Below are positions 1 through 64,000 of a stretch of DNA of 64,000 nt, one piece after another. The notes under the pieces were generated by a model. That model ran no database searches, was not told the origin of the DNA, and saw only the letters and a list, made by a program, of their open reading frames with translations. The translations under genes and the position numbers were made by a program. Source of the DNA: Coleofasciculus sp. FACHB-T130 (lineage in GTDB: Bacteria; Cyanobacteriota; Cyanobacteriia; Cyanobacteriales; FACHB-T130); the NCBI RefSeq assembly GCF_014695375.1, contig NZ_JACJOG010000035.1, positions 1-64,000 on the forward strand. The letters are read 5' to 3'. Position 1 is the first letter of the stretch, and each line of letters starts with the position of its first letter.

Positions 1-96
1 CGGACAGCGATGTCTTTCCGTTTTATGGAGTGGGTGAACGCTAATCGAGATGTATTCTCAGCCTATAAAGCTGCTTTGGGTTTTATTTGGGCTTGA
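1..96 (+). CDS. C-terminal end of an unidentified protein (partial)
   Basis: An open frame enters from the left edge and ends at TGA (94-96), giving 31 residues that finish in a hydrophobic, aromatic stretch (KAALGFIWA). It is probably the 3' end of a plus-strand gene, converging on the minus-strand nucleotidyltransferase gene a few bases away. The piece is too short to identify; a membrane protein would fit the hydrophobic tail. Seen directly: only the open frame and the stop. Confidence 0.35.
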   Translation, partial: RTAMSFRFMEWVNANRDVFSAYKAALGFIWA

Positions 97-103
97 AATC
101 TGT

Positions 104-871
104 TTAAGTCCCGTTAGTAAAAGACGCTAGGCGCAACCGCACCAGTAAATCGTTCAGCGCATCTTTACTAGATGGGGATTCGGGCAGGTGACTACTTTGA
201 CTAGCTTTCTCTAATTCGCCGCACAAACGCTCAAATTCCCTTTGATGAAATGCTATATCAGCATCTTCCAAAACAGATTTTTCGGCTCCTGCTAACTTGC
301 GCTCAATCAAGTCGGGAATATAAGGCAATTTAAAAATATCATTTAAATGAACCAAATTAGCTTCTATAACACCCGTTCGCATTAAATGAATGCCAGTTAA
401 TAGCACTCGATAAACATAAAGTAACGGCTTAACACGATGCGGATTTTCTTTCTCAAAAAGCCGCCATTGCGTATTTGCAAAGCCGAGATAATGGTGAGAG
501 TGGTGGCGGGTGATGCAACCTTTGGCAATCTCTTTTAATTCTTCATGTTCTGGCGTCGTGTGGAGAATTAGCGGTGAATATAGCTGCTCTAATACATAAC
601 CGTTCTTTTTAAGAAGTAGCGAAAAGAACTTTTTGACATCGTGAGTTACAAGGTCAATTTCCAGCTTGTCCCGTACTTCTGAAATTTCAATCGTTTCACG
701 CCCAATCTCTAATCCAACTACCTCCGACACTGGCAGAATGTGTGACCCGCGCAAGTCATAATCAGAATCGGGAGATGGAAAGCCATACAGATGTGCGCCG
801 CTGATTGTTGCGAACAAAAGCGGATAAGGTTGCTCAGAAATGACTGGGAGTAGTGGCTGTGCTATTACCAT
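104..871 (-). CDS. Nucleotidyltransferase of the RlaP / PF10127 type
   Basis: A 255-residue protein of the DNA polymerase beta superfamily, RlaP-like branch. Near residues 22-42 it carries the nucleotidyltransferase signature: GAHLYG followed by SDYDLRG, supplying two metal-binding aspartates. The third acid is probably Asp in KLEIDLVTHD, followed by the helical KKFFSLLLKKNGYVLEQLYSP typical of the family. RlaP proteins are predicted to add nucleotides to RNA ends in repair, or to modify other targets; the substrate here is unknown. It lies downstream of a second member of the same family (1905-2840) and a duplicated DUF6717-like gene, all on the minus strand. The ATG start is taken as the only good one. 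Family assignment is firm; biological role is open. Confidence 0.8.
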   Translation of the reverse strand: MVIAQPLLPVISEQPYPLLFATISGAHLYGFPSPDSDYDLRGSHILPVSEVVGLEIGRETIEISEVRDKLEIDLVTHDVKKFFSLLLKKNGYVLEQLYSPLILHTTPEHEELKEIAKGCITRHHSHHYLGFANTQWRLFEKENPHRVKPLLYVYRVLLTGIHLMRTGVIEANLVHLNDIFKLPYIPDLIERKLAGAEKSVLEDADIAFHQREFERLCGELEKASQSSHLPESPSSKDALNDLLVRLRLASFTNGT

Positions 872-948
872 AATTTATTAATGGGTATTGCCGATAGTTA
901 AGAAGTAAGCTTATAGTATGAATCAACTGCTACAAAATCCGGGTAAAT

Positions 949-990
949 ACACCCTTAAACTACTCAAATCGTAGTTTAAGGGTGTTTTTT
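949..990. terminator. 15-bp perfect inverted repeat with T-tract
   Basis: The left arm 949-963 (ACACCCTTAAACTAC) pairs perfectly with 971-985 across a 7-base loop, and six Ts follow on the plus strand. The T-run would serve plus-strand transcription, yet no plus-strand gene lies upstream. On the minus strand it sits after the DUF6717-like gene and would be only a weak terminator. It may therefore limit antisense transcription, or be part of a repeat. Confidence 0.5.
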
Positions 991-1148
991 AGCTGAGTTA
1001 AGGTTTCAGGCTTTACAGAAGAAAGAGCGATCGCATTGAGAAAAGATATGCAATATGTCATTTAAACATTAGTTGAGCTTCACTGCCGTCCAATCCAACC
1101 TACTAATGGTTCATGATTCGTTGCTCTCTCCTAGGAACCTCTTTTTGA

Positions 1149-1853
1149 TTACCCATTCGCTTGCTCGTGAAGCTTTTCCGCTTTGCAGTAGAGTTTCCTC
1201 GGTGCTTCATTGAAGTATTTAAATAAAGCGGGACATAACCATCCTTCCTTGTTATTTAACTCCCAGCGATACCAATTGCCACCATACTCTTCTCTTACCA
1301 AAGTTAGTTCCGCCTGATATCCGGGAAATGGGTTTCCTGAGAACAAAAGCTTAAAACCTTTCTCAGCATTGGGAATCTCTTTAACCAGAAGATCGATCAT
1401 CTCAGGAATCCCGCTGACAAAAGGCTCTCGTACAAGTCCGACACGCTCATCATCAAACACCCAAGTGTGTTCGTAGCGATAGGGGAAAATCACCATCATT
1501 GCGTTAGACATTGGTTCAGCCTTGCAATAGATTTTATGTAGCGTTACAGGGAAATATTTAAACAATGCTGGACTTAGCCAGCCTTCTAAATTTTTGGCTT
1601 CCCAGCGATACCAGTTACCGCCGTACTGTTCTCTCACCCAAACCAGTTCTGCCTGATACTCTGAAAAAGCGATTGGAGAAAACAAGAGTTTAAAACCTTG
1701 AGCAGCATTGGGAATATCTTGAACCAGACTGTCAATGATTGCAGGCATCCCGCTGACAAAGGGTTCGCGGATAAGTCCGGCTGGCTCATAGTCAAATACC
1801 CAATAGTCTTCATGACGATAGGGAAAAATTACCATCACTGCATTAGGTATCAT
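1149..1853 (-). CDS. Tandemly duplicated DUF6717-like protein
   Basis: A protein of about 234 residues made of two near-identical halves. Each runs from MVIFPYR, through REPFVSG and GFKLLFS, then YGGNWYRWE and GWL.PALFKYF, to the end YCKAE. The halves resemble what I recall as the DUF6717 family, normally a single unit of about 110 residues, so this is an internal duplication. I chose the ATG at 1853 because AGAGGA lies 7-8 bases before it. A TTG 48 bases further upstream would give 250 residues. It starts just after the stop of the upstream nucleotidyltransferase gene (1905), so the two are probably co-transcribed. No catalytic motif is visible and the function is unknown. Confidence 0.7.
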   Translation of the reverse strand: MIPNAVMVIFPYRHEDYWVFDYEPAGLIREPFVSGMPAIIDSLVQDIPNAAQGFKLLFSPIAFSEYQAELVWVREQYGGNWYRWEAKNLEGWLSPALFKYFPVTLHKIYCKAEPMSNAMMVIFPYRYEHTWVFDDERVGLVREPFVSGIPEMIDLLVKEIPNAEKGFKLLFSGNPFPGYQAELTLVREEYGGNWYRWELNNKEGWLCPALFKYFNEAPRKLYCKAEKLHEQANG

Positions 1854-1904
1854 CTGAATTTCCTCTTTTTTTTTGACGTCTTTAACATCTTTGAAATTCA
1901 ATTT

Positions 1905-2840
1905 CTAAACCATACTTCGACGCGCTTTAACCAAAAAAGCATTTGCCTTCTCATAATCCGGACGTTCTGACAGCGATGTTGTGGCAAAGGCGTCATCAAA
2001 GTGGCGATGCAAGCTGAGCCGCCAAGCGTTAACTTCCTCCCAAGGCATCTCTCCGTTGCGGATATCCAGCAGTTGTTGTCGGTGTTCTTCGACGCGAACT
2101 GGGACAAAACCCTCTTGCAGCACGGTGATGCCCGACAACAACAGGCGGATTAGATGCATCGCGTGCTTCCATTTAAATTCCCCCTTTGTACGGATATCTT
2201 GTTCAAGTTTTTTGAACTGTGACATCACATATCCGTTATATGTCTGGTAAACTAACTGAGAGAGAAAAATAGACCGAATTCCTAACAATTCTTCAGCCAG
2301 GGGCATCACCATTTCTACACCTGGTGTGTAGAGGCACTCTAAGACATTCGGATTTGCTTTTAGTGCCAATGTCAAAAATTTCTGGAGTTCCCAGTAACAC
2401 TCCTCGTTCTCTTTATTTTCTAGCTGCTCCGGAATTCCGTAGAGCGACCACTGGATATCGGCGGGTGGTAAGTAAATGCCGCGTCGGTCAATATCAGAGT
2501 TGGCATTATCTAAACCGTAGGCTCTTGAACCGACGATACAGCGGTAAATGACACACTCGTAAAGGTCAAAATCGGCAAGAACGGCTCCTGGTAGTTGCAG
2601 ACCTTCTTGCTGCCAAGATGAGTGGATGGTGAGTTCTGAGCGCCGTAGAGACGCTTCTCCCCCGTCTGGAAACTGCACGCGATAGGCGTGGGAGTTGTCA
2701 ATGGGTGATTTGATAATAACGCCGACGGTGCCGCGCGATCGCGCAATTTCACCCGCAGCATCTTGAATCTCAACACGAGTCACTATCTGGGTTCCAACGG
2801 GCAAAATCAGATTGGGGTTAAAGGCTAAACTCTCTGACAA
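1905..2840 (-). CDS. Nucleotidyltransferase of the RlaP / PF10127 type with N-terminal SH3-like region
   Basis: A 311-residue protein. Residues 1-75 look like a small beta-barrel (TRVEIQDAAGEIARSRGTVG, then YRVQFPDGGEASLRRSEL), a fold often seen as an SH3/KOW-like module. The rest is a polymerase-beta-type nucleotidyltransferase with GSRAYGL then SDIDRRG near residues 103-118. The third acidic position appears to be Glu (EECYWELQKFL) rather than the usual Asp, and NPNVLECLYTP follows as in the family. The start is TTG at 2840, preceded by a strong GGGGGAG ribosome site. It heads a likely transcription unit with the DUF6717-like gene. The substrate is unknown; RNA repair or end modification is inferred from the family only. 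Confidence 0.8.
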   Translation of the reverse strand: MSESLAFNPNLILPVGTQIVTRVEIQDAAGEIARSRGTVGVIIKSPIDNSHAYRVQFPDGGEASLRRSELTIHSSWQQEGLQLPGAVLADFDLYECVIYRCIVGSRAYGLDNANSDIDRRGIYLPPADIQWSLYGIPEQLENKENEECYWELQKFLTLALKANPNVLECLYTPGVEMVMPLAEELLGIRSIFLSQLVYQTYNGYVMSQFKKLEQDIRTKGEFKWKHAMHLIRLLLSGITVLQEGFVPVRVEEHRQQLLDIRNGEMPWEEVNAWRLSLHRHFDDAFATTSLSERPDYEKANAFLVKARRSMV

Positions 2841-3163
2841 TTATTGCTCCCCCTTTGGACTGGTATTCTCCTCTACGCTGCCATAGCCAAAGATGGCGTG
2901 TCTACAATATGAAGTATTGTCAAAAATATGAAAGCGATCGCTCTTGCATTTGCAGTATAAGTTGCTACTTTTGGCTGCGGATTCTCTTGGACGACTGATG
3001 GTTCAACAAAAATAAGCTTTTCATCTGGAACGACGTTCATCTAACGAACGTCAAACTCATCGGTTTCTCAGCAATTTCCTATCGCCAATTCACCCCAAAT
3101 CTCAGCCTTTTTTAAGGTTTGGAGCTTAATCTCAACCATTAATGTAGGAGCAAACCCTAGAAA
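2841..3163. other. Divergent intergenic region, nucleotidyltransferase / egtC
   Basis: This 323-base gap between divergent genes must hold both promoters. One small inverted repeat is visible: GACGTTC and GAACGTC separated by seven bases, around 3034-3054. No gene or RNA was recognised. A GTAGGAG ribosome site at about 3144 precedes egtC. Confidence 0.4.
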
Positions 3164-3952
3164 ATGTGCCGTATACTTGGCTACCTCGGTTCGCCTATTC
3201 TACTGGACTGCCTTTTGTCCAAACCGGAACACTCGCTGATTGTCCAAAGCTATGAACCCCGCGAGATGACCTCTGGTGTCGTTAGTGCCGATGGTTTTGG
3301 AATTGGCTGGTATCACGCCCAAAAAGAGACCGACCCCTTTATCTACAAAAATTTGCTGCCCATTTGGGGTGATACGAATGTCTCCAACCTCAGCCGTTAT
3401 ATTGAGTCGGGATGCGTCCTTGCCAATGTTCGCAGCGCTACTACTGGTCAGTCAGTAGATTTGAGTAACTGCCAGCCGTTTCGTTCCGAGCGTCTGGTAT
3501 TCACTCACAACGGTGCGATCAAAAACTTCCGCAAGACACTGTATAAACCGATTCGGAGCCGACTGAGCGATGAAATTTACCAATCTATTGACGGCACGAC
3601 AGACTCCGAGCATATGTTTGCCTTATTCCTGAATGAATTGGCATCTAACCCTGGGATGAGCTTGGAAAAAGCACTGTACAAAACGTTGATGACTTTAACC
3701 GAGTTAGCGGATGCTTACCACACACCAATCTCTGCCAACATAATTGTCACAGATGGACATCGGATGGTTGCCTCGCGCTTTGCTCAGGGAACAAATGTTC
3801 CCTCACTGTATTGGCTGCGGGACGATCCTATCTTTCCAGAAGCAGTAGCGATCGCATCTGAACCATTGTTTACTGGCAACTGGATCGGGTTCCCCGAACA
3901 AAGCATGATTAGTGTGGGAGAAGACCTTGAAGTTCAAATCCATCAACTCTGA
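3164..3952 (+). CDS. egtC: EgtC: gamma-glutamyl-hercynylcysteine sulfoxide amidohydrolase
   Basis: A 262-residue class II (Ntn) glutamine amidotransferase-like hydrolase. Cys2 (MCRILGYLG) is the expected N-terminal nucleophile after Met removal. GFGIGWY, ANVRSATTG and the CQPF..ERLVFTHNGAI block are the conserved substrate-pocket segments of the family. In ergothioneine synthesis EgtC removes glutamate from the gamma-glutamyl-hercynylcysteine sulfoxide made by EgtB. It is first in an egtC-egtB-egtD cluster and its 3' end overlaps egtB, which supports translational coupling. General class II amidotransferases are the alternative, but the neighbours make EgtC much more likely. Confidence 0.9.
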   Translation: MCRILGYLGSPILLDCLLSKPEHSLIVQSYEPREMTSGVVSADGFGIGWYHAQKETDPFIYKNLLPIWGDTNVSNLSRYIESGCVLANVRSATTGQSVDLSNCQPFRSERLVFTHNGAIKNFRKTLYKPIRSRLSDEIYQSIDGTTDSEHMFALFLNELASNPGMSLEKALYKTLMTLTELADAYHTPISANIIVTDGHRMVASRFAQGTNVPSLYWLRDDPIFPEAVAIASEPLFTGNWIGFPEQSMISVGEDLEVQIHQL

Positions 3953-5234
3953 AGTAGCCAGAGCGAGTACCCTTGATGAGCGGCGGCAACAAATCAAACA
4001 ATCGATGCAGCGCTGCCGTGCCGGTACTTTAGCACTGTTTGAAGGCATCAACTACGACACCTTCTGTCGTCAGGTGCATCCCGACTTTAGCCCGATTGGC
4101 TGGCATTTAGGGCACATTGCTTACACCGAGGCTTTGTGGCTGCTGGTTCGTACTGCGGGTAAAACGCTAGAACTTCCCGTTTCTAAGGGGGGACAAAATG
4201 CGATCGCTGGTTATCAACGCTTATTTGCGGCGGATGGCTTACCCAAAATGCAACGGGTTTATTTACCCCTGCTCACTGAAATTCGCTGCTATCTGCACAC
4301 AGTTAGAGAACAGGTATTCGATTACCTGGAAGTTGCACCTTTAGATGAGCAAGAACGCCTTTGGCGCTGGTTAATTCAGCATGAGAGCCAGCATAGTGAA
4401 ACTATCTCTTTCGTGCTGCAATTACAGCGTCGAGACGCCCAATTCCACGTAGGAAATCGTGCTAACCTACCGGAAACGTGCAATCACCCCATCTTAGAGG
4501 AGATGGTTGAAATTGCGGCGGGTGAGTTCGAGATGGGCAACGAATCCATCGAAGCTTTAGACAACGAGCGCCCAGTCCACCGAGTTTACTTGGATACATA
4601 CTCGATTGATCGTTATCCCGTTACCTGCGGGCAGTACCGGGCGTTTATGGAAGCGGGAGGATATCAAAATGCCCGATGGTGGACAGAAGCTGGGTGGAAA
4701 TGGCTGCAAGAAAATCCCGTGAATCAGCCCCTATACTGGGCACCTGACACAGCTTGGGATAATCATCCAGTCTGCGGCGTTTCCGGGTACGAGGCACAAG
4801 CGTATGCCCGATTTGTGGGGAAGCGACTGCCAACCGAGGCAGAGTGGGAAAAAGCAGCCAGTTGGGATGCGATCGCACTGTGTCGCCGCACATATCCCTG
4901 GGGCGAGGCGGAGCCAGATGCCCTGCGATGTAACCACGACAACTCGGCAGGGCAAACCACACCCGTAAATGCTTATCCCTCTGGGCAGAGTGCCTATGGT
5001 TGCTACGATATGCTCGGCAATGTCTGGGAGTGGACTTCTACCTGCTTTGATGGCTATGACGGTTTTGTCAGTTACCCTTACGTTGGTTATTCCAAGACTT
5101 ATTTTGATGGAGAGCATCAGGTATTGAGAGGTGGTAGCTGGGCGACTCGTCCCGCCGCTTTGCGCTCTAGCTTCCGCAACTGGTATTATCCGAGCGTCCG
5201 TCAGATTTTGTCTGGATTTCGCTGTGCGAAGTAG
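3927..5234 (+). CDS. egtB: EgtB: hercynine oxygenase (sulfoxide synthase)
   Basis: A protein of about 435 residues that joins hercynine to a thiol substrate using iron and oxygen, the central C-S bond step of ergothioneine synthesis. The N-terminal DinB-like domain holds GWHLGH and HESQHSE, matching the three-histidine iron site (HX3HXE motif). The C-terminal half is an FGE-sulfatase domain (GEFEMGN, then LPTEAEWEKAA, GNVWEWT, LRGGSW, and the ending SGFRCAK). I prefer TTG at 3927 because GGGAGAAG lies just upstream; GTG at 3912 is the alternative. Both starts overlap the end of egtC. With EgtC present, gamma-glutamylcysteine is the expected thiol donor, but cyanobacterial EgtBs vary and this is inference. 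Confidence 0.92.
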   Translation: MKFKSINSEVARASTLDERRQQIKQSMQRCRAGTLALFEGINYDTFCRQVHPDFSPIGWHLGHIAYTEALWLLVRTAGKTLELPVSKGGQNAIAGYQRLFAADGLPKMQRVYLPLLTEIRCYLHTVREQVFDYLEVAPLDEQERLWRWLIQHESQHSETISFVLQLQRRDAQFHVGNRANLPETCNHPILEEMVEIAAGEFEMGNESIEALDNERPVHRVYLDTYSIDRYPVTCGQYRAFMEAGGYQNARWWTEAGWKWLQENPVNQPLYWAPDTAWDNHPVCGVSGYEAQAYARFVGKRLPTEAEWEKAASWDAIALCRRTYPWGEAEPDALRCNHDNSAGQTTPVNAYPSGQSAYGCYDMLGNVWEWTSTCFDGYDGFVSYPYVGYSKTYFDGEHQVLRGGSWATRPAALRSSFRNWYYPSVRQILSGFRCAK

Positions 5235-5731
5235 CTATATCTATAGCGGTTTTAATTCAAGTGCAATAGACACACTCGGAACCTCACCCTCAGCCCCTCT
5301 TGAACGGAGAGGGGAGAATATTGAACTTCTCTGGGTAAATGGGGAAGAGCTGGGTGGGGTTAAACCGTACTGCATCCAATCGGTATTTCTCCCTCTAATT
5401 GATAGGAGCTAGGGGAATCTGACCGAATTTGCTTGACTCGATTCCCCCAACCCCCGCTAAATTAGGAGCTAAGAAATAGTAGTACATGGCGTTTCAATCA
5501 TGTATCAACACAGCCCGATTTTTTATTTACTGAAATAAGCTGCCGATTTATCAGGAAAATGTATAACAAGTAGCCTGAGTCTAAATACATCTAGCTCAGG
5601 CATGATTTTATTCAATATAGCTTTGTGTTTCACTAGCTGACGGTTATAGCCAACTATTTTGACCCTCGCGATCGCGTAAAAGCGGATGCCGCAATGATTC
5701 GGCTGTTCGCGCCCACACAAACGGAGGATAA
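5235..5731. other. Intergenic region holding a degenerate MITE-like repeat copy
   Basis: This gap separates egtB from egtD. Its first 150 bases (about 5243-5390) are a copy of the dispersed element also found at 10898-11186 and 54792-54940. The block ACCTCACCC, a purine-rich GGAGAGGGG hairpin region and GGTTAAACCGTACTGCATCC are shared. The last 200 bases, before a good GGAGG site (5723-5727), may carry the egtD promoter. No convincing gene was seen. Confidence 0.5.
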
Positions 5732-6775
5732 ATGACAATTTCTAAAACTGCAAGCGGTAAAACTGCTTCCCAATCTACGATAGAAAAACACTTGCAGATA
5801 GAGCATCTACTCAGCGCCACGGCACAGTTACAAAATCAAGAAATTGACGGAACTGATGTTGTGAAGGGTTTAAGTGAGACTCCCAAATCTCTGACGCCGC
5901 GCTATTTCTACGATGACAAAGGCTCCCAACTATTTGAGCAAATTTGTGAGTTACCTGAATATTATCTAACGCGCACAGAAACAGCTATTTTACAAAAGTG
6001 CGCGGGTGAAATTGCTCAGTTGACGGGGGAAAGCGAACTGGTAGAACTGGGAAGCGGTAGCTCAACAAAAACCCGGATTCTGCTAGATGCCTACCAAGAA
6101 ATCGGCTACCCACTGCGCTATCTGCCAATTGACGTGAGTGCTGGCATTTTAGAAAGTAGTGCCAGGGAATTGCTAGTTGATTATCCCTCCCTCCAGGTTC
6201 ACGCTTTAGCCAGCACTTATGAATTGGCATTGACACGACTAGCACCAACTCAATTGCCTAGCCGAACGATCTGTTTTTTGGGCAGCACCTTGGGTAATTT
6301 AAATTCTCAAGAATGCGATCGCTTCTTCTCCCAAATTGCCGATGCGCTTCAAGTGGGTGAGTATTTCTTACTCGGAATAGACCGGCAAAAACCAAAACAT
6401 TTGTTGGATGCAGCCTATAACGATAGCCAAGGCGTGACGGCAGCGTTTAATCTGAATATCCTACACCACCTGAATCGGCGCTTTGATGGCAATTTTGACC
6501 CTTCTCAGTTTGAACACTGGGCGTTTTATAACGAATCCGAGCATCAAATTGAGATGCATCTGCGGAGTATGCGATCGCAAACTGTCACACTTAACGCCCT
6601 CAATTTAACGATTGAATTTGAAAGCGGCGAGACCATCCTCACGGAAATTTCCCGCAAATTTAACCTCGACGCCATGCAACAGGAACTTCAGACAAGAGGG
6701 TTAAAAACACTCCAAATTTGGAGCGATCCGAATCAGTGGTTTGGCTTATTGCTTTGTCAACTACAACCTATGTAG
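5732..6775 (+). CDS. egtD: EgtD: L-histidine N-alpha-trimethyltransferase
   Basis: A 347-residue SAM-dependent methyltransferase that trimethylates the amino group of histidine to give hercynine, the first ergothioneine intermediate. Family hallmarks are present: LTPRYFYDDKGSQLFEQI, LPEYYLTRTE, the SAM-binding VELGSGSSTKTR, the PIDVS motif and FLGSTLGN. The length is a little above the usual 320 because of an N-terminal extension. ATG 5732 has GGAGG five bases upstream. It follows egtC-egtB after a 497-base gap containing a repeat element, so it may have its own promoter. No egtA or egtE lies beside it. Confidence 0.93.
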   Translation: MTISKTASGKTASQSTIEKHLQIEHLLSATAQLQNQEIDGTDVVKGLSETPKSLTPRYFYDDKGSQLFEQICELPEYYLTRTETAILQKCAGEIAQLTGESELVELGSGSSTKTRILLDAYQEIGYPLRYLPIDVSAGILESSARELLVDYPSLQVHALASTYELALTRLAPTQLPSRTICFLGSTLGNLNSQECDRFFSQIADALQVGEYFLLGIDRQKPKHLLDAAYNDSQGVTAAFNLNILHHLNRRFDGNFDPSQFEHWAFYNESEHQIEMHLRSMRSQTVTLNALNLTIEFESGETILTEISRKFNLDAMQQELQTRGLKTLQIWSDPNQWFGLLLCQLQPM

Positions 6776-6804
6776 GTAATCACCAGCATAATTTCTCGCT
6801 TGTC

Positions 6805-6832
6805 TAAAGGCGCACCTGTGGATGCGCCTTTA
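6805..6832 (+). terminator. Hairpin after egtD
   Basis: TAAAGGCGCA (6805-6814) pairs perfectly with TGCGCCTTTA (6823-6832) over an 8-base loop, 30 bases after the egtD stop. It lacks a long T-run, so it may be a weak or bidirectional terminator between egtD and the convergent DUF4214 gene. Confidence 0.5.
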
Positions 6833-6872
6833 AGTTGAAACTTACTGTAAGGAATACAGCAAGGAGAAAAGT

Positions 6873-7544
6873 TTATTGACCTCTTCTCGATCTGGCTTCT
6901 CTACTTCTGGAAATATCCTGACGGATTCGATCGAGCGACCAACCGTCTGCTAAACGTCTTTTGTACGTTCTCAGTCCTTCACGATCGGCATTACGACCTA
7001 GCTCACCTTGATAAAGTCGGTTAATCGCTTGTTCTGCTTCTGAACTGTCAGCAATGTCACGACGGACTTTCTCCAGTGACCAACCGGATTCTACCCGTTG
7101 TCTATACATCCTCAGTCCTTCACGATCGGCATTACGACCTAACACATTTCGATAAATTCTATTAATGTTATTGGAGACGTTTGACCGATTGCGGCGATAG
7201 TCATAACTGCCATCCCGGCGATCGCGTCGATAGTCATAACTGCCATCCCGGCGATCGCGTCGATAGTCATAATCACCATTCCGGCGATCGCGTCGATAGT
7301 CATAATCGTCGTTACGCCGATCGCGTCGATAGTCATCATCTCGGTCATAATCGTCTTGCCTTGACGACTCTCCTCGATCCCAACAAATCCCCAAAAAACA
7401 GGTTTGCTCCCTCCGTCCTCTGTCAGGCTCAGCAGCCGCAGGATTTGCTGATAGGACGACTGGAGCAATTATCAGTGCAGATAATACAGTAACCGTAGCA
7501 GCAGACTTGAGAGAGCGTGCTGTGGTGTGCATTCCAATTTTCAT
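6873..7544 (-). CDS. Exported DUF4214-domain protein with tandem 11-residue repeats
   Basis: A 223-residue protein. A signal peptide (about residues 1-38, ending ANPAAA) is followed by a very charged repeat region (residues 65-120) of about four YDYRRDRRDGS-like units of 11 residues, encoded by 33-bp repeats. The C-terminal part has two copies of a DUF4214-type motif, INRIYRNVLGRNADREGLR and INRLYQGELGRNADREGLR, each followed by a helix. DUF4214 modules are found in extracellular and S-layer-like proteins; a cell-envelope or exoprotein role is inferred. The repeat DNA contains the HIP1 octamer in each unit, so the charged tract may have grown by tandem duplication. Confidence 0.75.
   Translation of the reverse strand: MKIGMHTTARSLKSAATVTVLSALIIAPVVLSANPAAAEPDRGRREQTCFLGICWDRGESSRQDDYDRDDDYRRDRRNDDYDYRRDRRNGDYDYRRDRRDGSYDYRRDRRDGSYDYRRNRSNVSNNINRIYRNVLGRNADREGLRMYRQRVESGWSLEKVRRDIADSSEAEQAINRLYQGELGRNADREGLRTYKRRLADGWSLDRIRQDISRSREARSRRGQ
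7194..7340. repeat. 33-bp tandem repeats inside the DUF4214 gene
   Basis: About four head-to-tail units of 33 bp, each containing GGCGATCGCGTCGATAGTCA or a close variant. The period is an exact multiple of three, so unit gain or loss keeps the frame. The rightmost units have diverged more. Confidence 0.85.
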
Positions 7545-8116
7545 AATTTTCCCCTCAAGGAAATTTAAAAGTCAGAGAATATTTTTCTTTGTGGCATATA
7601 TTCGCTCTATTTTCCGGGTCTCAACTTCCTACGATGGAATAACCCAATTGGGTGAGATCGGTTAAATTTCGCCAGAGAAATTTTCCTCGAAACAAGCCAA
7701 GGTCGAGTTCAGAGAACCACCTTAAGACAACTGGAAAATCTCTGGCATAGCGATCGCGCGGATACCGGATTAAGCTAGATAAATAAATACGATCGCAAAT
7801 CGTCTAATTTTGTTCCCGCTGCTAACCCTAAAATTGGGAAAAGGCGAGCTTTTCAACTGGACAAGGAACGACAGCCAGATGAGAGCGATCGCATCCGGTT
7901 AGCAGATAGTAATCCTTCTGTTAAATTCCAACGGTTTAGATCCCCGATTTCTCTCTCGAAGTCGGGGATCTCGCATTCAGAAATCATTTAGGATTGCTAG
8001 ATAAAGGCAGACCCAATGAAACAGCAAAAAATAACGACCGATTTTGTGTAGAACTTTTACTTCTTAAAGCTTTATCAGTTCAGTATTATCTATTCCTCTG
8101 ACTGGAGAAAATCTCA
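7545..8116. other. Intergenic region with a palindromic repeat
   Basis: This 572-base stretch has no convincing gene. It holds HIP1 octamers and, at about 7918-8003, a copy of the palindromic repeat found also at 25390 and 63121. The promoter of the 78-residue gene probably lies after 8000. Confidence 0.5.
7918..8003 (+). repeat. Dispersed ~85-bp palindromic repeat, copy 1
   Basis: It contains CGGTTTAGATCCCCGA, then a near-perfect inverted repeat ending AGTCGGGGATCTCGC, followed by CATTTAGGATTGCTAGAT. The same order of blocks is present at 25390-25472, and on the opposite strand at 63119-63175. Confidence 0.75.
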
Positions 8117-8353
8117 ATGCCGAAAGCCAGCATTTGTGTTGATGCTAAAACACCCGAACAAGAGTTAGTCAAGGAATGGATTAAAAAGTGGAAAGGCAAA
8201 ATCCGATACTTGTCCAATAATGAAGGGTGCGGCTGCTGTATTGACCTGTATCAGGTATATGCTCCAGCCGAAGTACTGAATGAACTACCCGCAAAAGTCT
8301 TTGCCTCTAGTGAATGGTCAAATTGGTCGCCAAAGTCGCGAACAACTCGCTAA
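8117..8353 (+). CDS. Small conserved-looking protein with CGCC motif
   Basis: A 78-residue soluble protein. The ATG at 8117 has GGAGAAAA about ten bases upstream. The only distinctive feature is a glycine-cysteine cluster, NNEGCGCCIDLYQVYAP, around residues 35-51, which might bind metal or form a disulfide. The rest has alternating helix and strand character. I have a vague memory of similar short cyanobacterial proteins but cannot name a family. It stands alone between long spacers, and the function is unknown. Confidence 0.6.
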   Translation: MPKASICVDAKTPEQELVKEWIKKWKGKIRYLSNNEGCGCCIDLYQVYAPAEVLNELPAKVFASSEWSNWSPKSRTTR

Positions 8354-8557
8354 CAGGCGCTACCAAAGACCGGCTTATGGTAGTAGATGACCCTAATCAT
8401 TAGTGCAATCGTCGATTTTTAATTCCTACTACTTGGTAGCGAATAGACCAATGGAGATAAGGAATAATTTTCTTTTTCAAAAGTCAATAATTTCAGAGAG
8501 AGTCGCAGTAATTACGATTAAAAAAGGTACCGAATAATCAAGATTTACATTCAGAAG

Positions 8558-8776
8558 CTAAAATTCATTAACCAGCGCCAGACGTCCCCGATGAACCGCA
8601 TAAAGCATTCGGTTCAGCAAAAGTTGTTCATCTTCGCTGAGAGAATTTTCAAGCAGTGCTGTTCTGAGTACGCAACGGTCTGTAATTGTTATCTGACCTG
8701 ATTCAGCAACTTTGGCAGATAAGTCAATGATTGCAGACGGTAAAAGACAGGCTTGAGAAAAAATCGAAGAATTCAT
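8558..8776 (-). CDS. Small cyanobacterial hypothetical protein
   Basis: A 72-residue, mostly helical protein. The segment ITDRCVLRTALLENSLSEDEQLLLNRMLYAVHRGRL resembles a class of short cyanobacterial proteins of unknown function that share SLSEDE and a RRG/HRG-R-L ending. There is no signal peptide or membrane segment. It is isolated, converging with the 78-residue gene. The function is unknown. Confidence 0.6.
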   Translation of the reverse strand: MNSSIFSQACLLPSAIIDLSAKVAESGQITITDRCVLRTALLENSLSEDEQLLLNRMLYAVHRGRLALVNEF

Positions 8777-9074
8777 GGTTAAGATTGCTGCTATTTGATA
8801 CTCAGGTTATTTGTTCAAAACAGCACCTAACTCAATCTATAGCTAGAGATTTAATATGATTTAGATTACAGCTCAAGATAGAAGTTTAGTATTTGCACAA
8901 AACTTTGAATCACCCCTTTTGAGCAGGAATCGAGTTTCTTGCTACTGAAGAAACTGAAGAAGTGAGAGCAAACGAACACTTTGCTAAATTTGTCAAGGAT
9001 TTTGTCTTGTGAGTTGAGCGATCGCGCCTGTCGGAAATTGAAACAGTCAAGATGCTCCACCCACAAAACTCCAC

Positions 9075-9680
9075 TTACTTCGCTAACTCCGTATTAAACT
9101 CATTCACGAGTCGCCGCTTCAGCTCCACCGATTCTGAGCGAGGTAACAAGTTAAACACTTCACGGAAAACATCGTCTACTTTCTCAAACGCCACCGTACC
9201 CTTTTGGTTGAGGACAACTTCGCCCTTCTGGTTTAGCAAGACTGTTTGGGGGACGAGGCCTTCGTAGTAGTAGCCCGGTTCCGTAGGTGTAAAGTTGGAT
9301 TGTACTGGAATCGAATCTACGTCGATGGGGATGAAATCAGCGGCTCGACCATAAAAAGCTTGAAGCTGCGAAACGACGATTGCGTGTTGCTTGCAATCGC
9401 TACTGTCGTCCACGTAGAACACCAACAATGCCGGTTTACCTCCTTTAAGAGAATCTGCCAATGCCACTCGCGGGGGAACCAGCGAGGCATTGCCGCCATA
9501 GAGGAGAAAAACATTCCCGTCAAAGTTGTCGTCGTTGATACCCGCTAAAGCTGATGGCGTCCCCAGCAGGCAGCTGAAAGAAACAACCAGTGTCAAGAGG
9601 CAACTCAAAAAAAACTGCCGCCAGGAACGGCGAGAAGCTGTCAGAATCCTGATTTGAAATTGTTGCAAGCGAAGAATCAT
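9075..9680 (-). CDS. Thioredoxin-fold lumenal protein, probable photosystem I accumulation factor
   Basis: A 201-residue exported protein. A long signal peptide with an RRSW segment and a hydrophobic core ends at SALA-G (about residue 47). The mature part has a thioredoxin-like layout (KPALLVFYVDDSSDCKQHA, FIPIDVDSIP, PQTVLLNQKGEVVLNQKG) but no CXXC: one Cys follows DDSSD. The C-terminal helix VDDVFREVFNLLPRSESVEL matches a conserved cyanobacterial family that I recall as a thylakoid photosystem I accumulation factor. The lack of CXXC argues against a normal disulfide reductase. The fold call is good; the PSI role rests on memory. Confidence 0.65.
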   Translation of the reverse strand: MILRLQQFQIRILTASRRSWRQFFLSCLLTLVVSFSCLLGTPSALAGINDDNFDGNVFLLYGGNASLVPPRVALADSLKGGKPALLVFYVDDSSDCKQHAIVVSQLQAFYGRAADFIPIDVDSIPVQSNFTPTEPGYYYEGLVPQTVLLNQKGEVVLNQKGTVAFEKVDDVFREVFNLLPRSESVELKRRLVNEFNTELAK

Positions 9681-9764
9681 ACCAAAGTTGCTGTAGAAAC
9701 CTTTTTTTCTTTCAGTAGTCCTTAAATCGTCTTTGCGTTCACCCGTTATGGCTCCCGATTCTCT

Positions 9765-10634
9765 ATGAAGTTCCCTGTTTTTCCAGTCACCCTACTAGGA
9801 TTATCCCTGTTAGCCGGTAGCTTAGTCCTTACTTCCTTATCGTTTATCTCCGAAAGTGTTCGAGCTGCGGTTAGTCCACGCTCGATAGAAGTCAAAGAAA
9901 CGAACGGTACGGTAACAACTCAAGGAAAGCCAGTGAAAGTTGGCGATCGCTTGCAGGCATCCGGTAGTCTCAGCACCAACTTCGACGCCAGTGCTGTTTT
10001 GGCGATGGAAGATGGCATCGGTACGGTTCAGGTTTCCGAAAACACCAACGTGCAAGTCAAGACTTTAAAGACAAGTAAGGATGGTAGCAAACAAACGCGC
10101 CTTTATATGGATAAGGGACAGGTCAGCGCCAAAGTGCGATCTTTTACTAACCCTAACTCTAGCTTTGAAGTGGAGACGCCTGGGGGCGTTGCTGGGACGA
10201 GAGGCACAGAATTTGGCGTCACCGTCGGTTCCAATGGGAAAACTGGGCTTTCAACTATCCGAGGCAAAGTAGCCTTTAGTGCGCGAGGGAAAACTGTGTT
10301 GGTAGAGCCGGGGTATTCTGCTTTAATTGTTCCGGGACAGGCTCCAACGATTCCCAAGGTGACAACGGGTGACACGAGACTGAAATTACAGGTTCTATCG
10401 GTGACAGGCGATGGTCAAGTTAGAGTCACTGGAACGGTAGACCCAATCAATTTAGTGTTAGTGAATAATCAGATTGTGGATACGGGAGGCGAGGGACAAC
10501 TCGATACGGTGGTGCCAATCCCGTCTAATCGGCAGCTGAGATTAGTCGTGCGGAATCCTTTGGGCAATCAACAAGTTTATGAATTGGAAATTCCGAATAG
10601 TGCGGGGACATCGGAGAATCCTGTGAATCAATAA
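9765..10634 (+). CDS. Exported FecR-domain protein
   Basis: A 289-residue protein with an N-terminal signal peptide (hydrophobic residues 5-30). A FecR-type domain follows: VKETNGTVTTQGKPVKVGDR, LYMDKGQVSAKVR, FEVETPGGVAGTRGTEF and the IRGKVAFS block. The tail is a beta-rich domain (residues 205-275). Cyanobacterial FecR proteins of this kind are periplasmic and often sit next to CHASE2-cyclase genes, as here (11276). A sensing partnership is inferred. It diverges from the thioredoxin-fold gene, so the 84-base spacer holds both promoters. Confidence 0.8.
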   Translation: MKFPVFPVTLLGLSLLAGSLVLTSLSFISESVRAAVSPRSIEVKETNGTVTTQGKPVKVGDRLQASGSLSTNFDASAVLAMEDGIGTVQVSENTNVQVKTLKTSKDGSKQTRLYMDKGQVSAKVRSFTNPNSSFEVETPGGVAGTRGTEFGVTVGSNGKTGLSTIRGKVAFSARGKTVLVEPGYSALIVPGQAPTIPKVTTGDTRLKLQVLSVTGDGQVRVTGTVDPINLVLVNNQIVDTGGEGQLDTVVPIPSNRQLRLVVRNPLGNQQVYELEIPNSAGTSENPVNQ

Positions 10635-10828
10635 TTTTTATCGGATAGCCTTTTCCTCTCCTTTTTAGTCGGAAAAGACGAGGCAGCAACCCACGAATTC
10701 GCGTTCTCAATCTGAGCTTGGGAACGCGAATCAATTGGCAAAATCCTCCGCACGAGTGAGGTGAAAATTCTCAAGGGCATGAGTTACTGGAGAAGTCGTC
10801 AAAGAACTTGAAAGCGCCAATACTGTGA

Positions 10829-10880
10829 CGCGATCGCGTATCTCGTGATGCGATCGCGTATCTCGTGATGCAATCGCGTT
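10829..10880. repeat. 20-bp tandem repeat containing HIP1
   Basis: The unit CGATCGCGTATCTCGTGATG occurs twice exactly, then a third time partly, with the HIP1 core changed to CAATCGCG. The repeats are strictly contiguous. Confidence 0.85.
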
Positions 10881-10897
10881 TTGTCTGAATCAAGCTT

Positions 10898-11186
10898 GTA
10901 GCAGTTCTCACTCTTAGTGCATATATACACACTCGTAACCTCACCCCCAACCCCTACGGTGTATACACATCTTTGATTAATTGGCAAAACGTTGATTGAT
11001 CCCCCTAAATCCCCCTTAAAAAGGGGGACTTTGACTTAATTCGCCCCCCTTTTCAAGGGGGGTTGGGGGGATCAAAACGGGACTTGCAAGTTCAAGAAGA
11101 CTTGTGTATACACGGTAGCCTCGTTCAAGGGGAAGGACAGGGGTGGGGTTAAACCGTACTGCATCCAAGAACAGAGAATTGCTATA
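10898..11186 (+). mobile_element. MITE-like element, copy B, with nested insertion
   Basis: The ends TAGCAGTTCTCA (left) and GAGAATTGCTAT (right) form imperfect terminal inverted repeats. The interior shares CTCTTAGTG, AACCTCACCCCCAACCCC and GGTTAAACCGTACTGCATCC with the copy at 54792-54940, which is reversed. Between 10959 and 11113 a GC-rich segment bounded by the palindrome GTGTATACAC on both sides interrupts the element. Inside it are long C-runs and G-runs that can fold into one large hairpin (10996-11075). There is no coding capacity. The type is inferred from structure. Confidence 0.6.
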
Positions 11187-11275
11187 AATTCAGTATTCCA
11201 TCAGGGGCATTTACCATCCGGTGAGCGTGCGGAACGCTTGGGAAAAGTCCGTATGTTTCCAGGCAAGCAATCGCG

Positions 11276-13153
11276 ATGGTTGATGTTTTTGATGGAATCA
11301 ACGTGTTAATCAAAAATTGGTTTAAAAAAAATCAGCGTTTTATTTCTAGCAGTCAATCAATCGTTCCGGGCGCAATGGTCGGTTTATTGTCTGTCGGGTT
11401 ATGGCAGATAGGGGCATGGCAACCCCTGGAACAGCTTGTATACAGTGCGCTGTTTCAAGCTCGTAGCGCCAGTATCTTACCGCAGACGAATTGGGATCGT
11501 CGGGTCGCGGTGATTGCGATTGACGATGCGAGTTTAAAGAAATACGGGAAATTTCCTTGGTCGCGCGATCGCTATGCCCAATTGTTGCAAAAGCTAAAAC
11601 CCTCATCTCCAGCAGTCATTGGTTTTGATGTGTTATTTGTTGACCCTGGCAAAGGCGATAAGGAATTTGCCAAAGCGATTGCTAAATCTGGCAATGTCAT
11701 CTTGGCAACGGCTTGGGACAATCGAGGGCAACCTCTGGAAATATTACCCGAATTAAAAAAAGCGGCACTTGGGGAAGGTCAAATTTGGCACAATCCCGAC
11801 GCAGACGGCATTAGCCGACAGGCAGCCCTCTTTTTTGGCACCAAACCCGCTCTCGGTTTAGCAATGCTGCTAGAGGCACCAGAGGCGGTATCCCTGCCTC
11901 ATCTGGCTGAGGTTCAGAGGCGTAAAGATGTCTGGATTAACTGGCCTGGGCCAACCCAAAATGTCTCCACCTATTCTTATGCCTCAATCATGGAAGGCAA
12001 AGTTGACGCGAAAGCCTTCGCCAACAAGTTTGTTTTAGTCGGTGTCACGGCAACCGCTATCGATCGCTTGCGATCGCCTTACAATCAAAATCCCCCGACC
12101 GCTGGAGTTTATCTCCATGCGGCGTTAATTGATAACTTGCTGAACGACAAGCTGCTGCAAACGGTGCCTAAAACGGCAGTGATGCTCTTGTTGTTGGGGA
12201 TTGCCCCGATTACTAGCTGGCTGTTGTTAAAACAGGGAGTGTGGGCGCGAATGGCGATCGCTATTTTGTTACCAAGTGGTTGGGTAATCTTTGCCCTGAG
12301 TGCCTTCATCGACGATGGCTGGTGGTTGCCCATCGTCGCACCTGTGGGAACCGCGATCGCTGCTGGGATCGGCGTTCAGCTGCGAGAACAATATGAAAAG
12401 CAGCAGCTGATGAGTTTGTTTGCCAAGCACGTTGCGCCAGAAATGGCTGACCTCATTTGGCACCGGAAAGACGAAATCTTCCACAAAGGGAAGCTGCAAG
12501 CCCAAGAAATGATGGTCACGGTTTTATTTGCCGATATCCGGGGTTTTACCAGTATTTCCGAGAAACTACCGCCGGGGGAATTAATCGAGTGGCTGAACCT
12601 GTTCCTAGACGCCATGACAGATTGCATCATGGATCGTGGCGGTGTGATCGACAAATATATTGGGGATGCAATTATGGCGGTTTTCGGGATTCCGTTTTCG
12701 CACACCACGCCGGAAGAAATTCAACAGGACGCCCTAAATGCGATCGCGGCAGGAATTGCGATGCAGGAACGACTCAAAAAGCTCAACCAGCGCTTCCACA
12801 ACGCTAACAAGCCTACGATTGAGATAGGGATTGGCATTCACACGGGTCCAGTGGTTGCCGGAAGTGTGGGAGGTTCCCGACGCCTGAATTATTCAGTCTT
12901 GGGGGATACCGTCAATGTTGCCGCCAGACTGGAACCGATGAATAAAGAAGTAAAAATTCACAACCCCTATCAAATGATTGTCAGTGGCAGTACATTTGCT
13001 TATGCAAGCGATCGCTATCACGGGCCTGCTGTCCGCGCCATTCAATTGCGGGGACGAGAACAGGCAACAATTATTTACTGCATCCAGGGAGAGAAGATCA
13101 ACTTGGCAGATCCAGCGAAAGCGATCGCACCCCCACTGAATATTTCAGCCTAA
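11276..13153 (+). CDS. CHASE2-domain class III adenylate/guanylate cyclase
   Basis: A 625-residue membrane enzyme. An N-terminal transmembrane segment is followed by an extracytoplasmic CHASE2 sensor domain (about 60-290), then three membrane helices (about 300-370) and the cyclase domain (about 415-600). Catalytic parts are visible: metal site FADIRGFTS and the second Asp in KYIGDAIMAVFG, then GIGIHTGPVVAGSVG and the transition-state NVAARLE (Asn and Arg). Lys in KYIGD and Asp-Thr in LGDTVNVA fit ATP rather than GTP. It would make cAMP in response to an unknown periplasmic cue. The FecR gene upstream is a likely partner, and the cNMP-binding channel at 47016 a possible target. Confidence 0.9.
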   Translation: MVDVFDGINVLIKNWFKKNQRFISSSQSIVPGAMVGLLSVGLWQIGAWQPLEQLVYSALFQARSASILPQTNWDRRVAVIAIDDASLKKYGKFPWSRDRYAQLLQKLKPSSPAVIGFDVLFVDPGKGDKEFAKAIAKSGNVILATAWDNRGQPLEILPELKKAALGEGQIWHNPDADGISRQAALFFGTKPALGLAMLLEAPEAVSLPHLAEVQRRKDVWINWPGPTQNVSTYSYASIMEGKVDAKAFANKFVLVGVTATAIDRLRSPYNQNPPTAGVYLHAALIDNLLNDKLLQTVPKTAVMLLLLGIAPITSWLLLKQGVWARMAIAILLPSGWVIFALSAFIDDGWWLPIVAPVGTAIAAGIGVQLREQYEKQQLMSLFAKHVAPEMADLIWHRKDEIFHKGKLQAQEMMVTVLFADIRGFTSISEKLPPGELIEWLNLFLDAMTDCIMDRGGVIDKYIGDAIMAVFGIPFSHTTPEEIQQDALNAIAAGIAMQERLKKLNQRFHNANKPTIEIGIGIHTGPVVAGSVGGSRRLNYSVLGDTVNVAARLEPMNKEVKIHNPYQMIVSGSTFAYASDRYHGPAVRAIQLRGREQATIIYCIQGEKINLADPAKAIAPPLNISA

Positions 13154-13168
13154 AGCGGCACACCCAGC

Positions 13169-13675
13169 GTGAAATTTCTTTTAACTTCACCGTTTGAAGA
13201 GGATTTGTGCATCTACTCGCGATTAGCATATATCTTGATTAAACCCACTTTTACACAACCAATCGCTGACAACAAACTAACAGCTAATTTTCAAACTTTT
13301 CCTAGAGTCAGTAAGTTGATTATATTAGCTGCGGTTAGTTGGATTATTTGGAATTTGCAAGCGTCAAGCGTGCAAGCATCGCCCTGTTCCGAGCTACTGA
13401 ATATATCGCAAAGACCCGGTTTTAATACTCGTCAGGAAGGCAATTTAATCGTTCTGGGACGCCTGCCTAAATATCACTATGTGGTCGTGGTTCCCTCCGG
13501 AAGTGAAGCCACGCTGGAACAAGTGCGTCAGTGCGTACCCGATGCATTGATCGCCAAGTCAAATTTAGGAAATTACATTTTAGCGGGGTCATTTCCCGAC
13601 CAATCCAGTGCGAAAAGTATCTATTACGCATTGCGATCGCTGAAACTAGATGCACGAATTATATACGTTCGATAG
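13169..13675 (+). CDS. SPOR-like exported protein
   Basis: A 168-residue protein with a membrane segment near residues 46-66 (KLIILAAVSWIIWNL) followed by VQASPCSELL, suggesting a signal anchor. The mature part (LGRLPKYHYVVVVPSG, YILAGSFPDQSSAKSIYYAL) resembles SPOR-like repeat proteins and is distantly like the product at 23292. The GTG start is 15 bases after the cyclase stop, so co-transcription is likely. The first 45 residues look poorly conserved and the true start may be internal. A role at the cell wall is only inferred. Confidence 0.55.
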   Translation: MKFLLTSPFEEDLCIYSRLAYILIKPTFTQPIADNKLTANFQTFPRVSKLIILAAVSWIIWNLQASSVQASPCSELLNISQRPGFNTRQEGNLIVLGRLPKYHYVVVVPSGSEATLEQVRQCVPDALIAKSNLGNYILAGSFPDQSSAKSIYYALRSLKLDARIIYVR

Positions 13676-13706
13676 CGATCGCCAGTAACCTTCCCTACTT
13701 TCTGCT

Positions 13707-14144
13707 CTATTGATTGGGTGTGACGCCTTGAGCCAGCTTCACCATCGAGCCAGAGGCATTAGTGCGATAAATCCAGCGGCGTTGCCCATTCCCTACCGTG
13801 ACTTGCCAGCCAGGAACTTGCATCTCGGTGCAAAGCACCTCCAAGTTATTAATATCTAAGCAGTCATCAGACCAAGTTTGCGGTTGAGTTTGGACAATGT
13901 TTAGCGCCGACTTTGGCAACCCTGAATGTTGAGACACGTCCTGCAAAACCGCATTCTGAACCGATGTTAATAAACTAACCCCAGAACGAGGATTTGAAAT
14001 AGTAACTTTGCGATTGGGGAGCGTTAGTGTAGCGGTCAAAGATAAAATGCCCGTCAACACCAAAGCCTGAACAATTAGACTTAGCTGGCTAACCTTTTGA
14101 GCGATAGTTTCTGTGGGAGAGGCAGGGGTAGTAACTTCTTCCAT
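13707..14144 (-). CDS. Single-pass membrane protein of unknown function
   Basis: About 145 residues from the chosen ATG; a GTG at 14207 would add 21. An N-terminal helix (VQALVLTGILSLTATLTL) anchors a soluble domain with QNAVLQDVSQHSGLPKSALN, QPQTWSDDCLDI, VPGWQVTVGNGQRRWIYRTN and the ending GSMVKLA. This module is common in cyanobacterial exported proteins of unknown function. The two Cys in the WSDDCLDINNLEVLC region may form a disulfide. It converges with the SPOR-like gene. No function is assigned. Confidence 0.6.
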   Translation of the reverse strand: MEEVTTPASPTETIAQKVSQLSLIVQALVLTGILSLTATLTLPNRKVTISNPRSGVSLLTSVQNAVLQDVSQHSGLPKSALNIVQTQPQTWSDDCLDINNLEVLCTEMQVPGWQVTVGNGQRRWIYRTNASGSMVKLAQGVTPNQ

Positions 14145-14207
14145 AGCAAACATTGACAGGGGTGCTGTTATTACAAAGGGCATTAATTGTATTGGTAGAA
14201 TATGCAC

Positions 14208-14648
14208 CCAGATGCTTATAATTTCCGGAAAAAGTTAAAGATTCCGGCAAATTAAGTATGAATTGACTTGCAGATTGCTTTTCCCTAATTCTTGAAGCGA
14301 GCCTTCTCGTTAATGCTGTGAATCTCCTTTTGGAGATGCCACCTTTCGGAACGCTAACTCGTTTAGAGTTGCTACGAAAAGTGCTAATGCGTACTGGTTC
14401 ATAGGAATTCAGACACTAACACCCTGCAAATAAGTTCCCTAATTAATCTTTTTTTAGTAGAACTACGGTGCCCGATCCCTAATACTAATGTGCGCCCTCT
14501 AGGTGCCTAAATGAAACCCAGAAACTACTGAATTGTTAGCAATTTTGTATAAAGATTTACTGATTTCAGTCCCGCTTGATTATTTATCAAGTGGACTGAG
14601 TATGGGGAAAATAATCTTGTCAAAAAAACAGAAGTATGCATTTCCTCC
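14208..14648. other. Intergenic region without recognised gene
   Basis: About 440 bases between two minus-strand genes. Small inverted repeats are visible, such as ATCTCC/GGAGAT at 14322-14337, within a block that reads like a dispersed cyanobacterial repeat. Nothing coding was seen. mutS ends at its right border and no strong terminator was found. Confidence 0.4.
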
Positions 14649-17282
14649 CTAGAAGGTAGATGATTCCTCTACCTGCCCGCCTTGGCGCAGCCCGATAGCA
14701 ATTTTGCTATGCTTTTCAATTTGGCTCATCACCTGCTTGGCGCGTTGAATCACGGGCGCGGGTAAACCTGCCAGCCGACCCGCTTCGATGCCATAGGAAC
14801 GGTCAGCACCTCCCGGTTGCACCTGATGCAAAAAGATAATCTGGTCGGGTAACTCCTTCACCGTCACCTGGTAATTTGCCACATTGGGCAAAATTGAAGC
14901 CAGTTCGTTCAATTCGTGGTAGTGAGTCGCAAAAATCGTCCGCGACCGAATTTCACTGGCAAGATACTCTGCCACCGCCCAAGCAATCGAAAGACCATCA
15001 AACGTAGCCGTCCCCCGACCAATCTCATCTAACAGAACCAGAGACTTCGCCGTTGCGTGATTGAGAATATTTGCTGTCTCGTTCATCTCCACCATAAAGG
15101 TAGATTGACCCGTCGCCAAATCATCTACCGCACCGACACGGGTAAAAACGCGATCGCATATTCCCAAAGTCGCCGCCCTGGCTGGCACAAAACTACCAAT
15201 TTGTGCCATCAACTGAATCAACCCCACCTGCCGCAAATAGCAACTCTTCCCACTCGCATTCGGACCCGTCAAAATCACTAAATCCGGTCTTCCCTCTTCT
15301 TCCCCTTCTTCCTTCGCGCTCTTCGCGTCTTTGCGGTTCGTATCCCCCTTTCTCCCCAACCCAGTCGAATTCGGCACAAAAAACCCAGGTGGCAAAGACT
15401 GCTCAACCACCGGATGACGCCCATCAATAATCCGAATTTCCCGACCTTCCACCATCTGAGGGCAGCAATAACCCTGATAAACCGCCACCTCAGCCAAACC
15501 ACACAGCACATCAGCCGCCGCCACCGCACGAGAAATCGTGCGAATTTGTTCTGCGTATTGCCCCACTTCTTCTCTTAAAGAAGTAAAAATCTCATATTCC
15601 AGGCGATTTAAGTCATCCCGCGCCGTCAAAATCCGCGCTTCTCTCTCCTTCAACTCCGGAGTAATGTAGCGTTCCTCATTCGTCAGCGTTTGCTTGCGGA
15701 TGTAGTTATCCGGAACTTGGTCGGCTTTGGTGCGAGAGATGCTGATGTAGTAGCCAAATGTCTTATTAAAGCCCACCTTCAGCGTGGAAATACCCGTTCG
15801 CGCCTTTTCCGTCACCTCCAAATTCGCTACCCATTGCTGATCCTCTTGGGCAAGATTTCGCATTTCATCCAACTGGACATTCACATTGGGGCGAATCAAA
15901 CCGCCTTCCTTGATATGGATGGGAGGCGCGTCTACCAAATGGGCGCTGAGTCTCTTTGCCAGTTGTTCCAATTCCGGCGGCACCTTCTGCAAAGCTCTCA
16001 TAAACGGAGAGTAAGCATCCGCCACCAGTTCCGCTAATTCCGGCAATTTTGCCAGAGAATCCGCTAAAGCAACTAAATCCTTCGCATTCGCCGTGCCGGA
16101 ACCAGCGCGACCCGTTAGCCGTTCTAAATCGTAAATTTGCCGCAACAATTGGCGCAAATCTTGCCGCAAGAAGCTATTTTCGACTAATTCTTGAATCGTA
16201 TCTTGCCGCGCTGCAATGCCTTTTATATCCAGTAGAGGTTGCAGCAACCACCGCCGCAAGGCACGTCCCCCCATCGCTGTGCTAGTTCTATCCAACGCCC
16301 AAAGCAGGGAACCGTGAAAGGTGCCATCCCGCACCGTTTGCGTAATTTCTAGATTGCGGCGGGTTTGGTGGTCAAGAATTAGATAATCGCTGAGGGTGTA
16401 GGTGCGGAGGAACTGGAGAGGAACGAGGTTTTCTTTCTGGGTGTCTTCTAAATATTCCAGCAAACCACCCGCAGCGCGGACAGCCAGGGGGAGGTGTTCG
16501 CAACCGAGTCCTTCCAGACTTCGCACTTTAAACCGCTGCAATAATCGATGTCTCGATTCACCCGCAGTAAAAGGAGTTTGCGCTCGCAATGCATAACAAA
16601 AAGATGGCGGTAAACAACTGGGCAAATGCTCGGAAGTCTCCCCCGGTCGCAGCAAACTGCCTAAATCTGGCGCATTCGTTGGCACCAAAACTTCAGAAGG
16701 CTGCAAACGCATCAATTCTTGCGTCAAATGCTCTAATTCACTCGATTGAGTAGTTAAAAATTCCCCAGTAGAAATATCTGCATAAGCTAAACCCCAATGA
16801 TTCCCGGCAATCACCACCGCCGCCAGGTAATTATTGCGACGCGCATTCAGCATTCCTTCTTCCAGCAACGTACCGGGGGTGAGAATCCGCGTCACTTCCC
16901 GCTTCACCAGCTTTCCAGGGTCAGTATCGGCGGAGTCTTCTACCTGATCGCAGATCACCACCGCATATCCCTTCTCCACCAGCTGAGTCGTGTAGCGTTC
17001 CCAAGCATGGTGCGGCACTCCCGTCATCGGCACCCGACCAATTTCTCCCGCTTGCTTGCTGGTGAGGACAAGTTCTAATTCTCTCGATACAGCGATCGCA
17101 TCCTGAAAAAAGGTTTCAAAGAAGTCTCCCACCCGGTACAGCAGCAGCGCATGAGGATACTTATCCTTCACTTCTACATAATGGTGGTACATCTTACTCA
17201 GCTTGCTGCGATCCACCAGTCGAGAGTCAGCGTTACGGATTTTGGGTTCGGTCGGGGTAGATGCCGAGTCAGGAACGTTCAT
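14649..17282 (-). CDS. mutS: DNA mismatch repair protein MutS
   Basis: An 877-residue MutS1-type protein. The N-terminal mismatch-recognition domain carries the Phe-X-Glu pair in GDFFETF (near residue 52). Connector, lever and clamp domains follow. The C-terminal ATPase has Walker [11 protein letters not shown], Walker [17 protein letters not shown] and the FATHYHEL switch. MutS binds mispairs and recruits repair. Between [10 protein letters not shown] and the ATPase core there is an unusual charged insert of about 20 residues ([15 protein letters not shown] region, 15285-15350) whose DNA looks like a dispersed repeat. The gene is otherwise intact and stands alone. Confidence 0.95.
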
Positions 17283-17458
17283 GGAAAGTCAGTGCTATGC
17301 CGTGGTCTTTAATGACTTTACCGCAGGTATCTCTTGCCGTTGTTTGCAGTTTGTTAACCTGAAATCTTGCACTTAACGTCTTCAACCGTTTGGGGATGTA
17401 GAGGCGCAATTAATGGTGTCTCCACAAAAGGAAGTTTGCGAGATGCTAAAAATCATGC

Positions 17459-18322
17459 CTATTGGTGCGTGATTTCGCGAAATTCCTTCAAAAAGCGTCT
17501 AAATAGAGGATGATTTGCCGAATCATACTGATAAGGATGAATACTTGCTAATGGCTTCAATTCCATCATCGTCGCAGCGAGAAAAGCTCCGTCAAAATTC
17601 CCTAATTCCTCTGGTCGCACATCCCGTTCAACCACTTCAATTCCTAATTCCCCTGCAATATCAAGCAGTGTGGCGCGGGTGATACCAGGGAAAATATTGG
17701 GAGTCAGCGCAGGCGTAATTACTGTATCCTTTTGCAGAATAAAAAGATTAGCTACCGCCGCTTCAGTAATTCTGCCTTGTTGGTCAAGCAAAATCGCATC
17801 ATTAAATCCAGCTACTTCAGCAGCACGACGAGCTAAATAACTGTTTACATAAGTTCCACAGAGTTTCCACGCCACTGGAATTGCGTTACCAGAAACCCGT
17901 TCATAAGGGGAGATGTGGCAAGTCAAAGATTTATCAACATCGCGAGGAATCGTCACTGCCAAGATGGTCACATCGACCGGCATTGTATCGTTAAAGTTCA
18001 GTTGAGGCACCGAACGATAAACAATCGGTCGGATATAGTAATTTGTTGCCGGAACTGCCTCTAAAAGTGCCAAAAGACCTGCTTTCAGGTCTTCGTTCGA
18101 CCAAGAAAAACCCAAACCAATATGTGTAGAACCATTGCGAAGGCGGTCTAAATGTGCATCTAAGCGATGAATGTAATAGCGATCGCGATTCCAATAAGCC
18201 ATGATCCCATCAAAAACGCCGATACCTAAATGCAGAGAATGGCTAGCAATAGAAGGCGCAGCATTTTCCCGTTCAACTAACTTTCCGTTATGCCAAACTA
18301 TCGGCGTTGATTCAAGAAACAT
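17459..18322 (-). CDS. ilvE: Class IV aminotransferase, probable branched-chain amino acid aminotransferase
   Basis: A 287-residue PLP-dependent fold-type IV transaminase. The catalytic Lys is probably in AWKLCGTYVNS; the phosphate-binding and cofactor segments are GRITEAAVANLFI and PGITRATLLDIA, with N-terminal SHSLHLGIGVFDGI. The expected reaction is the last step of leucine, isoleucine and valine synthesis. Related enzymes (D-amino acid aminotransferase, aminodeoxychorismate lyase) share the fold. The length and the HLGIGVFDG motif favour branched-chain use but do not prove it. Confidence 0.75.
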   Translation of the reverse strand: MFLESTPIVWHNGKLVERENAAPSIASHSLHLGIGVFDGIMAYWNRDRYYIHRLDAHLDRLRNGSTHIGLGFSWSNEDLKAGLLALLEAVPATNYYIRPIVYRSVPQLNFNDTMPVDVTILAVTIPRDVDKSLTCHISPYERVSGNAIPVAWKLCGTYVNSYLARRAAEVAGFNDAILLDQQGRITEAAVANLFILQKDTVITPALTPNIFPGITRATLLDIAGELGIEVVERDVRPEELGNFDGAFLAATMMELKPLASIHPYQYDSANHPLFRRFLKEFREITHQ

Positions 18323-18371
18323 TTATTAGTCTTGCCTTCTCAAGGGGCATTTGTACCAATTAAAACAGTCA

Positions 18372-19499
18372 TCAACTCCCGGCATCACTCGCTAAGCTCT
18401 TAGACGCTATGACGGGCGAAACATTTAAGGATGTAGGTTCAGATTCAATCTCCTCTATCTCGTTCCATTTGCCGTCGCGCAAGCTATCTGCGGTACTTTT
18501 GATAAAACTCGCTAAAGGTACGGCAATTAATAACCCCAATAGCCCTCCCAGCTTCGCGCCTATCAACAGCGAAAGCAAAATCCAAACAGGATTTAAGCCA
18601 GTAAAACCACCTAAAATGCGAGGCGCGATGAAATTAGCATTGATTTGATCGATGGCGGCGGCTACAGCTAACACTTCCACCCCTAGCCAAAAATTTTGTA
18701 ATGCTACTAGCAGACTAACAATGCTGATACCGATTCCGGCACCAAAGGGAAAAAGAGCCAAAAAACCAATTGCAATTCCAAACAATAATCCTAACGGCAC
18801 TCGCAAAGCCAGAAATGCCAGCGTGATCACACATCCGCTCCAAGCAGCGAACGTCGCCTGACCGATAAAATAATTGTGGAAATCTTCGCGGAGAGCTTGT
18901 CTTACTTGGGAACTAAAGCTAGCCGGAAACCACTTAAAAATTCCGTCCCAGAGACGATCTCCATTTAATATTAGATAGAAAGTTAGAACCACTGTTAGCA
19001 GGACATTGACAGCACTGCCAATCGTATCAAAGGCAAAATTAAGAATTCTACCCGTTACGTTTTGAAGTTGACTGGATAATCGGTCTGTTAGTTGAGTAAC
19101 GATTCCACCCAAGTTAATTGGAAGTTGCTGAGTTTCAGACCAAATTTGAAAAGCTTGGAGTTGTTGCCTCCCCGAATCAATCCAGCTAGGCAAGATATTC
19201 GCCAGTTCGTTGAGCTGTTGCCAAATGATCGGAACTAAGGTAAGTCCTAAACCTACCAAAATTAGCAATGCCACCAGGGAAACGGCGACGACCGCATTGT
19301 TCCGTTTAACTTTTTGTTGCTGTAAAAACCGGATAGGATACTCTAATACAAAAGCCAGCAAGAGTGCAGCAACAAAAACGTTAACCAGAGGTTGAAAATA
19401 TTGCAACACGAGTAGCAATAGCCAACCATTGAGAACGGCGAGGGGAAATGCCAATCCTAAAACGACCCATCGCGGTAATTTGTTTGCTGATTGCATCAT
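18372..19499 (-). CDS. AI-2E / PerM-family membrane transporter
   Basis: A 375-residue integral membrane protein with about eight predicted helices: a pair near the N terminus (residues 12-55), another at 66-90, then a cluster at 160-185 and 215-335. A central soluble stretch (residues 92-155) is typical of the family. Family sequence features include LTFYLILNGDRLW, FAAWSGCVI and the GLNPVWILLSLLIGAKLGG ending block. The substrates of most members are unknown; autoinducer-2 export and Na+/H+ exchange have been reported for some. It lies next to ilvE on the same strand. Confidence 0.85.
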   Translation of the reverse strand: MMQSANKLPRWVVLGLAFPLAVLNGWLLLLVLQYFQPLVNVFVAALLLAFVLEYPIRFLQQQKVKRNNAVVAVSLVALLILVGLGLTLVPIIWQQLNELANILPSWIDSGRQQLQAFQIWSETQQLPINLGGIVTQLTDRLSSQLQNVTGRILNFAFDTIGSAVNVLLTVVLTFYLILNGDRLWDGIFKWFPASFSSQVRQALREDFHNYFIGQATFAAWSGCVITLAFLALRVPLGLLFGIAIGFLALFPFGAGIGISIVSLLVALQNFWLGVEVLAVAAAIDQINANFIAPRILGGFTGLNPVWILLSLLIGAKLGGLLGLLIAVPLASFIKSTADSLRDGKWNEIEEIESEPTSLNVSPVIASKSLASDAGS

Positions 19500-19550
19500 G
19501 TTGAGGTTTTGAAATCGGGGTTCATAACAAGTGAAAAGTTATGCCTCTGG

Positions 19551-19997
19551 CTACGCAGTCAATTGAGGAAACTTGTCCATAAAATCCAGTAAAATTTTTT
19601 GGTGAGGAGGGCCTAACGGTCGTAATTGCCCAGCTTTTTCAGAGTAACCCTCGCCGCGTTGAATTTCTTCAGGCGTTAATAAATCCATATCCCAGCCTTC
19701 TCCTAGCACCAGATGGTTGAGTTCCACGGGAAGCGGTGCCTGATAGACATGGCGAAGAACATAGGTATCGGGATAATAGCCAAACAATGATAACGTGGGC
19801 GGTGTATAGCCGATTTCCTCCAGCAGTTCCCGCTTGATAGCCTCGTCTGGCGTTTCCCCAGGTTCGATGTGTCCGCCAAAAAATGCCCAGTGTCCGGGGT
19901 AGAGAATACCGGGGATGTTGTCGCGCAGCTGGAGGAGAAATTTGCCCTGGCGATAGAGGATTGCGATCGCTACCTCAACAATGGGTTTATTGTTCAT
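19551..19997 (-). CDS. Nudix hydrolase
   Basis: A 148-residue Nudix-fold pyrophosphohydrolase. The signature is complete near residues 41-63: GHIEPGETPDEAIKRELLEE followed by IG, which holds the metal-binding REXXEE acids. The N-terminal strands (EVAIAILYRQGKFLLQLRDN) fit the fold. The substrate cannot be predicted, though NTP-sugar or ADP-ribose-type compounds are common for the group. Its ATG overlaps the end of the upstream lipoprotein gene by 11 bases, so the two are translationally linked. Confidence 0.85.
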   Translation of the reverse strand: MNNKPIVEVAIAILYRQGKFLLQLRDNIPGILYPGHWAFFGGHIEPGETPDEAIKRELLEEIGYTPPTLSLFGYYPDTYVLRHVYQAPLPVELNHLVLGEGWDMDLLTPEEIQRGEGYSEKAGQLRPLGPPHQKILLDFMDKFPQLTA

Positions 19998-20442
19998 AAG
20001 TTCCTTCCGGTAGTAAAGGCGCTCCCTTCTTCGCTGGCTTCCGCTCTAGCTGTTCCTGCTGCTGAAGAAAAACTTCTCCTAAATCTTTCCCCGCTAAGGG
20101 AATGCTTTGATACTGCACTTTCCCCTTGATTAAAACTTCATCTCCTCTATCGGGGAGACTCTGGCTGGTGAAAACCCATATTTTTCCCGTCGCATCTCGC
20201 AATTCATAAGCGCCGCTTCCCACAAAAGGCGCTTGAGATGCTACCTTGCCTTCCAGATAAACCGTCGGGTTGCCCTCATAACTCTGTTGAAGATCGCTAA
20301 TACTGGTGATCGGGACACTGCGGTTGTTAAACAGACCCAATCCAGACTGAGCCACATGACCGCAGCCGAACAACCCACCCAAAAGTAGTGTGGTGGTGCT
20401 GAATTGCAATACCCGGATTTTGACTGACCTCATATCTTGCAT
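19987..20442 (-). CDS. Lipoprotein with an OB-fold-like domain
   Basis: A 151-residue protein with a lipoprotein signal: hydrophobic residues 12-25 ending in the lipobox LFGC (Cys27). The mature part ([49 protein letters not shown]) has the strand pattern of small OB-fold envelope proteins. It precedes and overlaps the Nudix gene. No specific function is known to me. Confidence 0.65.
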
Positions 20443-20759
20443 CGGGGAAATCTCAAGTTTCTCACTATTTCGGTATTAATACTTATCCCTATCCAGATGG
20501 CTCTGACTGGTACAAATATAGTGAATCTTCCAAAGATTTACAGTCGGGCAGGACTGTCTCAAATAAGATTAAACGCAAAGAAGGCGAAGGAAATCCCCCT
20601 AAGATGCAGCTACAAGGCAAAAGGAAAAACGCGATCGCGTTCCTTTTCTCTCATTATCCTTTGGCAGTAAGGGTGGGAAATCTGCGAAACTATCCTATGA
20701 CAGATGCGCTCTGTTTCATCCCCAAAGAACGAATTCCTGCCCACATTTCTGACACCACA

Positions 20760-21635
20760 ATGGACGAATCAATCGCCCAACTATTAGACGGTAAAGCCCT
20801 CGCTGAACGAATTTACGGACAGCTACAAGAGCAAATTCAGCAAATACAAGCCACGGCAGGACGCCCTCCAGGACTGGCAGTGCTGATGGTTGGCGATAAT
20901 CCAGCCAGCGCTGCTTACGTGCGGAATAAAGAACGCGCCTGTGCCAAAGTCGGGATTGCCTCCTATGGTTCCCATTTCCCGGCGGAAACAACCGCTTCAG
21001 AACTAGAGCAAGTCATTCAAAACCTGAATCAAGATGAGCGGGTTGATGGAATTCTCGTTCAGCTGCCCCTACCCGACCACCTAGACGCTGTTTCCCTGCT
21101 GCATCAAATCGATCCAGATAAAGACGCTGACGGACTGCACCCGCTGAACTTGGGGCGATTGGTGCGCTCTGAAGCTGGTTTACGCAGCTGCACGCCAGCC
21201 GGAGTCATGCGCCTGTTGCAGGAATACCAGATTGATGTGAAGGGAAAACAGGCAGTAGTCGTAGGGCGAAGTATCCTCGTGGGCAAGCCGTTGGCTTTGA
21301 TGCTCTTAGACGCAGATGCCACCGTTACCATCACCCATTCGCGATCGCACGATCTCCCAGCCATTACCCGCAACGCTGATATTCTGCTGGCAGCCGTGGG
21401 TCGTCCAGCGCTGATTACCGCCGAAATGGTTAAACCTGGTGCTGTCGTAATCGATGTTGGCATCAATCGCGTCACCGACGACGCCGGGAAATCCCGTTTG
21501 GTGGGAGATGTCCACTTTGATTCCGTCCAAAAGGTCGCGAAGTTTATCACCCCAGTTCCCGGCGGGGTTGGCGCAATGACCGTCGCGATGCTGCTGCAAA
21601 ATACAGTCTGGAGCTACAGCCAGCGCTATCTCTAG
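20760..21635 (+). CDS. folD: FolD: methylenetetrahydrofolate dehydrogenase / cyclohydrolase
   Basis: A 292-residue bifunctional enzyme interconverting 5,10-methylene-, methenyl- and 10-formyl-tetrahydrofolate with NADP. Seen: catalytic [14 protein letters not shown] (Tyr-X3-Lys), [28 protein letters not shown], the nucleotide-binding [14 protein letters not shown] and the [18 protein letters not shown] ending. I chose ATG 20760 ([15 protein letters not shown]) since this gives the usual length. The frame stays open upstream to 20604, but those residues are unlike the family. It is followed by crtE, a pairing seen in other cyanobacteria. Confidence 0.95.
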
Positions 21636-21777
21636 TTTTGAATGAAGGCGGTTTGAGGCGCGAGGATTCTGGACGAATTCCATCACTCAACACCGATCGC
21701 TCATAATTCGTAACTTTTTGTGACCCAAAGCCCCGTAAAATTGTTACGGAAACGACTGTGCTACAAGGAATCACGGG

Positions 21778-22707
21778 ATGTTAGCGACAGATGACCTTCA
21801 TGCTCCCAAAGGTAAATCAGCGACCTTTGACCTTTCAACCTACCTGACTCAACAACAGGCTCTGGTAGAAGCAGCTCTGGATAGTTCCCTCCCAGTCACA
21901 TACCCAGAGAAAATTTATGAGGCGATGCGCTACTCGCTTTTAGCTGGAGGCAAGCGCCTGCGTCCGATTCTTTGCCTTGCCAGCTGCGAACTGGCTGGAG
22001 GCACCCTAGAAATGGCGATGCCCACTGCTTGCGCCTTGGAGATGGTTCATACCATGTCCTTGATTCACGACGACTTACCGGCGATGGATAACGACGACTA
22101 CCGGCGGGGCAAATTGACCAACCATAAGGTTTATGGTGAAGATATTGCCATTCTGGCGGGGGATGGTCTACTGACATACGCCTTTGAGTTCATTGCCTCA
22201 AATACCCAGAATGTACCGGCAGCGCGAGTGTTGCAGGTAATTGCTCAGTTAGCCAAAGCAGTTGGTGCTGCGGGATTGGTGGGCGGTCAAGTCGTTGACT
22301 TGGAATCTGAAGGAAAGCCGGATATTCAGGAAGAAACGCTCACTTTCATTCATACCCACAAAACAGGTGCGCTACTAGAAGCTTGTGTGGTCTGCGGCGC
22401 GATTTTAGCGGGAGCAGAAATGGAAACCTTGCAACGGATGTCTCGCTACGCCCAAAATATTGGGTTGGCGTTTCAGATTGTGGATGACATTTTGGATATC
22501 ACGGCGACTCAGGAGGAGTTGGGGAAAACTGCTGGGAAGGACATTCAAGCCCAAAAGGCAACTTACCCAAGGCTTTGGGGACTTGAGGAATCAAAAGTTA
22601 AGGCTCAGCAACTGATTGACGCCGCCAAAGGAGAACTGGCAACCTTTGGAGAAAAAGCTAATCCCCTGATTGCGATCGCAGATTTCATTACTACTCGCAC
22701 TCACTAG
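21778..22707 (+). CDS. crtE: CrtE: geranylgeranyl diphosphate synthase
   Basis: A 309-residue trans-prenyl diphosphate synthase making the C20 precursor of carotenoids, phytol and related lipids. Both aspartate-rich motifs are intact: [14 protein letters not shown] near residue 98, and DDILD near 238. [18 protein letters not shown] and GKTAGKD are also present. Small residues before the first motif ([11 protein letters not shown]) fit a C20 rather than C15 product. It lies 142 bases after folD and before a PAP2-type gene, probably in one transcription unit. Confidence 0.93.
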
Positions 22708-22777
22708 AAAATAAGCCCCTCACTCCTAAACGCTCCTAACTTGCAATGCTGCTCGTTTTTACCCAACGCAAAACAAA

Positions 22778-23233
22778 ATGCAGGACTTTGCCCACATCCT
22801 AGAAAACCATGTGCTACTGGTTGCAACCGTAGCTTGTTTAATTGCTCAAGCATCCAAGCTGATCATCGACTTAGCCCAACATGGCAAGGTGAATGTGCGC
22901 GTCTTAGTTACCACTGGCGGGATGCCAAGCGCTCATTCAGCATTGGTAACAGCGCTGGCAACCGGCATTGGACAAACAGTGGGATGGGACAGCATTGAAT
23001 TTGCGCTCGCCACCATTTTTGCCGTTATCGTCATGTACGATGCCGCTGGCGTCCGTCAGGCTGCGGGTAAGCAAGCTCGCATCCTGAACCAAATTATCGA
23101 TGAGCTATTTCAAGAACATCACAAGTTTAACGAAGACCGTCTCAAGGAGTTACTGGGACATACACCGTTTCAGGTGATTGTGGGTTCAGCACTCGGCATC
23201 GCCGTCTCCTGCTTAGCAGGGCCAGCATATTAG
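22778..23233 (+). CDS. Divergent PAP2-family membrane protein (DUF212)
   Basis: A 151-residue membrane protein of the divergent PAP2 group, related to acid phosphatase/vanadium haloperoxidase folds. The conserved block GGMPSAHSALVTALATGIG carries the Ser-His pair of the phosphatase motif, and MYDAAGVRQAAGKQA is the second family signature. Three or four helices are expected. Family members occur in cyanobacteria and plastids, often beside crtE. The reaction is not established; a lipid-phosphate substrate is inferred. Confidence 0.85.
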   Translation: MQDFAHILENHVLLVATVACLIAQASKLIIDLAQHGKVNVRVLVTTGGMPSAHSALVTALATGIGQTVGWDSIEFALATIFAVIVMYDAAGVRQAAGKQARILNQIIDELFQEHHKFNEDRLKELLGHTPFQVIVGSALGIAVSCLAGPAY

Positions 23234-23291
23234 CGATTGGTCATTAGTGATTCGCGATTGACCAGGACTAATGACCGACCGCTACGATTGG

Positions 23292-23900
23292 CTATCTACT
23301 CACCACTGACGATCTGAGCAGTGTCACTCGGCGGCTATCGACTAGCATCACCAAAAAACCGCGATCGCTCAATCTTCTTAAAGCCGAATTTGCCTCATTT
23401 GAATTGGTTGTGTAAACCGCCAGTAAATAAGGACGTTGGACATAGGAAACCAAGCCAACATCGCGACCCAACATCTGCCGTACTTGAGCCGCTACTTCCG
23501 GTTTGCTTGAATAATCCACCAACACCGCATAACCAGCACCGAGTGCCTGCGGTTTATAGGTGGGTGCATTTGGATTTGCCGGTGCCTCTGGAGGTCGGAG
23601 AACGAAAGCCGATAGCCCAACAATCTCATTCAGATAACGTGCCCAACCGTTGGCATCTTCCACGCTCCTGAAGCCACCAATCCGCGTCATCGTATCTTCA
23701 AGATATTTACAAGTTGACGTACTTGTGTTGTTAGGCAACGTTCGTTGAATTTGCTCTTGACTTTCCCTCGTTTGGCTTCCCACTAATACCAAATACTCGC
23801 CTTGGGGAGGCGGCTGGCAAGTGGGAGGCGACGATTGAGCAGAAGCAACTGCACCCGGCAAAAGAAAAAAGGCAAAAGGCAAAAGAAAGATTTTTTTCAT
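23292..23900 (-). CDS. Exported SPOR-like repeat protein
   Basis: A 202-residue protein with a clear signal peptide (residues 1-22, ending ASA). Two similar halves follow, each with a strand-rich YLVLV or YAVLVDYS segment and a later SPOR-like segment (FRSVEDANGWARYL; YTTNSNEANSALRRL). Similar proteins in cyanobacteria are annotated only as hypothetical. Two Cys near residues 28 and 63 could form a disulfide. Peptidoglycan binding is a guess from the fold. Confidence 0.6.
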   Translation of the reverse strand: MKKIFLLPFAFFLLPGAVASAQSSPPTCQPPPQGEYLVLVGSQTRESQEQIQRTLPNNTSTSTCKYLEDTMTRIGGFRSVEDANGWARYLNEIVGLSAFVLRPPEAPANPNAPTYKPQALGAGYAVLVDYSSKPEVAAQVRQMLGRDVGLVSYVQRPYLLAVYTTNSNEANSALRRLSDRGFLVMLVDSRRVTLLRSSVVSR

Positions 23901-23959
23901 GTTTTCAGTTTTTCCTTTTTGCTTTTTTCCTTAATTTTTAACTGTTTACTTTTGCCTTC

Positions 23960-24289
23960 TCAGGAAACGGATGCGAGGGAAGCAAGTGGATTAGGGATAC
24001 TTTGGGAAGGTGCCTGAAATTCCCCGCTCAGCACAAACTCTAACCGCAGCTTTAACCAGGTAATAAATTGGGAATTCGTAGAAATGACTGCCACAGAAGG
24101 TTGAGGGCACTGAGACTTAATTGCTGCCATTTCCGGTGCCTCTAAAAATGCCGGTTGCTTGACTAGCCAAAAATCAATTTCTTTTTCTTGTTCGTGGTAG
24201 TTACGGGTACGCTCTTTGAGGACTTCATCCAAGGGTTCTTCTTCGAGTAAAAAGCGTTGGCTAGCCAGAACGTAGTAGTAATTTTGCAT
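23960..24289 (-). CDS. ycf54: Ycf54: factor for Mg-protoporphyrin monomethyl ester cyclase
   Basis: A 109-residue soluble protein of the Ycf54 (DUF2488) family, needed with AcsF for the oxygen-dependent cyclase that closes ring E of chlorophyll. Its sequence is highly typical: YYYVLASQRFLLEEEPLDEV, EKEIDFWLVKQPAFLEAPE, ISTNSQFITWLKLRLEFV and the ending GEFQAPS..IPNPLASL. Length is normal. It is on the same strand as pdxJ, about 95 bases downstream of it. Confidence 0.92.
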   Translation of the reverse strand: MQNYYYVLASQRFLLEEEPLDEVLKERTRNYHEQEKEIDFWLVKQPAFLEAPEMAAIKSQCPQPSVAVISTNSQFITWLKLRLEFVLSGEFQAPSQSIPNPLASLASVS

Positions 24290-24383
24290 CTTAATAGGTT
24301 GTTAATGGGTAATGGGTTGTTAGCAATCGGTGATGAGTCATTAGCGAGTGACTGAAGACTCATCACTCATGACACTTCAGTTG

Positions 24384-25121
24384 TTACCAATGACCGAACA
24401 TTGCTTGTTTCATCTCTCGAACGGCTCGTTCTATTCCGACAAGAGCTGCTCGACTAATAATGGTATGACCAATATTGAGTTCTTCCATCCCTTCAAGGCA
24501 AGCAACAGGGTAAACGTTCCAGTAGGTAAGACCGTGACCGGCGTTGATCCGGATGCCAGCAGCACGCGCTTGCTCGCATCCTTTGGCTAACACGGCTAAT
24601 TCCTTCTCTCGACTGGTTTCATCTGCTGCTTCGGCATAGCAACCCGTGTGCAGTTCAATGAACTTCGCCTTAATAATCGCAGCTGCCATAATCTGACCGG
24701 GATCGGCGTCGATGAACAAGCTGACGGGGATTCCGGTGTCTTGCAACTTTGTCACCATTTCCCCAATTCGGTCGATTTGACTGGAAACATCCAATCCGCC
24801 TTCTGTCGTCACTTCTTCGCGTTTTTCGGGCACGAGAGTGACGTAATCGGGTTTGATGTCGAGAGCGATCGCGACCATTTCTTCGGTGGGTGCCATCTCC
24901 AAATTTAAATGAGTCCGCACTGTCTGCCGCAGTAATCGCACATCTCGGTCTTGAATATGCCGCCGGTCTTCCCGCAGATGCACCGTGATCCCATCGGCAC
25001 CGGCAAGTTCTGCCAGCACCGCGGCTGCCACCGGATCTGGTTCTACTGTCCGTCGTGCCTGCCGAATGGTGGCAATGTGATCGATATTGACGCCAAGTGT
25101 AGGCAACGGAACCTCTCCCAA
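24384..25121 (-). CDS. pdxJ: PdxJ: pyridoxine 5'-phosphate synthase
   Basis: A 245-residue TIM-barrel enzyme condensing 3-amino-2-oxopropyl phosphate with deoxyxylulose phosphate to give pyridoxine phosphate (vitamin B6). Seen: [47 protein letters not shown], the [19 protein letters not shown] block, ELHTGCYA and [11 protein letters not shown]. All the expected active-site segments are present. The start is the first ATG-type codon, giving [12 protein letters not shown]. Confidence 0.95.
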
Positions 25122-25180
25122 TGTTTTAGAGTCTTCCGCAATTGATTTTAACCTGAAACGCTGGAAGGCTATCTTTAAAA

Positions 25181-25345
25181 AGGAGTTAGGACTGAGGACT
25201 GAGGGCTGAGGAGTTAGGAGTTAGGACTGAGGACTGAGGGCTGAGGGCTGAGGAGTGAGTGAAAGACGGCTGAGGAGTTAGGAGTTTAGGATTGAGGGCT
25301 GAGGAGTGAGTGAAAGACGGCTGAGGAGTTAGGAGTTAGGCTGAT
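25181..25345. repeat. Degenerate heptad tandem repeats (STRR-type)
   Basis: About 160 bases built from 7-base words such as GACTGAG, GGCTGAG, GAGTTAG and GGAGTGA. A larger unit containing GAGTGAGTGAAAGACGGCTG occurs twice. Short tandem heptad repeats of this kind are common between cyanobacterial genes. There is no coding capacity. Confidence 0.8.
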
Positions 25346-25389
25346 CTGCTATCTATGTATCTATAGCAATAGTAATCCCATGTTAGTTG

Positions 25390-25472
25390 TGAGATACCAG
25401 TGGTTTAGATCCCCGACTTCTTAGAGAAGTCGGGAATCTCGCTTTCACGAAGCATTTAGGACGGCTAGATCA
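25390..25472 (+). repeat. Dispersed ~85-bp palindromic repeat, copy 2
   Basis: GATACCAGTGGTTTAGAT leads into an inverted repeat (25408-25438; one mismatch in the 15-base arms, 3-base loop), then CTCGCTTTCACGAAGCATTT and GGCTAGAT. The right end abuts the crr6 stop, so the hairpin may also act as its terminator. Confidence 0.8.
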
Positions 25473-25946
25473 GCCGATTAACTCAAAGAAGGCATCATCC
25501 AGCTCATAGCCGAGCATTTTAGCCATTGACTTTACACGAGAGGTACTGGGGATTCCCATCTGCTTCATCCATTGTGTCAGGACAAAGATTTTTTGCATTA
25601 CAAAAATCTCTAGGGCTTCGGGATTGTACTCAATCCCTTCTGTCCGATTGAACTGGTGTGGCACGAGCATAGCAGTGTAGCGGGCGAGTTCACCGGATTT
25701 CCAATCCAGCAGAAAGGGCATCCAGGGATATTGGGCATCTAAGCGAATAAACCATAGACGGACTTCTGGGATTTCGGAGAGTTCTCGTGGATCTTCCGGT
25801 TCGCGGGGATAGTCAATCTCAAAACGCAGTTGCTGTTCCGAGGATGCGATCGCTCCCTCTTGGAGCAACTTTTCGATCGCCGACTGCACCGGCGACAGAT
25901 CCAGAGTTTGAATCAAGTCAGAATTGAGCGCGATTGCTGTCGTCAT
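25470..25946 (-). CDS. crr6: CRR6-family NdhI maturation factor
   Basis: About 158 residues. This is the cyanobacterial/plastid CRR6 (DUF1817) family needed for assembly of NdhI into the NDH-1 complex. Recognised segments are YPREPEDPRELSEIPEVRLW, FIRLDAQYPWMPFLLDW, ELARYTAMLVPHQF, EGIEYNPEALEIFVM and the helical ending with AKMLGYELDD. I chose ATG 25946 (MTTAIALNSD); a longer frame would add 13 unlikely residues. Confidence 0.88.
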   Translation of the reverse strand: MTTAIALNSDLIQTLDLSPVQSAIEKLLQEGAIASSEQQLRFEIDYPREPEDPRELSEIPEVRLWFIRLDAQYPWMPFLLDWKSGELARYTAMLVPHQFNRTEGIEYNPEALEIFVMQKIFVLTQWMKQMGIPSTSRVKSMAKMLGYELDDAFFELIG

Positions 25947-26561
25947 TGAACCATTGTTAAGGTGACACACTTTGAATGCCGACAATAGCGCTGGCTAGCG
26001 CTGGCTTCTCTCTACATTGTTGCAGCCTTGCTCCGATCTCACGCCAGTCCCAGCTCTAAATTAGTTGTCCCACGCTTTGTATCGGGCTAGCGACAATTCG
26101 CTTGATGTCTCTTGATAGCCTTTCCACCGTCATTTCCCTTTTTGACCAGGGTAGAAAGGAGCTTTAGCTGTAAGATGTCGTTAGCTTTTTGTTATCCACG
26201 CTGTTATAACTGCGTTAACAGACATTTTGTTTGGCGACATCCACTCAGCGCGATCGCACTTAATCTCACTTAATCGCACTTTAGTCTTATATTCTTTCAG
26301 CAACTATACGGCGTACAGGTTTGCAATCTTTACAATACAGGCAACTTGAGGCTTCGCTTCCAGGTTTTTCAGCATAGAACAAATACGATGCATTCAGCAA
26401 AAAATCTGGGGGATTCATCCATCTCCGAAATCCATCTCAATTTTCCTGTAGCAGCACTATGTCAGGAAGTAAGTATTTTCCACAAGGCTATGTGAAGATT
26501 TGATAAAGATCGGGCATCTACTCCTGATACTTTGCGTGAAATTACGAGTTCTGATCGTTAA
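25947..26561. other. Divergent intergenic region, crr6 / LuxR regulator
   Basis: About 615 bases with no convincing gene. Around 26250-26285 there is a short run of CACTTAATC-type repeats next to a HIP1 octamer. Promoters for crr6 and the regulator must lie here. Confidence 0.4.
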
Positions 26562-26954
26562 ATGAAAACCAAAGAACAAGGAGAGGCAATGATCCCCCAA
26601 GAAATGCTCAAGCACCTTGTAGAACAAGTTGATTCTGTTAGTCCATCCAAAGGGATTCAAAAATCTGAGCAGACGGTGGATGAAGTAATCTTTGAATCTG
26701 ATGTTGACGGAACCCACTATTATTTGGTGCGTTGTCGCCCCAAGTCAGAACGCGGGATTAGCCTCAGTCCCCAAGAACAGCGGATTGCCCGATTGGTCGC
26801 ACAGGGTCTTCCCAACAAGTGTATTGGGAATCAGCTGGGCATTACCCATTGGACAGTTGCTACCTATTTACGCCGGATTTTTGGCAAGTTAGGTGTCACT
26901 TCTAGAACCGCCATGATCGCCCGGCTTCTAGAAGAAAATTTACTGCAACAATAG
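26562..26954 (+). CDS. LuxR-type HTH transcriptional regulator
   Basis: A 130-residue protein with a C-terminal LuxR/GerE helix-turn-helix (about residues 67-127): LSPQEQRIARLVAQGLPNKC, then IGNQLGITHWTVATYLRRIF and GKLGVTSRTAMIARL. The N-terminal 65 residues are not a receiver domain (no phospho-Asp pocket), so the input is unknown. Small stand-alone LuxR regulators of this form are frequent in cyanobacteria. An ATG nine codons on (MIPQEM) is a possible alternative start. It is followed by the Fur-family gene on the same strand. Confidence 0.8.
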   Translation: MKTKEQGEAMIPQEMLKHLVEQVDSVSPSKGIQKSEQTVDEVIFESDVDGTHYYLVRCRPKSERGISLSPQEQRIARLVAQGLPNKCIGNQLGITHWTVATYLRRIFGKLGVTSRTAMIARLLEENLLQQ

Positions 26955-27080
26955 AATCAATTAATCGGCTGCACTCGATAGTGCTGTCCTAGAATATTGG
27001 GACGGTGGACATTCCGAGAATAGCTAGGTTAAAGTGGAAATGAGTTTGGATTAGCAGGCAAGCGTGTCAAAGTCTAAAGT

Positions 27081-27545
27081 ATGCAAAAAGAAGCGGCAGC
27101 GGTTAAACCTATTCGCTCGTTAGAGGATGCCTTAAATCGGTGTCAAGCGCTGGGTATGCGCGTGAGCCGTCAACGCCGCTTCATTCTGGAATTGCTGTGG
27201 CAAGCGAAAGAACACCTGTCGGCGCGAGAAATTTATGACCGCTTGAACCACCAAGGTAAGGACATCGGTCATACATCCGTGTATCAAAATTTAGAAGCGC
27301 TATCGGTTCAAGGCATTATTGAGTGTATTGAGCGTGCGGATGGTCGTTTGTACGGCAATATCAGCGACGCTCACAGCCACGTAAACTGTCTGGATACCAA
27401 TCAGATTTTAGATGTTTATGTAGAACTGCCTGAAACCCTGCTTAAAGAAATTGAACAACAAACAGGGGTTCGGATTAGTGAATATTGCATTAACTTCTAC
27501 GGGTACAAATTACCGGAATCTGGGTCTCAAGCGGAGAACGGGTAA
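27081..27545 (+). CDS. Fur-family regulator, probably PerR/FurC-like
   Basis: A 154-residue Fur-family repressor. The N-terminal winged helix is typical (RVSRQRRFILELLW, LSAREIYDRL, IGHTSVYQNLEALSVQGII). The dimerisation half has HSHVNCLDTNQILDV with the HXH metal ligands, but lacks the two CXXC pairs of many Fur and PerR proteins. The sequence resembles what I recall of the cyanobacterial FurC/PerR group, which senses peroxide. The assignment between Fur paralogues is from memory; family membership is certain. Confidence 0.85.
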   Translation: MQKEAAAVKPIRSLEDALNRCQALGMRVSRQRRFILELLWQAKEHLSAREIYDRLNHQGKDIGHTSVYQNLEALSVQGIIECIERADGRLYGNISDAHSHVNCLDTNQILDVYVELPETLLKEIEQQTGVRISEYCINFYGYKLPESGSQAENG

Positions 27546-27859
27546 TCAGTAGACGGTAGAATCCACTTTTTAACACCGATTGCTGCTATATCAATAATTT
27601 TTTAAACCGTTTGTAGGGACGGAAAATTTTGCGTAACTACAGGCTGATTAAAGTTTAGTGAAAAACGCTTGTAGCAGGCTGTCTAGTTTGATTAAGTGGG
27701 CTAACTGAGGGTGGGAAAACTGGAGATTAAATCGCTGCTCCAAATTTCCTTTACCTAACATTTACAAATAAACCCACTAGCGCTAGTAAGTGGAATTGGG
27801 CGTTAGCGAAACCTAACGAATACTTCATAGGGTTCTAGAGTTTTTAACACCCTCAACAG
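27546..27859. other. Convergent intergenic region with terminator
   Basis: This 314-base gap lies between the converging Fur-family and NACHT genes. Apart from the terminator at 27849-27879 nothing was recognised. A short imperfect dyad CTAGCGCTAG lies near 27778. Confidence 0.4.
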
Positions 27860-27879
27860 CTAATTGCTTCGTTGAGGGT
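27849..27879 (-). terminator. Terminator overlapping the end of the NACHT gene
   Basis: On the minus strand ACCCTCAAC (27879-27871) pairs perfectly with GTTGAGGGT (27857-27849) and is followed by GTTAAAAA. The 5' arm encodes the last residues (NPQRS) and the stop codon lies in the loop, so the terminator and the gene end overlap. Confidence 0.7.
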
Positions 27880-30800
27880 TTTCTACTAGCGCCGTCTCAT
27901 CATCGTATTGGGAATCTACCTTCGGAGCTTCTTGGAATGCTAAGGGTTCCCCTAGGGTAGAAGAAGTTTCTGCAATCACCGTTTCATCGTCTTCGTCCTC
28001 CGTAGGTGCTTCTGGCAACATCGGTTCTCCTTCGGCACTTTCTATCAGAAACACTGTAGGTTCAGAATCTGCACTGCCTTTGTCCTGAGCGCTTCCAGCC
28101 TGTTTGAGACGGGGTAATCTTTGAATGTATGCCTGGAACTCTTCCAAGGAAAATAGGGCACCATTTTTCCGGGCAAAGTAGTGGTTCTGGTCATCTAACT
28201 GGGCTTGAAACAGACAGGCATGAGTGATGTTCGCTAACGTAAGATTGGTTCTTTGCAGGTTAGCGCCGGTTAAGTTTGCCCCTTCAAGCCTTGCTCCAGC
28301 AAGATTGGCTCCTGATAAGTCAGCACCGGAGAGATTCGCCCAAGACAAATTAGCTTGCTGGAGGTTGGCACCTGCTAAATTGGCTCCTGCTAGCTCAGCC
28401 GCTAACAGATTAGTTTGCCAGAGGTTAGCCTCTGCTAACAGAGCATGATTCAAACAGGCAGAGCGTAGCTGTAATTGACTGAGGCTGTGCCGCGCCCTCT
28501 GCCAAAAGGCGGTGGGAGATAGGACAACAGTGCGACCGATTAAAGTCAGCAGTGCTTCGGCGTCAAATTCAGATGGCAGGTCGGGGTTGCCGCAAGGCCA
28601 GAAAGAAATCTGCGTTGCCCGATGACCGAGATGTGCTTCGCGCATCTGCTTTGCGATCGCGCTGAGCAACAAGAAGACATTCAGCCCAACGGCGGCATCG
28701 ATTTGCAAGATTTTTAAGGGGTTGTGCAACGCCTGCAACTGGGTGTGACACTGGTGGGCAATTCCTTCATCTAGCCAGCGACCTCGACAGTAGGTGCGGT
28801 AAAACCGATAGAGGCGTTCAAACAAAACATTGAAGCTAAACTGAGCCGGGTTGCGCTCAAAAATCCGCCGCAGTCGCTCAATTACCATGTCTTCGATTTC
28901 AACTGACAATACGCCATAACCCAGTAATTGATAAAGATACTGGGCTACATTGATCGGCGAGTGGATCGCAAAGGTGAATTCACCGTAGGTATCTTGGACT
29001 GGCTGGGTGAGGGCTTGCATCTGAGCGGCAATTTCTTCAGCGCAGAGATATTCTCCCAGGTTGCGGTGAGAAAACTCGATCGCTGAGTGATGAGTGTGGA
29101 AGAAAAAGGCTGGCAGGGTGTCATCTGACGGCTGTAAGCGGGGGTTTATCGGTTTGTGCGCCTCCGTCGCCATTCTGGTAAAGGTTGCCTCTACAGCGGA
29201 TTGGGGGGCTTGATGGCGACCTGTTTGCAGAATGGTCAGTGCCGCCACTTGCATCTGGTGGCGTAGGTCTTGGGGGCGTCGGTTTTGCAGGAGATGAGCG
29301 ATCGCATCATTGCTGCGGTAAGCATGAGCCAGACCTTCCCGAATCACAAAAGGCATGGAACCGCTGCCAGCTTCGGGGTATGCCAAGAGCCAGCGGCAAA
29401 TCCGGTCGTAAATTTCAAACTTCGCTTGGGGTAATGTCAGGTGAAAAATCGTGTCGTTGAGCAGTCCATCTCGATGCAAGATGCCCAGTAGATAAAGCAT
29501 CAAAGGCTTGCGGACGAGGGCAGCGAGTACGTTAGCAGCGCCTGGGGTGCCGACGGGACGAGTCGAAAAGCCACCTCTTTCTTTGACAAAGGCGAAATAT
29601 CCTTGAGCGATCGCTTTCGATTGCAGTTTCGACCACTGCTTGAACCACTCCCGGAACTCCTCGTGTTCCATTGGCTGAATTGCAATCCGCCGCCGCAAAT
29701 CGTGGGGCAAAGGTATCAGAGTAGAGGCAAGATCGAAATATTCTCCTTCTCTCCCAGTTGTCCGGCTGGTCAGAATAATCTTGTGGCGGGGCGTGCCCTC
29801 AAAAGACGCCATTGCTTCCCCTTGAAACTGCATCAGCTGGTTCAGGAAGGCATGGTAATGACGCCCTGCGTGGCTTGAGCGGGGCAATTCATCCAAGCCA
29901 TCCAGAATCAACAAGCAAGGAGGATGCATTGGTGAAAGCCAACCATCTGCATCTGTAAATCTGCCCCAAGGGAAGGCAGAGTTCAGGGTTTGCTCCAAAG
30001 TTTGCCCCAAGGTAGCGTCCTTGAGTCGGATAAACGCTGGCATCCATTTAGGGTAAAGCTCCTGAGCAACGGTTGATGCCAATATTTGGCAAAAACTGGT
30101 CTTGCCCGTGCCCGGAAGACTCTCGATCGCCGCAATGCTGGTCGTATCATTTAGCTGAGCCGTGACCCACTCCATTAAATCCACGGGTTTCGCAGGTACG
30201 GCGTTAGCGGCAAGCGGTGTCGTGGTTGGATCTGACTTGGGATTTTTCGTCTCTAACCGGGTGGAGCTTTCTTCGAGCAGCACTCCCTTCAAGGGGACGT
30301 ATAAATCCTTTAGGGCAAAAGGTTCTGCCAGTAACGGTTCGCTCAAAGATTGTAGAAGGCTGGCTCGATAGCGTTCTCGTTCGAGGTTCAGCGAAAATTG
30401 TGGCGTGTTTAAGTCTGAGTTTTGATTTGCCTCAAAATTCAAAGTAGTTGAGAACCCAGAACGCTTCCGCTCCGGGTTTCCCGCGCCAGGAGTATCCTGC
30501 CAAGTTGATAAATTCCCTAGCTGGACAAATTTCTGTAATTGTGCCAGCGGCAAGGCATTTTCAGCGATCGCGGCAAGTAAATATCCTGGGAGTCCATGAA
30601 CCAGGCGTTGGGCGATTAGCTTGGCTTCTGTTTCCTCGGCACCATTGGCGATTAACCAGGCAATGCCCGTACTATTCATCTGCTGCACGAGAAAGGAGTC
30701 GCCCACCATACTCAGCGCTTGTTCTGCCTGACTATCGGTGAGGCGTCCGGGACGCAAAGTTTTCAGTAAGGCTTGCAACTGGGGATCGGAAAGGGGCGCA

Positions 30801-31207
30801 TCCCACACCTGCCCGTACAAGTCTTCTGACTCGCCTGGGACGCCTGCACGAGATAACCACGGTCTTCTCAGTTGAGATTCTTGTTCTAAAATTCCTTGTA
30901 AGGCGTTCAGGTAAGCAATTTGGAAAGTTAGCCAGGTTCCTTCGTTGCGCTTCAGGGGCTTTTTTTGACTCAGGATACGCAGCAACCCCACACAAAGTTG
31001 GGAAGCTACGCCTGCCACTTCCCAAGCTGCTCTCAAAGGTAGTTCTAAGACTTCCGCTAAGACACTAATATCAAAAGGTGTCAGGCTCTTGAGTTCCATA
31101 TCCCGGACAATGCGAAAGGCAATCCCGGCAATCTGAGTCCCTGGGTGCCTCAAGGTTGCCAGTTCAATGTTGCGCTCCGCCAGCCAATGCCGAATGCTAA
31201 GGCTCAT
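27860..31207 (-). CDS. NACHT STAND NTPase with C-terminal pentapeptide repeats
   Basis: A 1115-residue predicted signalling ATPase. Residues 1-330 have no domain I can name; the start (SIRHWLAERNIELATLR) is helical. The NACHT module follows: Walker A LPGTGKTSF near 368, Walker B CLLILDGLDELPRS near 434, and a sensor-like ILTSRTTGREGE. A winged-helix-like stretch comes next, including FSHRNLGEYLCAEEIA. Residues ~915-1000 are pentapeptide repeats (about 12 A(N/D)L-type units), and the last 90 residues are acidic and low complexity. STAND proteins act as switches that oligomerise on ligand binding; some bacterial NACHT proteins defend against phage. Whether this one does is unknown. It diverges from the membrane protein gene at 31544. 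Confidence 0.85.
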   Translation of the reverse strand: MSLSIRHWLAERNIELATLRHPGTQIAGIAFRIVRDMELKSLTPFDISVLAEVLELPLRAAWEVAGVASQLCVGLLRILSQKKPLKRNEGTWLTFQIAYLNALQGILEQESQLRRPWLSRAGVPGESEDLYGQVWDAPLSDPQLQALLKTLRPGRLTDSQAEQALSMVGDSFLVQQMNSTGIAWLIANGAEETEAKLIAQRLVHGLPGYLLAAIAENALPLAQLQKFVQLGNLSTWQDTPGAGNPERKRSGFSTTLNFEANQNSDLNTPQFSLNLERERYRASLLQSLSEPLLAEPFALKDLYVPLKGVLLEESSTRLETKNPKSDPTTTPLAANAVPAKPVDLMEWVTAQLNDTTSIAAIESLPGTGKTSFCQILASTVAQELYPKWMPAFIRLKDATLGQTLEQTLNSAFPWGRFTDADGWLSPMHPPCLLILDGLDELPRSSHAGRHYHAFLNQLMQFQGEAMASFEGTPRHKIILTSRTTGREGEYFDLASTLIPLPHDLRRRIAIQPMEHEEFREWFKQWSKLQSKAIAQGYFAFVKERGGFSTRPVGTPGAANVLAALVRKPLMLYLLGILHRDGLLNDTIFHLTLPQAKFEIYDRICRWLLAYPEAGSGSMPFVIREGLAHAYRSNDAIAHLLQNRRPQDLRHQMQVAALTILQTGRHQAPQSAVEATFTRMATEAHKPINPRLQPSDDTLPAFFFHTHHSAIEFSHRNLGEYLCAEEIAAQMQALTQPVQDTYGEFTFAIHSPINVAQYLYQLLGYGVLSVEIEDMVIERLRRIFERNPAQFSFNVLFERLYRFYRTYCRGRWLDEGIAHQCHTQLQALHNPLKILQIDAAVGLNVFLLLSAIAKQMREAHLGHRATQISFWPCGNPDLPSEFDAEALLTLIGRTVVLSPTAFWQRARHSLSQLQLRSACLNHALLAEANLWQTNLLAAELAGANLAGANLQQANLSWANLSGADLSGANLAGARLEGANLTGANLQRTNLTLANITHACLFQAQLDDQNHYFARKNGALFSLEEFQAYIQRLPRLKQAGSAQDKGSADSEPTVFLIESAEGEPMLPEAPTEDEDDETVIAETSSTLGEPLAFQEAPKVDSQYDDETALVENPQRSN

Positions 31208-31543
31208 CCCACCTCAATTCTAGGAAATAACTCAATATGCCACTTATTAGTCATGTTATCGGGAGTGTAGGCGGCTGGTGTGCCGACAAATCGTGATGAA
31301 TGGGGTAAAAGCTGTTTTTCATCATCCCTAATTGAGTTGAATTTCAGGATAACTTATGTAAGAGCGAAGCACGGGTGCAAAAAATCAGCTCGATCTCTAA
31401 ATTCACGCACAAAAGCTTTACCCCCACAAACTTAAAGCTTTTATTATCAGTTTTAGACCCTTTACGCTGACGGCGATTCGGCTCCGGATCGATGTCATCA
31501 AGCAGGAGCAGCAAAACGAGGACTCAAGGGTAGTGGTAGTGAG
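31208..31543. other. Divergent intergenic region, NACHT gene / membrane protein
   Basis: A 336-base divergent spacer that must contain both promoters. It is A/T-rich near 31370-31460. No operator, gene or repeat was recognised. Confidence 0.4.
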
Positions 31544-33469
31544 ATGGTAGTGAAAAGACAATTACATGAATTTCAAGTACGCACGGCAAACCGATTGCGG
31601 CAACGGCAGGGACGCAAACTGGTAATTAGAGTCGTCTCGAATGCCAGCGCATCTGCCACCAAGCTCCGGGACGAGGATGCGGAGCAAACTGAAGCCCCTG
31701 CCTCAGCGATGCAGCCGCCTCTGACACCGCTTAAACGGCGAAACAAATTTTCGCGGTGGTGGCTGTTGTGGCTAAGTATCATCTTTGGGTTGGGTGGGAC
31801 GGCACTCGCGGCTTTCTTCTTGCTGGCAACGATTCCTCCCCAAGTTAACTGTAAAAATATGTCGCCTTTGGCTCCGGAAATGGATCGGTTGACTTGCGCC
31901 CAGCAGGCGGCTCAGTCGGGTAAGTTAGAGCAGCTGGTGGAGGCAATGAAGTTCGTCAAGAGCTTGTCCCCCGATAACCCGGTGTATCCAGAAGCGACTC
32001 GGCTAATGGAAGACTGGTCGCGATCGCTCTTGGCGATCGCCCGTCAGAGAATTGACCAAGGAGATTTAAAGGGAGCGATCGCCATTGCCCGCCAAATTCC
32101 CTCCTCTAGCCCCCTGTATCCAGAGGTGCAAGCAGCGATGAAACAATGGCAAGGGGATTGGCGGAAGGGTGAGGAGATTACCAAAAAATTCTTAGCAACT
32201 TTAAAAGAACAAAAGTGGTTTGAAGCTTCATTGCAAATACAAGCTTTGTCTCGTCTCGATAACCGCTACTGGGATCAAAAACAACTGGATAAACTGATCG
32301 ATCGGATGAGTCAGGAAAAAAAAGCTTGGCAACAGCTAGAAGAGGCGCAGACATTTGCCGAAGCCAAGACACCTGAGGGATACGCGCCAGCGATCGCCCT
32401 GGCAGGAAAGGTGAACCCCAACACCTATGTCAAATCAAAGGCAAAAGCCGAAATCAATCTCTGGAGCCAGGAGTTGCTAAAAATAACTGCCGAGCATTTC
32501 GAGAAGGAAGAGTTTGACCGTGCTATTACCGCCGCCCAGCTGATTCCTCCGAAGACTTCAGTTTATAAGGAAGCTCAAGATTGGATTCAACTGAGTCGTT
32601 CTTATGCAGTTGCTCAGGAAAATAAAATCCTCAGCTTCCTAGAGGCGCAAGCGGCGCTGCGTCAGATTTCCCCAAAAAGTCCGCTTCGCCAGCAAGCACG
32701 AGTGACCGAGGCGCTTTGGCAATCTAATTTACAAGATCGGCTGCAAATGCAATTTGCCGAAACAATAGCCAGCTTCGATCAACCGTTGGCATTTGAATTT
32801 GCGATTAGCCAAGCCCAAGCGATCGCGCCCAAACGACCCGGACGCATCGAAGCCCAAACTCAAATTGCCCACTGGCGGAAGCAAATTCAACAAATTCAAG
32901 ACCGAATCGCCCTTGCCCGATCCAAACAGCTGGCAACACCGGGAACTCTAGAAAGTTTGAGGGCGGCGGTTGAGGAGGGAAGCCGGATTAAGCTGGGTCA
33001 GCCTTTGCGGATAGAGGCACAAACCTATATCGCCCAATGGACGAAAGCTATCCAAACGATGGAAGACCGACCGATCCTAGATTTAGCGAAAGGTTTGGCT
33101 CAGCAGGGAAATCTCCAGGCGGCGGTTGCAGCTGCCTCCAAAATCGCTCCTGGACGTGCTTTGTACTCTGAGGCACAGGCATCGCTGAGCGATTGGGTAA
33201 CACAAATTCAAATCGCTGAAGATACGCCGATTCTTAACGAGGCGAACGCTTTAGCGGCTAATGGGCGGCTCACTGCGGCAATTAATAAGGCTTCTAGGAT
33301 TCGCTACGGTCGGGCACTGTATCGAGAAGCGCAAGGAGCGATCGCTCGTTGGGCATCTGAACGAGAAGCCATTTTAATAGAAAGACAAAAGGCAGCTGAA
33401 CTTCAGCAGTCTATCGAAGACAGTTCCTCTGAATCTCAAACGAATAGTGAGCCGGAGGGGAATTATTGA
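31544..33469 (+). CDS. Single-pass membrane protein with TPR-like helical repeats
   Basis: A 641-residue protein. The basic N-terminal cytoplasmic part (residues 1-70) is followed by one transmembrane helix (about 73-95, WWLLWLSIIFGLGGTALAAF). The rest is a long helical-repeat region: units of about 65-70 residues recur with the pattern G.L..AI..A..I..G..LY.EAQ..I..W, clearest at 175-210, 470-500, 535-565 and 590-620. The tail is acidic and Ser-rich. Such proteins occur in filamentous cyanobacteria but I know of no assigned function. It starts 336 bases from the divergent NACHT gene. Scaffold or complex assembly is the only inference the repeats allow. Confidence 0.75.
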   Translation: MVVKRQLHEFQVRTANRLRQRQGRKLVIRVVSNASASATKLRDEDAEQTEAPASAMQPPLTPLKRRNKFSRWWLLWLSIIFGLGGTALAAFFLLATIPPQVNCKNMSPLAPEMDRLTCAQQAAQSGKLEQLVEAMKFVKSLSPDNPVYPEATRLMEDWSRSLLAIARQRIDQGDLKGAIAIARQIPSSSPLYPEVQAAMKQWQGDWRKGEEITKKFLATLKEQKWFEASLQIQALSRLDNRYWDQKQLDKLIDRMSQEKKAWQQLEEAQTFAEAKTPEGYAPAIALAGKVNPNTYVKSKAKAEINLWSQELLKITAEHFEKEEFDRAITAAQLIPPKTSVYKEAQDWIQLSRSYAVAQENKILSFLEAQAALRQISPKSPLRQQARVTEALWQSNLQDRLQMQFAETIASFDQPLAFEFAISQAQAIAPKRPGRIEAQTQIAHWRKQIQQIQDRIALARSKQLATPGTLESLRAAVEEGSRIKLGQPLRIEAQTYIAQWTKAIQTMEDRPILDLAKGLAQQGNLQAAVAAASKIAPGRALYSEAQASLSDWVTQIQIAEDTPILNEANALAANGRLTAAINKASRIRYGRALYREAQGAIARWASEREAILIERQKAAELQQSIEDSSSESQTNSEPEGNY

Positions 33470-33552
33470 CGCTGTCGATCTCCCTCACCGAGAAGGGACA
33501 GTAAAGTTTCCCAAGGTTTGGACAATTCCCCCCAGCCTCTCATCCTGGGGTT

Positions 33553-33590
33553 AAACAAACAAAGGCTGCATAGGCAGCCTTTGTTTGTTT
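33553..33590. terminator. 17-bp perfect hairpin terminator, bidirectional
   Basis: AAACAAACAAAGGCTGC (33553-33569) and its exact complement (33574-33590) flank a 4-base loop. T-rich and A-rich outer arms allow termination on both strands, fitting its place between the converging membrane protein and peptidoglycan-binding protein genes. Confidence 0.85.
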
Positions 33591-33667
33591 AGCTGCTTGA
33601 CTTTTTCAGCATTTTCTCTTTTATTGGCACTCTCCAGCAGGAGCGTGCCCATCGTTCTGTATCTGCT

Positions 33668-34171
33668 TTAAGCTGCAATCATCGCTTCCCAAGTCCGAGG
33701 GCCAACGATCCCATCCGGGCTTAAGTTTCTCGACTGCTGGAAGGCGATGACGGCTGAGCGCGTTTGCGACCCATATACGCCATCAATTCCGCCTTTATAG
33801 AGTCCTCGATCTTTTAATACTGTCTGAACTTCTGTCACTACTGCTCCCTGACTACCGCTTTTTAGCATCGGCGCGGGTGAGGGAGAATAGCGGGCAAGGG
33901 GATTAAATTTTGCAGGTGCTATGTTTTCAGCGGGCACAGTTGGCCCTTCATTACGCCCGGTGGGATCGGGAATCAGCTGCGCTTGTCTTGTTGGCTGTTC
34001 ATAGCTCCCACCGTGCATATCGATGGGCACTTCATTTATCTCAGGGGTAATCTGAGAAGCACTAATCCCGGCAGCGTTTGCACTCATCCCGTTCAAGAGT
34101 AGCGGGAGCGAGGCAACCGCAGAAAGAATGCTCAGGGATTTGATAGTTGACTTAAAAAATTTTGCTGTCAT
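33668..34171 (-). CDS. Exported peptidoglycan-binding domain protein
   Basis: About 167 residues from the chosen ATG, which has AGAGGAA upstream; a GTG nine codons earlier is possible. A signal peptide ends near SANA. A Pro-rich linker follows, then a C-terminal PG_binding_1 domain (about 100-165): LKSGSQGAVVTEVQTVLKDR, GIDGVYGSQTRSAVIAFQQS and the ending GPRTWEAM. The domain binds cell-wall peptidoglycan. There is no catalytic domain, so it is likely an envelope anchor or wall-associated factor. Confidence 0.85.
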   Translation of the reverse strand: MTAKFFKSTIKSLSILSAVASLPLLLNGMSANAAGISASQITPEINEVPIDMHGGSYEQPTRQAQLIPDPTGRNEGPTVPAENIAPAKFNPLARYSPSPAPMLKSGSQGAVVTEVQTVLKDRGLYKGGIDGVYGSQTRSAVIAFQQSRNLSPDGIVGPRTWEAMIAA

Positions 34172-34744
34172 CAGCGTCAGTTCCTCTTTCAAAAACACAA
34201 GATGCTAATAAATGCACCGTTTGTGGCTTAGAAAGCCTCCTATTTTTGGTTCATCCAAATCTTCTTGCTTTGAATGATTTCCAGCTTTTGTATGTCTTCG
34301 TTAGCTTATAGGAGATGTCGAGTCTGAGCATAATTCTATAGTTAGAGCTTCTAAGTGCTAAATATCTGACTATAGAAATAGCGGCTCGATTTTCAATACA
34401 AGAACTAGATGATGATGTTTCTGTAGTAGCAGGGGGAGCAATGCCCGCTCTAATCGCATTTTGTGGGTCTTGTCCGCTCTAAAATCTACAACTTTTTCTT
34501 TAGCTTGAACTAAACAGAGGGAAAGATTCAATAGGATGATTTAAGATAAATTTCCAAAAAACAAAAAAATAGTTAGATAGCAGCGATCGCGCTCTGTGGA
34601 AAATACAAGCGTGGCGAACTGACTTTTTCTGCGCGAGGCGTTAGCCTCGCTTCCAAGACACGCGATCGCGCTCTGTTCGCATCGCCCCTGGAATGAGTAA
34701 TCTGTTATAGCAGGGAGAAAGCGGTGTGAAGCAGGAGGTTGTTG
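34172..34744. other. Divergent intergenic region before the DUF3685 gene
   Basis: About 570 bases, no gene seen. Near the right end GCGATCGCGCTCTGT occurs twice (about 34583 and 34667), flanking a small hairpin of GCGAGGC and GCCTCGC (34633-34650). These look like small dispersed repeats. Confidence 0.45.
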
Positions 34745-36610
34745 ATGAGCGATCGCGTAGGGGATACCCTTGGGACTGTTCGCCGCTTCAAGTTGATGCT
34801 AATCGATGATGACCCGATTTTTCGGTTGGGTCTTAGCACCGCTTTGGCGTCGTTTCCCGACCTGCAAGTCGTTGCCGAGGCGGATAGCGTTGCTGACGCT
34901 TTGCAGACGTTGGCAGCTGGAGTTGGTACAGACAACGCTCCAAATCTGGTGATTTTAGAACTAAACTTAGGTCGCTCTAACTTGTCTTTGGGGGGATCGA
35001 TCGGGTTGCAGCTGTGCCAGGAATTAAAGACGCAATTCCCGAAATTACCGATATTCCTTCTCAGCCAACGACTCACGCCAGAGGAACTGAAAGCAGCCAG
35101 AACCCTAGGCGTCGAGGGCTATTGCCCCAAAGGCACCGATCTCTCGGTTCTGGTGCCAGCGCTTCGTCAGGTAGCCGTTGGGGAAGTTTACTGGTCAGAA
35201 CTCGTACAGACGCAAAACGACGCGCCTATAGAAGCCTCAGATGTCATACAAAGTCGTTCATCCTTGCTCTGGCAAATCCGTCAGTCGGGACTACGGCAAA
35301 TCGATACCGCGATCGCCCAGGTGACAAACCAAGTACAAAACCCCAATCTTTCGACACTAGACTGGTTCATCCTAACGGGACGGCGACGAGAATTGCGGAC
35401 AGCCCGTTGGCTGGTCAAACAGCTGTTACCTGTGGCGACGACCGGCGCAAGAAATCAGGTGGCAGGGACGGGTTTTACTGACCCCCTTGGGGAAAACCCG
35501 AATGACCTCCTCAACCCACCTAGATCGGGAAGTCGCGATCGCCGCAGTGGGATTCCTCTCCCTACCCCGGAACCGAGGAGAAGAAATAATCCCTCGTTAG
35601 ACTCAACACTCGCGACTCAGTCCTCAGCACTTTCTGAATCCTCGATCCTCAGCCCCCTGCTAGACGCTACTTTAAATAAACTTCAATTTGGGCTAAAAAA
35701 TCTGACTGGCTCTCCGTTGGAAATTGATATTCTGCTGGAAGAAAAGAAACGGGAATTGCTTTATCTGATCTTGCGTAAATTCGAGGATGTCTTAGAGGAA
35801 CTGCGCTTTTCCCAGCTACAGCCGGAAGCGATCGCTCTGAAGCACTCGCTGATTCTGCGGGATTTGTGGCAAGCGTCTACCACTGATTTTTTTGGCAAAT
35901 ATTGCACAATTCAAGTTGGAAAGCTTGAAGTAGATATTGTCAATACATTGTTACAGGATGCAACAATTATTCAACAATCTTTTCTAGATAAAATTCCTCT
36001 GGTTGCCGAAATCATCAACTATTTGCTTTTTCAAACTTCGCTGATGATTGATAATGTTTCCTACTCTTTTGGGACACCGGAAGCGCGGGATCGAGCAGAA
36101 GTTATCTTGGAGAATTTATTAATTCAAATTGCCAATAGCGTTGTCCAACCCCTGCTGAACTATTTCGCAGATGTGGAAGCAATTAAGCAGATTTTTTACG
36201 ATAGACGGTTAATTTCATCGCGGGAAATTGCTCGATTTCGGAACAATTTATCGTGGAAATATCGTTTAGAAAGATATGTGGGTGAGCCAACCGCAATTTT
36301 TGAAAGCCGATATCTTCTGCTAGCGCTGGGTGGCATTGGAATCAAAAAAATCTCTATTTATGCCCCCCGCACTGATGAATTACAGCAACTCAGGGGTGCC
36401 CAACTCGCTTGTACGCTAGCGCTAGAAACTAGAGATGCGATCGCGCCACGTCTGCGCTCAACGGTTGCCTTCCTAGGTAGCGGTGTTGTTTACGTCCTCA
36501 CGCAAGTAATCGGCAGAGGCATTGGCTTAATTGGACGCGGCATCATTCAAGGCATTGGCACAACGTTACAAGAAACTCGGTTTGGCAAAAATGGCGAACG
36601 CCAGAAGTAA
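34745..36610 (+). CDS. Receiver-like domain protein with DUF3685
   Basis: A 621-residue protein. An N-terminal response-regulator-like domain (about 15-140) shows the acidic pocket MLIDDDP and the conserved Lys in YCPKGTD, but the phospho-acceptor strand reads NLVILELNLG: Glu replaces the expected Asp. The remainder is a cyanobacterial/plastid DUF3685 region, helical, with two small hydrophobic stretches near the C terminus (STVAFLGSGVVYVLTQVIGR). The start is ATG 34745, with AGGAGG seven bases upstream, rather than the TTG six bases earlier. The function is unknown. The Glu suggests a receiver fixed in one state or used for binding. Confidence 0.8.
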   Translation: MSDRVGDTLGTVRRFKLMLIDDDPIFRLGLSTALASFPDLQVVAEADSVADALQTLAAGVGTDNAPNLVILELNLGRSNLSLGGSIGLQLCQELKTQFPKLPIFLLSQRLTPEELKAARTLGVEGYCPKGTDLSVLVPALRQVAVGEVYWSELVQTQNDAPIEASDVIQSRSSLLWQIRQSGLRQIDTAIAQVTNQVQNPNLSTLDWFILTGRRRELRTARWLVKQLLPVATTGARNQVAGTGFTDPLGENPNDLLNPPRSGSRDRRSGIPLPTPEPRRRNNPSLDSTLATQSSALSESSILSPLLDATLNKLQFGLKNLTGSPLEIDILLEEKKRELLYLILRKFEDVLEELRFSQLQPEAIALKHSLILRDLWQASTTDFFGKYCTIQVGKLEVDIVNTLLQDATIIQQSFLDKIPLVAEIINYLLFQTSLMIDNVSYSFGTPEARDRAEVILENLLIQIANSVVQPLLNYFADVEAIKQIFYDRRLISSREIARFRNNLSWKYRLERYVGEPTAIFESRYLLLALGGIGIKKISIYAPRTDELQQLRGAQLACTLALETRDAIAPRLRSTVAFLGSGVVYVLTQVIGRGIGLIGRGIIQGIGTTLQETRFGKNGERQK

Positions 36611-36847
36611 AAAAGGCAGGTGAAAAAGGACAAGTAAAAAGGGTAGGGGTGCAGGGGCATTCTACCTCGTTCTCTGTTCCTTCTCCTCGATTTCCATAAG
36701 ATTAACTCATAGGAAGATATACTCAGGCTATTCCTGAAGGTTAAACAGTTTTCAACCGCTGCTCCGATAAAATTTAAACACTTGAATTAGGCAATCCGAT
36801 CGTGAGAGATTGCGATTGCCACCACAATCTCAGCGTTCAGTATAGAG

Positions 36848-39610
36848 ATGAAGGGAATCAATGATGCAGCCCAAGAGATGATAGCAACCTACGATTTACG
36901 TCTGGTTGTGCTTTCGATGGCGATCGCGATCGCCGCTTCCTACACGGCGCTGGATTTAGCGGGACGAGTCACGGCGGCTCAAGGACGTGGGCGGAAGCTG
37001 TGGCTAGCAGGAGGTGCGATCGCGATGGGAAGTGGCATTTGGTCGATGCATTTTATCGGAATGCTCGCCTATTGCCTGCCAATCTCAATGGCTTACGATT
37101 TCCCCACCGTCTTGGTTTCGATGGGAGTCGCAGCGATCGCTTCCGCAGCCGCTTTGTATGTCGTCAGCCGCGAACAAATGGGTTGGCGAAGATTACTCGC
37201 GGGTGGCATTTTCATGGGCTGTGGCATTGCCGCGATGCACTATACGGGCATGGCGGGGATGCGGTTAGAAGCGACCGTTACCTATGACCTTAGACTGGTA
37301 GCAGTTTCGATGGCGATCGCTATTACTGCTTCCTGGCTCGCCTTGTGGTTAGCTTTTCATCTGCGTACAGCGGCGACATTAACCGGGAACTTGCGAAAGA
37401 TCGGCAGCGCGATTGTCATGGGATGCGCGATCGCAGGGATGCACTATACCGGGATGGCAGCGGTAAGCTATCAATCAACCAATCCCTCCGGGATGGAGTT
37501 GTCCCTGATGATGGACAATTCTTGGCTGGCAGTTGAAATTGGAATTGCCACGACGATCGTGCTGGCGCTAGCGCTGCTGGGTTCTGTCTTCGATCGACGG
37601 CTAAAAATTGAGCTTGCCAGAGCAGAGGCACTGCGGGAAAGCGAAGAGCGGTTCCGGGCTTTAGCGCAGAATGCCTCTGACATTCTTGTGATTGTTGCAG
37701 CTGATGGCACGATTCGCTACACCAGTGCCTCCATTCAATCGATTTTGGGCTACGACCCGGAAAATTGGCTCTCGAAAAAAGCAATTGAAATTGTTCATCC
37801 GAGCGATCGCCCCCAAGGAGAGAAACTATTAGCAGCTGCACTGAATTCTCCAACTAGCAACTCTCCAACCAGCAAAATTACCGCACAGTTTCGCATCCAG
37901 AAAGTCGATGGCTCTTGGCGAGATTTTGAAGCGATCGCCAATAATTTACTAGATGTGAAGAGTGTAGCGGGTATCGCGATCGCTTACCGCGACATTACCG
38001 AGCGCCAGCGATCGCAGGAGTCGCTGCGGGAAAGCGAACAACGATTTCGCCTGATGGCAGATATGGCTCCCGTGATGTTGTGGATGTGCGATTGCGACAA
38101 AACTTGTAATTATTTTAATAAAGGCTGGCTCGACTTTACTGGCAGGACTTTAGAAGAATCAATCGGCATGGGTTGGACGCAAAGCCTCCATCCTGACGAT
38201 CTTCAGCAGTGTGTAGAAACATACCGCACTGCCTTTGATGCCCGCGAAAATTTTGAAATGGAATACCGCCTGAGGCGCTTTGATGGCGAGTATCGCTGGG
38301 TTTTCGATCGAGGCGTTCCCCGGCTGACTCCAGGCGGGAGCTTTGTCGGTTATATCGGCTCTTGTATAGACATTACCGAGCGCAAGCAAGCCGAACAAGA
38401 GCGCGAAAAACTGCTCGTTTACGAACAACAGGCGAGAATGGCAGCTGAAGAAACCAACCGCCTGAAGGATGAGTTCTTAGCAACCCTCTCTCATGAGCTT
38501 CGCACCCCCCTCAACTCAATGCTGGGATGGACTCAGTTGCTTCGGACTCGGAAGCTTGACGAAGCGATTATTGTGCGGGCAATGGAGACAATTGAGCGTA
38601 ATGCTCGGTTGCAAACACAGCTAATTGAGGATCTGCTGGATGTTTCGCGGATTATTCAGGGGAAATTTCGCCTTTATGTCCGTCCGCTGGAGCTATCCTC
38701 CGTCATTGAAGCTGCGATCGCGACCATCCAACCGGCGGCTAGTGCCAAGTCGATTCGATTGGAGTCTTTTCTTGATTCCTCCGCAGGGCTAATCTGCGGC
38801 GATCCCGACCGCTTGCAGCAAGTTGTATGGAATTTACTGTCGAATGCAGTGAAGTTTACACCCAAACGGGGGCGAGTCGAGGTGCGGCTGGAGCGGAGCA
38901 ACTCTTGGGTTGAGATTCAAGTCAGCGACACCGGACAGGGAATCGCTGCCGACTTTCTCCCCTATGTGTTCGATCGTTTCCGTCAAGCTGATAGCTCCAT
39001 CACCCGGTCATACGGCGGACTGGGACTGGGGTTAGCCGTCGCCCGCCACTTGATAGAACTGCACGGAGGTACCGTCTCTGCCCAAAGTCCGGGAGAAGGA
39101 AAAGGCGCGACATTTACAGTGAAGCTGCCGATCCTCGCTGTCCTCATCGAGCCAAAGGATATCGAGCAGGGATTCTGGACCAGGGACAACGAAGGACTCT
39201 CAGAGTGTCCTCCAGGACTCAACGGATTGCGAGTGCTGGTAGTAGATGATGAAGCCGATGCCCGTGAGTTGCTGACGGTTATCTTGCAACACTACGGAGG
39301 CGAAGTGATGGCAGTTGCATCCGCAAAAGAGGCAATGGCAGTCTTAACTGACGATGCTTCGGATTGGCGTCCGGATGTCCTGGTGAGCGACATCGATATG
39401 CCGAACGAGGACGGCTATACTTTTATCCGCAAAGTTAGGGCGCTGGATGCACAACAAAAGGGAATTCCAGCTTTGGCTCTGACAGCGTATGCCAGAGAAG
39501 AAGATCGCTCGCGGGCTGTCAAAGCTGGCTTTCAGACACACGTCGCGAAGCCAGTGAAACCATTAGCATTGGTGGCAGCGATCGCCCATTTATCCAGACG
39601 ATGCGGATGA
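36848..39610 (+). CDS. MHYT-PAS-PAS hybrid sensor histidine kinase
   Basis: A 920-residue membrane hybrid kinase. The N-terminal MHYT sensor (about 15-260) has its repeated motif as WSMHFIGM, AAMHYTGM and AGMHYTGM within about seven helices; the family is proposed to bind copper and sense a diatomic gas. Two PAS/PAC units follow (about 265-390 and 395-515). HisKA comes next, with the phospho-His in LSHELRTPLNSM near 549, then an HATPase (NLLSNAVKFTP, DTGQGIAADF, GLGLGLAVARHLIELHGG) and a C-terminal receiver (VLVVDDE, VLVSDIDMPNEDG). All catalytic residues look intact. No response-regulator gene is adjacent. Confidence 0.92.
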   Translation: MKGINDAAQEMIATYDLRLVVLSMAIAIAASYTALDLAGRVTAAQGRGRKLWLAGGAIAMGSGIWSMHFIGMLAYCLPISMAYDFPTVLVSMGVAAIASAAALYVVSREQMGWRRLLAGGIFMGCGIAAMHYTGMAGMRLEATVTYDLRLVAVSMAIAITASWLALWLAFHLRTAATLTGNLRKIGSAIVMGCAIAGMHYTGMAAVSYQSTNPSGMELSLMMDNSWLAVEIGIATTIVLALALLGSVFDRRLKIELARAEALRESEERFRALAQNASDILVIVAADGTIRYTSASIQSILGYDPENWLSKKAIEIVHPSDRPQGEKLLAAALNSPTSNSPTSKITAQFRIQKVDGSWRDFEAIANNLLDVKSVAGIAIAYRDITERQRSQESLRESEQRFRLMADMAPVMLWMCDCDKTCNYFNKGWLDFTGRTLEESIGMGWTQSLHPDDLQQCVETYRTAFDARENFEMEYRLRRFDGEYRWVFDRGVPRLTPGGSFVGYIGSCIDITERKQAEQEREKLLVYEQQARMAAEETNRLKDEFLATLSHELRTPLNSMLGWTQLLRTRKLDEAIIVRAMETIERNARLQTQLIEDLLDVSRIIQGKFRLYVRPLELSSVIEAAIATIQPAASAKSIRLESFLDSSAGLICGDPDRLQQVVWNLLSNAVKFTPKRGRVEVRLERSNSWVEIQVSDTGQGIAADFLPYVFDRFRQADSSITRSYGGLGLGLAVARHLIELHGGTVSAQSPGEGKGATFTVKLPILAVLIEPKDIEQGFWTRDNEGLSECPPGLNGLRVLVVDDEADARELLTVILQHYGGEVMAVASAKEAMAVLTDDASDWRPDVLVSDIDMPNEDGYTFIRKVRALDAQQKGIPALALTAYAREEDRSRAVKAGFQTHVAKPVKPLALVAAIAHLSRRCG

Positions 39611-39698
39611 ATCGGAGAATCGTCTCCAGACGCAATCAATCTCGTCTGGAGACAGGGAGTTTAACTCCACCCCTGCCCCTCCTCCCTTCAGGGTGGTT

Positions 39699-40025
39699 TC
39701 ATACAAGAAGAGAAAAAACTTGGTAGAGTTGATTGGCTAAAGCGCGTTGCGCCTGAGGGATAGTTCGGAAACCAAGAAATCTGGCGATGGTAATGAAAAA
39801 ATTGTGTAAAATCGCCCAATTAACCGGAGCATTGCCACCGCGTCGGGGTGGAAAGTCTTCAGCGAAGGTAACATCTCTAACCCAATGGAGCCGGTTTTCA
39901 ATCCCCCAATGTCCAATGGTGTCGGCTAGAAATTGGTTGGCACACAGGGATTGACTGCTGATGTAAAACTGACAATCATGAAAGTGTTGACCATCCCGAA
40001 AGCCCTCTCGTTCGACAAGGTTCCA
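39699..40025 (-). pseudogene. ISAs1-family transposase, C-terminal remnant
   Basis: Reading the minus strand from about 40024, an open frame gives WNLVEREGFRDGQ, then FYISSQSLCANQFLADTIGH and WGIENRLHWVRDVTFAED, then GGNAPVNWAILHNFF, ending in TGA at 39699-39701. WGIENRLHWV.DV.F.ED and GNAP.N..IL are hallmarks of the ISAs1 (H-repeat) transposase C terminus. Only about the last 105 residues remain; an in-frame stop and unrelated sequence lie upstream, and no start codon is available. No terminal inverted repeat was identified. It is a dead fragment abutting the antitoxin-like gene at 40066. Confidence 0.85.
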
Positions 40026-40065
40026 TCAAGCCGCGTCGTACTGCTTCACTCATTGCTTGGGCTTT

Positions 40066-40395
40066 CTATAACAAGCCTTCTTCGTAAACCTGCATCAGCG
40101 CTAGTAACTCGGAACGTTGTGTTTGTGTAAGTGTCCCATCTTGTTGTCTGTCCAACAGTCTACTCAGGCTTTGGTCTTGATCCGGTTCCATCTGAAGCTG
40201 CGCTAAAGCCATCACTTCATCATCAGATAAAGCTGATATTGGTTTAATTGCTTCCGACTGTAGACCAAGTGGTGATAGTGAAAGCTCAATTGTATCTGCC
40301 AGGACATCAGCGACATCTCGGCTACTCAGTTGTGCTAGTCGCTCAGCTCTACGGTAAACCCCATCTGGCAGGGTAAGAGTGACTTGGGTACTCAT
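40066..40395 (-). CDS. Antitoxin-like small protein with premature stop
   Basis: From ATG 40395 (MSTQVTLTLPDGVYRRAERL) the frame gives about 109 residues with a ribbon-helix-helix-like start, then LSDDEVMALAQLQM and LLDRQQDGTLTQTQRSELLA. It stops at TAG after YEEGLL. Beyond the TAG the same frame continues KAQAMSEAVRRGLMEP, which matches the usual end of this cyanobacterial family as I remember it. The TAG therefore looks like a nonsense mutation, and the ISAs1 remnant follows directly. A partner gene (often an HNH-type or toxin gene) is not seen. Toxin-antitoxin function is inferred only. Confidence 0.6.
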   Translation of the reverse strand: MSTQVTLTLPDGVYRRAERLAQLSSRDVADVLADTIELSLSPLGLQSEAIKPISALSDDEVMALAQLQMEPDQDQSLSRLLDRQQDGTLTQTQRSELLALMQVYEEGLL

Positions 40396-40547
40396 AAGAA
40401 TATTGTGTGTAAAAGTTTTCTTCATTGTGGCAGAGGAGAGCGATCGCATGAATCTGGTGGGGATGCGAGCGCGCTGGTGATGGGAATGCGATCGCGCAAG
40501 TGTGAAGGGGATGAGATCGCTTACTCAGCAGTATCTTCAATTTACCG

Positions 40548-42824
40548 CTATTGTACCTGCCAAACCTTAACAGTTTTATCATAACTACCACCACCGCTAA
40601 CGAGAGTTTTTCCATCAGGACTGAAACCAACTGACTCAACATAAGATTGATGCCCAGAAAGGGTGCCGATTTCTAGTCCAGTTTGTATATCCCATAGTTT
40701 AATGTTTTTGTCATCACTCCCACTAGCAAGGATTTGACCATCAGGGCTGAACGCCACAGATGTCACCTGATCAGTGTGACCGCTAAGAGAACGAATTAGC
40801 TGTCCTGTTTGCCAGTTCCATATCATGATGTTATGGTCTTCACTACCACTAGCTAAGGTATTACCTTGAGGACTAAAGGCAACAGCACGAACACACCTTT
40901 GATGACCCTCTAAGGAGCTAATTTCTTCTCCTGTTTTTCCGTCCCAGAGTTTGATAGTTTTATCGCAACTTCCACTGGCAAGTATTTGCCCGTCAGGACT
41001 GAAAGCGAGGGACTGAATATAATCTGAATGCCCAGAAAGCGTGCGGATTTGTTCTCCAGTATTCACGTCCCATAATTTAATTGTTTTGTCATCACTTCCA
41101 CTAGCAATAATCTGTCTATCAGGACTGATAGCAACGGAAGTAACACGGTCTGAATGCCCAGATAAAGAGCGAATTTCTTTTCCAGTACGTCCATTCCACA
41201 ATTTAACGGTTTTGTCATTACTCCCACTGGCTAGAAGCTGCCCATCAGAACTGAATGCGACTGCACGAACCTTTAGAGAATGTCCAGAAATTGTTTTGAT
41301 TTCTCTTCCGGTATTTAGGTTCCACAGCTTAATACTGTCATCATCACTGCCACTAGCTAATGTTGTTCCATCAGGGCTAATAGCTACTGAACGAACCGCA
41401 GCAAACACTCCTGAATGCCCTGTGATATTGTAAATTAGCAATGCCTGACTGTAATCGTTAATTGCTTCGTTATATTTTCCCTGCCTATCGTAGGCGATTC
41501 CTCGGCTGTAGTAAGCTTCGCGGTATTTAGAGTCTAGCTTAATCGCCTTAGTGAAATTTTCAATCGCATTCTGATTTTCTGCCAAATTTAAGTTAGCAAG
41601 ACCCCGTTTGTAGTAAGCATCAGCGTAATAGGTACTGGCATCTTCCGCTTTGCTTTCAATCGCCTCATTAAAATCTTCAATCGCTTTTTCATGTTCTCCC
41701 AATTCACCCCAGATAGAACCACGCCTTAAAAAGGCAGATGGATAGTCAAGATTGAGATCGAGTGCCACGTTCAAATCTTCAATCGCTTTCTGATAATTTC
41801 CTATTCCAAGGTAGATGGTTGACCGACCTAAATAAGCATCGTAAAAGTCAGGATTGTGCTTAATAGCTTCGTTGAAGTCATCAAGTGCTGCCTGATAGTT
41901 ACCCAATTTAATGTAGACAGCGGCTCGTCCAAGTAGTGGTTCAACATAGCGGTCTGGATCGGGTTGCCACTTGCCGTCATCTGGCTCAAAAGGAAACTTG
42001 GGATTTACAGCCAATGCTTTAGTATAATCTGCTATTGCTTTTTGTTGATATTCATTCGATTTTTCCTGATACTTAATAATTTGTTGCTGATATCCAAGTT
42101 TTTTTTGCTTGTTGCTTAACTCTAATTCCTGCTTTTCAATATCTCTCTGCTGATATTCAAGGGCTTTTTGCTCATCCCCTAATCTTGAATAGGCCCGTCC
42201 TCTGCTAACATAACCTTCCGCAAAGTCGCCTTTACTTAAAGCATTGCTGTAATCCTTAATAGCATTCTTATAATCCCCTTTCTCTCTGACTTTCTTTAAT
42301 CCGTCTTTATAGAATTTCAAAATAGAAGAAGAGGTATTTTCCTTGTCACCAAGATTAATGTTAATCAAGTTTAACTCTTGAACTGTAAAGAAGGAATCAA
42401 TCCTCATTAAAGAAAGACTAGGCGCAAACGTAGGTGCAAGAGTAGGTGCAAGGGTAGGTGTAAATGTAGGTGCAAGAGTAGGTGAAAAAGCGAGGTTAGG
42501 TGCAAAAGAAGCCCTGACAACAGAGTTATCAGACAAAAAACTACTGCCAGAGGTAATAAAATTTCCTAATTTTTCAAAAAAACTGAGCGGATTTTTCTCC
42601 AAGGATGGTGGGACAAGTTTATTGATTAGGGGAGCCTCAGCAGCTAAAGCTTTATTTATGCTGACACCAGGAATGACAACCCATACCAGACTGATAATTA
42701 ATGCAAGGAAAACCGAAAGCGCAAGTTTAGGGAGTGGCTGTAGTTTAGCCATAGAGACAGTTTTCAGCCTTGGGAGGAAGTCGGCTTGTTGCGATCGCAG
42801 CAGGGTAGTCCAGTCCATGCTCAT
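40548..42824 (-). CDS. Membrane-anchored TPR-WD40 repeat protein
   Basis: A 758-residue protein. A signal-anchor helix (about 33-56) is followed by a low-complexity Pro-Thr-Leu tract around 105-140 with repeated APT(L/F) words. A Gln/Lys-rich coiled coil (about 225-275) and some five to six TPR units (about 280-465, such as GNYQAALDDFNEAIKHNPDF) come next. The C terminus has seven WD40 blades (about 475-758), each with VAFSPDG..LASGSDD..IKLW, enough for a closed propeller. There is no enzymatic domain. It is a likely scaffold exposed outside the cytoplasm if the anchor is N-in. Its partners are unknown. Confidence 0.85.
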   Translation of the reverse strand: MSMDWTTLLRSQQADFLPRLKTVSMAKLQPLPKLALSVFLALIISLVWVVIPGVSINKALAAEAPLINKLVPPSLEKNPLSFFEKLGNFITSGSSFLSDNSVVRASFAPNLAFSPTLAPTFTPTLAPTLAPTFAPSLSLMRIDSFFTVQELNLININLGDKENTSSSILKFYKDGLKKVREKGDYKNAIKDYSNALSKGDFAEGYVSRGRAYSRLGDEQKALEYQQRDIEKQELELSNKQKKLGYQQQIIKYQEKSNEYQQKAIADYTKALAVNPKFPFEPDDGKWQPDPDRYVEPLLGRAAVYIKLGNYQAALDDFNEAIKHNPDFYDAYLGRSTIYLGIGNYQKAIEDLNVALDLNLDYPSAFLRRGSIWGELGEHEKAIEDFNEAIESKAEDASTYYADAYYKRGLANLNLAENQNAIENFTKAIKLDSKYREAYYSRGIAYDRQGKYNEAINDYSQALLIYNITGHSGVFAAVRSVAISPDGTTLASGSDDDSIKLWNLNTGREIKTISGHSLKVRAVAFSSDGQLLASGSNDKTVKLWNGRTGKEIRSLSGHSDRVTSVAISPDRQIIASGSDDKTIKLWDVNTGEQIRTLSGHSDYIQSLAFSPDGQILASGSCDKTIKLWDGKTGEEISSLEGHQRCVRAVAFSPQGNTLASGSEDHNIMIWNWQTGQLIRSLSGHTDQVTSVAFSPDGQILASGSDDKNIKLWDIQTGLEIGTLSGHQSYVESVGFSPDGKTLVSGGGSYDKTVKVWQVQ
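42415..42500. repeat. Short tandem repeats encoding the APT tract
   Basis: Near-tandem 12-base words of the type GTAGGTGCAAGA and GTAGGTGTAAAT lie inside the TPR-WD40 gene. They encode the Ala-Pro-Thr-(Leu/Phe) tract. The period is a multiple of three, so the frame is kept. Confidence 0.75.
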
Positions 42825-43011
42825 ACTAATTTGATTGACCTTACCAGGAATCCAAACTTAGTATTCCCAGTAAAGCGTCAAAAATCTCAAAGTGAGCGAA
42901 TGAACTACCCTAAAGCTTGCGATCGCAACAATTTATCAGCCCAAGCTGCATCTGGGTCTGATAGCGATCGCACTAGCTCATAAACCTAATCTATTGAACC
43001 CCGCGAAACAA

Positions 43012-43557
43012 TTAAGAACAGGTTGTGCCTACACCACATTGCTCGTCACTTTTCAGCCAACCCTTAACACCTCGATATTCAATCTGCGCCCATTGTCCCT
43101 GACAGCCTATTAATTTAACATCGGTTCTACGTGGAACTCGTGCAATTTTTCGGCTTTGCTGACTGGGACTAGCATAAAGATTAACGCCATTCGTTTCATA
43201 GCCCCTCGTTGACGTGCCTAACATGGGCAAAAACACCCAGCCAGTTCCCTGAAAGCCGCCAATTTCTCTATAAGCATTCGTAATTTTTACCCAATTTCCA
43301 GAGGAAGCGATGACTTCAACTGACTCGTATGCGGGGATTTTTCCCAAGATTCGACTATTACTATTTGGGCCGCTACGCACATTTAAACCTTGCGGATCTT
43401 TGTCTATGACGACGGCCGAAATATCGCATTTTTTTTCATTAACTGGTTGCGCTAATACGCTAAGATTAGCCGTGCCAGTATTGATAACCCAGCTCATGCT
43501 AGCTAGCGCTAATCCTACGGTTAGCTTTGATGCTGTCTTGTTCGCCTTTTTAGCCAT
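43012..43557 (-). CDS. Exported protein with two bacterial SH3 domains
   Basis: A 181-residue protein with an N-terminal signal peptide (residues 1-37). Two SH3b modules follow: DPQGLNVRSGPNSNSRILGK with SSGNWVKI, and GVNLYASPSQQSRKIARVPR with CQGQWAQIEYRGVKGW. The second ends in a Cys-rich tail. SH3b domains bind peptidoglycan or peptides in the envelope. No catalytic domain is present. It is a stand-alone gene between the WD40 gene and ubiD, same strand as both. Confidence 0.8.
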   Translation of the reverse strand: MAKKANKTASKLTVGLALASMSWVINTGTANLSVLAQPVNEKKCDISAVVIDKDPQGLNVRSGPNSNSRILGKIPAYESVEVIASSGNWVKITNAYREIGGFQGTGWVFLPMLGTSTRGYETNGVNLYASPSQQSRKIARVPRRTDVKLIGCQGQWAQIEYRGVKGWLKSDEQCGVGTTCS

Positions 43558-43604
43558 AATTTTCCCGATTATTTAACACCAGCATTGGTGCTGGTGCCAA
43601 ACAA

Positions 43605-45113
43605 TTACTTCATATCGTAGCCAAACAATTTCGGATCAACTTCTCCTAATTGCAAGTCAGCTAAACCATACTCTGCCCAGCGTCGTTCCACCATCGCCGC
43701 CACATCTGGATCGGATTCCAAAGGTTCGCCCCATTCATGTTCGGTTTCAGGAGGAATTTTCGTGGTCGCATCAATTCCCATGCGTCCGCCTAAACCAATT
43801 TTTTCGCTGGCGAAATCCAAAGTATCAAAAGGCGTATTCGGCAGAATGAAAACATCTCGCACGGGGTCAACTTTAGAACTAATTGCCCACACCACTTGAC
43901 GCGGATCGCGGATGTTAATGTCTTTATCTACGACAATCACAAACTTGGTGTAAGTAAACTGAGGTAGCGCACTCCAAAAAGCTAAGGCTGCACGTCGCGC
44001 CTGACCCGGATATGCCTTATCAATGGAAATAATCGCCGCTTTATAACTCAACGCCTCCATTGGGAGGAAGAAATCAACAATTTCTGACACTTGTTGCCGC
44101 AAAATCGGCGTGTAGATGCGGTTAAGCGCGATCGCCATCATCGCTTCTTCTTTCGGCGGACGACCGCTAAAAGTTGTCATATACATTGGATCTTTGCGGT
44201 GCGTCATGCACTGGAAGCGAATCAACGGCGAATCCTCGACACCGCCGTAATAGCCCATGTGATCGCCAAAAGGGCCATCTGACAACACTTCCCCCGGCGT
44301 AATCGTGCCTTCTAGGACAAATTCCGAGTCGGCGGGCACTTCTAAATCTACCGTCTTACACTTCGCCAACTGCACCCCAGAACCGCCGTAGAGTCCTGCA
44401 AACAGCCATTCTGATAAATCGACTGGAATCGGCGTTGCCGCAGCCATGATGATCAGAGGGTCAACACCGAGTGCGATCGCAACCTCCAACTTTTTCCCCT
44501 GTTCCGCCGCCTTCCGCAGATGTCTCGCACCACCCCGCACCGATAGCCAATGCACCGTCATTGTGTTGCGAGATTGCAGTTGCAGCCGGTAAACGCCCAC
44601 ATTCGGCGTACCCGTCTCACAATCCTTGGTAATTACCAGACCCAACGTAATAATCTTGCCAGCATCCCCCGAATAAGGGCGAATGAGCGGCAATTGGTTC
44701 AGATCCAGATCATCGCCTTGGATAACCACTTGCTGACAGGCTGGGAAAAAATCGCGCCCTGGTTTCGCCTTCAGCACATCAAATAGCACCTTGCCAAATT
44801 CCACCGCCTGAGAAATCTTCTTCGGTGGCTTCGGCTGTTGCAACATACTCAGCTTTTTGCCCAGTTCCTCCAACTCCAACGGATGCTGCATATTCATCGC
44901 CCAGCAAATCCGTTCAACTGTACCCATCAGGTTCACCGCCACCGGATAAGCCGATCCTTTTACATTTTCAAATAGCAGCCCAGGACCACCGCGTTGTAAC
45001 ATCCGGTTGGAAATCTCAGCAATTTCCATATCTGGGTCAACTAGGGCATCGATTCTCCGTAACTGCCCTCGTTCTTCCAGTAGCTTGATGAATCCCCGCA
45101 AGTCTCTTGCCAT
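43605..45113 (-). CDS. ubiD: UbiD-family decarboxylase
   Basis: A 502-residue prenyl-FMN-dependent decarboxylase. In cyanobacteria a UbiD enzyme is thought to decarboxylate the prenylated hydroxybenzoate intermediate of plastoquinone synthesis. The start is ATG 45113 (MARDLRGFIKLLEERGQL), as in the family. Other segments are QRGGPGLLFENVKG, GVYRLQLQSRNTMTVHW, the GDHMGYYGGVEDSP active-site region and the PRQVVWAIS and KVDPVRD blocks. ubiX, which makes the cofactor, is not nearby. It diverges from the NYN-OST-HTH gene. Confidence 0.9.
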   Translation of the reverse strand: MARDLRGFIKLLEERGQLRRIDALVDPDMEIAEISNRMLQRGGPGLLFENVKGSAYPVAVNLMGTVERICWAMNMQHPLELEELGKKLSMLQQPKPPKKISQAVEFGKVLFDVLKAKPGRDFFPACQQVVIQGDDLDLNQLPLIRPYSGDAGKIITLGLVITKDCETGTPNVGVYRLQLQSRNTMTVHWLSVRGGARHLRKAAEQGKKLEVAIALGVDPLIIMAAATPIPVDLSEWLFAGLYGGSGVQLAKCKTVDLEVPADSEFVLEGTITPGEVLSDGPFGDHMGYYGGVEDSPLIRFQCMTHRKDPMYMTTFSGRPPKEEAMMAIALNRIYTPILRQQVSEIVDFFLPMEALSYKAAIISIDKAYPGQARRAALAFWSALPQFTYTKFVIVVDKDINIRDPRQVVWAISSKVDPVRDVFILPNTPFDTLDFASEKIGLGGRMGIDATTKIPPETEHEWGEPLESDPDVAAMVERRWAEYGLADLQLGEVDPKLFGYDMK

Positions 45114-45258
45114 AGTAAAGATTAAGAAGTATAAAGCACTTTCTTTTATTATGAGGGGAATCCTAAACCTAAGAGCGCTCCCTAGAGACTTCAGGGATAC
45201 GCAGCCTGAATATAACCCAAAAAAACTATGCCAGATAACGTTCGCGTGACGTCGGTAA

Positions 45259-46974
45259 ATGTATTCTACTGTCATTAAGGAAATTAGTTTCTGTATCTAT
45301 CAAACCATTATTTTTGTTCAGCAACAGCAGCCAAAATTATTAACTGAAAAGTACCGGAATGTTCCCTGGGGTGATGCTCCTTATCAATCCTCTTTCCTAT
45401 TAAAACTGCAAACAGAACTTAACAAAGCACCCGATAAAGATGCACTAATTAAAACAATACAAAAATTACTGAAATTAATCTTAACTCCTCAATGTTTAGA
45501 ATTGCCGATATCTAGTAAATTAATAGAAAAACTCCGTATTTTAATCGATTCAGCATCTGAAATAGATCCTGGAAATGGCTCAGCCTTTTCACATCCAGCA
45601 GAAGCGCCGCGAGTGCTGATTCCAGAGCAACATATCGCGATTTTGCTTTTGGATGCCGAAAACTTACAAATCGATACCGAAACAGAAAAGTTTTTAACAA
45701 CCGTCTGCACCTACTTTATCCAGGTTAAAATTGCCTTTGCAAATTGGCGGCGCATGGGTAAATTAGATGCGGAATTGCATGAACGCGGCTATGATTTAAT
45801 TCACGTTCCTGCTGGTAGAGATAACGCTGATGGAAAAATGATAGCAGTTGGCTTATCAATCCGCGAACATTACCCAAAAGTTAAGGAAGTCTTAGTTTGT
45901 TCATCAGATACAGTGATGACAAATCTTTGCAACCATCTTCAGAAATATGGATTAACGGTATATCGGGTTTTTCGACACGGTTCTAATATAACGGTATCTA
46001 ACTATAAAACAGGTGAAATTGAAACTTATACGCCTAAAGACTTACCAGTTATTCCACCGTTAATGCAATGTATTAGTTATTTAAAATTGCTGCTCGTAGA
46101 AGAACAAGAACGGGCTAAAATTCAGTGGGTAAAGTTATCTGCCCTAGCTCAGTTATTTTACGAAAAGTACGAAATTACTATCAATCAAGTTGTTGATACT
46201 TATAGCCCCGGGAAGACTGATAAAGATATTTTCATAGATAAACCCTCAGATTTTGTAGTACATCAACTCCCCGAAACTTCTGAGGTATATATAACTCTAT
46301 TTAAAGTCGGTCAAGTGACCAAAACGACTAAACAAGAGCCTGAGTTAAAAACTGATAAAACTCAAGCCGGGAATCAGACTTTAGTTGAACCCCAAAAAGC
46401 GCCAGAAAATTCTAAACTTGAACAGCAATCAGACGATAAACTTCAAGCTTTATCTACTATTACTTCTCTAGCAGAACTAGAAAATGCAGTTTTAAATATT
46501 ATTCAGGCAATGCAAGCCCAATCTTTAGATGCAAAAATATTAATAGGACCGCTGGGTGGAGAATTCAGTAAAGTGTATGGTGAATCTCCGACTGCATTAC
46601 TTAAAAAACTAAAATCCGGTACTAATTTCACCCAGTTTTTACAGTCATCTTCTAAGTTAAAAGTTGAGAAAAATGGGCAAGGTTATCAGGTAGCGATCGC
46701 TCACCCTTACTTATCTAAAATTAACTCTTGCCTTGAGCTGGAACAAGTGCTATTAAATATATTGAATAGTTTAACGGCTGAATCTCCAAAAAGCTATATT
46801 CCCCTAGAAACTTTAGGAGGAGAATTTCATAAGCAATACAATCAACCAATCTCTGAAATTATCAAACAATTTAATCCAGAAGGTAGCTTTACTCAATTTA
46901 TAAAGTCTTATAGTTGCTTCAAGGTAGAGAAAACCAATAAAGGATATCAAGTAGCGATCGCTCAGAACTCCTAA
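45259..46974 (+). CDS. NYN-domain protein with OST-HTH/LOTUS repeats
   Basis: A 571-residue protein. Residues 1-120 are helical and unassigned. The NYN (PIN-like) nuclease domain spans about 122-255: AILLLDAEN with Asp132, the D-N-A-D-G-K-M stretch and CSSDTVMTNL supply the acidic metal site. After a possible degenerate unit (about 265-350) and a charged linker come two clear OST-HTH/LOTUS domains (about 405-485 and 488-568), each with GGEF.K.Y......LK, FTQF and a KVEK..QGYQVAIA ending. OST-HTH domains bind RNA, so a targeted ribonuclease or RNA-binding regulator is inferred. The gene diverges from ubiD across about 145 bases. Confidence 0.85.
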   Translation: MYSTVIKEISFCIYQTIIFVQQQQPKLLTEKYRNVPWGDAPYQSSFLLKLQTELNKAPDKDALIKTIQKLLKLILTPQCLELPISSKLIEKLRILIDSASEIDPGNGSAFSHPAEAPRVLIPEQHIAILLLDAENLQIDTETEKFLTTVCTYFIQVKIAFANWRRMGKLDAELHERGYDLIHVPAGRDNADGKMIAVGLSIREHYPKVKEVLVCSSDTVMTNLCNHLQKYGLTVYRVFRHGSNITVSNYKTGEIETYTPKDLPVIPPLMQCISYLKLLLVEEQERAKIQWVKLSALAQLFYEKYEITINQVVDTYSPGKTDKDIFIDKPSDFVVHQLPETSEVYITLFKVGQVTKTTKQEPELKTDKTQAGNQTLVEPQKAPENSKLEQQSDDKLQALSTITSLAELENAVLNIIQAMQAQSLDAKILIGPLGGEFSKVYGESPTALLKKLKSGTNFTQFLQSSSKLKVEKNGQGYQVAIAHPYLSKINSCLELEQVLLNILNSLTAESPKSYIPLETLGGEFHKQYNQPISEIIKQFNPEGSFTQFIKSYSCFKVEKTNKGYQVAIAQNS

Positions 46975-47015
46975 ATCAAAACTTAATCCATTGCCTATCT
47001 CAAGCGAATTAATTC

Positions 47016-48488
47016 TTAGATGCCAAAAAGGCTTTGAATTCGTTGTCTGATTCGGATTAAAGGAGTCTGTTCGGAGACTTCTTCTGTCAGTATTCCCAAA
47101 TCTCGTAACGCCTGTTGTCGTTCTGATAACTTTTGGGCAATCTGATCGGCTAACTCCTGATGCGTGACTAAAAGCTTCTGTAAGTCGTTGCGGTCTACGA
47201 CAAACAAAATGGAATCTTCCAAAGTGCGAACTGTTGCCGAACGGGGAGTTCCTAGTAACAAAGAAATTTCTCCAAAAAATTCACCTTTGTGAAGCGTGGC
47301 AATATATTTCTCTGCTTTTTGAGAAAAGACTTCTACTGAGCCAGTCAGAATAATATAAAATGAATCGCCGGGGTCATTTTCTTGACAAACAGCCTGTCCG
47401 TTTGGATACAGTTGTCGATATCCGTACTCAATCAATTGTCGCAGTTCTAAATCCGTACACGACTCAAAGAAAGTAACTCTTCGCAACAAATCGCGCAGCG
47501 TCCAATTATCGGGGGATTTGGGAAGAACTTTGGGGTTGGGTGTGATGGTGTTATTGGGCGAACTGACTTTGCCATTAGGAACATCTGTCGCGCTGGTTTT
47601 ATGAAACCGATGCGTTATTTCTTCTAAATTGCGAATGTGGATATCCCTCTGGGGAAAAGGAATGGAGATTCCCCGGTCGCGAAATTCATTCTCAATCGCA
47701 AAGTTTAAAGAACTTTTGATGGGATCGCTACCCTGCGGTCGATCGATCCAAACTAATAGCTCAAAATTTAAAGAACTTTCCCCAAAATTTTTAAACCAAA
47801 CTTTGGGAGCAGGAGAAGATAAAACGCCTGGTTCCATTCGAGCAGCCGCTAAAAGTGCTTCTGTGACTAAGATGGGTTCGCTCCCATAGGCAACTCCAAT
47901 TGGGATATGGATGCGACACTTGGGGTCCTTATAAGTCCAGTTAATAATATGGTTTTCTACAAATCGAACATTGGGAACGATGACAAAAACGCCATCCAGC
48001 GTCCGAACAATTGTAGAACGAATAGAAATATTTTCTACAGTTCCTAAAAGACCATCAACTTCAATAAAGTCTCCGGCTCTAATCGGTTGTTCAAAAAGTA
48101 GCGTCAATCCACTGATAAAGTTGCTGGATAAATTTTGTAACCCGAATCCTAACCCAATCCCAATCACTCCAGCGAATACCGTTAGAGAACTCAGGTTGAT
48201 GCCTGCTGTTTGCAGGACAATCATAAATCCGAAACCGGCTAAAAGGTAGCCGATGACGGCGGCGATCGCTTCTCGCGTTCCTCGATCCAATTTCACTCGC
48301 ACCAGAATTTTTCGCTTAATCCACTCGCTGGTAGCGCGAGAAGCAATAAAGACAGCGATCGCTAACATAATCAGTTGGACAATCGAACCGAGGGAAAGAC
48401 GGGTGTTACCGATTTCAAAAACCGGAGTTGTAAATAGCTGGGACAAGCCAGTAAATATTTCCCCTGTCGCTTTGACTATCCAATCCAT
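47016..48488 (-). CDS. MscS-type channel with C-terminal cyclic-nucleotide-binding domain
   Basis: A 490-residue membrane protein. Membrane helices lie at about 28-50, 70-95 and 98-135, the last being the Gly/Ala-rich pore helix (GVIGIGLGFGLQNLSSNFIS). The MscS beta and alpha/beta domains follow (RAGDFIEVDGLLGTVENISI, RSTIVRTLDG, VFVIVPN). The C-terminal 130 residues are a cNMP-binding domain (FFESCTDLELRQL, GDSFYIILTGSVEVF, GEFFGEISLLLGTPRSATVR), with the Glu and Arg of the phosphate-binding cassette present. This architecture is that of bacterial cyclic-nucleotide-gated MscS-like channels. Cyclic nucleotide would come from enzymes such as the cyclase at 11276. Confidence 0.9.
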   Translation of the reverse strand: MDWIVKATGEIFTGLSQLFTTPVFEIGNTRLSLGSIVQLIMLAIAVFIASRATSEWIKRKILVRVKLDRGTREAIAAVIGYLLAGFGFMIVLQTAGINLSSLTVFAGVIGIGLGFGLQNLSSNFISGLTLLFEQPIRAGDFIEVDGLLGTVENISIRSTIVRTLDGVFVIVPNVRFVENHIINWTYKDPKCRIHIPIGVAYGSEPILVTEALLAAARMEPGVLSSPAPKVWFKNFGESSLNFELLVWIDRPQGSDPIKSSLNFAIENEFRDRGISIPFPQRDIHIRNLEEITHRFHKTSATDVPNGKVSSPNNTITPNPKVLPKSPDNWTLRDLLRRVTFFESCTDLELRQLIEYGYRQLYPNGQAVCQENDPGDSFYIILTGSVEVFSQKAEKYIATLHKGEFFGEISLLLGTPRSATVRTLEDSILFVVDRNDLQKLLVTHQELADQIAQKLSERQQALRDLGILTEEVSEQTPLIRIRQRIQSLFGI

Positions 48489-48829
48489 GATTTATTCAAC
48501 CTGAAGCAGGAACTCTCACACACTTTGTCCATCACAGCCTTGATTTTTACGAAATGTCAAGGTTTTTTCTGGATAGTCTGCCCATTTTCTCGGTTTCTGC
48601 TTTGAGAGGCTCTACCAGGAAATGCCTACTGGATGGGCTTGCTACCGTGCTTAGGTGCTGCTAAGGGGTTCCACCCTCTTCCTAGGCTTTCTCGGTGATT
48701 GCTGGAAGCAAGAGCGTCCTGAGAGCGTTCTTAGGCGTCTCCTCGCTCTGCAAACGAGAAATCACTGGTTTGAGCAGAATCAATCGCGGTCAGTATGATG
48801 GGAGAAGATGTAAAGAAATGTAAAGGAAT
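48489..48829. other. Divergent intergenic region, MscS / SDR
   Basis: 341 bases without a gene. The central part (about 48600-48760) has a high, even GC content and several short CTAGG- and GAGCG-type words unlike a simple promoter. I could not match it to a repeat or RNA family. Confidence 0.35.
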
Positions 48830-49531
48830 ATGCAAGATAAAGTCGTTGTCATCGTTGGTGCCACTGGCGGCATTGGTTCCGTCTTAACTCGCAAACTGGC
48901 ACCGATGGGGGCGCGGTTGGTACTGGCAGCAAGAGATAGCAGTCGGTTGGCAAACTTGGCATCTGGACTCCCCCAAGTCTTAACCGTACCGACAGATATT
49001 ACTAAACCGCAGCAAGTGGAGACGCTAATGGAAAAAGCGATCGCCCACTTTGGTCAAATTGATGTTTTAGTCAATGCGGCGGGCGCTGGCGTCCTGAAGC
49101 AATACAACCAGTTAGAACCCGCAGATTTAGACGCCATGCTCGACGTGAACTTAAAAGGCAGCTTCTACACCTGTCAGGCAGCAGCGGAGGCGATGAAGGA
49201 GCATAAAAGCGGTCATATCTGCAATGTAGTAGGGATTCTAGGCAAGCACTCAATGGCGATGGCAGCGGCTTACTGTGCCTCAAAATTTGGCGTCGTGGGT
49301 TTCAGCAAGTGTATGGCAGATGAACTGAAGCGCTTCGGCATCAAGTTCACCCTGTTCTATTTTGGCGGCGTTGATTCTCCTTTTTGGGATAATGTCAGCC
49401 TAAAAGTCGATCGCAAAAAGATGCTCAGCCCTGAAACTGCTGCTGATGCAATTCTGTTCGCGCTCAGCGCCGATCCGCAAGCGGTGCCGATGGAAATTAA
49501 TATTCAGCCAGAAAGCCACCTGTTTTTCTAA
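48830..49531 (+). CDS. Short-chain dehydrogenase/reductase
   Basis: A 233-residue NAD(P)-dependent SDR. The cofactor site is VGATGGIGSVL near residues 8-18, with NAAGAG at about 82. The catalytic Tyr and Lys are in YCASK near 145-149, preceded by the Ser-bearing VGILGKHSMAMAA segment. The basic residue after strand 2 (AARDSSRL) favours NADP. The substrate is unknown. The gene is monocistronic as far as can be seen, about 225 bases before the HPPD gene. Confidence 0.88.
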   Translation: MQDKVVVIVGATGGIGSVLTRKLAPMGARLVLAARDSSRLANLASGLPQVLTVPTDITKPQQVETLMEKAIAHFGQIDVLVNAAGAGVLKQYNQLEPADLDAMLDVNLKGSFYTCQAAAEAMKEHKSGHICNVVGILGKHSMAMAAAYCASKFGVVGFSKCMADELKRFGIKFTLFYFGGVDSPFWDNVSLKVDRKKMLSPETAADAILFALSADPQAVPMEINIQPESHLFF

Positions 49532-49757
49532 ATCGTCATCGCGAACTGAGTACACCACGTATAAAATCTGCTGTTTTTTACTGGCTCTGTGCTACTCTCT
49601 CCATCTCCCACTCAGTCGTTGACAAAGCCAGGGAAACCCAGATCCTAAAGCACTCAGCACTTTATCAAAGGAGGGATTCTTTCTCAAGAATGACCTGCAA
49701 ATGCCAGGAAGAGGGCAAAATTTACACTCAGGTAGAGCTGCTCAGACTGGATAAACC

Positions 49758-50882
49758 ATGAAAATTGACCATGTTCACTTCTATGTTGAAGATGCCAAAG
49801 CGTCGCGCGACTGGTTTGTGCTACTGCTGGGCTTTCAAGCAGTAGCCGTTGGGGTAAGCAACCACACTCGCACGGAAGTGATCAAAAGCGGCTCAGTCTA
49901 TTTTTTGCTGTCTTCACCCCTGGCATCGACGAGTCCCGTTGCCCAGTTTCTGCACCAACATCCTCCTGGCGTTGCTGACATCGCTTTTAGCGTTCCAGAC
50001 GTGGAAGCGGTGATGACGAAGGCGGTCAATGGGGGCGCTAAGGTGTTGCAACCCATCCAAGAACAGCAACAGGGAAAAGGCTTGCTGAAGTGGGGCAAGA
50101 TTGCCGCCTGGGGTTCTTTGAGTCATACCTTGATAGAAAGGCAACCTAGGCTTGTTGAGCGCCAAAATAGAGCTTTTATTTCGACTTTTCCCCAGCTTGA
50201 CTGGGATGGAGGGAAAGTCTTATTTGATGATGATTCCGAGCTGTTGGATGGCAGTAGCAATAGCGGCTTCGCGTTTGGCGGTATCGATCATGTCGTGCTG
50301 AATGTTGCTGCTGGGGACTTGGATCGGGCAGTTGCCTGGTATGAAAAGACGCTAGCGTTTATACCGCAGCAGTCATTTGCGATTCAAACCGAGCGTTCGG
50401 GACTGCACAGTAAGGTGATGCTTCATCCGGATGGTTGGGTTAAGTTACCGATTAATCAACCCACATCTGCAAATTCCCAAATTCAGGAATTTTTGGAGGT
50501 GAATCGGGGGCCAGGAGTTCAGCATATTGCTTTGCAAACGCCCAATATTGTGAATGCGATCGCCTATCTCCGTCAACGCGGTCTACCCTTTCTGCAAGTC
50601 CCCCGCACCTACTACACGCAACTGCTTCACCGGCAAGGACTTCAGCTATCGGAGGCTGAAATTCAGGAAATTGCGGTGCAACAAATTTTGGTGGATTGGG
50701 AGGAAAACTCTCCCGAAGCGTTGCTACTGCAAATCTTCACTCAACCGATTTTTGAACAACCTACTTTCTTCTTTGAGTTAATTGAGCGCCGCTTACAGGC
50801 ACGGGGTTTTGGGGAAGGCAACTTTCGCGCTCTTTTTGAAGCGATTGAACGAGAGCAGATGAAGCGAGGTAGCCTGTATTGA
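49758..50882 (+). CDS. hppD: 4-hydroxyphenylpyruvate dioxygenase
   Basis: A 374-residue two-half VOC-fold iron dioxygenase converting 4-hydroxyphenylpyruvate to homogentisate. In cyanobacteria this feeds tocopherol synthesis. The iron ligands are visible in the C-terminal half: His in GGIDHVVLNV, His in GVQHIALQT and Glu in FFELIERR near the end. The C-terminal helix RALFEAIEREQ closes the active site in the family. The N-terminal half (IDHVHFYVEDA) has the same fold without a full metal site. Length is normal for the enzyme. Confidence 0.9.
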   Translation: MKIDHVHFYVEDAKASRDWFVLLLGFQAVAVGVSNHTRTEVIKSGSVYFLLSSPLASTSPVAQFLHQHPPGVADIAFSVPDVEAVMTKAVNGGAKVLQPIQEQQQGKGLLKWGKIAAWGSLSHTLIERQPRLVERQNRAFISTFPQLDWDGGKVLFDDDSELLDGSSNSGFAFGGIDHVVLNVAAGDLDRAVAWYEKTLAFIPQQSFAIQTERSGLHSKVMLHPDGWVKLPINQPTSANSQIQEFLEVNRGPGVQHIALQTPNIVNAIAYLRQRGLPFLQVPRTYYTQLLHRQGLQLSEAEIQEIAVQQILVDWEENSPEALLLQIFTQPIFEQPTFFFELIERRLQARGFGEGNFRALFEAIEREQMKRGSLY

Positions 50883-50961
50883 GGAACCTATCGGCAGGCA
50901 GGTAAAAAAGGGGTAATTTGTGATTAATCTTAATCATATAGATTAACCCCTGCGTCTAAAA

Positions 50962-51690
50962 ATGTTAAGAATTATCAGTGACTTCGACGGCCCAATTATG
51001 GACGTTTCGGAGCGATATTACCAAGTTTACCAGTTTTGTTTGGAACAGACGCGGCGGGAAGACCAGTCAGTGCGTCAGATGTCTAAGGAGGAGTTTTGGG
51101 GTTTGAAGCGATCGCGCGTCCCAGAACGACAAATCGGCATCCTTTCCGGTCTCGATGAAGAGCAAGCCCAAGCATTTGCGGCACTGCGGCGTCAAACCGT
51201 GCATACGATGCCCTATCTAGTTTATGACGCCCTGGCACCCGGAGCCGTTGACGCTTTAGAAAAAGTACAGCAAGCAGGCGTCGATTTGGTGGTACTAACC
51301 ATGCGCCGTCAGCGAGAGTTAGATTATGCTTTCGGTCGCTACGACTTAGCGCGATTTTTCCCAGAAAATCGGTGCTACCACCTGGCGAACGACTACGTGA
51401 AGACTCGTGACATCGACGACAAACCGCTGCTGATGGAACGTGCGATCGCGGAACTGCCTCCCGCCTCTGATGTGTGGATGATCGGGGATACCGAGGCTGA
51501 TATAATTGCCGCAAAAAACCACGGCGTTAAGGTCATCGGGGTTTTGTGCGGGATACGCGATCGCGCTCAGCTTGAGCAATACCAGCCAGACTTGATCGTA
51601 AACAACCTTGGTGAAGCCGTGGATTTCGTGTTGAGTCAGCCGCTCCCTGAAGAATTAAACATAAAAAATGAAAAATTAAAAATTCTCTAA
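50962..51690 (+). CDS. HAD-superfamily hydrolase
   Basis: A 242-residue phosphatase-like HAD protein. Motif I is SDFDGPIMDV (nucleophile and acid/base Asp near residues 7-9), motif II is VVLTMR, and motif IV is MIGDTEADIIAAKNHGVKVI. A helical cap lies at about 20-90. The substrate is not predictable; phosphoglycolate-type phosphatases are the nearest general group. The last dozen residues are encoded by the 5' arm of the hairpin at 51650-51720, so the C-terminal KNEKLKIL is probably not functional sequence. Confidence 0.82.
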   Translation: MLRIISDFDGPIMDVSERYYQVYQFCLEQTRREDQSVRQMSKEEFWGLKRSRVPERQIGILSGLDEEQAQAFAALRRQTVHTMPYLVYDALAPGAVDALEKVQQAGVDLVVLTMRRQRELDYAFGRYDLARFFPENRCYHLANDYVKTRDIDDKPLLMERAIAELPPASDVWMIGDTEADIIAAKNHGVKVIGVLCGIRDRAQLEQYQPDLIVNNLGEAVDFVLSQPLPEELNIKNEKLKIL

Positions 51691-51720
51691 TTAACTCTTA
51701 ATTTTTCATGTTTAATTCTT
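51650..51720. terminator. Bidirectional A/T-rich hairpin overlapping the HAD gene end
   Basis: AAGAATTAAACAT (51650-51662) pairs with ATGTTTAATTCTT (51708-51720). A nearby inner pair, GAAAAATTAA with TTAATTTTTC, extends the stem. It sits between the converging HAD and CPP1-like genes and includes the HAD stop codon. Confidence 0.7.
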
Positions 51721-51724
51721 AGCT

Positions 51725-52348
51725 TTAGCGCAGAAAGCTACTAACCAGCCAGAGAATAATAAACGTCACCACCGTGACGAATTTATCTGGCGTCAATCCG
51801 ATATTGGAAATTTGCGTCATCAGCACATTATCAAGCAGCGTTCCCAATCCAATTCCAACGAACAACCCCAGCAGCGTCAGCAGGAAAGCGCGACCAAATT
51901 TCCGCTCTTTGCGATTGACCAAAAATAAAGTTAATCCAGCCCCTAACGCCATATTCAATGGCAGCATCGAATCATTGGTGCCTGGATAGGCTGTAATGGC
52001 GCTCAATGCCAAGAACAAACCGCTAGGCCACGCCACCTCCTGTAAGGAAGGCGTATCAATCAGATTTTGCAACCAAGCTGGGGAACGGTTGACCGGCACA
52101 GGGGTAAAAGTGGGAGGAGGCGCGATCGCCCGCTCTGGGAACCGAATCCGTTCCGGAACCTTAATTTTTCCCTCTTGGCGCATCCTCAGACGTTCCATTA
52201 AAATCGCATCGTAGGCCGTCTCCATCGCTTCCAGAAGCTCCTTCTCGCCATGATGCTCTTGAAGAAGGCGCTTGCGGGTCTCCTGAATTTCCTCAAAAGT
52301 TGCGTCTTCTGACAGTCCAAGCTTTTCGTAGGGATTTTGCTCGCTCAT
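51725..52348 (-). CDS. CPP1-like J-domain-related membrane protein
   Basis: A 207-residue protein. Residues 1-60 resemble a J-domain (NPYEKLGLSEDATFEEIQ.T.KRLLQEH) but the HPD motif is missing, so it should not act as a normal Hsp70 co-chaperone. Three or four membrane helices follow (about 105-205), ending in VTFIILWLVSSFLR. It matches the CPP1 (chaperone-like protein of POR1) family of cyanobacteria and plants, where the plant member stabilises protochlorophyllide reductase in plastids. The cyanobacterial role is inferred from that. Confidence 0.85.
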   Translation of the reverse strand: MSEQNPYEKLGLSEDATFEEIQETRKRLLQEHHGEKELLEAMETAYDAILMERLRMRQEGKIKVPERIRFPERAIAPPPTFTPVPVNRSPAWLQNLIDTPSLQEVAWPSGLFLALSAITAYPGTNDSMLPLNMALGAGLTLFLVNRKERKFGRAFLLTLLGLFVGIGLGTLLDNVLMTQISNIGLTPDKFVTVVTFIILWLVSSFLR

Positions 52349-52812
52349 CCAAAACCTCCCAGAGATCTATTATTTTTAGCAGTCTTCATCGACTCAATCG
52401 TTTCTGGCAATCTAGCTCCCTATCTACACTGCCAGTTCCTCAGGCTAGAAGAAAGTATCGTTAGCCAGCCGTTCTAACCTATGTAACCTAAAACCCCCTA
52501 ATTCCCGTTGCGAAAAGAGGATCTCCGACCCCATGAGAGCGCGATTGGAATACTTTCACGCTGATTGGAGAAGGTGCTACGGCTCTTGAAGGATGGAATG
52601 GTCATAAATTACTACATTTGGCAAAGTATCTATACATTTCCCGTGAAGTTTTGTCATACTGGTTCTTTGTTCAAAGCCGTTCAAGCCCTTGAAATCACTG
52701 CCTAATCGCAGTTGACCCTTAGCCTTGAGTGCCTACATTCATCCTATCCTCCAAGTTAGTTTAGCTTGATCCTTGAACACAAGCGCTTCTCTCGAAAGAC
52801 ACTTTTATTCGT
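52349..52812. other. Intergenic region without recognised gene
   Basis: About 464 bases between two minus-strand genes. No coding frame, RNA or strong hairpin was recognised. The CPP1-like promoter should lie at the left end. Confidence 0.35.
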
Positions 52813-53094
52813 TTACCAGCTAACCGTCAGATGATTTATCCGGATTCGCTCGGCAAATTTAATTTTTTTAGACAAAAAATACTTAAAACAAACCGCCAGA
52901 CTCCCCATCGTGGAGACTTGACGATTACGAGATATTTTCACTAACTGGGGAGAGCGACGATAATTGTCTAAAATGCTCATTACGTCATTAAGCTTGGGAA
53001 TATTAATAAGGTAAGGAAGCGATTTTTCGCCTTCCAAAGCGCTTATTTCCCCGACTCGACCTGTTTGCTTAAAATACCGCTGTCCGTTAATCAT
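52813..53094 (-). CDS. Small protein of unknown function divergent from a response regulator
   Basis: A 93-residue basic protein (MINGQRYFKQTGRVGEISAL). It has no signal peptide or membrane segment. The sequence has many Arg/Lys and no motif I recognise. Its start is only 23 bases from the start of the OmpR-type gene on the other strand, so the two would share a promoter region. It may be a real small gene, but chance is not excluded. Confidence 0.4.
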   Translation of the reverse strand: MINGQRYFKQTGRVGEISALEGEKSLPYLINIPKLNDVMSILDNYRRSPQLVKISRNRQVSTMGSLAVCFKYFLSKKIKFAERIRINHLTVSW

Positions 53095-53117
53095 AATCCA
53101 GTTCTTAGTGGAAAGTT

Positions 53118-53852
53118 ATGGTCCTGGCTTCCGCAACTCACAAGATTCTTGTCGTGGATGACGATCCGGCCATCCGGAATCTCATCTATCGCTTCTTAAG
53201 TCAGCAAAACTATCAAATGGAGTCTGCTGAAGACGGCAAGACCGCCCGCGCCGTGTTTGATCAATTCAACCCAAACCTGGTGATTCTGGACGTGAATTTG
53301 CCTGACGCGAATGGCTATCAACTCTGCAAAGAATTGCAAAGCCGCACCGACGTATTAGTACTGCTGCTAACGAGTCGCGCCGACGAAAACGATAAAATCC
53401 ACGGCTTCTCCCAGGGTGCGGATGACTACATTACCAAGCCTTTTAGCTTAGGAGAGTTAGGCGTCCGCGTCGGGGCGCTTTTAAAGCGCCATCGACCCCT
53501 GAAAGTCGCCGAACAGCAACGCCTCATCTTTGACAAACTGGTGATCGATCCAGTGCGTCGAGAGGTGAATCTGAGCGATCAACCAGTCCCCTTGACCGCC
53601 TTAGAATTTAATTTGTTGCATTTCTTGGCGAGTCATCCCGGTCGGGTTTGGCGTCGAGCCGAGTTAATCAAGGAAGTTTGGGCTTCTGACTACATTGGAG
53701 ACCCACGGGTTGTTGACGTTCATATCGGGCAGATTCGCAAGAAGATAGAAATCGATTCTACTCAGCCTGAGTTAATTCAAACGGTTCGGGGCGTCGGTTA
53801 CAAATTTGAAGTTCCGGGTAAACCCGAACTCAATGGCAAAGCGGAGCGCTGA
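53118..53852 (+). CDS. OmpR/PhoB-family response regulator
   Basis: A 244-residue two-component regulator. The receiver (about 8-122) has the acidic pocket VVDDDP, the phospho-acceptor Asp in VILDVNLPDANGY, Thr in LLLTSRADENDKI and Lys in YITKPFS. The C-terminal winged helix (about 140-235) has LTALEFNLLHFLASHPGRVW, VDVHIGQIRKKIE and the ending TVRGVGYKFE. All key residues are present, so it should be phosphorylated by a kinase encoded elsewhere. Which cyanobacterial OmpR subgroup it belongs to cannot be settled by eye. Confidence 0.9.
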   Translation: MVLASATHKILVVDDDPAIRNLIYRFLSQQNYQMESAEDGKTARAVFDQFNPNLVILDVNLPDANGYQLCKELQSRTDVLVLLLTSRADENDKIHGFSQGADDYITKPFSLGELGVRVGALLKRHRPLKVAEQQRLIFDKLVIDPVRREVNLSDQPVPLTALEFNLLHFLASHPGRVWRRAELIKEVWASDYIGDPRVVDVHIGQIRKKIEIDSTQPELIQTVRGVGYKFEVPGKPELNGKAER

Positions 53853-53926
53853 AACGAATGGTTCAAGAACATCAAAGCCTCAAATCATAGTTTTTGCTAG
53901 GGAAAAAACGCTTGAGTTCTTTTTTG

Positions 53927-54769
53927 ATGCTACGCAAGTGTCCGGAGAATGCCAATCGGTTCGCTATCCTACCCCCTCTCATCCTGCTAAGTCTGGTTAT
54001 GAGTCTTCTGCTGGGGGCTTGCAGTGCCCCAGCTATTTCCCCAAAGGCATCTGAATCTACATCTACCACGCTGACTGTTGCTGCTGCTGCTTCGTTGAGC
54101 GAAGCTTTTACAGAGATTGCCACATCCTTTCAAGCTCAGCTTCCTACCTTTACCGTTCACTTTAATTTTGCCGCTTCTGGTTTCTTGCAAAAGCAAATCG
54201 AACGGGGTGCCCCCATTGATGTATTCGCGAGTGCAGCAGCTCGACCGATGGATGCTTTAGAAACGCAGAATTTGTTGCTTCCCCAAACTCGCAAGACGTT
54301 TGCTCGTAATCAATTAGTCCTGGTGGCAACTACTGCTCAAACCCCTTGGCTGAAGAAACTATCTGACTTAAGGGATAGTCGTCTGAAACGTTTAGCAATC
54401 GGTAATCCAGCTACAGTGCCAGCGGGAGAGTACGCAAAAATAGCTCTGGAAAAAGAAAATCTTTATACCAAACTGGAAAAAGAAAAAAAGTTAGTCTTTG
54501 GTGACAATGTGCGTCAAGTTTTGACTTATGTGGAGCAGGGAAATGTTGACGCCGCCCTTGTCTATGCAACGGATGCGGCGATATCGAAGAAAGTGAAGGC
54601 GATCGCCCGAATTTCCCTTGAATCAACTCGACCTATCCGCTATTGGATAGCGGTTGTCAAGCAAAGTCAAAATTCCCAGCAGGCAAAAGAATTCATCAAC
54701 TTTGTTACTAGTAACAGAGGGCAGCAGATATTGCAGAAATATGGCTTTCTACCAGTCGCTGACAATTAG
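53927..54769 (+). CDS. modA: ModA-like molybdate-binding lipoprotein
   Basis: About 280 residues from ATG 53927; a TTG 33 bases upstream is possible. The signal ends in the lipobox LLGAC. The mature part has the ModA pattern: TVAAAASLSEAFTEIATSFQ, NFAASGFLQKQIERGAPIDV, FASAA, IGNPATVPAGEYAK, VRQVLTYVEQGNVDAALVYA and FVTSNRGQQILQKYGF. It should bind molybdate or tungstate outside the membrane and deliver it to ModBC. No permease or ATPase gene is adjacent, so it works with distant genes or is an orphan. Confidence 0.88.
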   Translation: MLRKCPENANRFAILPPLILLSLVMSLLLGACSAPAISPKASESTSTTLTVAAAASLSEAFTEIATSFQAQLPTFTVHFNFAASGFLQKQIERGAPIDVFASAAARPMDALETQNLLLPQTRKTFARNQLVLVATTAQTPWLKKLSDLRDSRLKRLAIGNPATVPAGEYAKIALEKENLYTKLEKEKKLVFGDNVRQVLTYVEQGNVDAALVYATDAAISKKVKAIARISLESTRPIRYWIAVVKQSQNSQQAKEFINFVTSNRGQQILQKYGFLPVADN

Positions 54770-54791
54770 CGTCTACCCCCTTTCCTGTTCT

Positions 54792-54940
54792 ATAGCAATT
54801 CTCTATTGGATGCACTACGGTTTAACCCCACTCCTGCCCTCTCCCAGCGAACGGGGAGGGGTTCGATATCCCCTCTCGGTTCATAAAAGGGGGTTGGGGG
54901 TGAGGTTCCTGTATATTCCACTAAGAGTGAGAATCGCTAT
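54792..54940 (-). mobile_element. MITE-like element, copy C
   Basis: It is bounded by TATAGCAATTCTC and GAGAATCGCTAT, imperfect inverted repeats. The interior read in reverse matches the copy at 10898-11186: CTCACTCTTAGTG, AACCTCACCCCCAACCCCC and GGTTAAACCGTAGTGCATCC. It lies between convergent modA and tatA, lacks the nested insertion, and is about 150 bases long. It encodes nothing. Confidence 0.65.
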
Positions 54941-54963
54941 CGTGGCAACGAGAATTGCCAGTT

Positions 54964-55236
54964 TTAGCTGTGTTGCGATGAGCTAGTTGCGGGATTCTCT
55001 GACTTTCCGTTTGCTACTTTCTCTGAGTCAGCCTGGGGTAGTGTCTTGACAGCTTGTTCTATCTGCTCTGCTTCCTGCTTGAACTCAGTTTCAAATTCTC
55101 TGGATGCTTCCTGGAAGCCGCGAATTGCCTTGCCCATACTGCGACCAATTTCTGGCAACTTTTTGGGACCAAAAATCAAAAGAGCCACAACCATAATCAG
55201 CGCCATTTCCGGCAGACCGATGCCAAAGATATTCAT
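54964..55236 (-). CDS. tatA: TatA/E-type Sec-independent translocase subunit
   Basis: A 90-residue twin-arginine translocation subunit. A short N-terminal membrane helix with the polar Glu (GLPEMALIMVVALLIFG) is followed by the FGPKKLPEIGRSMGKAIRGF hinge and an amphipathic helix, then an acidic, Ser-rich tail. TatA subunits oligomerise to pass folded proteins across the cytoplasmic or thylakoid membrane. tatC is not nearby. It is downstream of psbH on the same strand. Confidence 0.92.
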   Translation of the reverse strand: MNIFGIGLPEMALIMVVALLIFGPKKLPEIGRSMGKAIRGFQEASREFETEFKQEAEQIEQAVKTLPQADSEKVANGKSENPATSSSQHS

Positions 55237-55368
55237 AGGATTTTTCGTGCAAAAGGTTAACTTTAGTATAGAACCGACAAAAAAACCCGGTCTAGCCGGG
55301 AAAGCATCAGTGTTTTTTAATCGTGGCGTTATGTAAAGCCCAAGGACTTCGCGCCCGATCGCAGTCGA

Positions 55369-55572
55369 TTAACGCCCTAGGCTTTTCCAATCGACATCAA
55401 CACCCTCAACGAGGAGTGAGGAATTGTAAAGTTGCAGAATAATCAGTAAAAAGACCAAAAATAGCACCATAAAGACGCCCATCAATGGCGTAGTGCCCCA
55501 CCCCGGAGATACTTTCCCATATTCAGAGTTAAGGGGTTTGAGGACATCTCCTAACCAAGTCCGTTGTGCCAT
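55369..55572 (-). CDS. psbH: PsbH: photosystem II 10-kDa phosphoprotein homologue
   Basis: 67 residues from ATG 55572 ([20 protein letters not shown]), the standard cyanobacterial length. One transmembrane helix ([20 protein letters not shown]) is followed by [15 protein letters not shown]. PsbH sits beside CP47 in photosystem II and helps quinone turnover and assembly. Upstream in-frame codons exist but are unlike the family. It is divergent from psbN, the usual arrangement. Confidence 0.95.
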
Positions 55573-55655
55573 AGCTTTCCTAGGATCAATCTCGACAGAA
55601 GTTTTTAACGTTTTGTAATATTGTATAGGAACTGCTCTCATAAATTATCTCACCT

Positions 55656-55787
55656 ATGGAACCCGCAACAGTTCTTAGCATTTCTATCGCTACCTTTCTC
55701 GTCGCTATCACTGGTTTCACCATCTACACTGCGTTCGGGCCTCCTTCTAAGGAATTGAGCGATCCGTTTGAAGATCACGAAGACTAA
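55656..55787 (+). CDS. psbN: PsbN: photosystem II assembly protein
   Basis: A 43-residue single-helix protein: [20 protein letters not shown], then [20 protein letters not shown] and HED. It is a clear PsbN, needed for assembly of photosystem II reaction-centre intermediates in plastids. It starts 83 bases from the divergent psbH start, so the two share a promoter region. It has the normal family length. Confidence 0.95.
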
Positions 55788-55892
55788 AGCTTTCCGACGA
55801 CTGACCCGTGTAGGGCGATCCAGTGTAGGGAAATCGCTCTCAGGGGTAAGCGCAGCTACAAATTGTCCTAAAACTTGGGCGCTGATGATGCG

Positions 55893-55924
55893 CCAAACCT
55901 GGAGTCGTTTTCATCCAGGTTTGG
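55893..55924 (+). terminator. Hairpin after psbN
   Basis: CCAAACCTGGA (55893-55903) and TCCAGGTTTGG (55914-55924) are perfectly complementary with a 10-base loop; outer bases GCG/CGC nearby could extend it. It lies about 105 bases after psbN and is a likely terminator, though it lacks a T-tract. Confidence 0.55.
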
Positions 55925-56016
55925 CTGTGGCGTCCAGTGCGATTTAAGCCTTCTTAGTAGCGCAATCCCGGCTGTAGGATGGGAAGCAAGAGTCTAGGTA
56001 GCGATCGCTTGACTCT

Positions 56017-56039
56017 GGATTCCCCCCAGGGGGGAATCC
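56017..56039. repeat. 11-bp perfect G/C-run palindrome
   Basis: GGATTCCCCCC and GGGGGGAATCC are separated by one base. It could act as a terminator or protein site. It lies just before the A/T-rich region that probably holds the promoter of the guanidine operon. Confidence 0.55.
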
Positions 56040-56154
56040 GCCAAATTGTAACTTTGATTACATTCTCCCTTAAAATTTATTGATATCTATACATTTAAGC
56101 TTTCAAAGTTCATCCAACAAATATTGATAGCTATCGGGTAAAAAAAATTAATAG

Positions 56155-56280
56155 CTTCTAGGGTTCCGGTTTACGTCTAAAGATTTAAACGGCTGGTCCG
56201 AGAGAAGCGAATCAGTCATGGAGTGTTTTTAGAAATTGAAACACGGACTGGTTACACGGCGGGAGAAAAGCCCGGGAGGT
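56155..56280 (+). promoter_or_regulatory. Guanidine-I (ykkC) riboswitch aptamer
   Basis: The conserved elements appear in the right order: CTAGGGTTCCG at about 56158, CTGGTCCGAGAG (56193-56204), then ACACGG followed by CGGGAGAAAAGCCCGGGAGG near 56254-56279. These are the hallmarks of the ykkC/guanidine-I class, which binds guanidinium and switches on carboxylase, exporter or guanidine-degradation genes. It lies about 120 bases before a GdmH-type gene, which fits exactly. The call is by consensus memory, not by a covariance model. Confidence 0.93.
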
Positions 56281-56327
56281 ACATAGCAGAAGCTTATCTG
56301 TTATGGCTTACCCGGGCTATTGTTTTT
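56269..56327 (+). terminator. Riboswitch expression platform: mutually exclusive terminator
   Basis: AGCCCGGG (56269-56276), the 3' strand of the aptamer, is perfectly complementary to CCCGGGCT (56311-56318). Between them CATAGCAGA pairs with TCTGTTATG (one G-U). The stem is followed by ATTGTTTTT. Forming this terminator would break the aptamer, so guanidine binding should allow read-through: an ON switch. This is deduced from base complementarity. Confidence 0.85.
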
Positions 56328-56396
56328 GCAAGTCTTCTTTGACTTGGGAGAAAAAATAGAGCTTTTAGACTGACGAAACATCCCATTTTTCCAAAC

Positions 56397-57590
56397 ATGA
56401 CTGACATGAATTCTCAAAACTCGAATTCGGATTTTCAGCCGCCGTCTACTGAAGCGAGTCGCGCCTTAGAGAAAGAAACCTATCTGCCAATGACAGGCTG
56501 GCAACAAGAGGTGGCAAAAGGGTTAGAGTTTGGATTAGAGGCAGCAGAAAGTATACGCGATCGCTCTATTTCTACCTTCTCTCGCGGCGAACTTCCCCAC
56601 TACGCAGGCATTAACACCTTCCTGAAAGCACCTTATATAGAAGATGTGCGAAAAGTCGGTGAATACGATGTTGCAATTGTAGGCGTACCGCACGATTCTG
56701 GCACCACCTACCGGCCTGGAACCCGGTTCGGTCCCCAAGGAATTCGGCGAATTTCAGCTTTGTATACCCCCTATAACTTTGAACTAGGGGTTGATTTGCG
56801 AGAGCAAATAACTCTGTGTGATGTTGGAGATATTTTCACAATTCCGGGAAATAACGAAAAGTCATTTGACCAAATTTCTAAAGGAATTGCTCACATCTTT
56901 AGTTCCGGTGCTTTCCCAATAATTTTGGGAGGCGATCATTCAATTGGCTATCCCACAGTGCGGGGAGTTTGCCGCCATTTAGGGGATAAAAAACTGGGGA
57001 TTATTCACTTCGATCGCCACGTCGATACCCAGGAAACAGACCTTGATGAGCGCATGCACACCTGCCCTTGGTTCCATGCCACAAACATCAAAAATGCCAA
57101 TCCAAAAAACCTCGTGCAATTAGGAATCGGCGGCTGGCAAGTGCCGCGTCAAGGTGTAAAAGTCTGTCGAGAACGAGCCACAAATATTCTGACGGTTACA
57201 GACATCACAGAAATGGGTTTGGATGCAGCAGTAAACTTCGCTCTAGAAAGGGCTTTAGACGGAACCGACTGCGTTTATATCAGCTTTGATATTGACTGCA
57301 TTGATGCCGGTTTTGTCCCAGGAACGGGTTGGCCTGAACCGGGCGGATTATTGCCCCGCGAGGCTCTTTATATGCTGGGCAAAATTGTTCAGAAAGCACC
57401 CGTTTGTGGACTTGAGGTGGTGGAAGTGTCGCCCCCTTACGACATCAGCGACATGACATCTTTGATGGCAACTCGAGTGATTTGCGACACGATGGCGCAT
57501 CTGGTGCTATCAGGACAGTTACCCCGAAAAGAAAAAGCCGCATACATTCACCCCTACGCCCAACCAGAATTAGTTGCGGAGTGGAGTTAA
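56397..57590 (+). CDS. gdmH: GdmH: nickel-dependent guanidine hydrolase (ureohydrolase family)
   Basis: A 397-residue ureohydrolase-fold protein. The metal ligands of the arginase/agmatinase family are present: GGDHSIGYPT, HFDRHVDTQ and SFDIDCIDAGFVPGTGWPEP. Compared with agmatinases (about 300 residues) it has an N-terminal extension of about 70 residues, and HFDRHVD replaces the common HFDAHXD; both fit the cyanobacterial guanidine hydrolase group (Synechocystis Sll1077 type). That enzyme turns guanidine into urea and ammonia using nickel. The riboswitch upstream and HypA/HypB-like genes downstream give strong contextual support. Agmatinase is the older annotation for such genes. Confidence 0.93.
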   Translation: MTDMNSQNSNSDFQPPSTEASRALEKETYLPMTGWQQEVAKGLEFGLEAAESIRDRSISTFSRGELPHYAGINTFLKAPYIEDVRKVGEYDVAIVGVPHDSGTTYRPGTRFGPQGIRRISALYTPYNFELGVDLREQITLCDVGDIFTIPGNNEKSFDQISKGIAHIFSSGAFPIILGGDHSIGYPTVRGVCRHLGDKKLGIIHFDRHVDTQETDLDERMHTCPWFHATNIKNANPKNLVQLGIGGWQVPRQGVKVCRERATNILTVTDITEMGLDAAVNFALERALDGTDCVYISFDIDCIDAGFVPGTGWPEPGGLLPREALYMLGKIVQKAPVCGLEVVEVSPPYDISDMTSLMATRVICDTMAHLVLSGQLPRKEKAAYIHPYAQPELVAEWS

Positions 57591-57593
57591 GCC

Positions 57594-57980
57594 TTGCACG
57601 AAACTGACATGACAAAGGCGCTCATTTTCACAGTAAAAGACTGGTGGGAATCCCAAACCGAGCGCCCCCAGATTACGCAGATTCACTTAATTGTTGGTAA
57701 GTTCACTTGTGTGGAACCTGTCAGTCTGCAATTTGCCTTTGAGGTACAGACTGCTAACACCTTTTTGGAAGGGGTAGAACTGGTGATTCAGGAAACACCG
57801 CTGATTGCCTTTTGTCACCGCTGCCAACAAGAATATGCACCACAAGTTGGATTGCAGTACGGCTGCCCTGAGTGTCACTCACCAATGGAGGATATTCGCT
57901 CAGGGAGAGAACTGAAAATTGACCGGATTGAGTATAGTTTTGACGAGGCAAACAAAAACGCTTATGCATCAAACATTTGA
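57594..57980 (+). CDS. ghaA: HypA-like nickel chaperone for GdmH (GhaA)
   Basis: A 128-residue HypA-family protein. The N-terminal MHE nickel-binding motif appears only if translation starts at the TTG at 57594 (three bases after the gdmH stop), which decides the start. The zinc site is CHRC and CPEC, 20 residues apart, around residues 73-97. No hydrogenase genes surround it. Its place between gdmH and the hypB-like gene points to nickel delivery to the guanidine hydrolase, as shown for homologous clusters. Confidence 0.9.
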
Positions 57981-58674
57981 CGCTGCATTAGGAATTAACT
58001 TGCTCCATGCTAATCAGAAAGGAGCCGATCATAACCGAGCGCATTTTGATGAGTGGGGGATTACTTGTTTCAATATTATGAGTAGTCCTGGGGCGGGTAA
58101 AACGGCACTGTTAGAGCGATCGCTTGCTGTTTTGACGGATGAGTTGAAAATCGCCGTCATTGAAGGAGATATGACGACGGAGTTGGATGCCGACCGTTTG
58201 CGTCAATCTGGAGTCCCTGTAATTGCAATTAATACGGGGCGTTCCTGCCACTTGGATTCCAAGATGGTAGCTGGAGGAATTCATCAACTAGAACACCAAT
58301 ATAATCCTTCGGATTTTGATTTAGTGCTAGTTGAAAATGTCGGTAATTTAGTTTGTCCTGCTGAGTTTGAAGTGGGAGAACACGTTAAAGTTGCTTTGTT
58401 GAGCGTGACTGAAGGGGAAGATAAGCCGCTCAAATATCCGGTGATGTTTCAAGAAGCGGATTGTTTGCTAATTACCAAGATCGATTTAGCTCCTTATCTC
58501 GATATTGATATTAATCGGATTGCCGCCAACGTTCGTCAGATGAACCCTCATGTCACAATTATTGCGGTTTCTGCCAAGACGGGTGAGGGATTAGAAAATT
58601 GGTTTGATTGGGTAAAGTCGCAAGTTTTAAATCAACGTTCATCTGCTGCGGCAACAGAAATGCTACCCGCCTAA
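57964..58674 (+). CDS. ghaB: HypB-like GTPase for nickel insertion (GhaB)
   Basis: A 236-residue SIMIBI GTPase. Walker A is [12 protein letters not shown]. The switch regions include [12 protein letters not shown] and the GDKPLKYP-like [13 protein letters not shown]; the base-specificity loop is ITKID. The Cys-His of the HypB metal site is in TGRSCHLD, and [17 protein letters not shown] is typical. It lacks the N-terminal Cys-rich high-affinity nickel motif of some HypBs. I chose ATG 57964, overlapping the hypA-like gene by 17 bases. It likely loads nickel into GdmH. Confidence 0.9.
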
Positions 58675-58702
58675 TGAGCCTGCTAGTAAAGAGTGAGACT
58701 CA

Positions 58703-59722
58703 ATGAAGACCCGCCAGTTACTTTCTCTATTCTCAGTCTTTTTGCTCAGCCTCGTCATTACTGTTAGTTGTGCTAACCCCCAGCAAACCGCTACATCCTC
58801 AAAAACTGAAACAATTCAAATGGGTTTCAGTGTTTGGCCTGGGTGGTTGCCCTGGCAGGTGGCTCAAGAAGAAAAGCTGTTTGACGCGAACAAAGTTAAT
58901 GTGAATTTGAAGTGGTTTGATGGCTATTTAGATTCCATTAACGCCCTCAATGCTGGTCAGCTCAGCGCGAATACCCAAACCTTGAATGACACGATCAGCT
59001 CAGTGGCTGCTGGTTCCGATCAAGTGATTGTATTAGTTAATGACAATTCGACAGGCAACGATAAAATTATTGTTCGGGAAGGTATCAATAGTATTGCCGA
59101 CCTCAAAGGGAAAAAAATCGCTGCTGAAGAAGGAACCGTCGATCATTTTTTGCTACTTCTCGGACTGAAAAAAGCGGGTTTAACCCAGGCTGATATTACT
59201 TTTCAGCCTTTAGAAACCGGCGCAGCCTCAGCTGCTTTTGTTGCGGGTCAAGTGGATGCAGTTGGAGTTTTTGCACCGTTTACCAGCAAGGCGCTAGAAC
59301 GTGCTGGAAGTAAAGAATTATTCAGTTCTAAAGACTTTCCGGGAGCAATTCCCGATCATTTAACGGTCAGTCGAAAACTGATTACCGAACGTCCTCAAGA
59401 CGTGCAAGCTTTGGTCAATACTTGGTTCGACACGTTGGCGTTTATCCGCACCAATCCTGACAAAGCTTACGCCACAATGGCAAAACGGGCTGGGGTCACG
59501 GTTGATGAATACAAGAAATATGAAGCCGGGACTAAAATCTTTACCATTGAAGATAATTTGAAAGCATTTAGTCCCGGTAATGACATGACCTCTTTGGGTT
59601 ACGCCGCTCAAGAAATTAGCAAATTTTTAGTTGAGGCTAAGTTAGCTAAACAGGCTCCGAATCTCACCCAAATATTTGACGATCAGTTTATCAAAGCCTA
59701 CGCGGCAAAGCAAAAATCATGA
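58703..59722 (+). CDS. ABC transporter substrate-binding lipoprotein (guanidine importer candidate)
   Basis: A 339-residue lipoprotein of the NMT1/SsuA-TauA class. The signal ends in TVSC (Cys at about 23). The mature domain starts QMGFSVWPGWLPWQVAQEEK and has the family's WFDGYLDSINALNAGQL, LKGKKIAAEEGTVDHFLLLL and AGQVDAVGVFAPF segments. Relatives bind nitrate, sulfonates or taurine. Placement right after gdmH-ghaA-ghaB under a guanidine riboswitch argues for guanidine or a derivative. It overlaps the permease gene by four bases (ATGA). Confidence 0.88.
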   Translation: MKTRQLLSLFSVFLLSLVITVSCANPQQTATSSKTETIQMGFSVWPGWLPWQVAQEEKLFDANKVNVNLKWFDGYLDSINALNAGQLSANTQTLNDTISSVAAGSDQVIVLVNDNSTGNDKIIVREGINSIADLKGKKIAAEEGTVDHFLLLLGLKKAGLTQADITFQPLETGAASAAFVAGQVDAVGVFAPFTSKALERAGSKELFSSKDFPGAIPDHLTVSRKLITERPQDVQALVNTWFDTLAFIRTNPDKAYATMAKRAGVTVDEYKKYEAGTKIFTIEDNLKAFSPGNDMTSLGYAAQEISKFLVEAKLAKQAPNLTQIFDDQFIKAYAAKQKS

Positions 59723-60567
59723 ACCGCTACGCTGAAGATTTGCCGGAAAATAATTCCGCTCGTCCTCGTAAAATGTTATCGCCTAGCGTCTTCTGGCGCA
59801 TTGGTGAGGAGATTCCTAAAAAATTGGCATGGACTTTAATGGTTCTGTCAATTTGCATCCCGCTTGCTCTTTGGTGGATAGTCTCCAATGCTGGGATAGT
59901 CGCACCTTTATTTTTGCCGACTCCCGCTCAAGTTTGGGGCGCTTTTCAGAGGCTTTTAGCAACTGGCGATTTGCAAAAAGATATTGCCTATAGCCTGTTT
60001 CGCGTTCTGAGTGGCTTTTCTCTGGCGGCGCTGATTGCAATTCCCTTAGGGATACTGATGGGAACTTTTTCCAGCATTCGAGCGCTGATGGAACCGATTA
60101 TTGGCATTGTGCGTTATATGCCAGCACCGGCTTTTATTCCCTTACTAATTTTGTATTTTGGTCTGGGAGAAGAACCAAAAATTCTGCTGATTTTTATCGG
60201 AACGCTATTTTTTAACACGCTCATGGTGATGGATGCGGTGAAGTTTGTACCGAAAGAGCTATTGGAAACTTCCTACACCTTGGGCGGTCAGCGAAAGCAA
60301 GTTTTATTGCAAGTAATTTTTCCCTTTATTCTTCCGAGTATTATCGATGCGGGTCGCGTCAATATGGCAGCTTCTTGGAACTTAGTCATCGTGTCCGAGT
60401 TGGTGGCAGCGACAGAAGGCTTGGGTCGCCGTATTAGTGTCGCCCAAAGATTTCTCAAGACCGATGAAATTTTTGCGGGACTGATTGTAATTGGCTTGAT
60501 TGGTTTGACGATCGACCTTTTGTTTCGATTGTTACTGCGCGTGTCTTGTAAGTGGGCTAATGATTAA
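59719..60567 (+). CDS. ABC transporter permease (guanidine importer candidate)
   Basis: A 282-residue BPD-type permease with about six membrane helices from residue 38 to 278. The cytoplasmic coupling motif is recognisable as TLGGQRKQVLLQVIFPFILP followed by a conserved Gly (DAGR). It belongs with SsuC/TauC-type permeases. ATG overlaps the binding-protein stop, so translation is coupled. The ATPase gene follows after 106 bases. Confidence 0.9.
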   Translation: MNRYAEDLPENNSARPRKMLSPSVFWRIGEEIPKKLAWTLMVLSICIPLALWWIVSNAGIVAPLFLPTPAQVWGAFQRLLATGDLQKDIAYSLFRVLSGFSLAALIAIPLGILMGTFSSIRALMEPIIGIVRYMPAPAFIPLLILYFGLGEEPKILLIFIGTLFFNTLMVMDAVKFVPKELLETSYTLGGQRKQVLLQVIFPFILPSIIDAGRVNMAASWNLVIVSELVAATEGLGRRISVAQRFLKTDEIFAGLIVIGLIGLTIDLLFRLLLRVSCKWAND

Positions 60568-60673
60568 GAAAAGAAGTAAGCAGTCATTGGTTTTGAAGGA
60601 TTCGTTCGGTGCTAGTGACCAATGACGATTAGAGTGGGCAACTCAATCTAAAAACTTAAAATTATCACTCATT

Positions 60674-61477
60674 ATGCATTTGCAAGTTTCTCAACTCCAT
60701 AAACAATTTCCAATTCGACGCGGTTCGCTCGTTGCTCTCAAAGATATCAATTTGCAGATTGAAGAGGCAGAATGTATCTGTGCGGTAGGTGCTTCGGGTT
60801 CTGGTAAGTCAACATTGCTGCGGTTGATTGCTGGATTGGATACTCCGACGGCGGGGGAAGTTTTGGTCGATGGGGTGCGCGTGACGGGACCTGGCCCTGA
60901 CCGGGGAATGGTGTTTCAGAGCTATACGCTGTATCCGTGGATGACGGTTGCAGAGAACGTGGGATTTGGTTTAAAGCTGCAAGGTGTCTCCTCGATAGAA
61001 CGACGACGACGGGTGGCTTATTATCTGGAGGTGGTGGGGTTGTCTGGGTTTGCCAAGTCACTTCCAAAGGAACTCTCAGGCGGGATGAAGCAACGGGTAG
61101 CGATCGCGCGTGCTTTAGCCTCGCAACCGAAAATTTTACTGATGGATGAACCGTTTGGGGCGTTGGATGTGCAGACGAAAGAAGCGATGCAGCAATTTTT
61201 ACTAGAAGTCTGGCAACGCACGCGGACAACAATATTTATGATTACTCACGATGTTGAGGAAGCAGTGTTTCTCTCTCAACGCATCTATGTGCTGAGTTCG
61301 CGTCCAGGTACGGTTAAAGAAGAATTGAGTATAAAACTGCCGAGCGATCGCACTTATGACATTAAGTGCAATCCTCTGTTTCAGGATTATAAGGATCGGG
61401 TAATGGGACTCCTCCGCGCCGAGGAAGATAAAACTTTACTAAAAAGTAGCTTTCAAGAGTTACCGATGGTGGTGTAA
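60674..61477 (+). CDS. ABC transporter ATPase (guanidine importer candidate)
   Basis: A 267-residue SsuB/TauB-type ATPase. Walker A is GASGSGKST, the Q-loop is MVFQSYTLYPWM, the signature is LSGGMKQR, Walker B is ILLMDEPFGALD, and the switch His is in ITHDVEEAV. All are intact. With the two preceding genes it forms a complete importer. The substrate is inferred from the riboswitch and gdmH, not from its own sequence. Confidence 0.92.
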   Translation: MHLQVSQLHKQFPIRRGSLVALKDINLQIEEAECICAVGASGSGKSTLLRLIAGLDTPTAGEVLVDGVRVTGPGPDRGMVFQSYTLYPWMTVAENVGFGLKLQGVSSIERRRRVAYYLEVVGLSGFAKSLPKELSGGMKQRVAIARALASQPKILLMDEPFGALDVQTKEAMQQFLLEVWQRTRTTIFMITHDVEEAVFLSQRIYVLSSRPGTVKEELSIKLPSDRTYDIKCNPLFQDYKDRVMGLLRAEEDKTLLKSSFQELPMVV

Positions 61478-61509
61478 GCAACAAGATTGTTTCATTCTTG
61501 TTCCGAAAC

Positions 61510-61665
61510 CTCATCCCAATCCTCCCCGTGAACGGCGCTACCGTGTTGTACATACAAGTCGGCAGACCTCTCCCCAAACCCTTCTCCGTATAGGAGAGGG
61601 GCTTTGAAAATGGCTCCCCTTCCCTTGTAGGGAAGGCGCTGGGGTTAGGTTTGGGAATATGCTTC
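61510..61665. repeat. Degenerate G/C-run repeat after the ABC genes
   Basis: Imperfect inverted repeats such as CTCTCC with GGAGAGGGG and CCCTTCCCTTGTAGGGAAGG lie between the ATPase and hydrolase genes. It is reminiscent of the interior of the MITE-like family, but without its recognised ends. Confidence 0.5.
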
Positions 61666-61751
61666 AAACTTGAAGTTAAGAAATAGAAAAATTTAAGAGT
61701 CCTGGGCAGAAAAAGTAGTATTCCTCAAGATTGCCCCCTAGCACTCTCCCT

Positions 61752-62531
61752 ATGAATCGACCCCTCCGTACCTTGGGTATGCCCCCGAATGCTTGGGCAG
61801 TTGATGCGGAAATTGCTGATATTACGCGCCCCCCTTTAAAACCGCAACTTGTCACCCTAGCCACAGAAACCAAGACGCTACGCCTAGATTTGGCAAAAGC
61901 TGCGATTTTGGTGATTGATATGCAGAATGATTTCTGTCATCCAGATGGCTGGCTAGCCCACATTGGCGTAGACGTGACACCCGCCCGAACTCCTATCAAT
62001 CCTCTCAAAACGCTGCTACCAGAATTGCGAACAGTAAACGTTCCAGTTATTTGGGTTAATTGGGGAAATCGTCCTGACTTACTGAATATCAGCGCTAGTG
62101 TACGCCATGTTTATAATCCCACCGGCGATGGAGTGGGTTTAGGAGATCCGCTACCCGCGAATGGTGCGCCAGTGCTGATGGTGGGCAGTTGGGCGGCGGC
62201 GGTGGTGGATGAATTGGAACCAAAACCGGAAGATATTCGCGTCGATAAGTACCGGATGAGCGGTTTTTGGGATACACCTCTCGACAGCATCTTGCGGAAC
62301 CTGGGAAAAACGACTTTGTTTTTTGCCGGAGTTAATGCGGATCAATGCGTGATGGCAACGCTGCAAGATGCTAATTTCCTTGGCTATGACTGCATTTTGG
62401 TGAAGGATGGTACTGCTACCACATCCCCAGAGTATTGCTGGCAAGCCACCCTTTATAACGTAAAACAGTGTTTTGGTTTCGTGGCAGATTCTCAAGCTAT
62501 CGTAGAAGCAATTCAGTTGGCTAACCGCTAA
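61752..62531 (+). CDS. Isochorismatase-like cysteine hydrolase
   Basis: About 260 residues from ATG 61752. The catalytic triad is visible: Asp in VIDMQNDF (about 60), Lys in RVDKYRMSGFWDT and Cys in VNADQCVMATLQDA. The fold includes biuret hydrolase, N-carbamoylsarcosine amidase, ureidoacrylate amidase and nicotinamidase. In this neighbourhood a urea- or guanidine-derived amide is a reasonable substrate guess, but the motifs do not settle it. It follows the ABC genes on the same strand after a repeat-rich gap, so it could be a separate transcript. The cupin gene follows it. Confidence 0.85.
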   Translation: MNRPLRTLGMPPNAWAVDAEIADITRPPLKPQLVTLATETKTLRLDLAKAAILVIDMQNDFCHPDGWLAHIGVDVTPARTPINPLKTLLPELRTVNVPVIWVNWGNRPDLLNISASVRHVYNPTGDGVGLGDPLPANGAPVLMVGSWAAAVVDELEPKPEDIRVDKYRMSGFWDTPLDSILRNLGKTTLFFAGVNADQCVMATLQDANFLGYDCILVKDGTATTSPEYCWQATLYNVKQCFGFVADSQAIVEAIQLANR

Positions 62532-62601
62532 TGCTAATCGCCAATGGTAACGAACAATTAGCCATTAGCCATATTGCTCTCTTTTAGAGGAGAAATGCCC
62601 G

Positions 62602-63057
62602 ATGGACTCGTCCCGTTGCATGATTCCGATCGTCAAGTCTCCCAGAGACTATCAAGCCTTTCGCATCAGTCCTGAGGATAGTAATCGGTTAGCGATTGTC
62701 TTCGATCCGGCAAGCGCTAACGTTTCATTAACTTTTTGTGTAGAAATTTTTGATGTTGGTGGGAAAACTCCTCCCAATCGTCACCAAATGGCGGTGGAGA
62801 TGTTTTTTGTCCTCAAGGGGCAAGGACTGGCAACTTGCGACGGCAAAACCGTCCCGATTCGCCCTGGAGACAGCTTATTAGTACCGCCGACGGGGATTCA
62901 TAAAATTGAAAATACAGGTTGCGATCGCTTGTATACGCTGTGCTTTATGGTTCCCAACGAGGATTTTGTGGAACTAATTCGCAGCGGCGTCCCCGTCGAG
63001 TTGGATGAGGAAGATTTAACAGTTCTGAATCGTTCAGATGCGCTTGTCGCCTGCTAA
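62602..63057 (+). CDS. Cupin-domain protein
   Basis: A 151-residue single-domain cupin. The metal-binding pattern is present: His in NRHQMAVEMFFVLKG with the following Glu, and His in PTGIHKIEN. GDSLLVPP lies between. It could be a small metal-dependent enzyme or a binding protein. It follows the cysteine hydrolase by 70 bases with GGAG upstream of the ATG, so the two are probably one unit. The function is unknown. Confidence 0.82.
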   Translation: MDSSRCMIPIVKSPRDYQAFRISPEDSNRLAIVFDPASANVSLTFCVEIFDVGGKTPPNRHQMAVEMFFVLKGQGLATCDGKTVPIRPGDSLLVPPTGIHKIENTGCDRLYTLCFMVPNEDFVELIRSGVPVELDEEDLTVLNRSDALVAC

Positions 63058-63118
63058 AGGTTTGAGAGAAAGAAACGGTTTGTCTGCTTAGTTATTAGTT
63101 ACGAGTCATCAGTGAAGG

Positions 63119-63175
63119 CAAGATACCCGACTTCTGCGAGAAGTCGGGTATCTGAACCGCTGGTATCTGATAAGT
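63119..63175 (-). repeat. Dispersed palindromic repeat, copy 3 (reversed)
   Basis: A perfect 15-bp inverted repeat (63121-63135 with 63139-63153, 3-base loop) with AGATACCCGACTTCT arms. The right flank, read in reverse, gives GATACCAGCGGTTCAGAT, matching the flank of the copy at 25390. It lies between converging cupin and permease genes and may serve as a terminator. Confidence 0.8.
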
Positions 63176-63286
63176 AAAATTGGATTGTTATCTATAAATT
63201 AATACAAATGAATTCAATAAATCTAGAAAGTCACTTTATCGTGGGCTAAAGTTTAAACTTATCTAAAAAGAGGTTCTTTGGTAAGT

Positions 63287-64000
63287 TTAATTATTAAAAT
63301 TGTTATAGTTTTGCCATGCTTGCCAAAAAACATAAATTGATAAAATTCCTAGCAAGGTGCGAAAGGCTAAGCTGACGACTTCATCGGGCAATTTGGGTAG
63401 AAAGCGCGTGCTTATTTGCGCCCCCAAGAAGCCACCACATCCTAAAAGCAGTCCTTCAACTAACAAAACATTGCCTCTGAAAGCGTGTCCTATAGTCGCT
63501 GATATAGCTGTAATCACGATGACACCTAAACTGGTTTGAATGGCAACTTTGATAGTTTCGCCTAAAAGTAAAATTTGCAGCGGCACCATAATTACACCGC
63601 CACCAACACCAAATAAACCTGCTAGTATCCCAGCAGCACTACCAGTGGCAATTCTGGCAAAATTTGGATTGAAGAAGATGTTTGAATTTCTATGAATAGT
63701 AGATTCGTGGCTGCCTTGAATTTGTAGTTCTTCTTCCTGCTTCTTTTTGATTGTCAACTGCTTGCGTAGTTCAACTAAGTAAATATTTAAAAGTAGCAAT
63801 AAGCCGAAAGCTGTTAGCAGTAAATAGGGACGAAATTGGGTTGCTAAATAAGCACCAATTTGTGCGGTGACTACAGCCGGAAATCCAATAGCAATCACTC
63901 TTTTGAAGCTGAATAACCCCATCCGCCAATTTTGGGCGCTGCCAGAAATTGCTGTGATTAAAATCGCTAGGCTACTGGTGCCAACGGCTTGCACAGGGGT
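63287..64000 (-). CDS. TauE/SafE-family permease (5' end beyond window)
   Basis: At least 237 residues, open to the right edge. The visible part starts at the first family repeat (VQAVGTSSLAILITAISG) and continues through helices at about 30-80. A hydrophilic loop with KKKQEEE comes next, then the second repeat (ILAGLFGVGGGVIMVPLQIL) and the last helices. TauE/SafE proteins are proposed exporters of sulfite, sulfoacetate or other anions. The N-terminal 10-30 residues are missing. Its substrate is unknown and any link to the guanidine genes is unproven. Confidence 0.85.
   Translation of the reverse strand, partial: TPVQAVGTSSLAILITAISGSAQNWRMGLFSFKRVIAIGFPAVVTAQIGAYLATQFRPYLLLTAFGLLLLLNIYLVELRKQLTIKKKQEEELQIQGSHESTIHRNSNIFFNPNFARIATGSAAGILAGLFGVGGGVIMVPLQILLLGETIKVAIQTSLGVIVITAISATIGHAFRGNVLLVEGLLLGCGGFLGAQISTRFLPKLPDEVVSLAFRTLLGILSIYVFWQAWQNYNNFNN

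Follow-up and report, generated by a model that had tools for sequence, protein, structure and literature searches.

The leader of gdmH in Coleofasciculus sp. FACHB-T130 raises the question of which signals decide whether the genes behind it are transcribed: guanidine alone, or guanidine together with the nitrogen status of the cell. The DNA analysed, here called the window, is a stretch of 64,000 nucleotides (contig NZ_JACJOG010000035.1, positions 1 to 64,000). A sequence-only reading had ascribed control of the operon to a guanidine-I riboswitch with an overlapping terminator; the riboswitch was upheld, while an NtcA-type promoter upstream of it had been overlooked. We put at roughly 0.8 the probability that this promoter and the riboswitch, whose terminator shares a strand with aptamer helix P3, together form a two-input control region.

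The elements of the aptamer are:

56147-56280, + strand: guanidine-I (ykkC subtype 1) aptamer, matching Rfam RF00442 at 80.6 bits (gathering score 63)
56261-56263 (GGG) and 56271-56273 (CCC), + strand: aptamer helix P3, from the Rfam structure line

The covariance search thus recovered the aptamer that had been recognised by eye. The alignment (E 9.4e-13) covered model positions 1-107 of 107, and nowhere else in the 64 kb window did an Rfam model reach its gathering score. When the source genome was searched (6.2 Mb, 60 contigs), a single guanidine-I match was obtained, that of the window itself. The RNA of 56147-56280 is predicted to bind guanidinium. The element had earlier been given as 56155-56397; this start lies 8 bases too late, and the end coincides with the A of the gdmH ATG. 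Most of the conserved bases are common to both ykkC subtypes (available text of PMC5912903), and the aptamer might on that ground be assigned to subtype 2, which would make it a sensor of ppGpp or PRPP. We consider this assignment to have almost no chance of being correct, and it was rejected: the sequence scored 80.6 bits with Guanidine-I, its context is that of gdmH, a guanidine hydrolase homologue, and not of purine or amino-acid genes, and a permissive Rfam scan of 56050-56420 (E up to 1) returned RF00442 as the only riboswitch, together with two other matches far under their family thresholds, although subtype 2 perhaps has no model of its own.

Downstream of the guanidine-I aptamer, and partly within it, lie the elements of a terminator:

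56269-56276 and 56311-56318, + strand: terminator hairpin, AGCCCGGG paired with CCCGGGCT, enclosing the inner hairpin and excluding P3
56282-56289 and 56298-56305, + strand: inner hairpin, CATAGCAG paired with CTGTTATG, between the terminator strands
56319-56328, + strand: T-rich tract of the terminator, ATTGTTTTTG, read directly from the sequence

The complementarity and T-rich run proposed earlier were found as described, the outer strands being exact complements over 8 bases; with a second hairpin between these strands, the terminator is therefore a two-tier hairpin. It was not reported by a simple terminator scan, which considers only loops of 3-8 bases. The claim that aptamer and terminator are mutually exclusive also held. 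The CCC at 56271-56273 is common to P3 and the terminator, and at the window locus (L001) the complement plus T-tract downstream of the aptamer was equalled in 0 of 200 dinucleotide shuffles. Growing transcripts were folded with an energy model that leaves aside ligand, tertiary contacts and kinetics: a fold with P3 lay no more than 0.4 kcal/mol from the best at ends 56280, 56300, 56306 and 56312, and at 56318 the terminator fold became the better by ∼9 kcal/mol (-62.7 versus -53.6). Forcing P3 at 56328 in the same model caused the remaining aptamer to rearrange. The fold of the 206-nt stretch had a z-score of -5.4, with 0 of 200 shuffles as stable. The ∼35 bases transcribed between the two terminator strands would give guanidinium time to bind. 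Guanidine-I riboswitches usually are transcriptional ON switches that prevent a terminator (available text of PMC12186494), and the predicted guanidine-dependent read-through into gdmH is supported by its agreement with this usual action and with the conserved platform.

To follow the platform across related loci, we searched 386 of the phylum's genomes, a selection from a larger group, and obtained a guanidine-I match in 121. Sixty of these 121 belong to one distant family with genomes of ∼2 Mb (f32), a family excluded whenever platforms or boxes were counted. A match scoring below the cut-off (G296) was likewise left out, and the locus set, with f32 outside and the window included, comprised 68 loci from 60 genomes. 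In 46 of the 68, no more than 10 of 200 shuffles equalled the best downstream complement plus T-tract. All six core pairs were formed in 47 loci, 46 of which also have the T-rich tail, and were not formed in the other 21. Locus L037 (family f26) forms the six pairs with no T-rich tail and was matched by 103 of 200 shuffles, as chance would give; it was not counted, leaving 46/68 terminators. The shuffle-based 46 and the 46 based on core pairs and tail differ in that L081 appears only in the former and L064 only in the latter. The 22 loci above 10/200 shuffles were 13 of family f26, locus L040, four of family f8 (L032, L054, L055 and L064), whose terminator seems by eye to pair GGGAG further 3′, and four weaker matches (L043, L050, L052 and L086).

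Two loci keep the pairing despite an altered aptamer strand, L067 (AAACCTGGGAG with CTTTCGGGTTT) and L085 (AAGCCCAGGAG with CTCCTGGGTTT). Of the core positions, one pairs the aptamer G with C (17 loci) or T (29 loci). Support from covariation is mostly one-sided because the aptamer strand, which must bind guanidine, is nearly invariant. The inner hairpin was kept in 13 of 13 hand-chosen relatives aligned with the window; in the nearest named relatives (Nostoc, Komarekiella, Chlorogloeopsis and Fischerella) inner hairpin and terminator are nearly identical to those of the window.

In the 13 loci of family f26 (L008, L015, L017, L022, L036, L037, L045, L046, L047, L053, L066, L073 and L075), no terminator-like partner beating the shuffles was detected. 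They carry GdmH downstream at 80-84% identity, with gdmH beginning shortly past the aptamer, which suggests an expression platform different from a terminator. These loci and L040 have the same aptamer and no shuffle-beating terminator partner; the aptamer can therefore work with another platform, and control of translation or of RNA stability instead of termination has to be weighed for the window too. There it is very improbable, because the window holds a complete terminator, T-tract included, that overlaps P3, and the gdmH start lies ∼70 bases beyond it. Termination remains the preferred output.

Upstream of the aptamer, two further elements were found:

56048-56061, + strand: NtcA box, a perfect GTAN8TAC, GTAACTTTGATTAC
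56081-56089, + strand: TG-extended -10 element (TGA-TATCTA), TGATATCTA, with the hexamer at 56084-56089 and a 22-base spacer to the NtcA box

In the canonical NtcA-activated promoter, GTAN8TAC is centred ∼41.5 bases before the start and the -10 element is TAN3T (available text of PMC3898017). The window resembles such a class II promoter in its box and in the -10 element 22 bases downstream, but differs in its hexamer, TATCTA, which is without the final T required by TAN3T, and in standing before a riboswitch terminator; this promoter type is a feature of the surroundings, not of the aptamer itself. We read 56048-56089 as an NtcA-type promoter to which NtcA is predicted to bind, with the transcript probably starting near 56096. 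NtcA itself is encoded in the genome (390 bits, cut-off 245). A generic sigma-70 scan found no promoter, a result that agrees with an NtcA promoter lacking a -35 element.

The box might nevertheless be accidental and the promoter an ordinary one, followed by a simple guanidine-I ON switch. Induction by guanidine would be explained by the riboswitch alone, the window holds 8 copies of GTAN8TAC where 5.8 are expected, and 35 of 118 non-redundant related loci have no strict box. We regard an accidental box as unlikely all the same, because the box followed by N19 and TGNTA occurs only 11 times in the 6.2 Mb genome, one of them here (5 for the reversed control), and because box and spaced TGNTA recur at related loci far above background. 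The latter was examined with a pattern chosen after it had been seen in the window. A strict box lay within 250 bases upstream in 43 of the 68 loci (shuffles: mean 2.0, maximum 7); control regions had a box in 5 of 66 cases for the next 250 bases upstream and in 45 of 2011 downstream windows. The box was also present at 52 of 66 loci from named genomes, a second set that shares some members with the first. These 66 came from the best 80 of at least 575 named gdmH loci, 13 being set aside as without an aptamer by a simple pattern, which can miss real aptamers, and 1 as having <200 upstream bases. Before near-duplicates were removed, the box was present at 96 of 135 loci (mononucleotide shuffles: mean 9.6), and in the non-redundant set at 83 of 118 (dinucleotide shuffles: mean 4.07, maximum 9); both backgrounds are far under the observed counts. 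A box followed 21-23 bases later by TGNTA was present at 55 of the 118, the shuffles giving a mean of 0.09 and a maximum of 1, and the spacing to the TA peaked at 22 bases after the box (58 of 86 boxes). NtcA boxes upstream of cyanobacterial guanidine-I riboswitches thus far exceed chance. In family f26 none of the 13 loci has a strict box; 12 have GTAN8CAC (-47 to -51), and the remaining one has GTAN8GAC at -50. That the combination of NtcA promoter and guanidine-I terminator operates as an AND gate across the cyanobacteria is a good probability, if one held with somewhat less confidence than the reading of the window; the terminator-less f26 must use another output.

The genes under the putative two-input control are:

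56397-57590, + strand: gdmH, Ni-dependent guanidine hydrolase (often annotated agmatinase), Pfam Arginase
57609-57980, + strand: hypA-like Ni chaperone (ghaA), TIGR00100 above cut-off
57964-58674, + strand: hypB-like Ni GTPase (ghaB), TIGR00073 above cut-off
58703-59722, + strand: ABC substrate-binding protein, SsuA family, TIGR01728 above cut-off, in its conserved operon place
59719-60567, + strand: ABC permease, PF00528
60674-61477, + strand: ABC ATPase, PF00005

The first protein matched the PDB chains 7esr/7oi1 at 772 bits and 9fek at 588, the next family reaching only 175. The structure table labels these entries agmatinase 2; we take them to be guanidine hydrolases. The gene can be identified as gdmH, as had been proposed, and its product is predicted to hydrolyse guanidine. 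The further claim of a gdmH operon likewise stood, hypA, hypB and the ABC genes following on the + strand as in the known operon. The HypB is the only one above cut-off in the genome, so most likely it serves GdmH and not a hydrogenase. The ABC system is presumed to be a guanidine importer. Urease is encoded elsewhere in the genome, and the path from guanidine to ammonium is therefore complete. The operon genes also lie downstream in many of the 68 related loci. Among the best 80 of at least 575 named gdmH loci, several of which end early, hypA was found in 76, hypB in 73, the substrate-binding protein and the ATPase in 54 each and the permease in 53.

Two more genes follow in the window, an isochorismatase-family hydrolase (61731-62531, + strand), which starts 253 bases after the ATPase gene and scores 138 bits as RutB and 121 as biuret amidohydrolase, both far below cut-off, and a small cupin (62602-63057, + strand). 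Neither had a match in the best 80 of at least 575 named gdmH loci, and in the 68-locus set the sole match was one of 30% to the hydrolase, on the minus strand (L078); many loci in both sets end before these genes would be reached. As they were unmatched at the named gdmH loci, the two genes were not counted with the conserved operon.

The control design is likely that of an AND gate: NtcA would initiate transcription when nitrogen runs short, and guanidine would allow it to continue past the leader. In cells short of nitrogen, NtcA together with 2-oxoglutarate would start the transcript near 56096. When guanidine is lacking, the terminator would form once 56311-56318 had been transcribed, and synthesis would stop at ∼56328. 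Guanidinium would stabilise P3 and the aptamer core so that no terminator forms, and RNA polymerase would continue through gdmH-hypA-hypB and the ABC importer genes. After import, hydrolysis of guanidine would yield urea and ammonium, the remaining nitrogen being released by urease. Use of the guanidine genes would probably be confined to times of nitrogen shortage at which guanidine is available.

Comparison with known systems shows which parts are familiar. The window shares with the guanidine-I class (RF00442) the full-length covariance match, the terminator overlapping the 3′ side of the aptamer and the ON layout; its P2 loop differs in being longer than in the 13 aligned relatives. Synechocystis sll1077-sll1082 (gdmH-ghaA-ghaB-ABC importer) matches the window in the kinds and order of its six genes and in its guanidine-I leader (available text of PMC8390497 and PMC10094980), the isochorismatase-family gene and cupin that follow in the window being the difference. 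The products of the Synechocystis operon rise in guanidine-producing cells (available text of PMC8390497). The operon is lowered by excess ammonium, an effect reported to depend on Slr1821; in the accessible portion of that report (PMC10094980), NtcA is not named as a regulator of the operon, and the NtcA regulon is dealt with apart from it. The words guanidine, riboswitch and agmatinase are absent from the main text of an NtcA ChIP study (PMC3898017). NtcA ahead of a guanidine-I riboswitch was unreported in the literature searched, as far as the available texts go; a 2025 PNAS study of this riboswitch in cyanobacteria and the 2017 NtcA ChIP study in Synechocystis may well contain it. The riboswitch, the operon and the mechanism are already published, and the NtcA promoter is the addition. 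The coupled promoter suggests that guanidine is a fall-back nitrogen source for cyanobacteria and not only a poison to be removed. The coupling bears on why guanidine sensing is so widespread, and is relevant to users of this riboswitch as an inducible tool.

Two observations concern other guanidine-I loci. Seven of them (L033, L050, L052, L060, L062, L087 and L089) gave no tblastn match to the window operon genes within ∼9 kb downstream, and six of these seven have a strict NtcA box. One of the seven, L089, is half of a pair with L091 (G129:C1:729650-733319), in which two guanidine-I riboswitches lie on the same strand 3.4 kb apart, the first preceding an ABC importer.
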